In this document: piece after piece, positions 1-41,940 of the stretch
Layout: each line of letters opens with the position of its first letter
Numbering within the stretch: the first letter of the stretch is position 1
Virus record (IMG/VR): IMGVR_UViG_3300044699_000016
Location: 1 to 41,940 of that record
Length of the DNA stretch: 41,940 nucleotides
Source of the DNA: a virus
Direction: 5' to 3' (one strand)
Notes under the pieces: generated by a model
The model's database searches: none
Told to the model about the DNA's origin: nothing
Seen by the model: only the letters and a program-made list of their open reading frames with translations
Translations under genes and position numbers: made by a program

Positions 1-856
1 GTCGGGATCGACGCCCGTCGCCTTCGCCACCTCGTCAATCACCGGACCCGCCGAGGTCTTGTCGATCTGCTTGACGCGCGACGGGTTTGCTGGCCCGCCG
101 CCGCTGGGCGGCAGCGCCTGAATGCCAAGCTGGTTGCTGATGATGTCCGCGCCGTTCTTCCTGAAGGCGTCCCACTGTTGAATGATCGACTGGTCGGTGG
201 GGTTTGCTCTGGCGCGATCCTCGAAGCCTTTGTTGGTGGCGTCGTAAAGCTGCCTGCCGTACTTCAGCTTCATGCGGCGCTGCTCGAACGAATTGACGTT
301 GGTTTCCTCGACCTGCGACTTCAGCGCCGCCGTTGCCGCGCCCAGCGCGTTCGGGTCGGTCATCACCGCTGCCGAATGCTTCTCGGCTGCGCCGTCGATC
401 TGCAACTCGACGTATTTGTCCTTCTCCTGCTGCGCGCTGATCCGGTTCTCGGCGTCCTTGCGGTTCCACCAGTTATGGACGGTCGCATCAGCCTGCGTCT
501 GTAATTTGCCGGACACGCCCTTGCGCGTTTCCGCCCATTTTGTGTCGTGGATTTCTTCAGCTTGTCGGGATGGTGTAGGCCTGATCGGGCGGCGTATCGC
601 GGCGCAGGCGCGCTTCCTCCTGCACCATCGAAGTCTCGTGGTCGCTGACGATGGTCTTGCCCTTGATCGCTTCCTGCTCGTTGTACTGTTTCGGTCAGCG
701 CGCCGCCGAGGCTGGTCAGCCCCTTTTCGATGTCGTGCGCTGCGGAAATCTGCGCCTTGCCGATCTGCGCGCCGAAGGTGTCGGGTGTGGCGTAAGGCGT
801 GTTGCTCGCGCCGGGAGGTCGCTGACGTTCTGCTCCCAGATGGGGACCTTGACCAT
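1..856 (-). CDS. Internal virion protein with lytic transglycosylase domain, 5' part (runs off left edge, frameshifted)
   Basis: Start ATG at 856-854 gives MVKVPIWEQNVSDLP and follows the stop of the upstream gene by 13 bases. Conceptual reading needs about three single-base shifts (near 800, 690 and 570) to stay in coding frame: segments such as NTPYATPDTFGAQIGKAQIS, then a charged helical stretch with EEARLRRDTPPDQAY, then WAETRKGVSGKLQTQAD, ending ATGVDPD at base 1. The last words are what usually precedes a transglycosylase catalytic motif, and that motif (SIESGG) opens the right end of the window. This is the podovirus internal (ejected) protein that locally opens peptidoglycan during DNA entry, comparable in role to T7 gp16. 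It follows nozzle and gp14-like genes as expected. Confidence in the role is good; the exact frame breaks are approximate. Confidence 0.75.
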
Positions 857-869
857 CAGCTAAACAGCG

Positions 870-1382
870 TCAGGGCTTGACCGCCCCGCCGCCCCTTGTG
901 AACGAACCGGCTGCCCCGGTGATGCCGCCGATGATCGCGCCCCGTGGCGGCGATCTGTCCGGCCTTGCGCGCGTTGATCGCCTCCATGTCCTTGAGCACA
1001 GCCTGATCCTGCCAGCGTTGCGCCTCGATGCGCCCGCCGTACTGCGCCGCCTGCACGTCGCCCTCGATGCGGCCCGCGCTTTCCCCGAACACGGTCACGG
1101 GCGTGCCGGTTGCCGACCCTGAACTCGCCTCCGCCAGCGAATGCGGCGCGCTGGTGTGCCAGCGGCGTAGTCGCCCTTGATGGCAATGTCCTGCGACTTC
1201 TCCGCGCCCTTGTAGGCTTCCGCGTGGCGTTGTTGCGCGCGACCTGCGCCTGATTAGTTCGCTGCCTGCGCCGACGCGTTGGCCTGCCTGCTGGCGCGCC
1301 TGCTGCCGCCACCATGCCGCCGACGAGGCTGCCGACCGCCGAAACGACGGCACCGATCACGCCGATGTGCTGCGACGCACAT
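870..1382 (-). CDS. Internal virion protein, T7 gp14-like (frameshifted)
   Basis: The gene lies between the nozzle stop (TAG at 1389-1387) and the transglycosylase-protein start. Pieced together it has an N-terminal hydrophobic glycine/alanine stretch (IGVIGAVVSAVGSLVGGM), a helical middle rich in Q, A and N (QARVARNNAT-type), the segment SLAEASSGSATGTPVTVFGE and a Gly-rich C-terminus FTRGGGAVKP before TGA at 872-870. This order, N-terminal membrane-like segment then alanine-rich helix of about 170 residues, is typical of the small internal/ejection protein encoded after the tail tube genes in T7-like and related podoviruses. Several single-base shifts (about 1300, 1255, 1200, 1140 and 920) interrupt it as read. 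The ATG at 1382 sits 5 bases after the nozzle stop; a GTG at about 1355 is an alternative. Confidence 0.65.
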
Positions 1383-1386
1383 TGGC

Positions 1387-3859
1387 CTACCCCGACACTC
1401 GTTGGCCGACGACCAAGGCCGTCAACGTAAACGGCAGCGGCTCGTCGTGTTCTATCACGATGTAACGGTCGCGATCCCATTCGCCGTCGACGCCAGCACC
1501 ATATCCCCCGTGAACATTGGGATCGCCGTTTCTGAGCGGCTCGTCGGCGCTGCGGTATGGGATCGGGTCCAGCTTGCCTTCGCCACTGCTGGCGCTCGCT
1601 GCCGAAGGTGCCGCCGACCGCGTTTTGCAGGCGCGCGATGATTTCGAACACTCCGCCCGATCTGCCACCTGCGCGGTGCCGCCTGCGCCCCTGCCTCGAT
1701 GTGCAGGGTCCTGATGCGGCTCTTGTAGCTATAGCCTACCAGCACCTGTTTTTGCCGGGATCGGCAGCGCGATCTGCCCGTTGGTGACGGTCAGGTTGTG
1801 GACGGGCACGCCGTCAGCCAGCGCGCTGACGTTTTTCCCCGTTCAGGTGCCATAGCCCGGTGATGATGGTGGCCGGGGTCGGCTTGTCGTTAAAGCAAGG
1901 CGTCCATCAAGGAAAAAGGCGTCCTCCAGCCCGTCGCCGTCCTCCAGCCCTGCATGCCGACCTCGATATGCCGGACTGTCCTGCCGTCGATCACGGCGCT
2001 CCACAATCATCCACAGTTCGTCGCCGTCGCTCCGGGGATCGAGGCGATCTTGCGCGCCTTGCCGTTGCCGCCGATGACGTGGTGATGCAGCCGAACCACC
2101 TGCTGGTCCGCGCTCGTAGGTCATCGCAGCGACGTGCCCGTCCGCCCGCGCGTACCAGAATCATCAGGTCGGGCGAGGCCACGAACGCGCCCTGCACGAG
2201 GCCGGGGTCGGTAATATGCTCCGACAGGATGGTCAGGTCGGGGCGAGGCGTAGCTGTCGGTCTGGAAGTTGTAGACGAATTCGCGCAGGCGGCGGGACGG
2301 GTTCTCGTTGCGGCCCTTGCGCTGCGCGAACAGGATGGCAGGCCCAGCCCGCACCGCTTCACGTCGGCAATGCCGAAGGATGTTTCCCGTGAAATCTTGA
2401 TGTTGGTGGGGCTGATCGCCTCGTTCTGGTTGGAGGCGGCGACCGTGTACTCGCCGCAGGTGGCGTTCACCACCAACCGCTTGGTGGTGCTCATAAACTT
2501 GATGGCGTCCACCTGATCGGAACTGATGGTGTAGGTGTAGCTTTCGTCGTCCTTGTCGCCGTCCTTGAATTTCAGGTAGGCGTCCAGCACCGACCCCCAC
2601 AACGTCGTCGGCTGGAATTCGGTGTTGGCCGCCACCACCGCTGCTCGTGGAAAGTGGCGGTGGTCGGGTAGCCGCGCTTGTCTGACCACGCGCCCTCCTG
2701 CCATTGCGAGGACGAGCGCGCTCCGTAGGCGGTGTAGGGCGTGCGGTTCTTGACGATATTGACCCATGCGTTCTGCGTGTCCACCACGCTGGTGACCTGC
2801 ACCACGCAGTAGCCGGAATGCTCGTAGCGCATGTTCGCGACCGCGCCGCCCGTGCCGTAGAACACCTCGACGGTGCGCGCGTGTGCGTGGGGAAGCTGGC
2901 GGTCCGAGGCCATGGTCTGCCCGCCGCCGGACACCACGAAATAAACATTGCCTTGTATTCCAATAGGTGTTGTCGCCGACCGTGACGGTCGCCCCCGGTG
3001 CCCATGTGGCGTAGCCGAAGGTCGTGGAGTTCGAATGCTCCCAGATGCGCACAAGCGACCCGACGTGGCCCGCCTCAAAAACCGGAGCGTTGAACGTCAT
3101 AATCGCCGCGCCCGACGCCGGTGTCGAGCGACACCCGGATGGCCTCGTTGGTGTTGAGGTCGAGGAACGGCCCTTCCTCGACCACGGCGGTGGACAGCGC
3201 CCATGATGCGTGATTGAGCCGCACCAGCTGGCGATGGGCCAGTTGTTATTGAACAGGAACAGCGTGTCAGCCGACTGCGTGTAGGTCATGCTCGCGAGGT
3301 CGGCGGCGGTGAAAGCGGTGGCGATTTCGTAGACGCGCGACACCAAGCCGCCGTCCACAATAGGCGGCGTAGCCGCTGCTGTCGATGCGCTCAGGGTGAT
3401 GTTGCTGCCCGACTTGCCCGTCACCGTGAACTCGCGGTTGTTGAGTTCGGCGGTCCCGTTGACGTTGGTCAGGATGACGCGGTCGCCGTTGACGAAGGCG
3501 TTGCCGGGGGCGGTGACGACGGTGGTCGAGCCGGTGACGATGCTGGTGATGCATTACTGCACGTCCCAGATCACGCCCCGGTCCTTGAAGAACCGGATGT
3601 AGTTCGGCCGCAATTCCAGCATGTAGGCCTGCGCGGTCGAGAACACGAACGGAATGAGGATGGAGTTCGGGTTGCTGTTCTTGACCGTCGACACCTGCAA
3701 GGTGCCGCCGCGCTTGCGTGCGCCGCCCTGCGGCAGCACCGTCACGTTGGTGAGTTCGCGTGCGCCGTTGGCGTACTTGGCAAGATCGACCCGCCCGTAG
3801 ATGCGCGGGGAAATTTCGCCAGCCGTGAAGTTGGTCAGGATCGAGTTGACGGTCGCCAT
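1387..3859 (-). CDS. Tail tubular protein B / tail nozzle (multiply frameshifted)
   Basis: Starts MATVNSILTNFTAGEISPRI at 3859, the standard N-terminus of podovirus tail nozzle proteins (ILTNFTAGEISPR, then ELTNVTVLPQGGARKRGGT). The C-terminal part has the matching family signature: LTVTNGQIALPIP, SRIRTLHIEAGAQAG and a final basic-hydrophobic EPLPFTLTALVVGQ before TAG at 1387. In between are FSTAQAYMLELRP, VEVFYGTGGAVANMRYE and EHITDPGLVQGAFVASPDL. The protein closes the distal end of the tail tube and carries fibre attachment. About 820 residues is normal for the family. As read it is cut by many single-base shifts (for example near 3550, 3190, 2960, 2640, 2340, 2130 and 1740), so no single open frame covers it. 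Tubular protein A lies immediately upstream, 3 bases away. Confidence 0.88.
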
Positions 3860-3862
3860 GGG

Positions 3863-4451
3863 CTAAACGTCAGACAGTCGCGCCTGCTCCCATGTGCTGA
3901 TCGGCATGATGTCGGGGGAGCCGTCGAGCGCGTCGTTGAACTTGGCGCTTGCGGAAACTTCCGTGTAGATTTTTTGGTAGGCCTGCACGTCGTTGGCGCT
4001 GTCGGTGAACGGCCTGCACCAGCGCCACGCCAGCCGCGCGGCGATGGTGGACACGAGGCCGGGATCGAACTCGTGCGCCTCCTTGCGCTCGACGTAGGTC
4101 AGCCGCAGGCCCTCGACATCACAATGCAGGTAGTTGCCGTGCCGCGCGAACTGCTCGACGTTTCCCTCGTGCCGGTTGCCACCCTCGACGTAGACGATCT
4201 TGACGAACTTCGGCGGCAGCCGGAACGCCAGCCCGTAGCCGAACAGCGGCTTCGCCGCCGGGTCGGACGACATCAGCGCCTGCGCGCGGCAGCACCGCCA
4301 CGGGTGGTCGCGCAGGACCTCCAGCACGGTCGGCTCGTATGTCTGGAGAAAAAAGTCGGCCAGCCTTTGACGTGCTGTCTGCTGTAGCAAGCAAGGGCTG
4401 GCCGAGGTCGGTCAACGCGAGGTTCGCAATCCCCAAATCGGTCATAGGCAT
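3863..4451 (-). CDS. Tail tubular protein A (adaptor), one frameshift
   Basis: Adaptor ring between portal and nozzle, T7 gp11-like. The start MPMTDLGIANLALTDLGQ at 4451 is diagnostic; after a frame change in a run of six T (minus strand, about 4351-4356) the protein continues LQTYEPTVLEVLRDHPWRCC, the usual DHPW segment of this family, and ends QARLSDV at 3863. The corrected length of about 195 residues fits the family. Removing one T from the run restores GRLFLQTYEP in one frame. The downstream ATG at 4390 gives a 175-residue frame that would lack the conserved N-terminus. It sits between the capsid block and the nozzle, as in other podoviruses. Confidence 0.85.
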
Positions 4452-4481
4452 CGCGGCTTACCTCGCGCGGGGAAAGTCAGA

Positions 4482-4985
4482 TCACGAAGAACCTGACATA
4501 TATTCGATGTCCCAAGCGACCTTGCCCGCCGCCGTTCCTGCGGTCGTGAGTGCGAAGCCGAGGTCGTACCAGCGGTTCGGGTCGGAGGTCAGGCCCGCGT
4601 CCTCCCACACCGTCTGTCCGATCTTGTCGATGGTGCGCACCGCAAAGCCGGTTTCCAGCCCGGTCGCGTGCGCGGTCGCGGCATCGAAGGCGGTGGCGTA
4701 GATGCCCGCCGCCACGGCTGCGCCGCCGTTCGACGCGATCTGGTAGAGCGTCAGGCCCCACGCGCCGGTCGCAATCGCGTCGTTGAAGATTTTGATCGAG
4801 GTCAGCCGCCACGACGAATGCACGCGCGCGATCCGCATGACGGAGGCGTCATCGTCGGCAGCCGCTATCGAAGCGGTGCCCACGATGCCGTACTTCTTTG
4901 CGCCCGACAAAAAGGTCGGGCTTTGCGTCTGCACGGCAGCGTCTGCGTTCTGCACGGCAGTTGATTTGATATTGACGACGGCCAT
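4482..4985 (-). CDS. Conserved virion-associated protein next to capsid
   Basis: A 167-residue protein, MAVVNIKSTAVQNADAAVQT, with alternating hydrophobic beta-like segments (RLTSIKIFNDAIATGAWGLT, VRTIDKIGQTVWEDAGL) and the ending WDIEYMSGSS. Proteins of this type are regularly found between the major capsid and tubular protein A in podoviruses; a capsid decoration or head-completion role is often supposed but I cannot show it. It starts with a good ribosome site (AGGAGGG, about 7 bases before the ATG at 4985) and is separated from the capsid stop by about 105 bases that hold no gene. Confidence 0.7.
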   Translation of the reverse strand: MAVVNIKSTAVQNADAAVQTQSPTFLSGAKKYGIVGTASIAAADDDASVMRIARVHSSWRLTSIKIFNDAIATGAWGLTLYQIASNGGAAVAAGIYATAFDAATAHATGLETGFAVRTIDKIGQTVWEDAGLTSDPNRWYDLGFALTTAGTAAGKVAWDIEYMSGSS

Positions 4986-5090
4986 GTGGCCCTCCTGTTG
5001 GTTTCGCCGCCCCGGTTGGACCGGCGTCCGGTAGTCTGGTTAAGGCGGCGACGGAGGTTCCGTCCCGTCGCCGCCCCCTCGTCCCACCTG

Positions 5091-5996
5091 TTACGCGCCG
5101 GGTCCGCCGGTCGGGTTGCAGGTGATGATGCCGACTTTTACTTCTTCCATTCGCGTCGCGCCGATGATCATGGAATAGAACACCTGCGTGGCGTAGTTCT
5201 TGTCCGCGCGCTCGCTGATGCGGGCGGAGGCATCCTTGCCGATGGCCAGCTTGATGCCCGACTTGACCCAATACATGACGTTGTCGTTGGCCGAGCCGTC
5301 CAAGGTCGTTCGCTGCGTGCGAATGAACTTGAAGCCGACGAAGGTGTCGATCTTGCCTTCGACCAGCGCCTTCACCGTATTGTAGTCGCTTGACGTGGTC
5401 TTGGTTGACGACAGCAGCGAGGTGACCTGCCGCGCTGGCAGGGCAATGTAGCGTTCCTCGTCCGGGTCAACGTCGGCCCCGTCCAGCTTCTCCTTCGCCG
5501 CCAGCAGCTTGGCGATGTTCAGCCCGTAGTTGGCTGCTGCCACGCCGGGGTCACGCACCTGCACGCCGATGGTCATGTTGGTGTCGTAGGCGGTCTGCGT
5601 CGAGCCATCGACGCCCGTGTAGGCGACGCCGAGGCCGTTGGCGATGATCGCGTCGTCCATCGCGCGGCCCATGGCCCAAGCAGCGGCCTGTGCGTATTGC
5701 GATGCCGGGTCGATCAGCATGCGGACCTTGTCCTCTTGGTCGATCAGGTCCGCCCAATCGTAATCAACGAGCGACACACGCCTGCGGGCGTGCGGGGTAT
5801 CCATGCGTGGCGTGTCGGAGTGGCGCGAGGTCCGAACGCGGGCGGCGACTTGGCCGATCTGTTCGAAGAACGCGGTCTTGCCGACGACGCTCTCGGTATC
5901 GACGCCCATGCGAAGCCGCGAACCTTTCTGCTGTGCAAGGTGCGCGACGTTGCCTTTGTACTGCTCGACGAAGGCGGTAGTAATCTGGATTGACAC
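5091..5996 (-). CDS. Major capsid protein
   Basis: A 301-residue coat protein forming the icosahedral shell. Recognised from the N-terminus SIQITTAFVEQYKGNVAHLA, followed by QQKGSRLR, TSRHSDTPRMDTPHARR, DYDWADLIDQEDKVRMLIDP and AWAMGRAMDDAIIA, and the C-terminal AIGKDASARISERADKNYAT and GATRMEEVKV. This series is shared by a large family of podovirus capsid proteins (Phage_capsid_2 type). Length is normal and the frame is intact. It is preceded by the scaffold gene with a perfect hairpin between them, and followed by the small virion protein at 4482-4985. The start ATG at 5996 comes after an A-rich leader. Confidence 0.92.
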   Translation of the reverse strand: MSIQITTAFVEQYKGNVAHLAQQKGSRLRMGVDTESVVGKTAFFEQIGQVAARVRTSRHSDTPRMDTPHARRRVSLVDYDWADLIDQEDKVRMLIDPASQYAQAAAWAMGRAMDDAIIANGLGVAYTGVDGSTQTAYDTNMTIGVQVRDPGVAAANYGLNIAKLLAAKEKLDGADVDPDEERYIALPARQVTSLLSSTKTTSSDYNTVKALVEGKIDTFVGFKFIRTQRTTLDGSANDNVMYWVKSGIKLAIGKDASARISERADKNYATQVFYSMIIGATRMEEVKVGIITCNPTGGPGA

Positions 5997-6074
5997 GGCT
6001 GTGCCTCCACAAAAATGGTTGAACGGTTCAACGCTATTTTTGGGAGTGCCGCCCGGAGGCGATCCCTACATTCG

Positions 6075-6115
6075 GAAGGCCGCAGATCGGGGTGACCCGA
6101 GTGCCTGCGGCCTTC
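6075..6115. terminator. Perfect 11-bp hairpin between scaffold and capsid genes
   Basis: GAAGGCCGCAG (6075-6085) pairs exactly with CTGCGGCCTTC (6105-6115); the 19-base loop contains a second short stem (TCGGG with CCCGA). In the direction of transcription (minus) it follows the scaffold stop by 15 bases and precedes the capsid start by about 80. There is no T-run on the minus side, so it may act as a partial terminator, RNA-processing site or mRNA stabiliser that sets capsid against scaffold expression. Confidence 0.6.
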
Positions 6116-6129
6116 GATTTGTAGTCTGG

Positions 6130-7047
6130 TCAGGCGGCGCTTTCAACCGGGAACAGCCGGTTGTGCATGGCTGTGAGTTCGTCGCGGCGCAGGTCGTGTT
6201 CGGGATGGCTGGCGTCCATCAGCGCAACGTGGTGCTGCGCGCGGAAGGTCGCAATCTTCGAGCGCATGGCCTCCGGTGAGGTATCGGCTGCCTCCCCCGG
6301 CGGTCGCGGCTGCCGCTCTCCGGTGGTGCGCGCCTTGGTGTCGTACAGATATTTGATGAACGAAGGCATGCGCGCCAGCCCGTTGTCGCGCACCGACTGC
6401 TGGATGTCGGCGGGCATTTCGAGGAAGGCGGCCCGCGCCAGCGAGCGGCGGGCTTCGTACTCGCTGCCCCAATCGCGTTGCAGTTCGGCCTTGCCCTTCA
6501 CGATGTCGGTGCTGATCTGCTGGTTGCCGAGTTCGGCCTGCGCGAAGTAGCGGTCACGATACTGATCGACCAGCTTCTGCGCTTGGCGCTGCGACAGCCC
6601 GCTCTCGAACGCGGCCTGCCGCCACCAGCCCTCCATGTTGTCGTCCCAGATCACGCCCTCGGGCATCTTTTCGGGCTTCTGGAATTCGTAGGCCTTCGGT
6701 TCCGGGGGCCGACCGCCCGCGACGTAGTAGCGGTCCCACGCCTCCTGATCGTTGGGGTCCTTCGGGATCGGCACCTTCTCGGAGCCGAGGGTCTTTTCGA
6801 GGTTGACATAGGCGCGCGCCACCGCCTCCGGGGACGAGTAGCGCGACAGCGACGGGTTCTCCTGCAAGTCCTTCGGCAGCGTCTTGAGGAAGGCCTTGTT
6901 GGGATCGGGGGCGAGGGTGTCGCCGGGGGTCGGGGCCGGTTTCGGGGTATCGGCAGGCGGCGCGGGTGGCGGGGCTGGCGGCGGGTCGCCTGTGGGCGGG
7001 GGCGGCGTGCCCGGTGCGGGCTGATCGGACAACAAGTCCTCGGGCAT
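6130..7047 (-). CDS. Capsid assembly scaffolding protein
   Basis: A 305-residue protein with a proline-rich, disordered N-terminus (residues 1-50, many PPP groups), then NPSLSRYSSPEAVARAYVNL and EKTLGSEKVPIPKDP, a motif string characteristic of podovirus scaffold proteins, then a highly helical charged middle (SQRQAQKLVDQYRDRYF) and a C-terminal basic helix with MHNRLFP. It guides assembly of the coat protein and leaves the procapsid. Its place directly upstream of the capsid gene fits. A strong ribosome site (AAAGGAGG) precedes the ATG at 7047. Confidence 0.88.
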   Translation of the reverse strand: MPEDLLSDQPAPGTPPPPTGDPPPAPPPAPPADTPKPAPTPGDTLAPDPNKAFLKTLPKDLQENPSLSRYSSPEAVARAYVNLEKTLGSEKVPIPKDPNDQEAWDRYYVAGGRPPEPKAYEFQKPEKMPEGVIWDDNMEGWWRQAAFESGLSQRQAQKLVDQYRDRYFAQAELGNQQISTDIVKGKAELQRDWGSEYEARRSLARAAFLEMPADIQQSVRDNGLARMPSFIKYLYDTKARTTGERQPRPPGEAADTSPEAMRSKIATFRAQHHVALMDASHPEHDLRRDELTAMHNRLFPVESAA

Positions 7048-7059
7048 GGGGAACCTCCT

Positions 7060-8622
7060 TTAAGTGCGGTCGGTGAACTGCCCGACATTAGCGTGGAACG
7101 GATGGTTTAAGCCAGCGCCCGCGATCACCACGCCGCCGCCGGTCAGCGTGGCCGGGAAGAAGGTGTCTGGATCGCTATAAGTGGCCGGGAACAGTGTCAC
7201 GCTGCCGACCGTGATCGCGTGCGGAGTGAAGAAGTTATCGGGATCGCTGTAGAGCGTCGGCGACAGGCTGACCGCTCCAGTCGCGATGCTGGCGGGCGGG
7301 AAGGTCGGTGAATTCGTGAACAGGTTCGGCAGCAGGATCAGTTCGCCGGTCCCCACCAGTGGCGGGAAGAACGTGCTGGTGTTGTCGAACTTGGGCGGCG
7401 CGAGCGCGACCGCGCCGGGAGCGACCGTCACCGGAATGAAGAAGCTGTCGGGGTCGGTGTAGAGCGGCGGTGCGATGGTCGCCGCGCCTGCGGCAACAGT
7501 CGGCGGGAAGAAGGTGTCCGGATCGGTATAGAGCGCGGGCGTCAACGCCTGATCCGCCCCGGCAGGCTGCGCCACCACAATCGGCAGGAAGAAGTAGGGG
7601 TCGCCAAGCAGGAAGTTCTGCGTGTTGACGGTCAGCGGCGGCAGCAGCGTGACCGCGCTTGACGCGGTCGGGGGCGGGAAACTCTGCGCATTGCTGGCCA
7701 GCGATGGCGCTAGTGCGGCGGTTGCGGCCAGCGTCGGCGAATAGAAGGTCTGCGTATTGTCGGCTTTCGCCGGGGTCAGCGGTTGGTCGGCCCCCGCCCC
7801 CGAAACTGTGGCGGCGTGGAAAGTCTGCGTGTAGCTGTCCAGCCCCGGCAGCAGCGTGACCGGGCCAGCCGCCACGGTCGGCGCGTAGAAGGTGGGCGTG
7901 TAGGTTTGCAGCCCCGGTCGAAGAACGTCATCCTCGTAGAATGCCACATAGGCGCTGGCGCTGTCGGCGGCCACGAAGGTCGGGTTCGAACTCGCGCCCG
8001 TGCCGGTGGAAATAAGGTGTTCGGCCCGCGCCGATATTTCGGTGACGCCGCCCGCCGTCGCCGATTGACCCGCGCCCCATGCCGTCCATGTCGAGGTCGC
8101 GGTCAGCACGGTGGCGACGCCGGTTTCCGATGCAATGCCGCGCACGCGCAGGGCTGGCCGGTTCGCCGTGGTGCAGTCGAGCGCGCTTGGGTCGACGCCG
8201 TCGTCGGAGACTTGGTTGGTCGCGCCGACCGAAACTGTGCCGCTGACCGAGAACCGGCGCGCCACCATGGCGGAGGCATCCGAGGTTGCTTGGTTGGCGA
8301 AGTAGGTGACGATGGTGGTGCCGGACGGCATGCTCGCCGTGAGCACGTTGTACCAAATCGAGACATGCGCCCCGGTCTGCGCGACGCCCTGCGAGTTGGT
8401 CCAGCCCTTGGCCTTGGTCCACGTCCCGCCGCCTGCGGTCGCCGCCATGTTGTTGATTTCGGCGTTGTCGCTGTCCGCCGCAGCGCCAGAGTTATCGACG
8501 CCCGCGACGACCACGATCAGATCGCCCGCATTGGCCGCCTGCGTCGTGGTGACCGAGAGCGAGGTCTGGTTGTTGCCGGTGTTGCCGCCAGCAGCGAGTG
8601 CGCCTAGGTCGGAGAATGCCAT
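7060..8622 (-). CDS. Repeat-containing virion protein (head-fibre/decoration type)
   Basis: A 520-residue protein. Residues 1-230 form a beta-rich domain (GDLIVVVAGVDNSG, GTWTKAKGWTNS, ASAYVAFYED) like those of phage surface or fibre proteins. Residues 234-496 are about eleven tandem 22-25 residue units with pattern L-x-P-x-x-[YF]-[ST]-D/N-x-x-[TS]-F-F/Y-x-P-x-x-V-x-x-G-x-V. The last residues (NHPFHANVGQFTDRT) are outside the repeat. The neighbour at 8624-9070 is made of the same unit. The location between portal and scaffold suggests an exposed head protein, but head fibre, decoration and host-contact roles cannot be separated from sequence. No signal peptide or membrane segment. Confidence 0.72.
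   Translation of the reverse strand: MAFSDLGALAAGGNTGNNQTSLSVTTTQAANAGDLIVVVAGVDNSGAAADSDNAEINNMAATAGGGTWTKAKGWTNSQGVAQTGAHVSIWYNVLTASMPSGTTIVTYFANQATSDASAMVARRFSVSGTVSVGATNQVSDDGVDPSALDCTTANRPALRVRGIASETGVATVLTATSTWTAWGAGQSATAGGVTEISARAEHLISTGTGASSNPTFVAADSASAYVAFYEDDVLRPGLQTYTPTFYAPTVAAGPVTLLPGLDSYTQTFHAATVSGAGADQPLTPAKADNTQTFYSPTLAATAALAPSLASNAQSFPPPTASSAVTLLPPLTVNTQNFLLGDPYFFLPIVVAQPAGADQALTPALYTDPDTFFPPTVAAGAATIAPPLYTDPDSFFIPVTVAPGAVALAPPKFDNTSTFFPPLVGTGELILLPNLFTNSPTFPPASIATGAVSLSPTLYSDPDNFFTPHAITVGSVTLFPATYSDPDTFFPATLTGGGVVIAGAGLNHPFHANVGQFTDRT
7135..7923 (-). repeat. Tandem ~23-residue peptide repeat array (about 11 units)
   Basis: About eleven diverged units of roughly 69 bases encode L-x-P-x-x-[YF]-T-D-P-D-[TS]-FFPPTV-x-x-G-x-V-type peptides; examples are LYTDPDTFFPPTV, LYTDPDSFFIPVTV and TYSDPDTFFPATL. 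Unit length varies by one or two residues, and one unit near residue 330-360 carries an insertion. Confidence 0.85.
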
Positions 8623-8623
8623 G

Positions 8624-9070
8624 TCAGGCCTGCGTCACTATCGCCACATAGGCGGTCTTGCGGAAAAACGGCGGCAGCAGCGTGGTGTCGGTGCCCTGCA
8701 CCACGGTCGGCGTCGGGAATGTCGGCGCATTGGTGGCGAGCGTTGGCAACAGCGTGATCGTGGCCTGCGCCGCCGGGGCATAGAAGATTTGCGAGTTGGT
8801 AAATGGCGTCGGCGACAGGCTGACCGGACCAGCCGCGACCGCCGCCGGAAAGAACGTCTGCGCATTCGTATAGGGCGCGGGCGCAAGCGTGACCTCGCCT
8901 GCGCCGATACTCGCCGGAAAGAACGTCGGCGTGTTGGTGTGGGGGGCGGGAGCGAGCGCGACCGGACCAGCCTCGACAAGCGGCGGGAAGAAGCTGTCGG
9001 GGTCGGTGTGAAGCGGCGGCGACAGCGTGACCGCCGCCACCGGCTGATTGAACAGCAGCAGGAGCGTCAT
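8624..9070 (-). CDS. Small repeat protein, same 23-residue unit as neighbour
   Basis: A 148-residue protein: a short start MTLLLLFNQPVAAVT, then five to six repeats (HTDPDSFFPPLVEAGPVA, HTNTPTFFPASIGAGEVT, YTNAQTFFPAAVAAGPVS) and a C-terminus FRKTAYVAIVTQA. The C-terminus resembles the segment after the N-terminal domain of the 520-residue neighbour (SAYVAFYED), as if the domain order were permuted. It ends 1 base before the start of that gene, so the two are translated together. The likely role is a partner or alternative form of the repeat virion protein; function unknown. Confidence 0.68.
   Translation of the reverse strand: MTLLLLFNQPVAAVTLSPPLHTDPDSFFPPLVEAGPVALAPAPHTNTPTFFPASIGAGEVTLAPAPYTNAQTFFPAAVAAGPVSLSPTPFTNSQIFYAPAAQATITLLPTLATNAPTFPTPTVVQGTDTTLLPPFFRKTAYVAIVTQA
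8660..9034 (-). repeat. Second array of the ~23-residue repeat (5-6 units)
   Basis: The same L-x-P-x-x-[YFH]-T-[DN]-x-x-[TS]-F-F-P-x-x-[IV]-x-x-G pattern as in 7135-7923, occupying nearly the whole small protein. Confidence 0.82.
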
Positions 9071-9073
9071 GCT

Positions 9074-9871
9074 CTACCCGCCTATGATCCGTCCGTATTT
9101 CGGCGGGCTGATCTGTACGTTCACGCAAGACCCGCCGTTCATCGAGTTATAGGCCCGAGCCGCCGCGACCGAGAAGGTCACGCCGCGCAGAACCGACCAG
9201 TGAAGTGTTGCCGGGTTTGTCACCGCCCACGTTTGAGTTGGTTCGCCCCTCGTTTCGACACCCTTGCCCTTCGCGCTCGCGGTCCCGGTCAAATTCGTGA
9301 CGGTGATGGTGATGTTGCCGCGCACCTTCACCGGACCAGCCAGCGTCAGGTTCGTTATCACCGGAGAGTTGCTGAAGGTATGCAGCGGCCAGCTTGCGTC
9401 GGGGCCGACCTGTACGTTCGTCACCGGAAACGAACTTATAAGCGCGATACTAAGCGACGTCGTCGGATTGCCCCTATTCCCGAATTGCAACAGCGCAGTC
9501 CCCGGAACCCACGCCAGCGCCGAGCCTTGGATCACGCTAATGGTGTCAAGATAGAACGTGCCGCTGCCTAGCTTGACCGTCGCGACCGTGCCCGAAAAGT
9601 CGTTGAAGGCAAACCCGCCGAGCGAGGTGAAATCATTGTTGTTGACCGACCAGTCAATCGTTCCGGGAAAACCGCCGCCGTTGAAGGAAAATACTGTGTG
9701 ATTGCCGTTGATCGTGACCGTGCCGCCCGACCCGGAGTTGAGGTCGATGTTGGCGTTGTCGGCACTGGTTGGAACGGATTGTCCGCCAGCGCCGTTGCTC
9801 GCCGCCGCCCAATGCGTCGTGTCGGAGGCGTCCCACGTCCCGCTTCCGCCAACCCAATAGCGCGTAGCCAT
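9074..9871 (-). CDS. Beta-rich virion protein with WVGGSGTWD motif, copy 2
   Basis: A 265-residue protein starting MATRYWVGGSGTWDASDTTH, with PTSADNANIDLNSG and then Gly/Thr/Asn/Ser-rich alternating beta strands suggesting a beta-helix or stacked-sheet fold. The YWVGGSGTWD start is a recognisable, uncharacterised phage and bacterial surface-protein motif. It overlaps the stop of the upstream paralogue by one base (TAATG), so translation is coupled. Probably an exposed virion protein; a specific function cannot be assigned. Confidence 0.72.
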   Translation of the reverse strand: MATRYWVGGSGTWDASDTTHWAAASNGAGGQSVPTSADNANIDLNSGSGGTVTINGNHTVFSFNGGGFPGTIDWSVNNNDFTSLGGFAFNDFSGTVATVKLGSGTFYLDTISVIQGSALAWVPGTALLQFGNRGNPTTSLSIALISSFPVTNVQVGPDASWPLHTFSNSPVITNLTLAGPVKVRGNITITVTNLTGTASAKGKGVETRGEPTQTWAVTNPATLHWSVLRGVTFSVAAARAYNSMNGGSCVNVQISPPKYGRIIGG

Positions 9872-10689
9872 TACAACGCTCCGATGGCTGTCGCCTGTGG
9901 CGGCACAATGATGTTGCCGTTGGCCATCCCATCATAGCCATTCCGCAAGGTGATCCCGCTGCCGAAGGTGAACCCGTAAGAGTGGAACCAGTCCACGAAG
10001 CCGGATTGACCAGCAGCGACATTCATGGTGCCAATTCCGCTAACGCCCCGGAAATAAATCGGGGCAGTAGGACGACCGGCCAGATGGAACGAATTGTTCA
10101 CGGTCATTGTGGTGCCGTTCAGCGTGAAAATTATCGGCCCGCCGTTCGAGTTGTCGATTTCAAAGTAGTTGACCGAGAAGGTGCTGCCGCCTGTGCTATT
10201 CCATTGTGCAAAAACGCCATTGGTGAGCAGCCCGGTCAGCCGCAGGCGATGCGCGCAGATACCGGGGATCATGGTCCCGCCGCCCTGCCCTGTCGGCTGG
10301 AAATTGAGCGTTGCGGTGCCAGCGTCCACGGTCAGAGTGCCGCCGCCCGCCGTATTGTAATTCAGGTTTCCCTTGAACGTATGGAACCCGCTTCCCCATC
10401 TGACTGTGTGAGTGCCTTGGGCGGCAAGGGAGGTCGTGCTGTTGAACGTCATGTTGCTGGAGGCAAAGTCCAGCGTGCCGGTGTGGGCGCTGCATGTCAC
10501 CCCGCTGACCGTCATGTTTCCAGCAACGGTCACCGTGCCGCCGCCTGACAGGCCGTCAAAGATTGCAACGTCGGCGGAAGTCGGCGCAGTCGTCACCGTG
10601 CTGCCGCCGGTCGCCGTTCTCCAGAAGCCGCTGTCGAGCGTGCCGCCGTCCCATGTACCGGAACCGCCGACCCAAAACTTGTTTGCCAC
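9871..10689 (-). CDS. Beta-rich virion protein with WVGGSGTWD motif, copy 1
   Basis: A 272-residue protein starting MANKFWVGGSGTWDGGTLDS, with PTSADVAIFDGLSGGGTVTV and long Thr/Asn/Gly-rich strands (TLNFQPTGQGGG, GIGTMNVAAGQSG). A paralogue of the next gene: both share the FWVGG/YWVGG start, the PTSAD segment about 40 residues in, and overall length. This indicates a local duplication with strong divergence, as expected for surface proteins under selection. Function unknown. Confidence 0.72.
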   Translation of the reverse strand: MANKFWVGGSGTWDGGTLDSGFWRTATGGSTVTTAPTSADVAIFDGLSGGGTVTVAGNMTVSGVTCSAHTGTLDFASSNMTFNSTTSLAAQGTHTVRWGSGFHTFKGNLNYNTAGGGTLTVDAGTATLNFQPTGQGGGTMIPGICAHRLRLTGLLTNGVFAQWNSTGGSTFSVNYFEIDNSNGGPIIFTLNGTTMTVNNSFHLAGRPTAPIYFRGVSGIGTMNVAAGQSGFVDWFHSYGFTFGSGITLRNGYDGMANGNIIVPPQATAIGAL

Positions 10690-10692
10690 GGC

Positions 10693-11256
10693 CTAACTCT
10701 CGATAGTGAAGTACGAGTATTGAATGTAAAGATTGCCGCCCTGCGGGTCGCCGCAGGTCACGCGCAAATCTTCATCATCTGCGCCGATGGCGATGATACC
10801 CGCGCCTTGGCCCTTCTGCTGACCGGAGCCGGGACCGAACACGCCGTCAATCAGCAGCCCGTTGGTGCCAGCCTTGGATGGCGTCGGCACATTCGCCGTT
10901 CCGAAGCCGATGCGCACCGCGACGTTGATGGTGTTGGCGGCATCGCACACGGCGGAAATTTGCGTCACGACAATCTTCGCGCCCGTACTCACCGAGAGCA
11001 GAGCAAAATCCGTCTGCGCCCCGTCCGCGTCGGAAATCACATGGCTGCGCGAAATGATGTTCGGGTGACCGCCCAGCACGAACGGAATGCCGTGCCGATT
11101 GACGATAAGAAAGGCATCAGCGCCAGCCGCTACTGCTGTCGGGTTTGCACCGTGCGCCTTGGCAATCGCGTCCAGCGCGACGGTCTGGATTTCATCGCCG
11201 CTCGCGCCCGTGCGAGTTTCAACGTCGGTGCCGGTGCCGGGAAGGGTGACGCCCAT
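10693..11256 (-). CDS. Putative virion structural protein
   Basis: A 187-residue protein, MGVTLPGTGTDVETRTGASG, with DAFLIVNRHGIPFVLGGHPN, KIVVTQISAVCDAANTINVA and the ending YIQYSYFTIES. Alternating hydrophobic residues suggest an all-beta fold. There is no known enzyme motif. It sits in the decoration cassette between portal and scaffold, tightly spaced with its neighbours (3 bases downstream, 19 upstream). Function unknown; a virion role is inferred from position. Confidence 0.65.
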   Translation of the reverse strand: MGVTLPGTGTDVETRTGASGDEIQTVALDAIAKAHGANPTAVAAGADAFLIVNRHGIPFVLGGHPNIISRSHVISDADGAQTDFALLSVSTGAKIVVTQISAVCDAANTINVAVRIGFGTANVPTPSKAGTNGLLIDGVFGPGSGQQKGQGAGIIAIGADDEDLRVTCGDPQGGNLYIQYSYFTIES

Positions 11257-11275
11257 GAATTAGTCCCCTTGCCCG

Positions 11276-11686
11276 TCATAGCTGGAAGATGCCGGAAGCG
11301 TTCCACGTTATGGAAATGTTGCCGCCGTTCGGCGTCACCGGCAGGCCGGTCACCCCGGTGTCGATCCACGCCACCAGCCGCGAGGTCGAGGGCGTGCCGG
11401 TGTCGATGTAAATCAGCAGCGTCACCACCTGCGCGCCCGACACCGCCGTGAACGTCACGTCGTCGGCGTCGAATAGGCCGTTGGTCACCGTGGTGTTGTT
11501 GAGCGTCTGCGCGGTTCCGATCACCGCGCCCGCCGTGATGTCATCGAGGAAGTCGTCGGCGGCATTGTAGGTTTCGGTCGCCTGCAACAGCGCCACCTTG
11601 ACGGTGTTGTCGTTGAGGTCGGCGTTGGTGAGGCTGTCGAGGATGGCCTCCTTGTATTTCGGGTAGATCACATTTCCGCTTGCCAT
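11276..11686 (-). CDS. Putative virion structural protein, small beta-rich
   Basis: A 136-residue protein beginning MASGNVIYPKYKEAILDSLT and including DNTVKVALLQATETYNAADD, LNNTTVTNGLFDADDVTFTA and the ending ITWNASGIFQL. The start (KYKEAILD, then VKVALL-x-x-x-TYN) is a frequently seen phage pattern for small virion proteins of unknown role. Placed four bases after the coiled-coil gene. No catalytic motif is visible. Confidence 0.66.
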   Translation of the reverse strand: MASGNVIYPKYKEAILDSLTNADLNDNTVKVALLQATETYNAADDFLDDITAGAVIGTAQTLNNTTVTNGLFDADDVTFTAVSGAQVVTLLIYIDTGTPSTSRLVAWIDTGVTGLPVTPNGGNISITWNASGIFQL

Positions 11687-11690
11687 GATG

Positions 11691-12191
11691 TCACCCCACC
11701 GCGCTCTTGAGCCGCGCCAGCCGGTCGCTCATTTCCTTCGAGGCCGTGAGCACGTCGGCCTCGCGCTGTTCGAGTTCCTGCTCGCGGAGGTCGAGCGCGA
11801 CCTGCCGCGCCTCGATCTGTCCGGCCAGCACGTCGAGCGCGTTGGCGCGGGCGATCTGCTCCGCCGCCTGCTGGTCGAGTTGCGCGCCCTTGCTGCTGAT
11901 CATCTTTTGCGTCGTTTCGAACTTCTCCTGCGCTTGGGTGCGCAGCGTCTGCGCCTCCTTCAGGTCGGCGGTGGCCTTGGCGGACGCCCGCTCGATGGCC
12001 GCGCGGTCGTTCGACACCTGCGTGACGCTCTCGCTGTACTCGGCCTGCGCCTTGGCCAGCCGGTCCTTCTCGGCGGTGATGGCCTGCGCCAGTTCCTTCA
12101 TTTCCTTGATCTTGGCGGCGTAGGTCTTGTTGTCGCCGATGATCGACAGAAGATTGTCGGCCTGCTCCGCGATGCTTTGCGAACCCATCAT
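11691..12191 (-). CDS. Coiled-coil phage protein
   Basis: About 166 residues from the ATG at 12191 (MMGSQSIAEQADNLLSIIGD). The upstream in-frame ATG at 12230 would overlap the previous gene by 31 bases and adds a His-rich stretch, so the later start is preferred; TAGGTG just before it can serve as ribosome site. Nearly the whole chain is a heptad-rich helix (KIKEMKELAQAITAEKDRLA, EQELEQREADVLTASKEM). It could be a scaffold-like or tape-like structural protein, or a chaperone for the surrounding decoration proteins. Function unknown. Confidence 0.68.
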   Translation of the reverse strand: MMGSQSIAEQADNLLSIIGDNKTYAAKIKEMKELAQAITAEKDRLAKAQAEYSESVTQVSNDRAAIERASAKATADLKEAQTLRTQAQEKFETTQKMISSKGAQLDQQAAEQIARANALDVLAGQIEARQVALDLREQELEQREADVLTASKEMSDRLARLKSAVG

Positions 12192-12199
12192 GTGCGCAC

Positions 12200-12499
12200 C
12201 TATGTCGTGGTGATGCAGGCGAGTTTCCATCCGGGGGAAACGCCGTAGTATTCGGTCTGTCCGGCGGTCAGCCGCAGCTTGGCGGCGGTGGCGGTCGGGT
12301 TTTGCCCGATGTCGATGCAGGCGATGCCCTCGGCCTGCACCCGGATGAAGCGGGTGGCGTCGTTGAAGGCCGCCGACTGCACCGTGCCCGCGCCGATGGC
12401 GACCTGCTGGAAGGCGATCACCGGGAACATGGCGGCAGCCGCGTAGCCGGTCATGCCGTTGTGCAGGTGCTGGAATTCCTCAATTCGTACTGACGGCAT
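12200..12499 (-). CDS. Small conserved virion-region protein
   Basis: 99 residues, MPSVRIEEFQHLHNGMTGYA, then IAFQQVAIGAGTVQSAAFND, ATRFIRVQAEGIACIDIGQN and TEYYGVSPGWKLACITTT. Short beta-rich proteins with ATRFIRV-x-x-E/D-x-x-x-C-I-x-I-G are common in phage head regions. It overlaps the Bbp19-like gene upstream by 20 bases and may form part of the head surface; unproven. Confidence 0.66.
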   Translation of the reverse strand: MPSVRIEEFQHLHNGMTGYAAAAMFPVIAFQQVAIGAGTVQSAAFNDATRFIRVQAEGIACIDIGQNPTATAAKLRLTAGQTEYYGVSPGWKLACITTT

Positions 12500-12782
12500 T
12501 GGCGTCCTCCGCTTCCTCCAGTTCGAACTGCTGCAACATCGTTTCGCGCGCCTGCGGGATGTCGGTCGGCTTCATCTGCATGTAGCGCAGGATTTGCAGC
12601 ACCACCTCGCGCTGCCCCTCGTTGTGGGCCATTGTAACCGGCTCGCCCGTGAAGGTCGAACCAAGGACGAAGTGGCGGGCAATTAAGTCGTGGATAACCC
12701 GCTTGCCCTCCGCCGTCGAGAACACGATGCGGTAGTCGGCCAGCCGCATGCGGTCGTCGTAGCGGATCGTGCGCTTCGCCAT
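12480..12782 (-). CDS. Bbp19-like phage protein
   Basis: 100 residues. The central pattern DYRIVFSTAEGKRVIHDLIA, then AHNEGQREVVLQILRYMQMK, matches the Bbp19-like family of small podovirus proteins found beside the portal gene. The role is unknown; a head or connector-assembly association is suggested by constant synteny. The start at 12782 overlaps the portal stop by one base (TGATG). Confidence 0.75.
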   Translation of the reverse strand: MAKRTIRYDDRMRLADYRIVFSTAEGKRVIHDLIARHFVLGSTFTGEPVTMAHNEGQREVVLQILRYMQMKPTDIPQARETMLQQFELEEAEDANAVSTN

Positions 12783-14584
12783 CAGCGCGGCCCTCCGCTA
12801 ACCGCCGACTGGATGGCTGGCAGCGCGCCGCGCGACAGCGATCCGATCAGGTCCTGAATGTTCTGCCCGCCCTGTTCGGGCGGTGGCTGCGGAACCGGGC
12901 CGCCTTGGCTGGGCGGTGGCAGTTGCGGCACCGGCATCTGCTGCGCCATGGCGGTCGCCTCGATGCCCTGCTTGCCAGCCGAGGCCACGCTGTCCACGCC
13001 GCCTGCGCCGTCCTTGAAGGCCTTGGCCAGCAGCGGCACCAGTTGGGTCAGCATCTTCTGCATGTTCTGCTGCTGCTCCATCTGGTCGTTCTGCTTCTCG
13101 TCCTTGAGCAGCGCGTCGTCCACCCCGAACCACTCGAACAGCGCGGGCGTGATCTTGGCGGTGTCGATGGGCGCGAACAGTTGCTGCGCGATTTCCGGCC
13201 CCAGCTTGGCGAGCGGCTCCAGCGTGGCGATCACCTGCTGGAAGCCCTGCGCGATCTGCGACTTCTGCGCGCGGGCCAGCGGCGACTGGTACTCGATGCG
13301 CATGTCGGCGTTCTGGATTTCCTCGGGCGGCTGCTCGAACGCGCCGTGCCGGTACATGATGCCGAACACCCGCTCGACCAGCGGATTGAGGAACTCGTTC
13401 TCAAGGCGGCCCAGCACCGGGCCGAGCAGCCGCATGCGTTCGGTCTGCCGCTGGATCACCTCGGTCGCCGTCATCTTGAAGTCGCCGACGAACTGCACCT
13501 GATCCACGAACATGGTGGTGCGGATCGCGTTGTCGAGTTGCGTGATGTACTCGCTGGCGTAGGGCAGGATGGCGGAGGTCGGCATCTGCGCGATTTCGGT
13601 CTTGTTGCGCAGGTAGGTCAGCGAGCCAGCGTACTGCCGCACCGGCCCGACGAGGCCCTCGTGCGGCACCATCAGCGGGGGGTCTACCGCCTTCTCGGCG
13701 GCGCGCATGACGGTGCGCGTTGCCGCGTTTGCCACCTTGATCTGCGGCAGCGCGGTCATCGCTGGTGAGCGGCCATGCACCTCGCCGCTGATAACCCACC
13801 AGCGGGGAATGACGTAGGGCATTTCCTCGACGCCGCTTTCTTCGAGGACGTGCTGTTCTTCCTCTTGGATGTAGCAGATCGCGATGGGCATGTTGGTCGG
13901 CAGCTTGTTGCCGTACTCGCGGTCCTTGTCCTCGCGCGGCGTGCAGACGTTGATGATCTTGTGCTTGTCGTCGTATTTGCCGTCGTCGTACAGCTTCTTG
14001 ATCCGGCTGCTGACCTTGTCGCCCCAGATTTGCACCATCTGCCGCACGGTATACATGCTGTCGCGCATGACGGTATCGACAAAGCCGTACTGGTTCTCGG
14101 CGATGCAGCAGTCGAAGATCGGGTAGGTCCGCACAAAAATATGGCCAGTTCGCTGCTGGCCAATATACATCGCTGCGGTGCCGAGCGATGCCATGTCCTC
14201 CAGTAGCTGGTTCGCTTGGCTGTGGAACGCGGTCTTGGGCGAGGACAGCGCGTTCGAAATCCCCTTGCTGACGTTGTTGGTCCAGTGCTTGGTGCTCTCC
14301 ATCTGGTCGAGCGCCTCGTCGGCCAGCCTGATGTTGAGCCAGTTGGTCGCCGGGTTCATCAGCATGCCGTGCATCGCAGCCGCCAAGGTCTGCACGCACT
14401 GGATGCCTATCGGGTCGTAGATATGCGGGCTGATGCGGCGGTCGCCATCGACGCGCGGGCCGACCGCGCCCATGCGGCGGGGCGCGCAATAGCGGGCCAC
14501 GTCCTCCCACATATTGCGCCAGTTGGCGCGGTCGCTGTCGAGAACCTTGTAGCGCCTGATCTGCTTCTCTGGGTCAATCGGCAC
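12782..14584 (-). CDS. Portal protein (head-tail connector)
   Basis: About 600 residues from a GTG at 14584 (preceded by AGAGAGG about 9 bases away; residues further upstream in the same frame belong to an antisense-like shadow of the previous gene). Motifs include RANWRNMWEDVARYCAPRR, LAAAMHGMLMNPATNWLNIR, RDSMYTVRQMVQIWGDKVS, PYVIPRWWVISGEVHGRSPA, GDFKMTATEVIQRQTERMRL and LNPLVERVFGIMYRHG, diagnostic of the podovirus 'head to tail connecting' portal family. Residues about 480-560 form the helical barrel and crown; the C-terminus is Pro/Gln-rich. It forms the dodecameric DNA channel that works with the terminase. It overlaps the upstream small gene by 11 bases. Confidence 0.9.
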   Translation of the reverse strand: MPIDPEKQIRRYKVLDSDRANWRNMWEDVARYCAPRRMGAVGPRVDGDRRISPHIYDPIGIQCVQTLAAAMHGMLMNPATNWLNIRLADEALDQMESTKHWTNNVSKGISNALSSPKTAFHSQANQLLEDMASLGTAAMYIGQQRTGHIFVRTYPIFDCCIAENQYGFVDTVMRDSMYTVRQMVQIWGDKVSSRIKKLYDDGKYDDKHKIINVCTPREDKDREYGNKLPTNMPIAICYIQEEEQHVLEESGVEEMPYVIPRWWVISGEVHGRSPAMTALPQIKVANAATRTVMRAAEKAVDPPLMVPHEGLVGPVRQYAGSLTYLRNKTEIAQMPTSAILPYASEYITQLDNAIRTTMFVDQVQFVGDFKMTATEVIQRQTERMRLLGPVLGRLENEFLNPLVERVFGIMYRHGAFEQPPEEIQNADMRIEYQSPLARAQKSQIAQGFQQVIATLEPLAKLGPEIAQQLFAPIDTAKITPALFEWFGVDDALLKDEKQNDQMEQQQNMQKMLTQLVPLLAKAFKDGAGGVDSVASAGKQGIEATAMAQQMPVPQLPPPSQGGPVPQPPPEQGGQNIQDLIGSLSRGALPAIQSAVSGGPR

Positions 14585-14846
14585 GTTGCGCTGCCTCTCT
14601 GGCCTCGACCTCGTAGGGCGAATTCCAGTAGCCGTAGCGGACCAGATACCAGAACGTCTTGAGCCAGTAGCGCACGAACCCATCGCGCTGACGTTGCAGC
14701 CAGTGGCAGATTTCGTGACGGCGCAACGCGCGGTTCTTGTAGTAGCGCGGCACGATGTAGATGCCCCAAGGCGTGTAGATACCGGCAAAGCCGAGCGCGC
14801 CGAGGAACGCCTGCCAGAACAGACCGGCCTGCTTGATGCGCGGCAT
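14574..14846 (-). CDS. Small HExxH protein, putative zinc metallopeptidase
   Basis: 90 residues from ATG 14846 (MPRIKQAGLFWQAFLGALGF). Shows a hydrophobic N-terminal stretch, then RRHEICHWLQR, in which HEICH is an HExxH zinc-binding/catalytic motif, and near the C-terminus SPYEVEAREAA, where an E-x-E-A can supply the third zinc ligand. The spacing (about 30 residues) fits compact gluzincin-like peptidase domains that occur in podoviruses near the portal gene. Possible roles are virion maturation or a scaffold-related step; the activity is inferred from the motif only. Confidence 0.62.
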   Translation of the reverse strand: MPRIKQAGLFWQAFLGALGFAGIYTPWGIYIVPRYYKNRALRRHEICHWLQRQRDGFVRYWLKTFWYLVRYGYWNSPYEVEAREAAQRAD

Positions 14847-14848
14847 GG

Positions 14849-15052
14849 CTACTGTCCCAGCAGGGTCTTGGAGGTTGCCGCCCGCGTGTTCGGGTCGCCC
14901 AGCGTCCCGCCCGCCTGCGGTGCGCCTGCCGCTGACTGACGGTTCGCCATCCCGCCAGCGACTGCGCCCTCGACCACGGGCGTCGGCAGCGGCCCCGTGT
15001 TGGGGGGCGGTGGCGGAGTGGGAGGTGGTGCCGATGGTCTGCCGCCGCACAT
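14849..15052 (-). CDS. Small proline-rich MCxGG protein, copy C
   Basis: 67 residues from the ATG at 15052: MCGGRPSAPPPTPPPPPNTG, ending ATSKTLLGQ. An ATG two codons earlier is only 2 bases from GGAGGG, whereas the chosen one is 8 bases away and matches the MC- start of the two paralogues upstream. N-terminal Met-Cys-Gly, a Pro-rich linker and a C-terminal K-T-L-L-G-[QS] are shared across the three. Such peptides are recurrent in podovirus genomes and have no known function. Confidence 0.62.
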   Translation of the reverse strand: MCGGRPSAPPPTPPPPPNTGPLPTPVVEGAVAGGMANRQSAAGAPQAGGTLGDPNTRAATSKTLLGQ

Positions 15053-15054
15053 GG

Positions 15055-15267
15055 TCATGTCCCTCCGAGGGTTTGACGCGGCTGCCGCGATGCCGCGTCG
15101 AGCAGCAATCCGCCGCCGTAGCGGCCCGTGGTGTTCTCGCCGACCGATGCGCCGCGAAACTCGCCCGCGCGCGATGGATCGGGCGCGACCTTGTCCACGC
15201 TGATCACTCCCGGCTGCGGGGCTGGCGGGGTTGCCGGTTGCGATGATCGTCCGCCGCCGAAGCACAT
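15055..15267 (-). CDS. Small proline-rich MCxGG protein, copy B
   Basis: 70 residues: MCFGGGRSSQPATPPAPQPG, a middle VISVDKVAPDPSRAGEFRGA, and the ending QPRQTLGGT. A paralogue of the genes on either side; its N-terminus is almost identical to copy A (MCFGGGGSSQPAPAP). The stop lies just after the start of copy C, so the three are translationally linked. Confidence 0.62.
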   Translation of the reverse strand: MCFGGGRSSQPATPPAPQPGVISVDKVAPDPSRAGEFRGASVGENTTGRYGGGLLLDAASRQPRQTLGGT

Positions 15268-15269
15268 GG

Positions 15270-15487
15270 TCAGGACCCCAGCAGCGTCTTTTGAACCTTG
15301 GGCGGTTCAATTCCACCGAGGCCTGACGGGCCGACCGTCGAACGGAAGCCGGATGTTTGCGATGCCCGTATCTGATCGACGGGCGGCCTGTCGGCCAGCC
15401 GCAGCCTTCGTCCATCTTGGACGGAGGCGGTGGAGGTGCCGCAGGAGCGGGAGCCGGTTGCGATGATCCGCCGCCACCAAAGCACAT
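15270..15487 (-). CDS. Small proline-rich MCxGG protein, copy A (one frameshift)
   Basis: Starts MCFGGGGSSQPAPAPAAPPP at 15487 after a clear ribosome site (AAGGGAGGCGAGCC). After MDEG the frame shifts by one base near 15410; the intact C-terminal half, DRPPVDQIRASQTSGFRSTV and PPKVQKTLLGS, ends at 15270. The corrected length of about 72 residues equals that of copies B and C. The C-terminal half is also fused, as read, to the open frame of the GNAT gene upstream, which is an artefact of the shift. Confidence 0.58.
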
Positions 15488-16085
15488 TGGCTCGCCTCCC
15501 TTGCGAATGAGGTCCGATCAATATCACGCCGAGCGCACCAGCGCGAGCGCGCCTGTGGATTAGTCCCCAGACCCGCGAGAACAGCAGGAAGTCGTCGCCG
15601 TCCCGCCCGTACTTGCGCAGCAGTACCGGATCGCCCAGCCCGAGGAAGCGGGTGCAGCGGTGCGCGTCCTTATGGCTGGCAAGGCTCTTGCATTCGAGCC
15701 GGTGCATGCCGCGCTCGCGCCCGAAGGCGATCATCAGGTCCAGCTTGGGTTTGAAGTAGACCAGCACGCGGCGGTATTTTTCGGTGCCGAACGAGAACAC
15801 CTGCCAGTTGCCGGGGAAGTTCTCGCATACCCCCATCACCGCAGCAGGCCGCCCGTTGCAGCGCGCGATCCACGCGCAGCCGTTGCGGGCTACCCCTTGG
15901 TGGATCATCGCCGCCCACTCCAGCGGGTTGGCGGTCGGCAGGTTGCCGTAGATTTCCCGCCGGTCGATGTCGCGCATGTTGAAGCACAGGAACTCCAGCG
16001 CCAGCCATTCCATTGGCTCAACGACGACGTTGTGTCCCGGTGCGGTTACTTCTTCAAGCCATGTGAGGCGATGCGGTGAGAGCAT
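15270..16085 (-). CDS. GNAT-family acetyltransferase-like phage protein (3' end run-on)
   Basis: The real protein is about 175 residues, 16085 to about 15555: MLSPHRLTWLEEVTAPGHNV, then PMEWLALEFLCFNMRDIDRR, ARNGCAWIARCNGRPAAVMG (the beta4/A-motif region of a GNAT fold), WQVFSFGTEKYRRV, GMHRLECKSLASHKDAHRCT and DGDDFLLFSRVW. Podoviruses often carry this GNAT-like gene beside packaging genes; its substrate is unknown. A run of four G at about 15559 appears to contain one extra base; with three the frame closes at RVWD-stop. As read, the frame continues to 15270 through the leader and body of the MCxGG copy A gene. It begins one base after the stop of the zinc-ribbon gene. Confidence 0.7.
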   Translation of the reverse strand: MLSPHRLTWLEEVTAPGHNVVVEPMEWLALEFLCFNMRDIDRREIYGNLPTANPLEWAAMIHQGVARNGCAWIARCNGRPAAVMGVCENFPGNWQVFSFGTEKYRRVLVYFKPKLDLMIAFGRERGMHRLECKSLASHKDAHRCTRFLGLGDPVLLRKYGRDGDDFLLFSRVWGLIHRRARAGALGVILIGPHSQGRRANVLWWRRIIATGSRSCGTSTASVQDGRRLRLADRPPVDQIRASQTSGFRSTVGPSGLGGIEPPKVQKTLLGS

Positions 16086-16268
16086 TCACTTGCCGCCCGC
16101 CTTCTTGTTGATCTGGCTGACCGTGAAGGCGTCCTCGGTGTCCTCGGCGTTGAGTTGCACGGCGCAGCGCGTGCAGTACGCGGTGCCGTCCGCCCGCCTG
16201 ATCCAGTCGTGTTCCGGCCCCCTTTCGATGTTGTCGCAGGGCATCTTGGCCGGGTTATTGATGCGCAT
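16086..16268 (-). CDS. Small zinc-ribbon-like protein
   Basis: 60 residues, MRINNPAKMPCDNIERGPEH, followed by DWIRRADGTAYCTRCAVQLN. The C..H....C-x-x-C arrangement (CDN, EHDW, YCTRC) suggests a single zinc-binding knuckle. The stop is adjacent to the ATG of the GNAT gene (TGAATG). Function unknown; possibly nucleic-acid or partner binding. Confidence 0.62.
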   Translation of the reverse strand: MRINNPAKMPCDNIERGPEHDWIRRADGTAYCTRCAVQLNAEDTEDAFTVSQINKKAGGK

Positions 16269-16527
16269 GCAGCCTCGTCATGGTGTTGGAGTTGGCGTCA
16301 AGCGTGGCGATCATGTCGCCCTTGCCGCCCACCAGCTTGACGCCCAAGTGCGGCAGCACGAGCCGCAGCATCAGCAGGATGACCACCAGCGCCACGATCA
16401 CCCAGATGATTTGGATGACCTTCGCGGGCAGCGGCACGTCGAGGATGCCAAGCACCCAGATGATCAGGTAGACCACGAGCGCCAGAACGCAGACGTAGAT
16501 CAGTAGCTGGATGATGCCCTCGATCAT
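16255..16527 (-). CDS. Two-helix membrane protein
   Basis: 90 residues from the ATG at 16527, preceded by an excellent AGGAGG 6 bases away. Two long hydrophobic segments (IIQLLIYVCVLALVVYLIIW and VIQIIWVIVALVVILLMLRL) separated by a short DVPLPAK turn, then a polar C-tail (KGDMIATLDANSNTMTRLHA). The topology is like small class II holins, but the gene lies among packaging genes, far from the endolysin, and the same kind of protein is common in podoviruses without assigned function. Holin is possible, not shown. Confidence 0.68.
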   Translation of the reverse strand: MIEGIIQLLIYVCVLALVVYLIIWVLGILDVPLPAKVIQIIWVIVALVVILLMLRLVLPHLGVKLVGGKGDMIATLDANSNTMTRLHAHQ

Positions 16528-16537
16528 GCTTCGCCTC

Positions 16538-16765
16538 CTAGGTTTCACCGTCCTCGATCGGCTCGAAGTTGTCCTCGAAGTACTGCTTCGCCACCAGCCA
16601 TTGATCGCTGTGGTCCTTCGGGTTGCGTGCGATCATGTCGCCTTCCATGGGCGAGCCGTTGTCGGCATCGACCTCGTTGACCGCTATGCCGCGCATGCTC
16701 TCGCCATCCTCATACGGGCGCAGTTCGGCGACCTGCACCCGCTGGTAGCGTTGGAACTCCGCCAT
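16538..16765 (-). CDS. Small acidic hypothetical protein
   Basis: 75 residues: MAEFQRYQRVQVAELRPYED, GIAVNEVDADNGSPMEGDMI, FEDNFEPIEDGET. The pattern 'G-x-V-x-x-A-D-x-x-x-G-S-P-x-x-G-D-M-I-A-R-N-P' resembles small phage proteins of a compact beta fold often seen near terminase. GGAGGT lies 5 bases before the ATG. Function unknown. Confidence 0.66.
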   Translation of the reverse strand: MAEFQRYQRVQVAELRPYEDGESMRGIAVNEVDADNGSPMEGDMIARNPKDHSDQWLVAKQYFEDNFEPIEDGET

Positions 16766-16767
16766 GC

Positions 16768-17244
16768 TTACCTCCGTGATGGCTCTGCTTCCGGCGGCGG
16801 CGGCTCTGCCGGTGGCACCGCCGTTTCCACAAAGTCGAAGTTCATGGTGTTGCCGAGCGCGTAGCCAGCGTTGCGCACTCCGACCGGGCAGCTTGCGGGC
16901 ACCACGAACAGCGACGGCTTGACGCCGGTCGATAGCCGCGTGCTGTCGATGAAGGTGGTCGGCTCGTCGTAGCCGTTGAACACGATCACGCTCGACTTGT
17001 TGAAGCCGGTGCCGTGGACGATCAGCTTGATGTCGGTCGGGTCGCCCGCGATTGCGATGGGAGGCTCCAGCGCGGTGACGGTGGCAGGCGGCTGTTCCTC
17101 TGGCCGGATGCCAGCGGGGCCAACGTCGATAGGTGTGACGGTCGGAGGCGGAGCCTCCTGCGGCGTGGCCTTGGGTTCGAGCGTGGTCCTTGGCTCGCTT
17201 TTGGCTTCGGGCTTCGGCTCGCGGTCCTGCGTGTGCTTTGCCAT
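16768..17244 (-). CDS. IPT/TIG-like domain protein
   Basis: 158 residues. N-terminal 60 residues are a charged, Pro-rich and probably disordered tail (MAKHTQDREPKPEAKSEPRT); residues 60-135 read as an Ig-like IPT/TIG fold (DIKLIVHGTGFNKSSVIVFN, then GYDEPTTFIDSTRLSTGVKP and FVVPASCPVGVRNAG). Such domains are frequent in phage virion proteins as surface-adhesion or decoration modules. Start choice: ATG 17244 has AAAGGAAAA about 7 bases away; an upstream ATG at 17262 overlaps the terminase stop and lacks a site. Confidence 0.68.
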   Translation of the reverse strand: MAKHTQDREPKPEAKSEPRTTLEPKATPQEAPPPTVTPIDVGPAGIRPEEQPPATVTALEPPIAIAGDPTDIKLIVHGTGFNKSSVIVFNGYDEPTTFIDSTRLSTGVKPSLFVVPASCPVGVRNAGYALGNTMNFDFVETAVPPAEPPPPEAEPSRR

Positions 17245-17258
17245 GGGTTTTCCTTTCT

Positions 17259-18716
17259 TCATCCCAGCGCGTCGGTCTGTTGGCCGTGGGCATAATGACG
17301 ATGCTCGCGTGCTTCGTCCAGCATGTCCTCGGGTGCATCGAGCGCCGTGTGGTGCCTGCGATAGTCGGCAGCGAACTCGCCGCCAGCGAACGTCAGGCAG
17401 AAGGCGTCGGCCACGTCGGGCGACTTGATGCCGCGCTTCTTCATGTCGTCCTTGCTCTCGATCTGCAACTTGCCCGAGGACAGCGGCTTGTAGGTCGGGC
17501 CGACGAGGTCGCTGATCAGCGCCTGATCGTTCGGTATCTTGCAGTCGCGCGCCATGAACCACTCGCGCGCCTTCCACCACAATTCGTCGCGCAGCCTCAT
17601 ATACTTGTCCGGTTCGCTCGACGTTTCGCCGACGTTGACGCCGAAGATCGGAAGCCCGATTTCCCTAAGCCGGTCAATAACGCCCGCCCCGACACCGATG
17701 ACATCGCCGTTGATCGCAACGGGCTTAGTGCTGTCGGGTGTCTCGAAGTAGTCGCGGCTGACGATGCCGCAGGTTTCCATGAGGTCGCGGTGTCTCCAGA
17801 CGCTGGCGGGGGCGATGACGTGGTTGCCGCGCCTCTTGACGAGCGCACAGCGATCATCACCAAAACGCGCAACGTCCAGCCCCCACACCACCGCTCTACC
17901 CTCTGTGACATCCACGTCACGCGCGATAGCAGCCTCAACAAGATCAAGCTGAATGACAGCATTGTCCTCAGAAGTAGGAAAGTCGCCTTTGACCCGAATG
18001 CGGTAGACATTGCTGTGCTCTCCATATTCTCGCGCCATCTGCTCCGGGTAGTTCTCGCTGCTCCAAGGGTTGTGCTTCCAAGGCCAGTGCAGGCAATGCC
18101 ATAGCCACCTGCCTTCCTTGAACGCGCGCGAGAAGTAGCCCGTGCTCTTGTTCGGGTTGCCGATCATCAGCGCGCTCGCGCCCTTGGACGACATCGCGCC
18201 CGATGCGATTTCGAAGATGATGTCCTCCATGCCCGAGGCTTCCTCCAGCAGGAACAGCAGGTTCTCGCTGTGAAATCCTTGCAGCGCCTCCGGGTTGGAT
18301 TTCGATGCGGTGCGCGCCACCATGAAGCAGTCCTCTGGCATGTGACGCAAGGTTATTCGCTCTAGGCCAATGTCGTATTGTGCCTGCAATGGCGCGGGCA
18401 GCATGCGGCCCCACTTCATCAGTTCGCTCCACGTCACGTCGCGAAGCTGGTCCTGCGTGTTGGCCGCCACGGGTATCTTGCAGGGGATGCGCGTGGTGAT
18501 GAAGAACCAGCCGATCCACGCCAGCAGCGCGGTCTTGCCTTGGTCGTGCGCCGCCCTGATTGCCAGATGGCTGTGATCGCGGAACGCTACGAGCGCCTCG
18601 ATCTGGTGCGGTTCAGGCTTGGCGAGCAGGACATCCGTGACGAACTTGAGCGCGTCGTTCTCAATCGCGCACGCCTTCCAGCTTTCCATTCGTGTGCGTT
18701 CGTTCGGTTCTGTCAT
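17259..18716 (-). CDS. Terminase large subunit
   Basis: 485 residues. ATPase: adenine-binding LAKPEPHQIEAL, Walker A-like AAHDQGKTALLAWIGWFFIT (residues 54-73), Walker B with catalytic acid LLFLLEEASGM, coupling motif LMIGNPNKSTGYF. Nuclease (RNase H fold): VVWGLDVARFGDDRCALV gives the first Asp, INGDVIGVGAGVIDRLRE the second region, and SPDVADAFCLTFA the third Asp. It packages DNA into the procapsid through the portal and cuts it. Length is typical. The Walker A has D-Q instead of the more usual G-x before GKT. It overlaps the small-subunit gene by 56 bases. Confidence 0.92.
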   Translation of the reverse strand: MTEPNERTRMESWKACAIENDALKFVTDVLLAKPEPHQIEALVAFRDHSHLAIRAAHDQGKTALLAWIGWFFITTRIPCKIPVAANTQDQLRDVTWSELMKWGRMLPAPLQAQYDIGLERITLRHMPEDCFMVARTASKSNPEALQGFHSENLLFLLEEASGMEDIIFEIASGAMSSKGASALMIGNPNKSTGYFSRAFKEGRWLWHCLHWPWKHNPWSSENYPEQMAREYGEHSNVYRIRVKGDFPTSEDNAVIQLDLVEAAIARDVDVTEGRAVVWGLDVARFGDDRCALVKRRGNHVIAPASVWRHRDLMETCGIVSRDYFETPDSTKPVAINGDVIGVGAGVIDRLREIGLPIFGVNVGETSSEPDKYMRLRDELWWKAREWFMARDCKIPNDQALISDLVGPTYKPLSSGKLQIESKDDMKKRGIKSPDVADAFCLTFAGGEFAADYRRHHTALDAPEDMLDEAREHRHYAHGQQTDALG

Positions 18717-19041
18717 GCTCGATCAGCTTTGCCCGGTGAGAGTTGAGTTCGCGCAGCAGGTCGATGAACACTTCGCCAGCCTCGACGGTCATCTGCTGGT
18801 CGATGAACTGCATCGGCTTGCCGTCGAGCCGGTCGTGGATCATCTGGCAGGCCCACGGTTCTCCGTCCATCGCAGCCTCTGCGATGCGCTCGTTGATCAC
18901 CCGCAGCTTCTTCTTGCCCCGGTTCTTGTCGCGCTTGCCCTCGATGATTTCGTGGACGACGAGCCGCAGGCTGCTGGTCGCCTCCTGCTCGCTCAGTCGC
19001 CCTCTGGCGTTACCGCTTTGACCCGGTCGCCATGCTGGCAT
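18661..19041 (-). CDS. Terminase small subunit (DUF5681-like N-terminus)
   Basis: 126 residues from ATG 19041 (AGGAG 8 bases upstream; a GTG three codons earlier is the alternative). The N-terminal PAWRPGQSGNARGRLS is the phage 'P-x-x-K/RPGQSGN-x-x-GR' signature seen at the start of many terminase small subunits; then a helical core (EIIEGKRDKNRGKKKLRVIN, AAMDGEPWACQMIHDRLDGK) like the DNA-binding/oligomerisation region, and a helical C-tail. It recognises the packaging site and recruits the large subunit, directly downstream. Confidence 0.78.
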   Translation of the reverse strand: MPAWRPGQSGNARGRLSEQEATSSLRLVVHEIIEGKRDKNRGKKKLRVINERIAEAAMDGEPWACQMIHDRLDGKPMQFIDQQMTVEAGEVFIDLLRELNSHRAKLIEHDRTERTHTNGKLEGVRD

Positions 19042-19207
19042 TGCTGGCACTCCTAAGTTCCTTGGCTCGCGTTATTATCCCTCGCCAAAGGTACCTGTAA
19101 ATCAATGGTTCCATTGCTGTCGATCCGAGGACGACCTCGGCGATTTTGAAGCTGTCATAGCCTCTGTTCCACATCCTCGCGGCTTGGTCGATCTGCTCCG
19201 GGTTCAT
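19010..19207 (-). CDS. Small helix-turn-helix-like protein
   Basis: 65 residues: MNPEQIDQAARMWNRGYDSF, KIAEVVLGSTAMEPLIYRYL. The A-x-x-M/LW-x-x-G-x-x-x-x-x-IA-x-x-L spacing is that of simple helix-turn-helix DNA-binding domains. It overlaps the terminase small-subunit gene by 32 bases and may assist DNA recognition or regulate the late operon. Ribosome site weak. Confidence 0.55.
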   Translation of the reverse strand: MNPEQIDQAARMWNRGYDSFKIAEVVLGSTAMEPLIYRYLWRGIITRAKELRSASNASMATGSKR

Positions 19208-19604
19208 GGTACTTCAGCTTGCGGATGGCGGCGGCAACAGCAACACAATTCTGTTCAGGTCCAAGGTGCTGCGTGTTCTTGTTCGACCATGCCATTCGTT
19301 CCGCCACCTGTGCGCAGCGTTCGATGGTGTGGTTTACTAGCGGTGTATCTTCTGCCAGCACAGCATCAATGGCCTTGGTGAGCGCAACGCCGGTATCACA
19401 TTCATCCGGCCCCGCCTCAAACGTGCCTACCTGCGCGGCGGCGGTGAGGGCGGCTTCCGCAGCAAGCAGACAAGCACAAGTCTGCTCTCTTTCGGACAGT
19501 CGCGGGTCATTACAAAATACGCGCTGATTATTGATTGTAAGGCCACAGACGTTGACCTCCCTCACAGCTTTCGCTGCCGCCTCGATCTGCGCTTGCGTTA
19601 TCAT
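19155..19604 (-). CDS. Hypothetical phage protein
   Basis: 149 residues, MITQAQIEAAAKAVREVNVC, with AAEAALTAAAQVGTFEAG, and ERCAQVAERMAWSNKNTQHL, then AAAIRKLKYHEPG. The framework 'IEAAAKA ... AAEAALTAA ... AAAIRKLK' is a familiar one for small alphaproteobacterial phage proteins of unknown role. Several Cys in the first half (NVCGL, VFCND, QTCACLL) are notable. The 3' end overlaps the helix-turn-helix gene by 53 bases. Confidence 0.6.
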   Translation of the reverse strand: MITQAQIEAAAKAVREVNVCGLTINNQRVFCNDPRLSEREQTCACLLAAEAALTAAAQVGTFEAGPDECDTGVALTKAIDAVLAEDTPLVNHTIERCAQVAERMAWSNKNTQHLGPEQNCVAVAAAIRKLKYHEPGADRPSREDVEQRL

Positions 19605-19661
19605 CGAACCCCATCCGGCCCAACGTCAACAGGCTTTGCCGCTGGCTTCGGGGCTGCTGGC

Positions 19662-20120
19662 TTAGGCGCGGCCCGTTGTATCGTTGCCTTTCGCCTCGGG
19701 GTGGTTTTTCGCCTCGTTCTGTCGTTCTTTTTCGGCTTGGGTTTTTTCATCGCGTTTCACCTTCGGTCTTGGGGGGAGGGGGATTTCCTCGGCGGGCCAC
19801 TGATCCCAGCGTGGAAAGTCGTTCGGGTCGGCCCCCGCTATGGGGGGCATGACCACCCCGGTCGGGGTTTCCATCGTCATCACGTTGAACCATTGCTTGA
19901 TGTCAACCGGGGCCTCTCCGCCGTTGAGGATGTTCACCAGTTCGATGGCGCGGTTGATGGTCAGCGAGAACACCATGGGGGTCCACACCTCGATGTTCTG
20001 CCGCATGGCGCGGTAGCCGACGACGTAGACCGACTGCGGCGTGAACGGCGGCTTGGTGGGGTCCACCGGGTCCTGAATAGGCGGCCCGGTGTAGTGCAGC
20101 AGGCGCAGGGTGTGCGTCAC
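19662..20120 (-). CDS. Hypothetical protein
   Basis: 152 residues from a GTG at 20120 (MTHTLRLLHYTGPPIQDPVD) that overlaps the stop of the 33-residue membrane peptide gene upstream. Contains YVVGYRAMRQNIEVWTPMVF, TINRAIELVNILNGGEAPVD and a strongly basic-acidic C-tail (KVKRDEKTQAEKERQNEAKN). No recognised family. The tail suggests a disordered interaction segment. Confidence 0.55.
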   Translation of the reverse strand: MTHTLRLLHYTGPPIQDPVDPTKPPFTPQSVYVVGYRAMRQNIEVWTPMVFSLTINRAIELVNILNGGEAPVDIKQWFNVMTMETPTGVVMPPIAGADPNDFPRWDQWPAEEIPLPPRPKVKRDEKTQAEKERQNEAKNHPEAKGNDTTGRA

Positions 20121-20218
20121 AGGTAGCCCCCATAGATCAGGGCCGCGATGGTGGCGGCGAACACCATCAACGTCAGCACTATGATCCACAGGTCGGGGAT
20201 GTCGTCCGACGTGGTCAC
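20117..20218 (-). CDS. 33-residue membrane peptide
   Basis: GTG at 20218 to TGA at 20117. The peptide MTTSDDIPDLWIIVLTLMVF continues AATIAALIYGGYL: an acidic N-terminus and a single transmembrane helix. Its start overlaps the stop of the preceding gene (GTGA) and its stop overlaps the next start, so it forms a translational chain. Size and topology are like small phage membrane effectors, but no function can be named. Confidence 0.5.
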   Translation of the reverse strand: MTTSDDIPDLWIIVLTLMVFAATIAALIYGGYL

Positions 20219-20325
20219 TTGCAGCTTTTCTCCGCCTTGCTGGGGCTGAAGGCGTTGGGCGGCAGGCTCATGTCGGCTGCTGCCTCAAGGTCGGCGTCGC
20301 TTGGCAGTTCGATCAGGTTTTCCAT
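20215..20325 (-). CDS. 36-residue small protein
   Basis: ATG at 20325 with AGGAAAGGAAG upstream; MENLIELPSDADLEAAADMS followed by LPPNAFSPSKAEKSCK. An acidic first half and basic end; no known domain. It overlaps the Cys-rich gene upstream (20285-20578) by 41 bases and the membrane peptide downstream by 4. Confidence 0.5.
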   Translation of the reverse strand: MENLIELPSDADLEAAADMSLPPNAFSPSKAEKSCK

Positions 20326-20578
20326 CGCGCTTCCTTTCCTCGAAGTATTTGCAGCTTGGCGTGGTGCGGGGGATTTCCTCGCGCACCATGGCCTGCATCA
20401 TACGCTGGAACTGCATGCAGCCGTAGCCCAAAGAGCCGCGCGGCATCAGGTGTGAACAATCACCGCAGCATTTCCCGCGCGGCCCGGTATAGGCGAAGTG
20501 CGCCATGCCGGGGACCGTGGCGCGCACCCGCTTGGCCAGCGTCGGGTTGTCCTCAGTCAGACCGGGGGTCGTGAGCAT
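20285..20578 (-). CDS. Cys-rich conserved phage protein
   Basis: 97 residues. Core GKCCGDCSHLMPRGSLGYGC then MQFQRMMQAMVREEIPRT and PSCKYFEERK. The C-C-x-x-C ... C ... C-K-Y-F-E spacing is a recurring zinc-binding phage motif; members are small accessory proteins with no proven role. Ribosome site GAGGTGATGA before the ATG at 20578. Confidence 0.66.
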   Translation of the reverse strand: MLTTPGLTEDNPTLAKRVRATVPGMAHFAYTGPRGKCCGDCSHLMPRGSLGYGCMQFQRMMQAMVREEIPRTTPSCKYFEERKRDGKPDRTAKRRRP

Positions 20579-21116
20579 TCATCACCTCTAGCTGTTCAGC
20601 ATAGTACAGGTTTCGCAGGTGCGCCGGATCACGCAGGCTATCCTGCGGCGCGCACCAGCAGGGCCTCCCGGATTGCAGTTCCACCTTTGGGCGTGACATC
20701 AGTTCCTTGCCCCACAGCCAGCCGCACAGCCAGAAGCCAGCCGGGGCGGCGCTGCAATCGACCAGCAGATAGGCCCGATCCGGGTGGACCTTGTAGGCGA
20801 TCAGTTGGTGGTCGGGGTTGCCGATGCTCTTGCAGTCGACCTTGAGGGTGCGGCTTTCAAGGTCTGGAAGGTCGTCAAGGAATTGCGCCTCGCTGACCGC
20901 ATGCCAGTGGATCGGCTCCATGTAGACCCGCGCCGCTATTTCGGCCTGCACCCCCCGAAGCTGAAGCCCCTCGGGCATCGTTTTCAGGTTGTTGCCGTGC
21001 TTGCGGCCCCACTTGAGCGCCAGCGCCTCGCGGCGGCGCGTCACCTCATGGGCCTGCGCCATCTGGTCAAGGTCGAGCGTGATGTAGGGCCGCACGAACA
21101 TTCTATTGCGTACCAT
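20553..21116 (-). CDS. Putative PD-(D/E)XK-fold nuclease-like protein
   Basis: 187 residues from ATG 21116 (MVRNRMFVRPYITLDLDQMA). The order fits a restriction-nuclease fold: GVQAEIAARVYM (helix with Glu), DLPDLESRTLKVDCKSIG (Asp, then D-x-K on a strand), HQLIAYKVHPDRAYLLVDCS (core strand), GFWLCGWLWGKELM. Similar stand-alone phage proteins are annotated as nucleases but rarely tested. The frame is open upstream to 21242, but that stretch contains regulatory palindromes and a promoter-like element, so the internal start is preferred. First gene of the leftward packaging operon. Confidence 0.62.
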   Translation of the reverse strand: MVRNRMFVRPYITLDLDQMAQAHEVTRRREALALKWGRKHGNNLKTMPEGLQLRGVQAEIAARVYMEPIHWHAVSEAQFLDDLPDLESRTLKVDCKSIGNPDHQLIAYKVHPDRAYLLVDCSAAPAGFWLCGWLWGKELMSRPKVELQSGRPCWCAPQDSLRDPAHLRNLYYAEQLEVMNAHDPRSD

Positions 21117-21128
21117 ATTCGCCGCAGG

Positions 21129-21157
21129 CTTACAACCCGAAATAAACTTGTGTACAA
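21129..21157 (-). promoter_or_regulatory. Putative promoter of the leftward packaging operon
   Basis: Minus strand: TTGTAC (21157-21152), a 17-base spacer and TGTAAG (21134-21129). The match to sigma-70 boxes is moderate. It lies just upstream of the nuclease-like gene and next to the palindrome at 21170-21198. Confidence 0.4.
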
Positions 21158-21169
21158 CTTGCCCACGGA

Positions 21170-21198
21170 TTATGGAACATCGCTTAAATGTTCCATAA
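21170..21198. promoter_or_regulatory. 11-bp perfect inverted repeat, probable operator
   Basis: TTATGGAACAT (21170-21180) and ATGTTCCATAA (21188-21198) are exact reverse complements around a 7-base spacer. It sits about 15 bases upstream of the predicted promoter of the packaging operon, where an activator or repressor would bind. Candidate ligands are the phage XRE-like or GcrA-like proteins. Confidence 0.6.
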
Positions 21199-21231
21199 CT
21201 CGGAAAATGATCCGGCAAAATCAAAGGCTTA

Positions 21232-21260
21232 TAGGTACCCACTAGATGTAGTAGGTACCC
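21232..21260. repeat. Two TAGGTACCC direct repeats, 20-bp period
   Basis: TAGGTACCC occurs at 21232-21240 and again at 21252-21260, each containing the palindrome GGTACC. The 20-base period places both copies on the same DNA face. Confidence 0.55.
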
Positions 21261-21432
21261 CCCAAAACTTGACCAAGTATAGTGGCATGGTCGTTGCTAC
21301 GCGCGGCACCGGCACCGGAGGAAGCGCGCGGAGGAGCGGAGGCCACAACGCAGCGACGGAGCGCGCGGGACCGCCCCAAGGGCCACCGAGCAAGCAAGGG
21401 CTTTGGTGACGGGTGTGCCTTTTGACATAGAT

Positions 21433-21467
21433 CAAAAAAAGAACCCCCCGGCAGGTCAACCGAGGGG
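21433..21467 (-). terminator. Rho-independent terminator after gcrA-like gene
   Basis: On the minus strand, CCCCTCGG (21467-21460), an 8-base loop and CCGGGGGG (21451-21444; one bulged T), followed by TTCTTTTTTTG. It lies 29 bases downstream of the gcrA-like stop and isolates that operon from the packaging operon. Confidence 0.8.
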
Positions 21468-21495
21468 CCTTTGTGGCGTCCGGGTTGGAGTGCGG

Positions 21496-21975
21496 CTACA
21501 GGGGGCTGATGTCCGGTAGCCGTTCCATCCGTGGGATGCCTGTAGGTTTTACACCCGTACTGCCTGTGCTGGCAATGGCGCGGTGGACCTCGCAGTAGGT
21601 TCCCTCGGCGTAGCAGCCGCAGGAGCCGCCGGTCACCGGCCAGCGGCAGTCGTTGACTTCTAAGTCAACCAGCTTGACCGGCGTGGTTCCCGGCAGCGGG
21701 TTCCAGATGTCGGTCGGCATGATCTTGGGCGGCTGAACTTTCGGGCGCATGACGTACCCCTTTGGTCTGACGGCGGGCGCGTGCTTGTGCGGCAGCCATT
21801 TCAAGGGCTTCCAGCCCTTCGGTTTTGACAGGCCCAATCTGAATACGCGGCCAACGACGGCATTCTTGGAGCGCCCGACCATGTTGGCGATCACGCTGGC
21901 AGACTTGCGTCCCCACCAGCGGCGCAATACCCCGTCCTGATCGCTGGACCAGCTTGCGCTTTTATTGGCTGGCAC
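21496..21975 (-). CDS. gcrA: GcrA-family cell-cycle regulator homologue
   Basis: 159 residues. The N-terminal helix-turn-helix has the family pattern: W(S)-x6-LRRWWGRKSASVIA, then SKNAVVGRVFRLGLS (residues about 10-50). The middle is basic and proline-rich. The C-terminal domain keeps CRWPV, then CGCY, then TYCEVH, the Cys/His set of cellular GcrA. In alphaproteobacteria GcrA binds RNA polymerase sigma-70 and methylated GANTC promoters to switch on cell-cycle genes. A phage copy could redirect host transcription or activate phage promoters. It ends the leftward regulatory operon after the XRE gene (14-base overlap) and is followed by a strong terminator. Confidence 0.85.
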   Translation of the reverse strand: MPANKSASWSSDQDGVLRRWWGRKSASVIANMVGRSKNAVVGRVFRLGLSKPKGWKPLKWLPHKHAPAVRPKGYVMRPKVQPPKIMPTDIWNPLPGTTPVKLVDLEVNDCRWPVTGGSCGCYAEGTYCEVHRAIASTGSTGVKPTGIPRMERLPDISPL

Positions 21976-22225
21976 GCGCGGTATCTTGCAGCCGGTCCAG
22001 CGTGGCGAAGGTCCGCATCAGGCGTGGCGCGACCTGTCGGATTGATAGCCGTGTTTGCTTGGTTATTCGTTCAGCCAGTTCGATTGATGGGTTCTTTACC
22101 CCGTTCTCGATGTCCGACAGGTGTGGCGCGGAGGCCTTCACCCGGCGGCCAAGTTCAGCCAGAGACATTTGCCCGTTCTGGAACCGCCATCGCGTCAGCG
22201 GGTGTATTGTCTTACGTTTGTTCAT
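21962..22225 (-). CDS. XRE-family helix-turn-helix regulator
   Basis: 87 residues from ATG 22225 (AGGAG 7 bases upstream; an ATG two codons earlier is too close). HTH of Cro/C1 type: MSLAELGRRVKASAPHLSDI then ENGVKNPSIELAERITKQTR (residues about 20-60), with the classic L-S-D-I-E-N-G recognition region. A short basic C-tail and no peptidase domain, so any release from DNA would not be by RecA-type cleavage. This is the prime candidate to bind the TTAGC-N5-GCTAA palindromes. It follows the HD gene in the same leftward operon across a terminator and precedes gcrA. Confidence 0.78.
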   Translation of the reverse strand: MNKRKTIHPLTRWRFQNGQMSLAELGRRVKASAPHLSDIENGVKNPSIELAERITKQTRLSIRQVAPRLMRTFATLDRLQDTARASQ

Positions 22226-22257
22226 TACCATACTCCTGTGGCGAAGATCGTTAGCAG

Positions 22258-22284
22258 AAAAACCCCCTGCAATCAAGCAGGGGG
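22258..22284 (-). terminator. Rho-independent terminator after HD gene
   Basis: On the minus strand: CCCCCTGC (22284-22277), loop TTGATT, GCAGGGGG (22270-22263), then TTTTT. A perfect 8-bp GC-rich stem. It separates the HD gene from the XRE/gcrA pair, so expression of those two would need read-through, antitermination or another promoter. Confidence 0.85.
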
Positions 22285-22314
22285 CCTCGCCGGGACGCTG
22301 GCCCGCCCTCTGGG

Positions 22315-22857
22315 CTAGGGCTGTCCCGGCTGATCCTTGGCGTAGTCGCTGGCGACCTTCCAGAGCGTCGGGTTGCCAGCCTTGAGAACCTCCAGCAGCG
22401 CCCGCTTCTCGGCGAGGTAGACCTTGGCGAAGTCCGGGTCGTACACCCGGATCGAGGTGGTGTTGTCGATTAGGTCGGCCAGCTTGATGGTCATGCCTTC
22501 AGGCGAGGCGCAGGCGAGGTGCTCGCGGTCCATCGCCGCCCGCAGTCCTCGGTTCAGGTCCGGGTGTCGCATGGAGGGGTTGGTCACCTCGTAGACCAGC
22601 CGCGCCACCCGCTTGCCGAAGGCCTTGACCAGTTCGTCGTAGGTCGTGTCGGTGTCCTCGATGGTGTCGTGCAGCAGCGCGGCGGCGATCATTTCGGCGT
22701 CCATCGTGACCCCGGCGACCAGATCGGCCACCGCCTCGACGTGCGTCCAGTAGGGCACCCCGGTGTACTTGCGCAGATGGTGCCGGTGCTTCTCGCGCGC
22801 GAAAGCCTTGGCCCGCTCGACCAGCGGGCTGCCTCGCAGCATTGTGTTCAGGTTCAT
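22315..22857 (-). CDS. HD-domain protein, small alarmone hydrolase-like
   Basis: 180 residues from ATG 22857 (GTG at 22863 is the alternative). The motifs match the RelA/SpoT and MESH1 hydrolase HD fold in order: HHLRKYTGVPYWTHVEAVAD (HD1, His), AALLHDTIEDTDTTYDELVK (HDxxED metal and catalytic residues), FGKRVARLVYEVTNPS, and GMTIKLADLIDNTTSI (K-L-A-D..D-N). Known enzymes of this size remove pyrophosphate from (p)ppGpp or (p)ppApp. So the phage may destroy host stringent-response signals or neutralise a toxic synthetase. Start overlaps the stop of the upstream membrane gene (ATGA). Substrate is inferred, not shown. Confidence 0.8.
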   Translation of the reverse strand: MNLNTMLRGSPLVERAKAFAREKHRHHLRKYTGVPYWTHVEAVADLVAGVTMDAEMIAAALLHDTIEDTDTTYDELVKAFGKRVARLVYEVTNPSMRHPDLNRGLRAAMDREHLACASPEGMTIKLADLIDNTTSIRVYDPDFAKVYLAEKRALLEVLKAGNPTLWKVASDYAKDQPGQP

Positions 22858-23056
22858 TTCCACAACCTCAATCTATACCCTGCGAAGAAAATTAGCAAGG
22901 GGCAAAAGACCAGTAACGGATATTCGACCGCCAGCCAGAGCGCGGCGGCCAGTGCCAGCACCAGCAGCCAGCCCGCCGCCACCGCTGCGGCCACGAACAG
23001 GGGCAGCGCCAGAAGCTGCCCGTCCACCACGCCAGTGTTAGCTTTCTGTCTCGCAT
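22854..23056 (-). CDS. Small membrane protein (one probable frameshift)
   Basis: ATG 23056 with GGAGGG 5 bases upstream. Reads MRDRKLTLAWWTGSFW; adding one G near 23010 continues RLPLFVAAAVAAGWLLVLAL, AAALWLAVEYPLLVFCPLLI and FFAGYRLRLWK, ending in TGA at 22854 that overlaps the HD start. Without the correction, the first frame stops early in an improbable Trp/Cys-rich sequence. About 67 residues with two to three hydrophobic helices. Function unknown; translational coupling to the HD gene is clear. Confidence 0.5.
22872..22906 (-). promoter_or_regulatory. Putative internal promoter with TTAGC-type site
   Basis: Minus strand: TTGCTA (22898-22893), a 15-base spacer and TATAGA (22877-22872). 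The plus-strand sequence TTAGCAAGGGGCAAA at 22892-22906 is a one-mismatch copy of the 15-bp palindrome found at other phage promoters and covers the -35 box. It lies inside the membrane gene, about 15 bases upstream of the HD start. Confidence 0.5.
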
Positions 23057-23065
23057 TCAGCCCTC

Positions 23066-23272
23066 CTAGTTCTTGCGGATTGTTTCGACGTAGGCGCGCA
23101 CGCTCGCCTTGAGCGCCTCGAAGTCCTCGCCCGCGTCCAGCTTCAGTCGTCCGAAGGCGAACACCTTGCCGATGTCCATGATGTCGATCTGGATGCCCGA
23201 GCAGGTCGCGTAGTAGGCCCGCTCGACCAGCTTGTCCTGCCGGTTGGCCTTGATCTTCTCAGCCCGTGTCAT
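23066..23272 (-). CDS. Small conserved hypothetical protein
   Basis: 68 residues from ATG 23272, GGAGG 4 bases upstream: MTRAEKIKANRQDKLVERAY, then YATCSGIQIDIMDIGKVFAF and GEDFEALKASVRAYVETIRK. The pattern VERAYYATCSGIQIDIMDIGKVF is of the kind repeatedly seen in short alphaproteobacterial phage early proteins. No catalytic motif; function unknown. It overlaps the gene upstream by 4 bases. Confidence 0.66.
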   Translation of the reverse strand: MTRAEKIKANRQDKLVERAYYATCSGIQIDIMDIGKVFAFGRLKLDAGEDFEALKASVRAYVETIRKN

Positions 23273-23490
23273 GCGTCCTCCTTTTTGTAGAGGCTGCCCG
23301 TGCAGACCAGCCCCAAGAACTTCCCTTCCAGTGTCTCGACGTAACAGTGCCCCATCGCGTTCGGCGGCGGACAGCCGTAGGGTGCGCACACGCGCACCAC
23401 TGTGCCGTCCGCAGGCGTGTAGTCGCGGCGGTCAAAGCGGTCCCAGCCGCAGGCCTTGAACACCAGCACCTGACCTTTGCGAACTTTCAT
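23269..23490 (-). CDS. Small conserved phage protein
   Basis: 73 residues from ATG 23490 (MKVRKGQVLVFKACGWDRFD). Contains TVVRVCAPYGCPPPNAMGHC, then YVETLEGKFLGLVCTGSLYK. Short beta barrel-like pattern (V-R-V, Y-V-E-T-L, F-L-G-L-V). Common in phage early operons, role unknown. Start overlaps the stop of the acidic protein by 4 bases (ATGA). Confidence 0.64.
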   Translation of the reverse strand: MKVRKGQVLVFKACGWDRFDRRDYTPADGTVVRVCAPYGCPPPNAMGHCYVETLEGKFLGLVCTGSLYKKEDA

Positions 23491-23642
23491 TCTTCGTCCT
23501 CGCTTTCCGTCGTGCCAAAGTCGTACTCGTAGTCGCTGCCGTAGTCGTCGGCACCGATGTCCCATTCGTCGAAGCCGCACTCGCCGATGTCGCGCGCGGC
23601 CTTGATCGCCTGCTTCAGTCTGGTTTCACCCGGTCCAGTCAT
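23487..23642 (-). CDS. Small acidic protein, first gene of leftward early operon
   Basis: 51 residues, MTGPGETRLKQAIKAARDIG then ECGFDEWDIGADDYGSDYEY and a Glu/Asp-rich end. Strongly acidic with alternating Tyr, of the type that can mimic DNA or bind basic host proteins, though size alone cannot prove this. AGGAGGG 5 bases before ATG. Transcribed from the promoter at 23662-23697. Confidence 0.6.
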   Translation of the reverse strand: MTGPGETRLKQAIKAARDIGECGFDEWDIGADDYGSDYEYDFGTTESEDEE

Positions 23643-23661
23643 TTGCCCTCCTGTCACCCCT

Positions 23662-23698
23662 AATATGCACAGGCTAATGATATTAGCAAGGGGCTAAT
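23662..23698 (-). promoter_or_regulatory. Leftward early promoter overlapping operator palindrome
   Basis: Minus strand: TTGCTA (23689-23684), 16-base spacer ending TTAGCCTGTG, then CATATT (23667-23662). The 15-bp palindrome TTAGCAAGGGGCTAA (23683-23697) covers the -35 box and extends to a 17-bp perfect palindrome with its flanking A and T. The -10-proximal TTAGCCTGTG is identical at the DUF932 promoter. Confidence 0.7.
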
Positions 23699-23753
23699 GT
23701 GCGTCAGGATGTCACACCATAAGCCTCTTGCTAATTCTATTAGCTGCATTAGG
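23673..23753. promoter_or_regulatory. Cluster of ATTAGC half-sites in divergent promoter region
   Basis: Between the leftward operon and the rightward gene at 23788 there are GCTAAT at 23673, ATTAGC at 23682, GCTAAT at 23693, GCTAAT at 23730, ATTAGC at 23739 and ATTAGG at 23748. They make GCTAAT-N3-ATTAGC palindromes at 23673-23687 and 23730-23744, and TTAGC-N5-GCTAA type sites at 23683-23697 and, with one mismatch, 23720-23734. A rightward -35-like TTGCTA is at 23728-23733. Confidence 0.65.
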
Positions 23754-23787
23754 TTGCGGGTGTGGCTGGAAACAACGGAGGTGCTGG

Positions 23788-24147
23788 ATGACCCTCGACT
23801 TCGGAAGTCTCTACGAAACGGCCCACGCTGCCGGGATGGCGGCGGGCTACGGCTCCACCCCCACGCCGATGGTGGTGACCGGCGGGGTGCCGGGTGAGAA
23901 GGCGGAAAGCTGGTACGTCAGCGAGGGGGCTTGCGGGTTCGCTTGGGTGACGATCAAGGGCACCACGCCTTTCGCGCGGTGGGCCAAGGCCGCCAAGAAG
24001 GTCAGCAAGGCTTACCCGACCGGCTACTGGTTCTGGGTGAGTGAGTTCGGGCAGAGTGTGGACCGGAAGGAAAAGTACGCGCGGGCCTTCGCCAAGGTGC
24101 TCAACGAGCACGGCATCACCGCCTACGCCGACAGCCGGTTAGACTGA
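23788..24147 (+). CDS. Conserved phage hypothetical protein
   Basis: 119 residues from ATG 23788 with GGAGGT 6 bases upstream. MTLDFGSLYETAHAAGMAAG, then TPMVV, WYVSEGACGFAWVTIKGTTP, GYWFWVSEFGQSVDRKEKYA and FAKVLNEHGITAYADSRLD. The series 'LY-x-x-A-H-x-A-G-M-x-A-G ... C-G-F-A-W-V ... FGQS-x-x-R-K-x-x-Y-A-x-A-F' defines a widespread phage and plasmid family of unknown function. It has its own promoter region and a strong terminator, so it is an independent unit. Confidence 0.75.
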   Translation: MTLDFGSLYETAHAAGMAAGYGSTPTPMVVTGGVPGEKAESWYVSEGACGFAWVTIKGTTPFARWAKAAKKVSKAYPTGYWFWVSEFGQSVDRKEKYARAFAKVLNEHGITAYADSRLD

Positions 24148-24211
24148 CCGGCGACTAGATGCGGGGTCGCTTCAAAGGCCCCGCCCCGCTGGAGAGGGGC
24201 ACCTCCAGAGG

Positions 24212-24241
24212 CCGGGGCCGCGAGGCCCCGGTCTGCTTTTT
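24212..24241 (+). terminator. Rho-independent terminator
   Basis: CCGGGGCC (24212-24219), loop GCGA, GGCCCCGG (24224-24231), then TCTGCTTTTT. A perfect 8-bp stem 65 bases after the stop of the conserved gene. Confidence 0.85.
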
Positions 24242-24263
24242 ATCCACTGGTTCTCTTTTACCC

Positions 24264-24285
24264 TTGACGTTAGCCCTGTGCTAAT
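24264..24285 (+). promoter_or_regulatory. Promoter/operator of PEP-CTERM gene
   Basis: The palindrome TTAGCCCTGTGCTAA (24270-24284) has within it an extended -10 element TGT-GCTAAT (24277-24285). TTGACG at 24264-24269 is too close to be a standard -35. The gene start is 35 bases downstream. Binding of the palindrome by a repressor would cover the core promoter. Confidence 0.55.
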
Positions 24286-24319
24286 GCACCAATACCATCT
24301 TACCAAAGAAGGAGAGCCT

Positions 24320-25105
24320 ATGCGGAACCTAACCGGAATGCTGGCGGGCATTGCTTTGCTCGCCAGTGGCGGAGTGGGGCAGGCCGTCACGCTCGGCGGT
24401 CAGAACTGGACCTCTACCGGCACCGTGCTGACACTGTCTCAAACAGTGCCGACCGGCAACCAGCCGCTGAACATTCAGTGCATCATCTGCGGCGACAACC
24501 AGCCGCAGCAACAGGCGAACTTCGGCTACACCGACTTCCACAACACGGGCGCGATGAACGACATTCTGTTCTTCTCGACCAACGTGGCGGGAGGCGGCAA
24601 TCCCGGAGCAGACACGGTCGGGCTTGGTTATGACGGCTCGTTCCTGCGCGACTACATCGCCGCGCACGGCAGCGTCAACCTGACCTTTCAGGTCGGCATC
24701 GACGTGAACGACGCCGGTAAGACACCGCAGGTTCTGGAGAGTTTCTATCTGCTGAACCTGACGCAGCACAAGGTCTTGGCATCGTTCCAAGGGCCAGCGC
24801 CTATCGGCTCGCAGAACAACGGGACCGGCTTTCCAGACTTCATCTTGGAAGGCTTCGACCTCAACTTCGGCACAGACTTCGTCCTCGGCGACCAGTTGAT
24901 CTTTTTCGCCCGCATCAGCAACGCGAGCGATGGGCCGGACAGCTTTTTCCTGATCCCAAATCAGGAAATCGTCACCCCGCTGCCCGCAGCCGTATGGCTG
25001 TTCGGCGGCGGCCTCGGCGTGCTTGCAATGCTCTCGCGAAGGCGTAAACGTGAAACGCATCTGGCTTGGCCGAAATACGCAGTTGCCCCGGCATCCAGTC
25101 CCTAG
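24320..25105 (+). CDS. Secreted protein with VPLPA/PEP-CTERM sorting signal
   Basis: 261 residues from ATG 24320 (AAGGAGAG 6 bases upstream). N-terminus MRNLTGMLAGIALLASGGVG is a signal peptide with probable cleavage after QA. The body is beta-rich (TLGGQNWTSTGTVLTL, FYLLNLTQHKVLASFQGP) with one short Cys-x-x-Cys (CIICG). Near the C-terminus comes TPLPAAVWLFGGGLGVLAML followed by SRRRKR: the VPLPA-CTERM tripartite tag (motif, membrane helix, Arg cluster) recognised by exosortase. The tag normally ends the protein; here about 17 more residues follow, perhaps from a one-base shift near the Arg cluster, where stops lie in another frame. It probably modifies the surface of the infected cell. Flanked by its own promoter and terminators, like a moron gene. 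Confidence 0.8.
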   Translation: MRNLTGMLAGIALLASGGVGQAVTLGGQNWTSTGTVLTLSQTVPTGNQPLNIQCIICGDNQPQQQANFGYTDFHNTGAMNDILFFSTNVAGGGNPGADTVGLGYDGSFLRDYIAAHGSVNLTFQVGIDVNDAGKTPQVLESFYLLNLTQHKVLASFQGPAPIGSQNNGTGFPDFILEGFDLNFGTDFVLGDQLIFFARISNASDGPDSFFLIPNQEIVTPLPAAVWLFGGGLGVLAMLSRRRKRETHLAWPKYAVAPASSP

Positions 25106-25139
25106 GTGTTCCCGAACTCCCAAATGCCGGAAGCAAGAA

Positions 25140-25166
25140 CCCCCCGGAGCAGGATGCTCCGGGGGG
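25140..25166. terminator. 12-bp GC-rich hairpin between convergent genes
   Basis: CCCCCCGGAGCA (25140-25151) pairs perfectly with TGCTCCGGGGGG (25155-25166), loop GGA. On the minus strand it is followed by TTCTTGCTT, so it can terminate the leftward gene at 25204-25584; for the rightward PEP-CTERM gene it would act as a weaker stop. Confidence 0.75.
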
Positions 25167-25203
25167 CGCTGTCGGCAGGTCCGGGTAGGAAGCCAGCCGC
25201 CAG

Positions 25204-25584
25204 CTAGACCTTGACGTAGGTGCCGCGCCCGACCAGTTCGACCTTGTGCTGCGAGCGTAGCACTGACAGCACCGAGGACACCCCGGTCGGCAGCCGTCCA
25301 CTCTCCACCAGCAGCTTCCCGAACTCGGGGCATTTGTAGTGGTACTGCTTGCCCCGCTCCATCATCCCCAGCACCTTCGGGGCGAGTTCCTGCATCCACG
25401 GCTGGGCAGCGACCCGGCTTTTCCACTCCGAAGGCCCGCCCCGCCGAGGCCCGTGCTTGCCGTTGACCGGAATGCCGGGGGTCAGTTCCTCGATGCGCAG
25501 GTTTGTCACCTCGTTCGCCAGCACGCTCGTGACCGTGTTGAGTTGGTCGTGCCGGATTTCGCAGGTCAGTCGATATTTTCGCAT
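25204..25584 (-). CDS. Hypothetical protein, possible C-terminal winged-helix
   Basis: 126 residues: MRKYRLTCEIRHDQLNTVTS, VLANEVTNLRIEELTPG, a basic middle (GKHGPRRGGPSEWKSRVAAQ) and a C-terminus with EFGKLLVESGRLPTGVSSVL then HKVELVGRGTYVKV. The C-terminal helix-helix-strand-strand pattern is compatible with a winged helix, but no family is recognised. It lies downstream of the DUF932 gene in the same direction and ends in the hairpin at 25140-25166. Confidence 0.62.
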   Translation of the reverse strand: MRKYRLTCEIRHDQLNTVTSVLANEVTNLRIEELTPGIPVNGKHGPRRGGPSEWKSRVAAQPWMQELAPKVLGMMERGKQYHYKCPEFGKLLVESGRLPTGVSSVLSVLRSQHKVELVGRGTYVKV

Positions 25585-25648
25585 GATGTCACCGTGCGGT
25601 TGAACGGAACAGGGCGGGAGGCATTTCGCCCCCCGCCGAGGTCACCGT

Positions 25649-26743
25649 TCAGGCCGCCCTCGCGATCTGCTGCCATGTGGCACTTGGCAGTTCGATCACC
25701 TGCGCTCCGATCCGCTCCAGATCAGTGGCGCGGTCGTAGTCATCGACGTTCTGGGATGCCGCCGTGATGGCGTTGTAGAGGCCGAACCGCGAGAGGTCGC
25801 CCCCGCTCGCCAACTCCTTCAGCACCGACTTGCCCTCGACCTCGTTGAGGCCGAAGGTCTTGGCGGCCATGGTGACCACCTTGACCAGATCGTCGCTCTC
25901 GATCTTGTCGGTTTGCGTTCCCTCGACCTTGCTGGCGAGGGCATCGAACTGCACCCGGTCGAAGGCCGCGCGCGTAACATCGACAAGCTGCGCCATGGTG
26001 GCGACTTGCGTCTTGCGCTTGGTTTCGTCCGTGAGCATCGTGTAGTGCGCTTCACCGACCAGTTCGTGCCGCGCACCGACATGGTACTTGCGCACGCTGC
26101 GCTCGTTGAAGGTGGCGAGGTTCGAGCAGAAGCTGTCGAACAGCCCCGTCATCACGTTCGCGCCACCGTAGCCGACTTCGCTGTCGGAAATGGTGATCGC
26201 GGGCGACAGGCAGCGCACGATGTTGTGCTTGCCGTCGCCGAACTTGCCGCCGATGGCGGCGAGTTCACGGGTGACCTTCTTGTCCACGCACTTGATATAC
26301 ATGCGCGTGTCAGTCACTTGGCAGGACATCACATCCACGTCGATGTCGAGCAGCACCGGCAGCAACGACGCTGCGATGTCCTCGTACTCCATGTCCGTCC
26401 TGAACTTGTCGGAGCGAAGCGCCCGCAGGTTGCCGTCCTGCGTGCGGAACAGTTGCTTGGTTGCGTTCTTGGTGAACCAAGTGTTGACGTTCTCCGCCCA
26501 GAGCGGCAGGTCGTCCGCCAGCATCTTGTCGTAATACTGCTTCGGGATTTTCGTCACCTCCGCGATTTGCGCGTGGCCGATCTTGTTGATCCCGAACATC
26601 ATGTCGCCGACGTGAAGCGTGCCGCCGTCCCCGGAGGGGACGACTTCCGCGTTCTTGGTGTTGGCGATGAAGTCCTTTTTTGTCTCCGCGCGCCGAGCGA
26701 TTTCGGCGGCGAATTCTTGGATCGAATGCACTCCTGCTTTCAT
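25649..26743 (-). CDS. DUF932-like phage protein
   Basis: 364 residues, MKAGVHSIQEFAAEIARRAE. Typical DUF932 features: an N-terminal segment with GINKIGHAQIAEVTKIPKQY, the RALRSDKFRTDMEYEDIA strand-helix, YIKCVDKKVTRELAA, then IVRCLSPAITISDSEVGYGG and SDLATFNERSVRKYHVGARH-like 'nucleoside-mimic' core, and a helical C-terminus. DUF932 proteins are widespread on phages and plasmids and have no settled biochemical role. It has its own strong leftward promoter with the phage operator motif and starts after ACTCCTG-type site AGGAGT (7 bases). Confidence 0.75.
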   Translation of the reverse strand: MKAGVHSIQEFAAEIARRAETKKDFIANTKNAEVVPSGDGGTLHVGDMMFGINKIGHAQIAEVTKIPKQYYDKMLADDLPLWAENVNTWFTKNATKQLFRTQDGNLRALRSDKFRTDMEYEDIAASLLPVLLDIDVDVMSCQVTDTRMYIKCVDKKVTRELAAIGGKFGDGKHNIVRCLSPAITISDSEVGYGGANVMTGLFDSFCSNLATFNERSVRKYHVGARHELVGEAHYTMLTDETKRKTQVATMAQLVDVTRAAFDRVQFDALASKVEGTQTDKIESDDLVKVVTMAAKTFGLNEVEGKSVLKELASGGDLSRFGLYNAITAASQNVDDYDRATDLERIGAQVIELPSATWQQIARAA

Positions 26744-26835
26744 GCTTCACTCCTGTGGACCCGAGGGTCCGGTTTCGGCTTGTCTCTGGACCACTCCCCC
26801 CAGCTACGGAGGCATAGCCCGACTTGCCTGACAGC

Positions 26836-26871
26836 ATTATACACAGGCTAAAAACCTTTGCAAGGGGCTTA
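26836..26871 (-). promoter_or_regulatory. Leftward promoter of DUF932 gene
   Basis: Minus strand: TTGCAA (26863-26858), 16-base spacer ending TTAGCCTGTG, then a perfect TATAAT (26841-26836). The site TTTGCAAGGGGCTTA (26857-26871) is a two-mismatch copy of the phage palindrome over the -35. It aligns without gaps to the promoter at 23662-23697. The leader to the ATG is about 90 bases. Confidence 0.75.
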
Positions 26872-26883
26872 GTACGTTGGGCC

Positions 26884-26919
26884 TTGCATTTTTATGCCAA
26901 GGGCGTATACTCTTGGCAT
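26884..26919 (+). promoter_or_regulatory. Rightward recombination-operon promoter with inverted repeat
   Basis: TTGCAT (26884-26889), 16-base spacer, TATACT (26906-26911). An exact inverted repeat ATGCCAAG (26894-26901) and CTTGGCAT (26912-26919) brackets the -10 box, so a dimer binding it would block RNA polymerase. The sequence differs from the TTAGC palindromes. Confidence 0.7.
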
Positions 26920-26937
26920 CGAGACAAGAGGGCTGAT

Positions 26938-27150
26938 ATGAACGTCACCAGCATCGAATTGCGCGACCTCCCCGGCCTGCCGGGGTATGTCGGCTTCCAG
27001 ATCACGGCACCCAGCGCCGCCGAGGCGCAGGCCGCGATCACCCGCATCATGGACAAGATCGAGCGCGACGGGGGCCTTGCCGAATTCCGCAACCCCACCC
27101 GCTTCGGCGACAGGTGGATGTCCTGCGGATACGTCAAATCAAAAGACTAG
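26938..27150 (+). CDS. Small early protein
   Basis: 70 residues from ATG 26938 (AGAGGG about 6 bases upstream): MNVTSIELRDLPGLPGYVGF, QITAPSAAEAQAAITRIMDK, then GLAEFRNPTRFGDRWMSCGY. An alpha/beta pattern; no family recognised. First gene of the rightward operon, placed 19 bases after the operator repeat. An upstream start at 26824 would lie across both promoters and is rejected. Confidence 0.6.
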   Translation: MNVTSIELRDLPGLPGYVGFQITAPSAAEAQAAITRIMDKIERDGGLAEFRNPTRFGDRWMSCGYVKSKD

Positions 27151-27155
27151 CCAAC

Positions 27156-27293
27156 ATGACAGATCGGGATGCTGGTTGGGCTTTGCTGCTGGTTGGCGCG
27201 GCACTCTTTCTGTCTGCCGCTCCCAAGCCCATCAGGGCGATAGGTGGGCTGCTGGCTGTCGGAATCGGAGCGTGGATATATTACGCATCATAG
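27156..27293 (+). CDS. 45-residue membrane protein
   Basis: ATG 27156 gives MTDRDAGWALLLVGAALFLS followed by AAPKPIRAIGGLLAVGIGAW and IYYAS. Two hydrophobic segments around a short basic turn. It lies between the first early gene and ERF in the same operon, separated by 5 bases. Could be a small membrane effector; not near lysis genes. No strong ribosome site is visible. Confidence 0.52.
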   Translation: MTDRDAGWALLLVGAALFLSAAPKPIRAIGGLLAVGIGAWIYYAS

Positions 27294-27321
27294 TTTCAAC
27301 AGGAGAGAGGGAACTGGCCTG

Positions 27322-28131
27322 ATGGCAAAACGAAAACGACAATCGGTCAAGGCTGTGCTGCGCGATGCAGGCAGGGCGCTGACCTCTGCCAAGCCGCTGC
27401 CCATGGTCAACCCGGTGCCGATGTCGGACGAGCAGGCCTTCATCGCACTGATCGCTCGCGCCGCTGGCGATCCCAGCTTCGACACCGACAAGTTCAAGAT
27501 GCTGATGGACGCCCGCACCAAGGACCGCGCCGAGCGCGCGTCCGCCGCCTACTCGCTGGCGATGTCGGAGGTGCAGGAGAAGCTGGAGCCAGTGCGCCGC
27601 GACTGCCAGAACACGCAGACCCGCTCGCGCTACGCCAGCTACGAGGCGCTCGACCGCGCCATCCGACCGACCTACACCAGCCATGGCTTCGCGCTGTCGT
27701 TCTCCACCGAGGGCATATCCATCACCGACGTGATGCGCGTCACCTGCCGCGTGCTGCACAAGGCGGGCCACACCGAGCACCACCAGATCGACATCCCCGT
27801 CGTCACCAAAGGTCCGCAGGGCAAGGACGTGATGACGGCGACGCACGCAGCAATGTCGGCCAAGACCTACGGCATGCGCGGGCTGCTGACCATGATCTTC
27901 AACGTGGCGCTGACCGACGACGACGGCACCGCCGCAGGCAACGGCGGCCCTGTTTCCGACGAGCAGCTTTGGGAGTTGGGCGAACTGATCACCAAGACCA
28001 AGTCCGACATCAAGGCGTTCTGCGACTACATGGGCGTCGATGCGCTGGTGAACCTGCCTGCGAAAAAATTCGGCGAGGCCAAGGCCGCGCTGAAGCTGAA
28101 AGAGAAGCAGCAGGCCGAGGCCGCGCCATGA
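27322..28131 (+). CDS. erf: ERF-family single-strand annealing protein
   Basis: 269 residues from ATG 27322. The core RYASYEALDRAIRPTYTSHG then FALSFSTEG and GHTEHHQIDIPVV, followed by THAAMSAKTYGMRGLLTMIF, is the ERF signature (residues about 95-195). The C-terminus is helical and charged (AKAALKLKEKQQAEAAP). ERF binds ssDNA ends and anneals complementary strands; here it pairs with the YqaJ exonuclease gene immediately downstream (ATGA overlap), the standard two-component phage recombination system. Confidence 0.85.
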   Translation: MAKRKRQSVKAVLRDAGRALTSAKPLPMVNPVPMSDEQAFIALIARAAGDPSFDTDKFKMLMDARTKDRAERASAAYSLAMSEVQEKLEPVRRDCQNTQTRSRYASYEALDRAIRPTYTSHGFALSFSTEGISITDVMRVTCRVLHKAGHTEHHQIDIPVVTKGPQGKDVMTATHAAMSAKTYGMRGLLTMIFNVALTDDDGTAAGNGGPVSDEQLWELGELITKTKSDIKAFCDYMGVDALVNLPAKKFGEAKAALKLKEKQQAEAAP

Positions 28132-28799
28132 GCGATCAGGTGATGGCCGTCCCGCTGGTCGCGGCGGTCGTGCAGCGGGCTGTGGAAATCCAGCAAGGCT
28201 CGCCAGAGTGGTTTGCCATCCGATGCGGGAAGGTGACCGCGTCCCGCATGTCGGACCTTATGGCAAAGGCGCGCACCCCCGGCGAGGGGGTGCGCGCCAA
28301 CTACATGGCGCAGATCATGCTGGAGCGAATGACCGGCGTCCCCGGCAAGACCTACAGCAACGCCACGATGGAGGAAGGCAGCCAGTGGGAGCCGAAGGCC
28401 CGCGCCGCCTACACCTTTATGACGGGCTTCGAGGTGACGCAGGCGGCCTTTGTCGATCACCCTGACATCCCGCTGACCGGCTGCTCGCCGGACGGGCTGG
28501 TCGGCAAGGACGGCGTGCTCGAAATCAAATGCCCGTTCCCGAACACCCACTTCACCACGCTGGTGACCGGCGAGGTGCCCGACAAGTATATGAAGCAGAT
28601 GCAATGGGCGCTCGCCTGCACCGGGCGGGCGTGGTGCGACTACGTCAGCTACAACGACGACATGCCCGAGGCCATGCGGCTGTTCATCAAGCGGGTGCCG
28701 CGCTCCGACACGATGATCGCGGAAATCACCGAGGCGGTGCGCGTGTTCCAGAGCGAGGCCGACCTGCGCATGTCGGTGCTGCGGGAGAAGTTTCCGTGA
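28128..28799 (+). CDS. YqaJ-like recombination exonuclease
   Basis: 223 residues from ATG 28128. Motifs of the lambda Exo/YqaJ family: QGSPEWFAIRCGKVTASRMS (R-x-x-x-hT-A-S), EEGSQWEPKARAAYTFM (catalytic-helix E), LTGCSPDGLVGKDGVLEIKC (D-x12-E-x-K active site) and DKYMKQMQWALACTGRAWCD (Q-x-x-x-x motif). It degrades one strand of dsDNA from ends to supply ERF with ssDNA. It overlaps both neighbours by 4 bases or less, confirming an operon. Confidence 0.88.
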   Translation: MSDQVMAVPLVAAVVQRAVEIQQGSPEWFAIRCGKVTASRMSDLMAKARTPGEGVRANYMAQIMLERMTGVPGKTYSNATMEEGSQWEPKARAAYTFMTGFEVTQAAFVDHPDIPLTGCSPDGLVGKDGVLEIKCPFPNTHFTTLVTGEVPDKYMKQMQWALACTGRAWCDYVSYNDDMPEAMRLFIKRVPRSDTMIAEITEAVRVFQSEADLRMSVLREKFP

Positions 28800-29233
28800 C
28801 CGACAAGGGCCTGTTCACCATCACCGCCGAGGGCTTTGTGCCGCACGACCAGCGGGCTGTGGACATGCACGCCGAAATGATGCGCAAGGACTACCACAAG
28901 CCGGTGTTCCTGACGCTGCGCACCGCGCGCAACCCGGAGTTCTCGGCGATGGCGCATGTCGTGTTCTCGAAGCTGGCGGACGGCCTCGGCGTGCCGATGG
29001 ACGCCATCAAGAACTACCTGAAGGAGCAGACCGGGCGCTACGATCTGGTCAAGATGCCGGACGGCGGTGTCGTCAAGCTGCGCAAGTCGGTTCGCTTCAG
29101 CGCCATGACCGAACCGGAATTCCGCGCCTTCTGGGACGAGGCCCTGCCGATCATCTTCGAAAAGTTGCTGGGTCGGGTGAAGTCGAAAGAGTATCAAGAA
29201 ATACTGGATGTCCTCGATGGCAAACGTCGCTGA
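28796..29233 (+). CDS. DUF1367-like phage protein
   Basis: 145 residues from GTG 28796, which overlaps the exonuclease stop (GTGA). MTDKGLFTITAEGFVPHDQR, FLTLRTARNPEFSAMAHVVF, VKMPDGGVVKLRKSVRFSAM, TEPEFRAFWDEALPIIFEKL. The last pattern, 'K-S-h-x-F-x-x-M-x-E-x-E-F-x-x-h-h-D-x-A', resembles DUF1367 and NinB-type recombination accessory proteins. A function alongside ERF and YqaJ is plausible. Confidence 0.62.
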   Translation: MTDKGLFTITAEGFVPHDQRAVDMHAEMMRKDYHKPVFLTLRTARNPEFSAMAHVVFSKLADGLGVPMDAIKNYLKEQTGRYDLVKMPDGGVVKLRKSVRFSAMTEPEFRAFWDEALPIIFEKLLGRVKSKEYQEILDVLDGKRR

Positions 29234-29405
29234 AGCCCGCGCCGCGCTCGACCGCCTGCTGACGCTGCCGCACCTCGCCAAGGAGGTGCGCTACTATGCC
29301 AAGATGGCGCTCAGTCACCTGCACCAGACCGACATGAACGTGATCTACCCCGGCCACCCCGATGCGCCGGGGCCGTTCCCGCAGGAAAACGACGATGCGG
29401 ATTGA
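29208..29405 (+). CDS. Small hypothetical protein
   Basis: 65 residues (62 if the ATG at 29217 is used): MANVAEARAALDRLLTLPHL, YYAKMALSHLHQTDMNVIYP and a disordered proline/acidic tail. Helical first half; no family recognised. It overlaps the DUF1367-like gene by 26 bases and the HNH gene by 11. Confidence 0.55.
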   Translation: MSSMANVAEARAALDRLLTLPHLAKEVRYYAKMALSHLHQTDMNVIYPGHPDAPGPFPQENDDAD

Positions 29406-29739
29406 ATTCACCAGCGCCACCAAGCGGCTGATGTACGAGCGGTCGGGTGGCGTCTGCGAATGTCACCGGGTTCCCGGCATGGCGGCCTGCGGACGGCCCC
29501 TCGGCCCCGGCAATACCTTCTATGAGCATGTGATACAGTGCGCCCTCGGCGGAGACAATTCGCCGGACAACGGGGCTGTGCTGACGAGAACGTGCTGGAA
29601 GCTGAAAACGTCGAAGCAGGACCTGCCGGTCATTGCTAAGGTCAAGCGCATTCGCGACCGTCATCGCGGCATTGTTGCACGCGGTCGCCGTATCATGGGC
29701 TGGCGGCGGTTCGACGGCACCCCGGTCAGGAGGACATGA
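29395..29739 (+). CDS. HNH-like endonuclease
   Basis: 114 residues from ATG 29395 with AGGA 8 bases upstream. MRIEFTSATKRLMYERSGGV, CECHRVPGMAACGRPLGPGN (Cys/His knuckle), YEHVIQCALGGDNSPDNGAV (H-x5-GG-x-N-x-x-x-N, the HNH betabetaalpha-metal core), TRTCWKLKTSKQDLPVIAKV (K-T-x-x-D, second metal side). This series is typical of phage HNH proteins annotated as endonucleases or resolvases. Function in recombination-junction processing is plausible. Confidence 0.78.
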   Translation: MRIEFTSATKRLMYERSGGVCECHRVPGMAACGRPLGPGNTFYEHVIQCALGGDNSPDNGAVLTRTCWKLKTSKQDLPVIAKVKRIRDRHRGIVARGRRIMGWRRFDGTPVRRT

Positions 29740-29918
29740 TGCCGGTACCGCCATGGCTCGAACCGTATGCCCCCTACCACGACGAGGCGAGGGCTGCGCT
29801 GCTGACACCGGAAATTCCGCTGTTCGACAGCCTGTGGGCGAGGGCCTGCGGTGACGCGCAGCCTGCGCTCTCGAAGCGCGAGCAGGACGTTCTGATAAAT
29901 TTCCTAGGGGGGCCATGA
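29736..29918 (+). CDS. Small hypothetical protein
   Basis: 60 residues, MMPVPPWLEPYAPYHDEARA, then IPLFDSLWARACGDAQPALS and KREQDVLINFLGG. Overlaps the HNH stop by 4 bases; GGAGG lies 3 bases before the first and 6 before the second ATG, so the second (29739) may be used. No family recognised. Confidence 0.55.
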   Translation: MMPVPPWLEPYAPYHDEARAALLTPEIPLFDSLWARACGDAQPALSKREQDVLINFLGGP

Positions 29919-30310
29919 TGCAAAACGGCGGCGACAACCTGCACCAGACTGCGGCCAAGGGCGTGGAGGCGATCAACATGATCGTCGGCCAGCGCGACCA
30001 GCTTTTGACAGACAATGACCGCATGACAACCGACATCGCACTGATGCGGGAAAAGATCGTCCAGCTTGAAGGCAGGCTCAACGTCGCCAACGCCGAGCGC
30101 GACCACTACATGCGCTTCTGCGTCGAACTTTCCACCGGGCTGAACAACATCCAGAACCTGATCGCCACCACCGTCGAGGCCGCCAAGCACGCCGCGTTCA
30201 AGCCGACGCACGTCACCCGCCCCGCGCGCGAAGATCAGGTATCGGAGGCCGACGCGCAGGCCATCGAGAGCCTGATCCAGCGGCTGCCGAAAAGCGACGG
30301 CGAACAATAA
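29915..30310 (+). CDS. Coiled-coil early protein
   Basis: 131 residues: MMQNGGDNLHQTAAKGVEAI, NMIVGQRDQLLTDNDRMTTD, IALMREKIVQLEGRLNVANA, then CVELSTGLNNIQNLIATTVE. Residues 25-75 form a strong coiled coil ending in a short helix and a basic tail. This shape is shared by small phage proteins that oligomerise; a role is not known. Last gene of the recombination operon. Confidence 0.66.
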   Translation: MMQNGGDNLHQTAAKGVEAINMIVGQRDQLLTDNDRMTTDIALMREKIVQLEGRLNVANAERDHYMRFCVELSTGLNNIQNLIATTVEAAKHAAFKPTHVTRPAREDQVSEADAQAIESLIQRLPKSDGEQ

Positions 30311-30502
30311 CCGCCGGTTGCAAATTCGGCATTTCGACTTTTTCGAAAATTCATGGTTTTGAAATTTTGTTCTTCAATGATTTCGGTGGGAACCCGCCGC
30401 TAACCCCTTGACGATGCCAACTCAACCGGCACGGGTATTAGCTTTGTGCTAAAATACTTCCGTTGAGTGAGAGTTGCTGTTTGACATCGTAAAGGAGGAC
30501 AC
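30311..30502. other. Intergenic regulatory gap
   Basis: No gene. It holds an AT-rich TTTCGA-N5-TCGAAA inverted repeat (about 30334-30350), a weak GGTGGG/CCCGCC hairpin (30385-30398), GCTAA-CCCCTTGACG (30399-30413) and the operator-promoter at 30438-30455. Confidence 0.55.
30438..30455 (+). promoter_or_regulatory. Operator palindrome with -10-like TAAAAT
   Basis: TTAGCTTTGTGCTAA (30438-30452) is a perfect TTAGC-N5-GCTAA palindrome; TGTGC-TAAAAT overlaps it (TAAAAT at 30450-30455). No good -35 is at standard distance; TTGACG is at 30408-30413. It probably drives the gene at 30503. Confidence 0.55.
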
Positions 30503-31097
30503 ATGGCTGACGAAGCCAAAGCGAAATACTCGTCTGTCAATGGTCAGTGGCCGGAAGGCACCCGCGACGGGCGCGACCTGAAGCCGACGCCGAAGGAGGC
30601 GCTGGCCGCAGCGAAGCGGCTCTACCGGGTAGGGTTCAAGAGGCATTTCCGGGGCAAGATGAAACTGACCAGCGGCAACCGACGGACATGGATCAGGAGC
30701 GGCGTGTTCTACGTCAATCCCGATCTGGGTGCTGGCACCATCGACTACCGATCCAGAGGTGGCGTCATCATCGACCGGGGAAGCGGCGGGGGCTGGCACG
30801 AACTGGTCCACGACATTTCCCACTACGTCACCCGCCGATTGTACGGGGACGCCCACGGGTTCCGGCACGCCTTCATCGAGAAGGAAATGATCAAGGCGGT
30901 GGTCGAGGGCGGCTGGCTGGAAGGCAAGCTGATCCGGCCAACCAAGCCGAAGCCCCCGGTGGACGAGAAGGCGCTGAAACTCCAGCGCACGCTGGCCAGC
31001 ATCAAACGCTGGCGGGCGAAAGAGAAGCGAGCGCAGACGGCCTTGCGCAAGTTGACGCGCAAAAAGCCGCTACTACGAACGCCAGCTTCAGGCCTGA
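30503..31097 (+). CDS. Putative zinc metallopeptidase-like phage protein (one frameshift near the end)
   Basis: About 197 residues. Start MADEAKAKYSSVNGQWPEGT (GGAGG 6 bases upstream). The key motif is GWHELVHDISHYVTRRLYGD (residues about 96-115), with HELVH as an HExxH zinc motif and another His four residues later, then HGFRHAFIEKEMIKAVVEGG. The C-terminus is Lys/Arg-rich (SIKRWRAKEKRAQTALRKLT). In the A5 run at about 31062 one extra base seems present: removing it gives RKSRYYERQLQA and a stop at 31097, just before the terminator; as read, the frame runs through the terminator to 31156. SprT-like or anti-restriction-type peptidase is possible; activity untested. Confidence 0.65.
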
Positions 31098-31100
31098 CGA

Positions 31101-31577
31101 TCACCCCCCGCCTCGCGCGGGGGGTTCTTTTGTTAGGGGCCAGCGGATCGCCTTGATGCCGGACGCGGCGAACGCGCTCTCCTTCACCTGATCGGATTGA
31201 TTGCCGCCGAGCAGGATGACGTTATCGCCCTCGCGTCGCTCGAACAGCGCGACGTGGTGGTCGAGCGTGATGATCGCCCCCGGCACCGGCTCGAAAAGTT
31301 CCTGTCCCCAATCGCTCCACGCCTCGGCGTACAGGAAGCGATGCACGTCGTCCTCGCCGTAGACCGGGCGGTAGCCCGCCGAGGTGACGAAGAACGCCAC
31401 CGCCAGCCCGCACCACGCGATGCTGTCGGCGGTGTAGTAGGAGCAGTAGGTCGCCATGTCGGGGTAGGCAGCGGCGATAATTTCCGGTGCCCGCATGATC
31501 TGCGGATTGTCGGCGTCGCCGGGGTGTTCCTCGATGCCGATGCAGCGGCGCGCGATTTCCAGCCATGCCGGGATCAT
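31101..31577 (-). CDS. Endolysin (TIGR02594/NlpC-P60-like amidase)
   Basis: 158 residues from ATG 31577. MIPAWLEIARRCIGIEEHPG, then NPQIM and YCSYYTADSIAWCGLAVAFF with the catalytic Cys in AWCG, VTSAGYRPV, then PVPGAIITLDHHVALFERRE containing the catalytic His (DHHVAL) and ILLGGNQSDQVKESAF with the third polar residue. This is the papain-like phage peptidoglycan hydrolase family. The C-terminal PPARGGG is encoded by the terminator stem and may be accidental. It overlaps the start of the next lysis-cassette gene (ATGA). Confidence 0.82.
   Translation of the reverse strand: MIPAWLEIARRCIGIEEHPGDADNPQIMRAPEIIAAAYPDMATYCSYYTADSIAWCGLAVAFFVTSAGYRPVYGEDDVHRFLYAEAWSDWGQELFEPVPGAIITLDHHVALFERREGDNVILLGGNQSDQVKESAFAASGIKAIRWPLTKEPPARGGG
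31104..31131 (+). terminator. Rho-independent terminator between convergent units
   Basis: CCCCCCGC (31104-31111), 5-base loop, GCGGGGGG (31117-31124), then TTCTTTT. It ends the rightward gene at 31097. The left arm overlaps the last codons of the leftward endolysin gene. Confidence 0.82.
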
Positions 31578-31885
31578 GGTTTCCCTCCACAGGGCGGCGG
31601 GTTCCAACTCAGCGCGTTGGCGCGGGCGCGGACGTGGGCGCTGATGCCTACGCTCATGCCTTCGATGGCGCGCTTCGGCTGCATGCGCTCGTCCTTCATC
31701 CAGACGTCGAACAGCTTGACGACGTGGTCGCGCAGGGCGCGGTCGATGCCAGCCAGCACGACCTCGCGAATGCGCTCGCGCTCCGCAACCGGGACGCAGA
31801 TCGTCATCCTCTCGTCCTCGGAGCGCACGCCATAGAGGCCGATGCCGACCAGCAGCGCCAGCGCAACGAGCGCGATCTTCTTCAT
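31574..31885 (-). CDS. Membrane-anchored small protein of lysis cassette
   Basis: 103 residues from ATG 31885. N-terminal MKKIALVALALLVGIGLYGV is a signal-anchor helix; then ERMTICVPVAERERIREVVL, DRALRDHVVKLFDVWMKDER and an ending WNPPPCGGKP with one Cys. It sits just upstream of the endolysin with a 4-base overlap. Position and topology suit a spanin-like or holin-associated role, but there is no lipobox and no recognised spanin motif. Role uncertain. Confidence 0.6.
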   Translation of the reverse strand: MKKIALVALALLVGIGLYGVRSEDERMTICVPVAERERIREVVLAGIDRALRDHVVKLFDVWMKDERMQPKRAIEGMSVGISAHVRARANALSWNPPPCGGKP

Positions 31886-32589
31886 GCTCCCGCCCTTCGC
31901 ACCGCGATGGTGGCGGCGGCAAACCCGCCCTGCTCGTTGTAGGTCCAGTCGCCGGGGTTCTCGGTCGCGGCGGCGGCCACCACCTTGCTGCTTCCGACGC
32001 CAAAAACCGCAAAGTCCCCCCGGCCAGAGGCCTGCGTCGCTTGGATGGTGTAGCCGTCCGATGGCACCGAGGACGGGAAGGTGTTTTTGGTTATGCCATG
32101 GACCGCGAGGACCCAAGCGCGGGCGGTGACAGTGGTGATCGCAGGGGTCGGCACCGGGCCGTTGGGAAGGTTGTTTCCGCTTGTGGTGACGGCAGCCGCG
32201 TCCTCCGGGGTGTCCAGCTTCACGCCGCGCAGGCAGATCGCAAAGGCGACGTTGCCTCCGTCCGCAAAGTCGCCGCCGTTGAAGGCGACCGTGGTGTCGG
32301 GGCTACCTGACAGCATGACCTTGCGATAGGCCGCCAGCCTGCATGCGCCGTCACCTGCACCGATGATGTTTGCCAGTATTACATAGCCGCCGGTTGTGAT
32401 GGTGATTGCGGTCGCGGCGGTCGGCCTTGTGCAGAACGCATACACAACGTCGTTCTGCTGTAACGTAGGCAGCGCGAGCGTGAGTGCGCCGCCGGATGCG
32501 TTGCTGGTCTTGACCGAGCCGACGAGGGAAATTTCCGGCTGCAAGGTCAGCAGCGGCGGCACCATCATCGCGGTCAGGCCGGGGAGCAT
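31882..32589 (-). CDS. Putative fibre-associated/virion protein
   Basis: 235 residues: MLPGLTAMMVPPLLTLQPEI, then TLALPTLQQNDVVYAFCTRP, AYRKVMLSGSPDTTVAFNGG, AFAICLRGVKLDTPEDAAAV, ARAWVLAVHGITKNTF and the end NEQGGFAAATIAVRRAGA. All-beta jelly-roll-like pattern seen in phage surface proteins that accompany fibres (the DVVYAFC ... FNGG ... RGV sequence resembles the N-terminal domain of the repeat protein at 7060-8622). No enzyme motif. It overlaps the gene downstream by 4 bases. Confidence 0.62.
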   Translation of the reverse strand: MLPGLTAMMVPPLLTLQPEISLVGSVKTSNASGGALTLALPTLQQNDVVYAFCTRPTAATAITITTGGYVILANIIGAGDGACRLAAYRKVMLSGSPDTTVAFNGGDFADGGNVAFAICLRGVKLDTPEDAAAVTTSGNNLPNGPVPTPAITTVTARAWVLAVHGITKNTFPSSVPSDGYTIQATQASGRGDFAVFGVGSSKVVAAAATENPGDWTYNEQGGFAAATIAVRRAGA

Positions 32590-33209
32590 CAGCGAATGTC
32601 CGGTATGAACGTGCAGAAGATGAAGCCGGGGGACAGGACCGCGTAGGACAGGGCGTCAACGGCGTTGGCCGCAATGGTCAACGACGGCTTGGTGCCGCCG
32701 GTAAACTTATAGGCCGCGTCCCATGTCGTGATCGTGCAACCACCGGCACCGGGCTGCTGGAAATAGATGACGCCTTTCTGCCCGCCCTTCTGATTGGACG
32801 GTGCGGCCAGCGTTCGACCGGCCCCGGCCATGGTGCAGAAGAAATCGAACCCGAGGCTGAAGTTCGGCGTGATGGTGGTGCCAACCTCGGCCAGCGCGGT
32901 GTAGGCTGCCGCGCTCCAGACCCGGTCGGTCAGCAGGTACTTGCCCGCAACATTGGCGCGGAAGTCTGCGGCGGACGCAAGGTTCGCCGGGTGGACGTGG
33001 TCCTCGCGCGCGTACTTGAACGACGTGCCGACAGCGGCTGGATCGGCGTCAGGCAGCGGCGTTGCGGTAGCCTCGCCGCTGCTGATGATCGCGCCCTGCC
33101 CGGTGAACCACTTCTCGCCGTCCCATGTGTAGGTCGGGATGCCAGCGACGGGCGAGGCCGGGTATTTTTGCCCGACTGTCGGAGAGGCCGGAAAGTCGAG
33201 GGCTGCCAT
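32589..33209 (-). CDS. Tail fibre-associated protein
   Basis: 206 residues, MAALDFPASPTVGQKYPASP, TYTWDGEKWFTGQGA, then KYAREDHVHPANLASAADFR, QWRKGV-type and GVIYFQQPGAGGCTITTWDA, FKFTGG-type end. The TPLPDADPAAVGTSFKYARE-DH-HP block is shared with the main fibre (SKKYAREDHRHPTVV), showing a common module. Typical of short fibre or adaptor proteins that follow the fibre gene. Confidence 0.66.
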   Translation of the reverse strand: MAALDFPASPTVGQKYPASPVAGIPTYTWDGEKWFTGQGAIISSGEATATPLPDADPAAVGTSFKYAREDHVHPANLASAADFRANVAGKYLLTDRVWSAAAYTALAEVGTTITPNFSLGFDFFCTMAGAGRTLAAPSNQKGGQKGVIYFQQPGAGGCTITTWDAAYKFTGGTKPSLTIAANAVDALSYAVLSPGFIFCTFIPDIR

Positions 33210-33218
33210 GGTCGGCTC

Positions 33219-33392
33219 CTAAAGTTTCGGTGGCCGCGCGATGCCGCGCGGCTTGCCGATTTCGTAATACTCGCCGGGGGCAGGCTCGACGGAGGTCCAG
33301 CCGTCCGGCAGCGGAATTGATGTCGCGTCGTCCGCCGCCACGATGGCGTTCTGCACCAGACCGCCCGCGTCAATGAGCAAGTGAGTTTTCAT
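33219..33392 (-). CDS. Small fibre-region protein
   Basis: 57 residues from ATG 33392: MKTHLLIDAGGLVQNAIVAA, then IPLPDGWTSVEPAPGEYYEI. This compact pattern (Gly-Val-Val-x-N ... P-x-G) is common to small proteins next to fibre genes, often tail-fibre assembly or chaperone-like. GAGGTGG precedes the ATG; overlaps the fibre stop. Confidence 0.6.
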   Translation of the reverse strand: MKTHLLIDAGGLVQNAIVAADDATSIPLPDGWTSVEPAPGEYYEIGKPRGIARPPKL

Positions 33393-35053
33393 GGGTACCA
33401 CCTCAGAATGACAATGCCCTGCGTCGAAGCATAATAGCCGCCCGCGCCGTAGCCTTTGCCCCCGCCCGTGCCCTTGCTCCCTATGCCGCCAATTCCATAC
33501 AGGCTGTCGCCGCCGACGTTATCGTAAGTGGGTGCATCGCCGCCCGCACACCCGGCATAGACATAGCCGCCGAAGCCGCCACCATTGCCATCATAGGTGC
33601 CGCCAAGCGCATAGGGCGACCCCGGAAGCCCCTGCGAGCCGTTGACTATTTGCGAAGTGCCGCCGTTGCCGTAGCTGCCGGACGGGCCTGCCGCGCCGAC
33701 GTACACGACGATGCTCAGGCCGGGGGTCAGCCCGTTGAACCATGTGAAGGCCGTGCCACCACCGCCGCCGCCACTAAAACCGGAGCCACCACCGCCGACG
33801 AGGATCGCCTCCAGTTGGGTCGCGCCCGCCGGGATGGCGACCGCCTGCGTCGTGGTGATGTACTGCACCGCCGGATTAGGGCCAGTCACGACTGTCGGAT
33901 GCCGGTGATCCTCGCGCGCGTACTTTTTCGAAGTGCCGGGGGTTGCGGCACCGTCCGCCAGCGGCGTGGCGTTACCCGCCTGCCCGATGACGAACGCGGT
34001 GGTGGCGATTGAGGTGTCATTGTCATCGACGGCGGGCGTCGGCGCGGTAGGGTTGCCGGAAAATATCGGCGAGGCCAGCGTGGCTAGCGTCGCAAAGTCG
34101 GGCTGCGGGGCCGCAGGCACCCATTGCGCCGTGTTGCCGTCGTTATAGCGGACGTACAAGATGCCGGTGTCGCTTTTCCACCAGAACGAATTATCCGCTG
34201 GCGTTGCGGGCGGCGTGACCGACGTGGTGACGCCGCTGGTCAGGAAGCGCGGGTCGTCGCCTGCCGCCACCGTGCCGGTTGCCACGCCCACGTTCTTGGT
34301 CGCCGCATTGCCGAGGCCGAGGTTGGTGCGCGCGGTCGACTTATCGGCAAGGTCGAACAGATTTTGCGAGCGCAGCATGTCGCCCGTGCCGGGACCGCCG
34401 GGGCCTTGCGGTCCTATAGGTCCCTGTATTCCCTGATCGCCCTGTACTCCTTGAATGCCTTGTGTCCCTTGAATGCCCTGCGGCCCGCGAATGTCGGTTG
34501 CCTCGGCCAGCGTCGCGACGTAGCTGACCGGGCCGACGTACATGCCGCTCGCTGGCATCGTGCCGGACCCGCCGGTCCAGCCGGTCACCTGCAACACGCG
34601 CCGCTGCCCGTCCACCACGATGGCAAGCGTCGGTATCCACGTCGTCGGCACGCTCGCCAGCGACCCCTCGCTCAGATGCAGCGAGCGGCTCAGTCCGGTC
34701 TTGAGTTGCGCCAGCGCGTGCCAAATTTTGTCGTAGGCCTGCTCCTGATCGCCCGCGTCCATGGTCGAGAGCGTGTTGCCGTCGAGGTCCTGAATGAATT
34801 GCACGTCGCGGAAGATGAACAGCGCCGAGCCAGCCGGGGGCGCGGTGATCATCGTCAGCGTCCCGGCGACCTCGGTGCCAGCGCCGAACAGCGTGTAGTG
34901 GACGTTCTCGACCTGCGGGGTTTCGACCTGCGTCGAACTTGTCAGGATGACCTTCACGTCCAGATTTGAAAGGAACGCGAAGCCGGTCGAGAACACCGTG
35001 CTGGTGCCGTTGCCGCTGTACTGCACGCGCGCCAGATCAGAGGAAACTGTCAT
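33389..35053 (-). CDS. Tail fibre with collagen-like segment and glycine-rich tip
   Basis: 554 residues. N-terminal 1-150: DLARVQYSGNGTSTVFSTGF and IFRDVQFIQDLDGNTLSTMD, YDKIWHALAQLKTGLSRSLH, the T7 gp17-like virion-attachment domain. Residues about 190-225: collagen-like Gly-x-y (GPQGIQGTQGIQGVQGDQG), a flexible trimeric stalk. Then LFDLADKSTARTNLGLGNAA and SFWWKSDTGILYVRYNDGN modules. C-terminal ~120 residues are extremely glycine-rich (GGGGSGFSGGGGGG, GGIGSKGTGGGKGYGAGGYY), like phage receptor-binding tips made of polyglycine helices. It determines host binding. Intact frame. Confidence 0.85.
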   Translation of the reverse strand: MTVSSDLARVQYSGNGTSTVFSTGFAFLSNLDVKVILTSSTQVETPQVENVHYTLFGAGTEVAGTLTMITAPPAGSALFIFRDVQFIQDLDGNTLSTMDAGDQEQAYDKIWHALAQLKTGLSRSLHLSEGSLASVPTTWIPTLAIVVDGQRRVLQVTGWTGGSGTMPASGMYVGPVSYVATLAEATDIRGPQGIQGTQGIQGVQGDQGIQGPIGPQGPGGPGTGDMLRSQNLFDLADKSTARTNLGLGNAATKNVGVATGTVAAGDDPRFLTSGVTTSVTPPATPADNSFWWKSDTGILYVRYNDGNTAQWVPAAPQPDFATLATLASPIFSGNPTAPTPAVDDNDTSIATTAFVIGQAGNATPLADGAATPGTSKKYAREDHRHPTVVTGPNPAVQYITTTQAVAIPAGATQLEAILVGGGGSGFSGGGGGGTAFTWFNGLTPGLSIVVYVGAAGPSGSYGNGGTSQIVNGSQGLPGSPYALGGTYDGNGGGFGGYVYAGCAGGDAPTYDNVGGDSLYGIGGIGSKGTGGGKGYGAGGYYASTQGIVILRWYP

Positions 35054-35060
35054 AGGTCAC

Positions 35061-37712
35061 CTACTGGTTCGGAACCCTGAAACCGCCGCCGCCGGTCGGC
35101 CTGCCAAAGCGGTCGGGTAGCGGCTCTTGTATCGGTCGAACGAATTCGGTTTTCCGCAGCACGCGGCGTTCCTCGATGCCTCGGCCTTGGTACGGGATAT
35201 TCAGCTTCTGGTGTTCGCGGTGCGCGAGGCCCGCCTGAATTTCGGCATGGAATTCTGGGAAGCGCCACGGGGCCTCCGACATGATCTGCCGCTGCGCCGC
35301 CTGCCGGTAGTCGTTGACCCATTGCTTGATGTAGGCCGACTTCCCGCTGTCGGTGCCGGTGCCGTCTGGGTCGCTCTTGTTCTGATAAATGTGTGAGTAG
35401 CGCGGATCGTCGCCGCTGACCATGCGGTTCAGGAAGTCCTCCAGCCCGATCTTCTCGCCGGTCTTTGGATTGTGCCTAAGTTCGCTGCCAGCCAGCCGCC
35501 GATAGTAGTCGAGGACCTCCGGGTGGTCGCGGAAGTTGACCTGCACACCCATGAACGGAGCCGACCACTCGATGCGCTGGATGCCGGTGCGCAACTTCAC
35601 CATTTCGTTGAACGTCGGGTGATCGTTCTTCCAGCTAAGTCGGAACGGCATGACGAAGTTATAGAGCGCGCCAGCAGCGCCCGCTGGCTGGTTTTTGACT
35701 TCGTGGCCGAATACGTCGCGAACCGGGATCAGTTTGTCGGACAGCCCCGGCATGTTCTTGAACAGCACCGCGTCGTACCAGCTTCCGATCTGACGCTGTT
35801 GCGGGTCCATCATCGAGCCGACCGCGCGCACAGGCGCGAGGCCGGGAATGCCAGCGGTGACCACGCTGCCAGCGAGGTCGCGGAAGTAGCTGCCGAGCGC
35901 GCTGCTGCTGCCTCGCTTGTAGGTGTCCATGCCGCTCGCCATCTTGGAGAAGCTGGTCATAAAGGTCTGGTCGGTGAACGAGTAAGCCATGATGGCGATG
36001 GCGGTGTTCATCCACTCGTCGATTGTGTCGTACGCCTCCGGGTGAATGTCGCGGTTCTTCATCATCTGGTCCAGCCCGCCAGCGAAGGCGATCATGGGCG
36101 CAAGCTGCCCCAGCCCGGTGACGCCGACCTGCATGCCTCCCGGCCTTTGCAGCGAGAACGGCTTGATGCCCGCTCCTTCCAGCGACTGCCGCCACGCCGG
36201 TTCGTGCGGCAGCGGCCCGGTGAGGTTGCCGTTCTGCGCGTAGTCGAATAGCAGCGAGGTCGCCGCTGCCCCGGTGGTGACCTTGGCCAGCGCGAGGTCG
36301 CGCGCTGCGCCGCCCGCCGCGAAGTCCTTCCGCCAGTTGCCGATGACGAACGCCAGCGGGGAGTGCTCTGCCGCGTTCGCCAGCAGCCGGTTCGGCGTGC
36401 GGACGTAGGGCATGACCAGATGGATCGGCTGGTACATGCTTCGCAGGTTCATCAGGCCCTGCCCGAGTGCCCCCGGCGCATCGTTGAAGGTCGCGTAGTT
36501 TGCGTGCGACATCGACGCCAGCTTGATGTTGTTCGGCGGGTTCGCGATCAGGTCGGTGACCCGGTTAACGAAGGCCTTCCCTTGCAGCCCTTCAGATAGC
36601 GCCTGCCGGTGCGCCTGCGCCTCGATTTCCCCACGGAAGGCGATGACCTTGAAGAAGTCGTCGCCAGCGGCGAGGAACCGTCCGGGTATGCGAACGGTGC
36701 CGCCGATGAAGTCGATGGCCCTGCCCATGACGGTCTTGCCGAACTCGACCTGCTCGACCGCCGACTTGCCCAGCATTTCCGCCACCGCCTTGGAGGTGGA
36801 CGGAGGGAACATCGTCGCCCCCGTGCCAAAGGCGTCGGTCGCGGCGCTGCCGCCGTGCAGCGGGGCGAATTGCCGCTCGCCGGTCTTGACCGCCCTGCCA
36901 GCCGTGCGGAATGCCTCCTTGAACGCGGAAATCTGGCCGCGCATATAGGCCGCCGCCTCGCCATCGACGACGCCGTCGCCAAGTTCGCGGCCCAGCAGCG
37001 TCGAATACTTTGCGGCGGTCGCTCGATCCACCGACTGCCAAATCGCATTGGCGGAGTTGCCGACGAGGTTGCGCACCTGCGTGACCGGCTTCCACAGGAA
37101 CGACAGCGCGTAGGCCTCCTTGTAGACATCCCACGCCCAGCGGCCCCAGCCGCGATTGAGTGCGAGGTTCATTGCTCCCGGTGCCGCGCCGTCCGCGTGC
37201 ATCTGGATGATCATGCTCGACAGATTGCGCGCCCCGTCCACGCCGCCGGTCCCGATCAAGAACTCGTGCATGGCCTGCGCCCGCGCGATGTTGCCTTCGG
37301 CGTGTGCCGCGCGCAGCGCGCCGAGCGCGCGTCCCGCCTCGCCCGATACTCCGAGAAAACTTTCAAGGATGGCCATGTGCGTGACCATCTGCTCGTTGAC
37401 GCGGAAGGTGTCGGCCAGCGACGAGTGCGGCATTTCGGCAATCTTCGCCAGTTCGAGCAGACGCGCGTGCGACGAGTTGAGCAGCCTGCCCGCCGCGATG
37501 ATCTGCTCGCCGCTATAGGCTTCTCCCAGCTTGCGCGCGAGGAACTGGTCGTGCGTCATGTTGAGCGCCTCGGCCATTTCCTTCTGCGCCGCCAGCGTCA
37601 GCACCCCGCGCTTGGCCTCGCTGATGTTCGGCTTGATCACGTCCGCAATCTGGCCGATCACGCCGGGGATATTGCCCTTGTCGATGTTCTCCCATGTGAT
37701 GTTTGGTTTCAA
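35061..37712 (-). CDS. Large polyvalent-type internal virion protein, C-terminal part
   Basis: 883 residues as read from 37712, but the start is not the true start: the sequence MKPNITWENIDKGNIPGVIG continues the frame of the gene upstream after a one-base shift near 37710 (AKLSDLKPNITWENIDKG). Sections ALNMTHDQFLARKLGEAYSG, LLNSSHARLLELAKIAEMPH, MAILESFLGVSGEAGRALGA, WAWDVYKEAYALSFLWKPVT, QVRNLVGNSANAIWQSVDRA and MFPPSTSKA are hallmarks of the long internal proteins following the transglycosylase protein in many podoviruses. C-terminal residues 780-883 are basic. It is probably carried in the virion and ejected with the DNA. Confidence 0.75.
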   Translation of the reverse strand: MKPNITWENIDKGNIPGVIGQIADVIKPNISEAKRGVLTLAAQKEMAEALNMTHDQFLARKLGEAYSGEQIIAAGRLLNSSHARLLELAKIAEMPHSSLADTFRVNEQMVTHMAILESFLGVSGEAGRALGALRAAHAEGNIARAQAMHEFLIGTGGVDGARNLSSMIIQMHADGAAPGAMNLALNRGWGRWAWDVYKEAYALSFLWKPVTQVRNLVGNSANAIWQSVDRATAAKYSTLLGRELGDGVVDGEAAAYMRGQISAFKEAFRTAGRAVKTGERQFAPLHGGSAATDAFGTGATMFPPSTSKAVAEMLGKSAVEQVEFGKTVMGRAIDFIGGTVRIPGRFLAAGDDFFKVIAFRGEIEAQAHRQALSEGLQGKAFVNRVTDLIANPPNNIKLASMSHANYATFNDAPGALGQGLMNLRSMYQPIHLVMPYVRTPNRLLANAAEHSPLAFVIGNWRKDFAAGGAARDLALAKVTTGAAATSLLFDYAQNGNLTGPLPHEPAWRQSLEGAGIKPFSLQRPGGMQVGVTGLGQLAPMIAFAGGLDQMMKNRDIHPEAYDTIDEWMNTAIAIMAYSFTDQTFMTSFSKMASGMDTYKRGSSSALGSYFRDLAGSVVTAGIPGLAPVRAVGSMMDPQQRQIGSWYDAVLFKNMPGLSDKLIPVRDVFGHEVKNQPAGAAGALYNFVMPFRLSWKNDHPTFNEMVKLRTGIQRIEWSAPFMGVQVNFRDHPEVLDYYRRLAGSELRHNPKTGEKIGLEDFLNRMVSGDDPRYSHIYQNKSDPDGTGTDSGKSAYIKQWVNDYRQAAQRQIMSEAPWRFPEFHAEIQAGLAHREHQKLNIPYQGRGIEERRVLRKTEFVRPIQEPLPDRFGRPTGGGGFRVPNQ

Positions 37713-39300
37713 GGTCCGACAACTTGGCGGCCTTGGCAGTTTCGCGCACCTTCTCGCCCACGGCCTTCGCCGTCACCTGACCCGGCACCGAGGGGCCGAA
37801 TTCTGCGCGCAGCTTGGCTTCCTTGGCCGCCGCCTCCGGTCCCGGCCAGTGCTGCTTGGCCCATGCTTCTTCGAAACCGTCCCTGACCTGCTTGGTGACC
37901 CGGTCGTAGTTCGCGGCGCCCTCGGCGTCGAGCGTGTTTTTGTCCACCCGCTTGATGGTGTCGTAGAGCAGGTGCAGCTTCTCCTGCACCGCCGCGACTT
38001 CCTTCGGCACGATCTGGATTTCAGCGGTCAGACCGGGCTGGATTTCGACCTGCGCGTGGATCGCCCGGTAGCCGTGCTGCGGCTCCGCGATCTTATCGTC
38101 CACGGAAAGCAGCTTGCCGAACCTGTCCTCCAGCCGCGCCAGCACGTCGCTGGCGGCCTGCGGGTCATCCACATGGATACGCCCGCCTAGGTAGTCGCTG
38201 ATGGCCTCCGGGGGCCTCCCGGTGGCGATCTTGTCCTCGACCCCCTTGAGGGCCTTGGCCCGCGCTCCAAAGACCCGCGCCCCCTCGACGCCGTCAACTA
38301 CCTGCTCCAGATCGGTTTTTAACTGCGGGACATTTTTATTCGCCTCTGCTATAATGGCACGGTGATCGGCGGTTCCCTGCCAGATGGGCTTCCCCGCCAT
38401 ACTTGAAGGTCGGCCAATGGTGAATTCGTCAAACCCCGGCAGCGGCTCGTTCGTCCGCGTCATGGACGGCCCCGTCCTCGTGGACGGCGGCATCGTCCGG
38501 CTCGTTGCAACTTCGGACGGCGGCGGCAGGGTTGAGAGTTGGGACGGTCGCGCTTGGGTTCCCGGCGGCGCGACAGTCAAGGAGGTCGCCAAAGGCACGC
38601 CCTGCGCTGACCCGGAGGCCGAGGGAACCTCGCCCGAGGGTGCGCCCTTGACCGATACCGCAACCGCTGGCGCGTCCGGCGAGACACCGCCCGACGCCTT
38701 GGACACGAAGTCGTCGGCGTGACGTAGTTGGTCAGCCGCCGCCGCGTCCGCTGGCGCTCCGGGTACTCCAGCCTCCTGTGCGCCCTTGGCCTTGAGCATC
38801 GAGCGGGTGAACTTCGCCGAGGCCACGATGCCGCGCAGGATGCCTTCCGCCACCACGCCTGTGGCCACGCCTTCCACCGCATTGCGCAGCCGGTTCACGG
38901 CTGCGTTGTCGTTCGGGTCGGTTGCGAGGAACTCCGACACCGGACCCTTGAGTGTGGGAAACCTTTCCACAACCATGTTCGTCAGGTTCGGCTTGTCCGG
39001 GTCGTTGCCCAAGAACATCGACAGCCCGCCCGCCGCCGACATGGTCGCGATGCTGCCGACGCCCGCCGCCGACAGCGCCTTCGCAAAGGGCCTGTAGCCC
39101 ACCATGAACTTGGTAAAATCGCGGATCAACCCGCCCGTGACGCTGTCGGCCTCGCCGCCGATGCCCAGCACGTTCTTCGCCGAAAGCTCCATCTGCTTGG
39201 GATCGTTCGGGTCGCGCCCCTGATTGATCGCGATGGCGCTCATAAGTTCCTGCCGCCTTGCCTTTGCCGCTGCCTGCGTTTCCGGGTGCCGACCAGCCAT
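37513..39300 (-). CDS. Large polyvalent-type internal virion protein, middle part with RelA/SpoT-like domain
   Basis: 595 residues as read; only 39300 to about 37710 is in coding frame, after which the real frame continues as the 883-residue part. Residues 1-170: hydrophobic and helical (GGLIRDFTKFMVGYRPFAKA, AATMSAAGGLSMFLGNDPDK), the usual N-terminal region. Residues about 213-285 are Ser/Thr/Pro-rich and lie opposite a probable plus-strand gene. Residues about 345-450: RelA/SpoT-like fold, with ALKGVEDKIATGRPPEAISD, YLGGRIHVDDPQAASDVLAR, PQHGYRAIHAQVEIQPG (G-Y-x-x-x-H) and AEIQIVPKEVAAVQEKLHLL (E-I-Q, then H-x-x-Y). The usual internal-protein core follows. See finding on alarmones. Confidence 0.72.
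   Translation of the reverse strand: MAGRHPETQAAAKARRQELMSAIAINQGRDPNDPKQMELSAKNVLGIGGEADSVTGGLIRDFTKFMVGYRPFAKALSAAGVGSIATMSAAGGLSMFLGNDPDKPNLTNMVVERFPTLKGPVSEFLATDPNDNAAVNRLRNAVEGVATGVVAEGILRGIVASAKFTRSMLKAKGAQEAGVPGAPADAAAADQLRHADDFVSKASGGVSPDAPAVAVSVKGAPSGEVPSASGSAQGVPLATSLTVAPPGTQARPSQLSTLPPPSEVATSRTMPPSTRTGPSMTRTNEPLPGFDEFTIGRPSSMAGKPIWQGTADHRAIIAEANKNVPQLKTDLEQVVDGVEGARVFGARAKALKGVEDKIATGRPPEAISDYLGGRIHVDDPQAASDVLARLEDRFGKLLSVDDKIAEPQHGYRAIHAQVEIQPGLTAEIQIVPKEVAAVQEKLHLLYDTIKRVDKNTLDAEGAANYDRVTKQVRDGFEEAWAKQHWPGPEAAAKEAKLRAEFGPSVPGQVTAKAVGEKVRETAKAAKLSDLETKHHMGEHRQGQYPRRDRPDCGRDQAEHQRGQARGADAGGAEGNGRGAQHDARPVPRAQAGRSL
37951..38268 (-). other. RelA/SpoT-like nucleotidyltransferase domain
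   Basis: Domain within the large internal protein, about 105 residues. Matches the synthetase pattern K-S-x-x-S-h-x-x-K (here KALKGVEDKIATG), D-Y-L-G-G-R-I (for D-h-x-G-h-R-h), D....GY-x-x-h-H and h-E-h-Q-h, followed by a helix ending H-x-L-Y. The catalytic Glu (EIQ) is kept. Whether it makes (p)ppGpp, another alarmone or transfers pyrophosphate to tRNA, or is inactive, cannot be read from sequence. Confidence 0.68.
38347..38355 (+). promoter_or_regulatory. Extended -10 promoter on plus strand inside late gene
   Basis: TGC-TATAAT at 38347-38355 is a perfect extended -10 element, pointing rightward against the virion gene. No good -35 box 17 bases upstream (sequence is GGGACA-like/T-rich). 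It is 62 bases before the nested gene at 38417. Confidence 0.5.
38417..38722 (+). CDS. Nested antisense gene candidate
   Basis: 101 residues from ATG 38417 with GAAGG 7 bases upstream: MVNSSNPGSGSFVRVMDGPV, LVDGGIVRLVATSDGGGRVE, SWDGRAWVPGGATVKEVAKG, then an acidic/proline tail. The first 60 residues read like a small phage protein (G-G-G-R-V-E-x-W-D-G-x-x-W-V-P-G-G-A-x-V-x-E-V). Its codons have strongly GC third positions, while the minus-strand frame here is a Ser/Thr/Pro-rich run. It lies wholly inside the large virion gene on the other strand. Function unknown. Confidence 0.5.
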   Translation: MVNSSNPGSGSFVRVMDGPVLVDGGIVRLVATSDGGGRVESWDGRAWVPGGATVKEVAKGTPCADPEAEGTSPEGAPLTDTATAGASGETPPDALDTKSSA

Positions 39301-39638
39301 TCGGGGGCGTTCTGGTTCAGCCAGTCGCCGAACTCCCCCACCGCGCTGCCAGCGTTGCGCCAGAAGTCGAAGTAGCCCTCGGCGACCTGACCGGGCGCTG
39401 ACAGCACGCCCTTGGCCACGTCCTTGCCGACCGCAACGGTGCCCTTGCCGATCCGCTGGAGCAGGCTTGACTGTTCCTCGTGCGCGGGCGTCGGCTCCGC
39501 AGGCTGCGGCGGCTCGTCAGGCGGCGCGGTGCCGCGCTGCTTCATGCCGTCGAGCAGCCGCTGGAACTGCGCCTGATCGCCGCGCTCGCGCGTGTTTTCC
39601 AAGTAGACGTTGTCGCTGGTCTGTTCGCCGAGCGGCAT
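39240..39638 (-). CDS. N-terminal part of large polyvalent-type internal protein
   Basis: 132 residues as read, MPLGEQTSDNVYLENTRERG, a Pro/Glu-rich linker (PPDEPPQPAEPTPAHEE), then LLQRIGKGTVAVGKDVAKGV and PGQVAEGYFDFWRNAGSAVG, GDWLNQNAPEWL. Near 39300 a C5 run seems one base short: adding one C continues NAPRMAGRHPETQAAAKARR, the start of the next frame. So this and the 595-residue frame probably form one protein; a separate gene with a TTATGA overlap is the alternative. The start overlaps the stop of the transglycosylase protein by one base. Confidence 0.62.
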   Translation of the reverse strand: MPLGEQTSDNVYLENTRERGDQAQFQRLLDGMKQRGTAPPDEPPQPAEPTPAHEEQSSLLQRIGKGTVAVGKDVAKGVLSAPGQVAEGYFDFWRNAGSAVGEFGDWLNQNAPEWLVGTRKRRQRQRQGGRNL

Positions 39639-41940
39639 CAGATGTCCTCCTGCCTCTGGGCGTTGAGCCGCGCGCCCATGACATCCTCTGGCCTGTAGGC
39701 GTTCCGGTCAGGGTTCTCGTCGCTGGGCGGCGGCCTCTCGATCTGGTCATTGCTGGGAAGCGGGCGCTCGAACAGGGGCTTCATGCCCTGCGGCGGCGCG
39801 ATGATCGACATCTTCTGCGGGCTTTCGTTCGGGGCTGGCGGCGGCACCTTGGTCGCCGGTTTCAGCCCGCCGGGTTGCACCGCCTTCTTCTGCTCCAGCG
39901 ACTTCTTCAGCCGCTGATCTTCCCGCAGCGTGTCGCGCCACTGGTTGATCAGGTTCTGCTGGGTTGACAGGTCGGCGACATTGCCGCGCTTGGCGATCAC
40001 ATCAGCGTCCAGCTTGGCTTGCGCCGCCTCGATGTCGCTCTCGACAATATCGCGCCGCGTCTTGCTGCCGGTGTCGAAGTAGCGCGAGAACGGCAGCCGG
40101 TCGCGCACCGCTGCGGCGGTGTCGTCGCGCGCCCGCCGGATGATCTGGTCGGCCTTGTCGAACATGGCGGCGCGGTTGTCGAGCAGCGGCTTGTTGGCCG
40201 GGTCGGCGGTAAAGTCGTCGTATTCGCGCAGCGCCAGTTCCATGCGCTTGCGGGCGTCCTCGCCCTCCAGACCAGCCACGCCGGGAGTGAGCACGCCATG
40301 GATATGATCGCGCGCCGAGACAACCGGCGGCTTCAGGCCCTGCCGCCATGTGTCGCCGTTGCGGCGGGCCAGTTCGCCAGCCTTCGCCCCGTCGATGCTG
40401 CGGTTGCGGATTGCCGCCTCCAGCGTCTTGCGGAATTCGTCCGGTGGCTGCGCGCGGCTGTCGTTCTCCAGTTGGATCATCGCCCCTGCATCGTCGCGCG
40501 TGGGCGGCTTGTTGCGCAGGGTCAGCGCGGTGTGCAGTTGGTGATCTGACAGGAACGGCTTGGCGGTCTGTATCATTTCGTCGGTGACTTCCTTGCCGTT
40601 GAAGGCCGTGTCGGTGATTTCCTTCATCTTTTCGTCGCCGATGCGCTTGGTGCGCTTCTCGTAAGCCTCGACGCTCTTGATCATCAGCTTGGCGGCTTCC
40701 TCGTAGTTCTTCACCCGCTGCGCGAAGGCCGGGTCCTGCGGGTCGGCGTACTTCGGGTCCAGCTTGTCGAGGTCGCGCGTCATCTGCTCGTAGCTGGTGT
40801 CCGGCCCCCATTGCGTGTTGCCATGGTACGCCAGATTTGCCTCGCGCTCCGCCAGCCTGCGCTGTCCCTCGCTTGGCCCGAACACCGCGATCACCGCCTC
40901 CCGCGTCCAGCGCCCGTTGACCCCCTCCTGCCCGTGCGCCTTGACCGCGACTTCCTCCTGCGTGAAATCGGCTTTCCCGATGTCGCGCATTTGATGCACT
41001 ATTCGCTCTCGTTCGGCCTGCACGAGCGCGAGCGCGCATCCCAATGTTCCTCGCTCTGCCGCATTTCCTTCGGCGTCTGTCCGAGCAGGGGGGCCGCGCT
41101 GGTGCCGCCCAGCGTCTGCTCGCCGGTCACCTGCAACGGCTTTGTCTTTTCGCCCGTTGCTATTGCCCGCGCCTCGCTCTCGTGCAGGCGCTGCGCGTAC
41201 TCGTCCGCCGCCGTTGAACTGTCGAACACGCCGAGGTGCTTTCCACTCTGGCGGAACTGGTCGAGCGCCGCTTGATCCGACAGGATGCCGCTGCCATCGT
41301 GCGCCACGGTCGGGATCAGGACGTGCTTGCCGTCCTCCATGCTGAACGAGGCCGAGCGCACCGTGCTGATCGAGCCGTCCGCGTTCTTGACGCGCGGCTG
41401 TTTCGATACGTCGATGTTGCCGGGTTCGACCTGACCGCGCTGCACGCGCACCACCGACATGGGCGACGGCGGCTCGCCCTTGCCGCCGGTCACCTTGGCG
41501 TCCCACATGGCGATGAAGTCGCGGCTGGTGACGTTCTCGACGCTGCCGAACTTCTTCTTCATGTCGTCGGCACGTTGCCCCAGATGGCTTTCTTGGCCCA
41601 CGCCTCGCCCTTCTGCCGACCTTCGCCCGTGGCATACATATTCTGCCACGCTGGCCGGTCGGGGTTGGTGTAGTGGTTTGCTGCCCCGGCCTCGCCCTGC
41701 TGGTGGATCATGTAGCTTTCGGTCAGCGTCGGCATCCGGCCGTTGGCCTTGTAGAAATTCTGGTCTTGGTCGATGAAGGCGTTGGCCGCCGCCAAGGTGT
41801 TGTCCTTTGGATCGAAGATGTTGCCTCCCGGCGGCCCGTACTTGGCGAACTCCTTGTCGGAAAGCTGGAACAGGCCCTTGTAGTTGCCGGTGACTGCCCC
41901 GGCCCTGCCGCCGCTCTCGATGGAGGCCTTCACCTTCATG
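39638..41940 (-). CDS. Internal virion protein with lytic transglycosylase domain, 3' part (runs off right edge, frameshifted)
   Basis: Begins at the right edge with MKVKASIESGGRAGAVTGNY then KGLFQLSDKEFAKYGPPGGN: the lysozyme-like transglycosylase core with catalytic Glu in SIESGG. It continues FYKANGRMPTLTESYMIHQQ and PDRPAWQNMYATGEG. A one-base shift near 41575 joins it to DDMKKKFGSVENVTSRDFIA; another near 41035 joins to ERIVHQMRDIGKADFTQEEV and a long helical region (EKRTKRIGDEKMKEITDTAF, NRAAMFDKADQIIRRARDDT) with a Pro-rich end before TGA at 39638. At base 41940 it meets the left-edge piece; two extra bases (for example a Phe codon completed) would restore one frame. Confidence 0.78.

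Follow-up and report, generated by a model that had tools for sequence, protein, structure and literature searches.

The window, as we call the whole stretch of DNA analysed here, is a 41,940-base virus contig (IMG/VR record IMGVR_UViG_3300044699_000016) that encodes a major head protein, head-tail adaptor, terminase, tail fibre, and internal virion proteins, as well as ERF and a RecE-like exonuclease. The plus-strand gene at 24320-25105 encodes a 261-residue protein consisting of a signal peptide, an acidic beta-rich body, the motif TPLPA, a membrane helix, the cluster RRRKR, and 17 further residues. The longest frame opens at GTG 24278, but we placed the start at ATG 24320 (stop, 25103-25105) because AGGAG lies at 24310-24314 and relatives point to the same start. 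The features of the locus are as follows.

24209-24234, plus strand: upstream terminator-like hairpin that ends the 23728-24147 gene (11 pairs, 9 of them G-C, then GCTTTTTATC)
24270-24284, plus strand: operator-like palindrome TTAGC-N5-GCTAA, exact; exact also at 23683 and 30438
24310-24314, plus strand: ribosome-binding site AGGAG, from the sequence
24320-25105, plus strand: exosortase-type surface protein gene, 261 residues (TIGR03370, 27.2 bits; 215 viral relatives)
24320-24385, plus strand: predicted signal peptide, residues 1-22, with cleavage expected behind GQA (N-terminal hydrophobic peak; family members)
24386-24973, plus strand: predicted exported beta-rich body (invariants C54-x-I-C57-G58, NGTG 167-170, and DG..SFF 204-210; AlphaFold2; dN/dS 0.06; pI)
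24974-24988, plus strand: sorting motif TPLPA, residues 219-223 (sequence, TIGR03370)
24989-25036, plus strand: C-terminal membrane helix AVWLFGGGLGVLAMLS (hydropathy)
25037-25051, plus strand: basic cluster RRRKR (sequence)
25052-25102, plus strand: C-terminal extension, the first 9 residues largely common to relative L002, the last 8 read through past that relative's stop
25139-25167, minus strand: downstream terminator-like hairpin whose orientation best suits gene 25204-25584, which converges on it from the minus strand

A preliminary description of the locus had proposed this protein architecture, and profile searches, hydropathy, and AlphaFold2 modelling all bore it out. The VPLPA-CTERM profile TIGR03370 matched residues 220-243 at 27.2 bits, above the NCBI curated cut-off of 25.35, in keeping with the sorting signal that had been suggested. 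VPLPA-CTERM is a tag cut by XrtD, the VPLPA-specific exosortase. Among 17-residue hydropathy peaks, the two strongest fell at residues 221-239, the C-terminal helix, and at residues 4-23, the N-terminal signal peptide; the latter, assigned by hydropathy rather than by a dedicated predictor, has a Lys/Arg start and an A-x-A-like site, with a similar signal peptide in the other 62 aligned family members. Modelled alone, the body gave a confident beta-rich domain (pLDDT 86.9, pTM 0.88); its pI is about 4. Neither Pfam nor PHROGs holds a family for the protein, a PDB sequence search returned no match, and fold searches of the PDB and BFVD gave no match at E<=0.001, whether the complete model or just the body was used. 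The protein resembles VPLPA-CTERM/PEP-CTERM substrates (TIGR03370, TIGR02595, NF035944) in its signal peptide, variable exported body, short proline-containing motif, helix, and basic cluster; it differs in being carried by a phage, in having one body with several tail classes across its family, and in a body that lies outside Pfam and PHROGs.

About 17 residues behind the arginine cluster had been considered abnormal and a possible sequencing shift. Comparison with L002 led us to reject a frameshift. The tail of L002 reads RRRKRPTHLAWPKY and is followed directly by TGA, whereas the window reads RRRKRETHLAWPKY and continues for 8 residues (AVAPASSP), and the flanking DNA of the two differs where these extra codons run. 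Judged by this comparison, the odd residues are natural: they consist of an extension that L002 has in part, followed by residues read through where the similarity stops.

The palindrome TTAGC-N5-GCTAA that lies upstream of the gene at 24270 occurs at 17 sites in the window when up to 2 mismatches are allowed, compared to 6.6 expected, and none of 100 shuffles reached as many. Copies stand at the intergenic sites 23683, 23720, 24270, 26837-26871, and 30438. It is a probable phage operator, perhaps for the HTH protein encoded at 21962-22276, and since it also occurs at other intergenic places of the early-looking region, the phage probably controls the surface-protein gene together with other genes. 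The gene had been described as an independent unit with its own promoter and operator and with terminators on both sides. The operator and both hairpins are present in the window, but the gene had no standard sigma-70 promoter in the scan, and the flanking hairpins are a local feature. Across the family, hairpins lie within 150 bp of the gene upstream in 1 of 61 cases and downstream in 3 of 61 (random 150-bp windows, 0.6%), so a terminator-flanked cassette is unsupported as a family rule.

The capsid of the carrying phage is closest to those of Pelagibacter HTVC010P-type phages (57-59%), and its terminase to that of phage C72C1 (48%); the terminase match to Sinorhizobium phage phiM5 is 42%. 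A phage-borne GcrA cell-cycle regulator and an HD-domain phosphohydrolase are encoded at 21496-21975 and 22315-22863, respectively, and the GcrA gene, taken with the known distribution of GcrA, suggests an alphaproteobacterial host. No phage integrase was found in the window, and 4 of 30 records had one above cut-off; lysogeny is thus not needed for carrying the surface-protein gene. Elsewhere in the window, 156 bp at 19300-19455, within an open reading frame of 149 residues, are 91.7% identical in DNA to the otherwise distant phage L008/L039, a match that is due to recent exchange.

A scan of IMG/VR with the single sequence recovered 34 relatives (46-92% identity), and a scan with the alignment recovered 215 on viral contigs, belonging to numerous phages of soil and fresh water that are unrelated to one another. 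Motifs taken from that alignment found no relative in 84,980 bacterial and archaeal genomes, and four queries against cultured phages, as well as plasmids, gave no homologue. The three closest relatives have bodies 95-96% identical to that of the window protein, and their DNA similarity to the window is confined to about 24317-25078, the open reading frame itself. Neighbours vary: among the loci compared, the surface-protein family was represented 58 times, and the most frequent family around it 14 times. In one phage group the gene lies directly behind TerL and ahead of the head and portal genes. Because similarity to unrelated phages starts and stops with the reading frame, the comparison indicates a mobile phage accessory gene, and its neighbours change from one phage to the next. 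The earlier label of a moron gene fits an extra gene set among core phage genes. By contrast, it is exceedingly improbable that a bacterial PEP-CTERM gene was picked up through transduction or an assembly error and does nothing for the phage. Distant bacterial homologues do exist, which speaks for such an origin, but 215 viral relatives stand against none in the cellular scan, in several genomes the immediate neighbour is TerL, a head protein, or a portal gene, and the family has been under long-term purifying selection. This refutes a stray host gene for the family, and misassembly or host contamination of the window is ruled out by the same viral and cellular counts and the phage-gene neighbours. 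The preliminary description had named a missing profile match or misassembled host DNA as grounds for doubting a sorting-signal protein on a phage, and neither was found.

The body of the protein is under strong purifying selection, since dN/dS was 0.057-0.063 between the window and its three closest relatives and 0.007-0.136 over 17 close pairs. This bears on the idea that the protein is a decoy substrate, whose tail would saturate the host exosortase, reduce display of the host's matrix proteins, and so ease adsorption or spread. A competitor would need a tail matched to host-type tails, as is seen, yet it would have no need of a conserved body, and strict conservation (dN/dS 0.01-0.14, 32 invariant positions in the alignment of 63 members) argues against a mere decoy, which we regard as quite improbable.

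The tails behave differently from the bodies. Classified by motif, the 63 distinct members comprised 34 VPGP-x-x-GAGLPG, 20 VPLPA-like, and 9 PEP-like tails, with a few borderline assignments such as L046 and L100. At E<=0.05, NCBIfam models matched 18 of the 63 as VPLPA-CTERM, 5 as PEPxxWA-CTERM (best 8.7e-11), and 6 as PEP-CTERM; L050 (VPLPA) and L066 and L086 (PEPxxWA and PEP) scored above the curated cut-offs, and no curated family model covers the VPGP class. On a maximum-likelihood tree of the bodies alone, 14 tail-class changes were needed, compared to a possible minimum of 2 and a shuffled mean of 25.1, and even when only the starred branches are counted, the three classes require no fewer than 8, 8, and 5 gains or losses. 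The sorting tail has been exchanged repeatedly across the family, apparently to suit the exosortase of whichever host a phage infects. Haft 2011 (PMC3237569) described protein families whose tails are of the LPXTG, PEP-CTERM, or GlyGly-CTERM kind in different bacteria. These likewise combine one family with differing sorting tails; here, however, phages carry the family, and unrelated proteins encoded by the same phage have tails of the same class.

That agreement was seen in six phages (L038, L044, L065, L072, L063, and L089) in which another protein, with a different body, also has a signal peptide and a sorting tail (for example, L038:10850-11551 and L044:10786-11448), immediately downstream of the surface-protein gene in 4 of the 6. 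The tail class of the second protein was that of the first in all six (3 VPGP, 3 VPLPA), and permuting tails with the observed class counts gave p = 0.05 (1/20) for this small sample of 6 phages. When each second tail was ranked against 59 distinct core tails, that of its own phage came first in three cases, second in one, and 25th and 15th in the others. The second protein of L038 matched VPLPA-CTERM at 28.3 bits. It forms one sequence cluster with that of L044, and those of L065 and L072 have a common GGGTSGYGGN segment (by eye); in both pairs the tail classes differ.

Bradyrhizobium-like MAGs from soil and fresh water also have the VPGP tail, each on several exported proteins that otherwise differ: 9 in G003 and 6 in G001. 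None of the five VPGP-bearing genomes had an exosortase by PF09721. The broader TIGR04178 (cut-off 23) gave an exosortase-family match in G003 (28.5 bits) and G002 (26.2) and none above cut-off in G001, G004, or G005. The G003 gene lies on the same contig as two VPGP proteins, and its product carries, by eye, the exosortase pattern C..R..H (CSSL, NVTR, HNQW); no named NCBIfam exosortase fits it. Homologues were present in 16 of 392 genomes of its bacterial family, the query genome included, and in G840 and G825 they adjoin a small exported protein ending APGPVAGASLP... or APLPIMGAGLP.... In Bradyrhizobium relatives, this unnamed protein (L264:1329-2821; L265:1168-1437 and onward; L254:113-1096; L267:2360-3316) is positive for TIGR04178, negative for PF09721, and adjoins exported proteins of small size whose tails are VPGP/GAGLP-like. 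For rhombosortase, too, an enzyme has been described side by side with its dedicated substrate (PMC3237569); rhombosortase itself was rejected as the enzyme for the VPGP tail, with no genome over cut-off. The exosortase-family protein and its VPGP/GAGLP-tailed neighbour are a probable undescribed enzyme-substrate pair, and this arrangement provides good but unproven evidence that the VPGP tail is an exosortase signal.

These results also weigh on a simpler reading, in which the protein is exported and its tail serves as a mere inner-membrane anchor that needs no exosortase. Any hydrophobic helix with an arginine cluster anchors a protein, and the enzyme that would process the VPGP class is unproven. 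Anchoring would not, however, give three motif classes or matched tails within a phage, and VPGP-like tails adjoin an exosortase-family gene. We consider a plain anchor improbable, though a little less so than a decoy.

A profile search of 289 alphaproteobacterial genomes identified three distant chromosomal homologues, L121, L122, and L123, all with VPLPA or PEP tails. When a tail-free body profile was searched against 1804 sequences, L121 (9.7e-13) and L122 (5.7e-8) showed clear body homology and L123 weak homology (2.7e-4); among 398 genomes of the phylum there was no further body homologue at E<=1e-5. In body and sorting tail these proteins are like the phage family, and two of the three genomes, those of L121 and L122, encode an exosortase. 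They differ in being much diverged, in the position of L121 on a 2.8-Mb contig, and in that no phage genes occur in the short loci read. The exosortase in the genome of L121, the closest chromosomal homologue, is XrtD (455.7 bits, cut-off 400). Tail switching, matched tails within a phage, and a chromosomal homologue in an XrtD genome together strongly imply that the surface protein uses the host exosortase, as had been suggested at the outset.

We propose that during infection the signal peptide would direct export of the phage protein through the membrane, where the C-terminal helix would hold it while the host exosortase, here of the XrtD type, recognises TPLPA. The protein would then end up at the outer surface or in the exopolysaccharide layer, either set free there or attached. 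Its body would perform a conserved job, whereas its tail would be an interchangeable address, replaced by phages so as to suit the host's sorting enzyme. Such sorting and display on the infected cell is quite likely, given what can be read from the sequences (the architecture, the family match, a close family confined to phages, purifying selection on the body, tail switching, and matched tails).

The purpose of display is a more tentative matter. The surface of the infected cell may be altered or masked so that other phages, or released progeny, fail to adsorb; this is possible, at somewhat less than even chances. By analogy with receptor-blocking phage envelope proteins, Cor of phi80/N15 among them (PMC11436027), we rank such masking or alteration of the surface first among the uses considered and a role in the matrix or in aggregation second. 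To our knowledge, Cor is no exosortase substrate; in the role proposed here only, it would resemble the window protein in that both are envelope proteins made by a phage and active on the outside of the cell it infects. In a matrix or aggregation role, the protein would alter the exopolysaccharide layer or clump cells for the phage's benefit rather than block adsorption. PEP-CTERM proteins such as PepA act in floc formation and bound exopolysaccharide (PMC9850573), and lectins and carbohydrate-binding modules were among the top fold matches, although all were sub-threshold and are not counted as evidence. PepA (NF033554) has a similar tail, but its body is unrelated by inspection, and the best family-member matches to NF033554 reached 20-22 bits against a full-length threshold of 80. 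We rejected kinship with PepA, as these weak scores are tail-driven and true PepA bodies, inspected by eye, do not reproduce them. With a body that is not PepA and no fold match at E 0.001, we consider a matrix or aggregation role rather unlikely, though well ahead of a decoy or a plain anchor.

On balance, we lean towards a dedicated family of surface proteins in phages that infect exosortase-bearing bacteria of soil and fresh water. Their tails would be swapped according to the exosortase of the host at hand, which means that the class of a tail may serve as a host tag, and VPGP-x-x-GAGLPG, the commonest tail, may mark the substrates of an unnamed Bradyrhizobium-like exosortase family. Our literature search found no paper describing a phage-encoded PEP-CTERM-type protein. 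If correct, this would be an unreported viral use of host exosortase sorting to display phage proteins; it would also give the exosortase field a natural series of tail-swap experiments, supply a sequence-based clue to which hosts uncultured phages infect, and point to an unnamed exosortase and substrate pair.

Two small families were also seen near the surface-protein gene. A small exported protein (GTATFSDNRIYLRDKNGEHYATI...DGTRTMYD), a possible partner, is encoded shortly downstream in 8 phages (L012:1660-2052, L016:3268-3552, L018:3470-3805, L058, L061, L068, L079, and L100), and a small membrane protein is encoded nearby in 7 (L016:2913-3191, L043:4232-4432, L049:2374-2634, L054, L060, L062, and L065).
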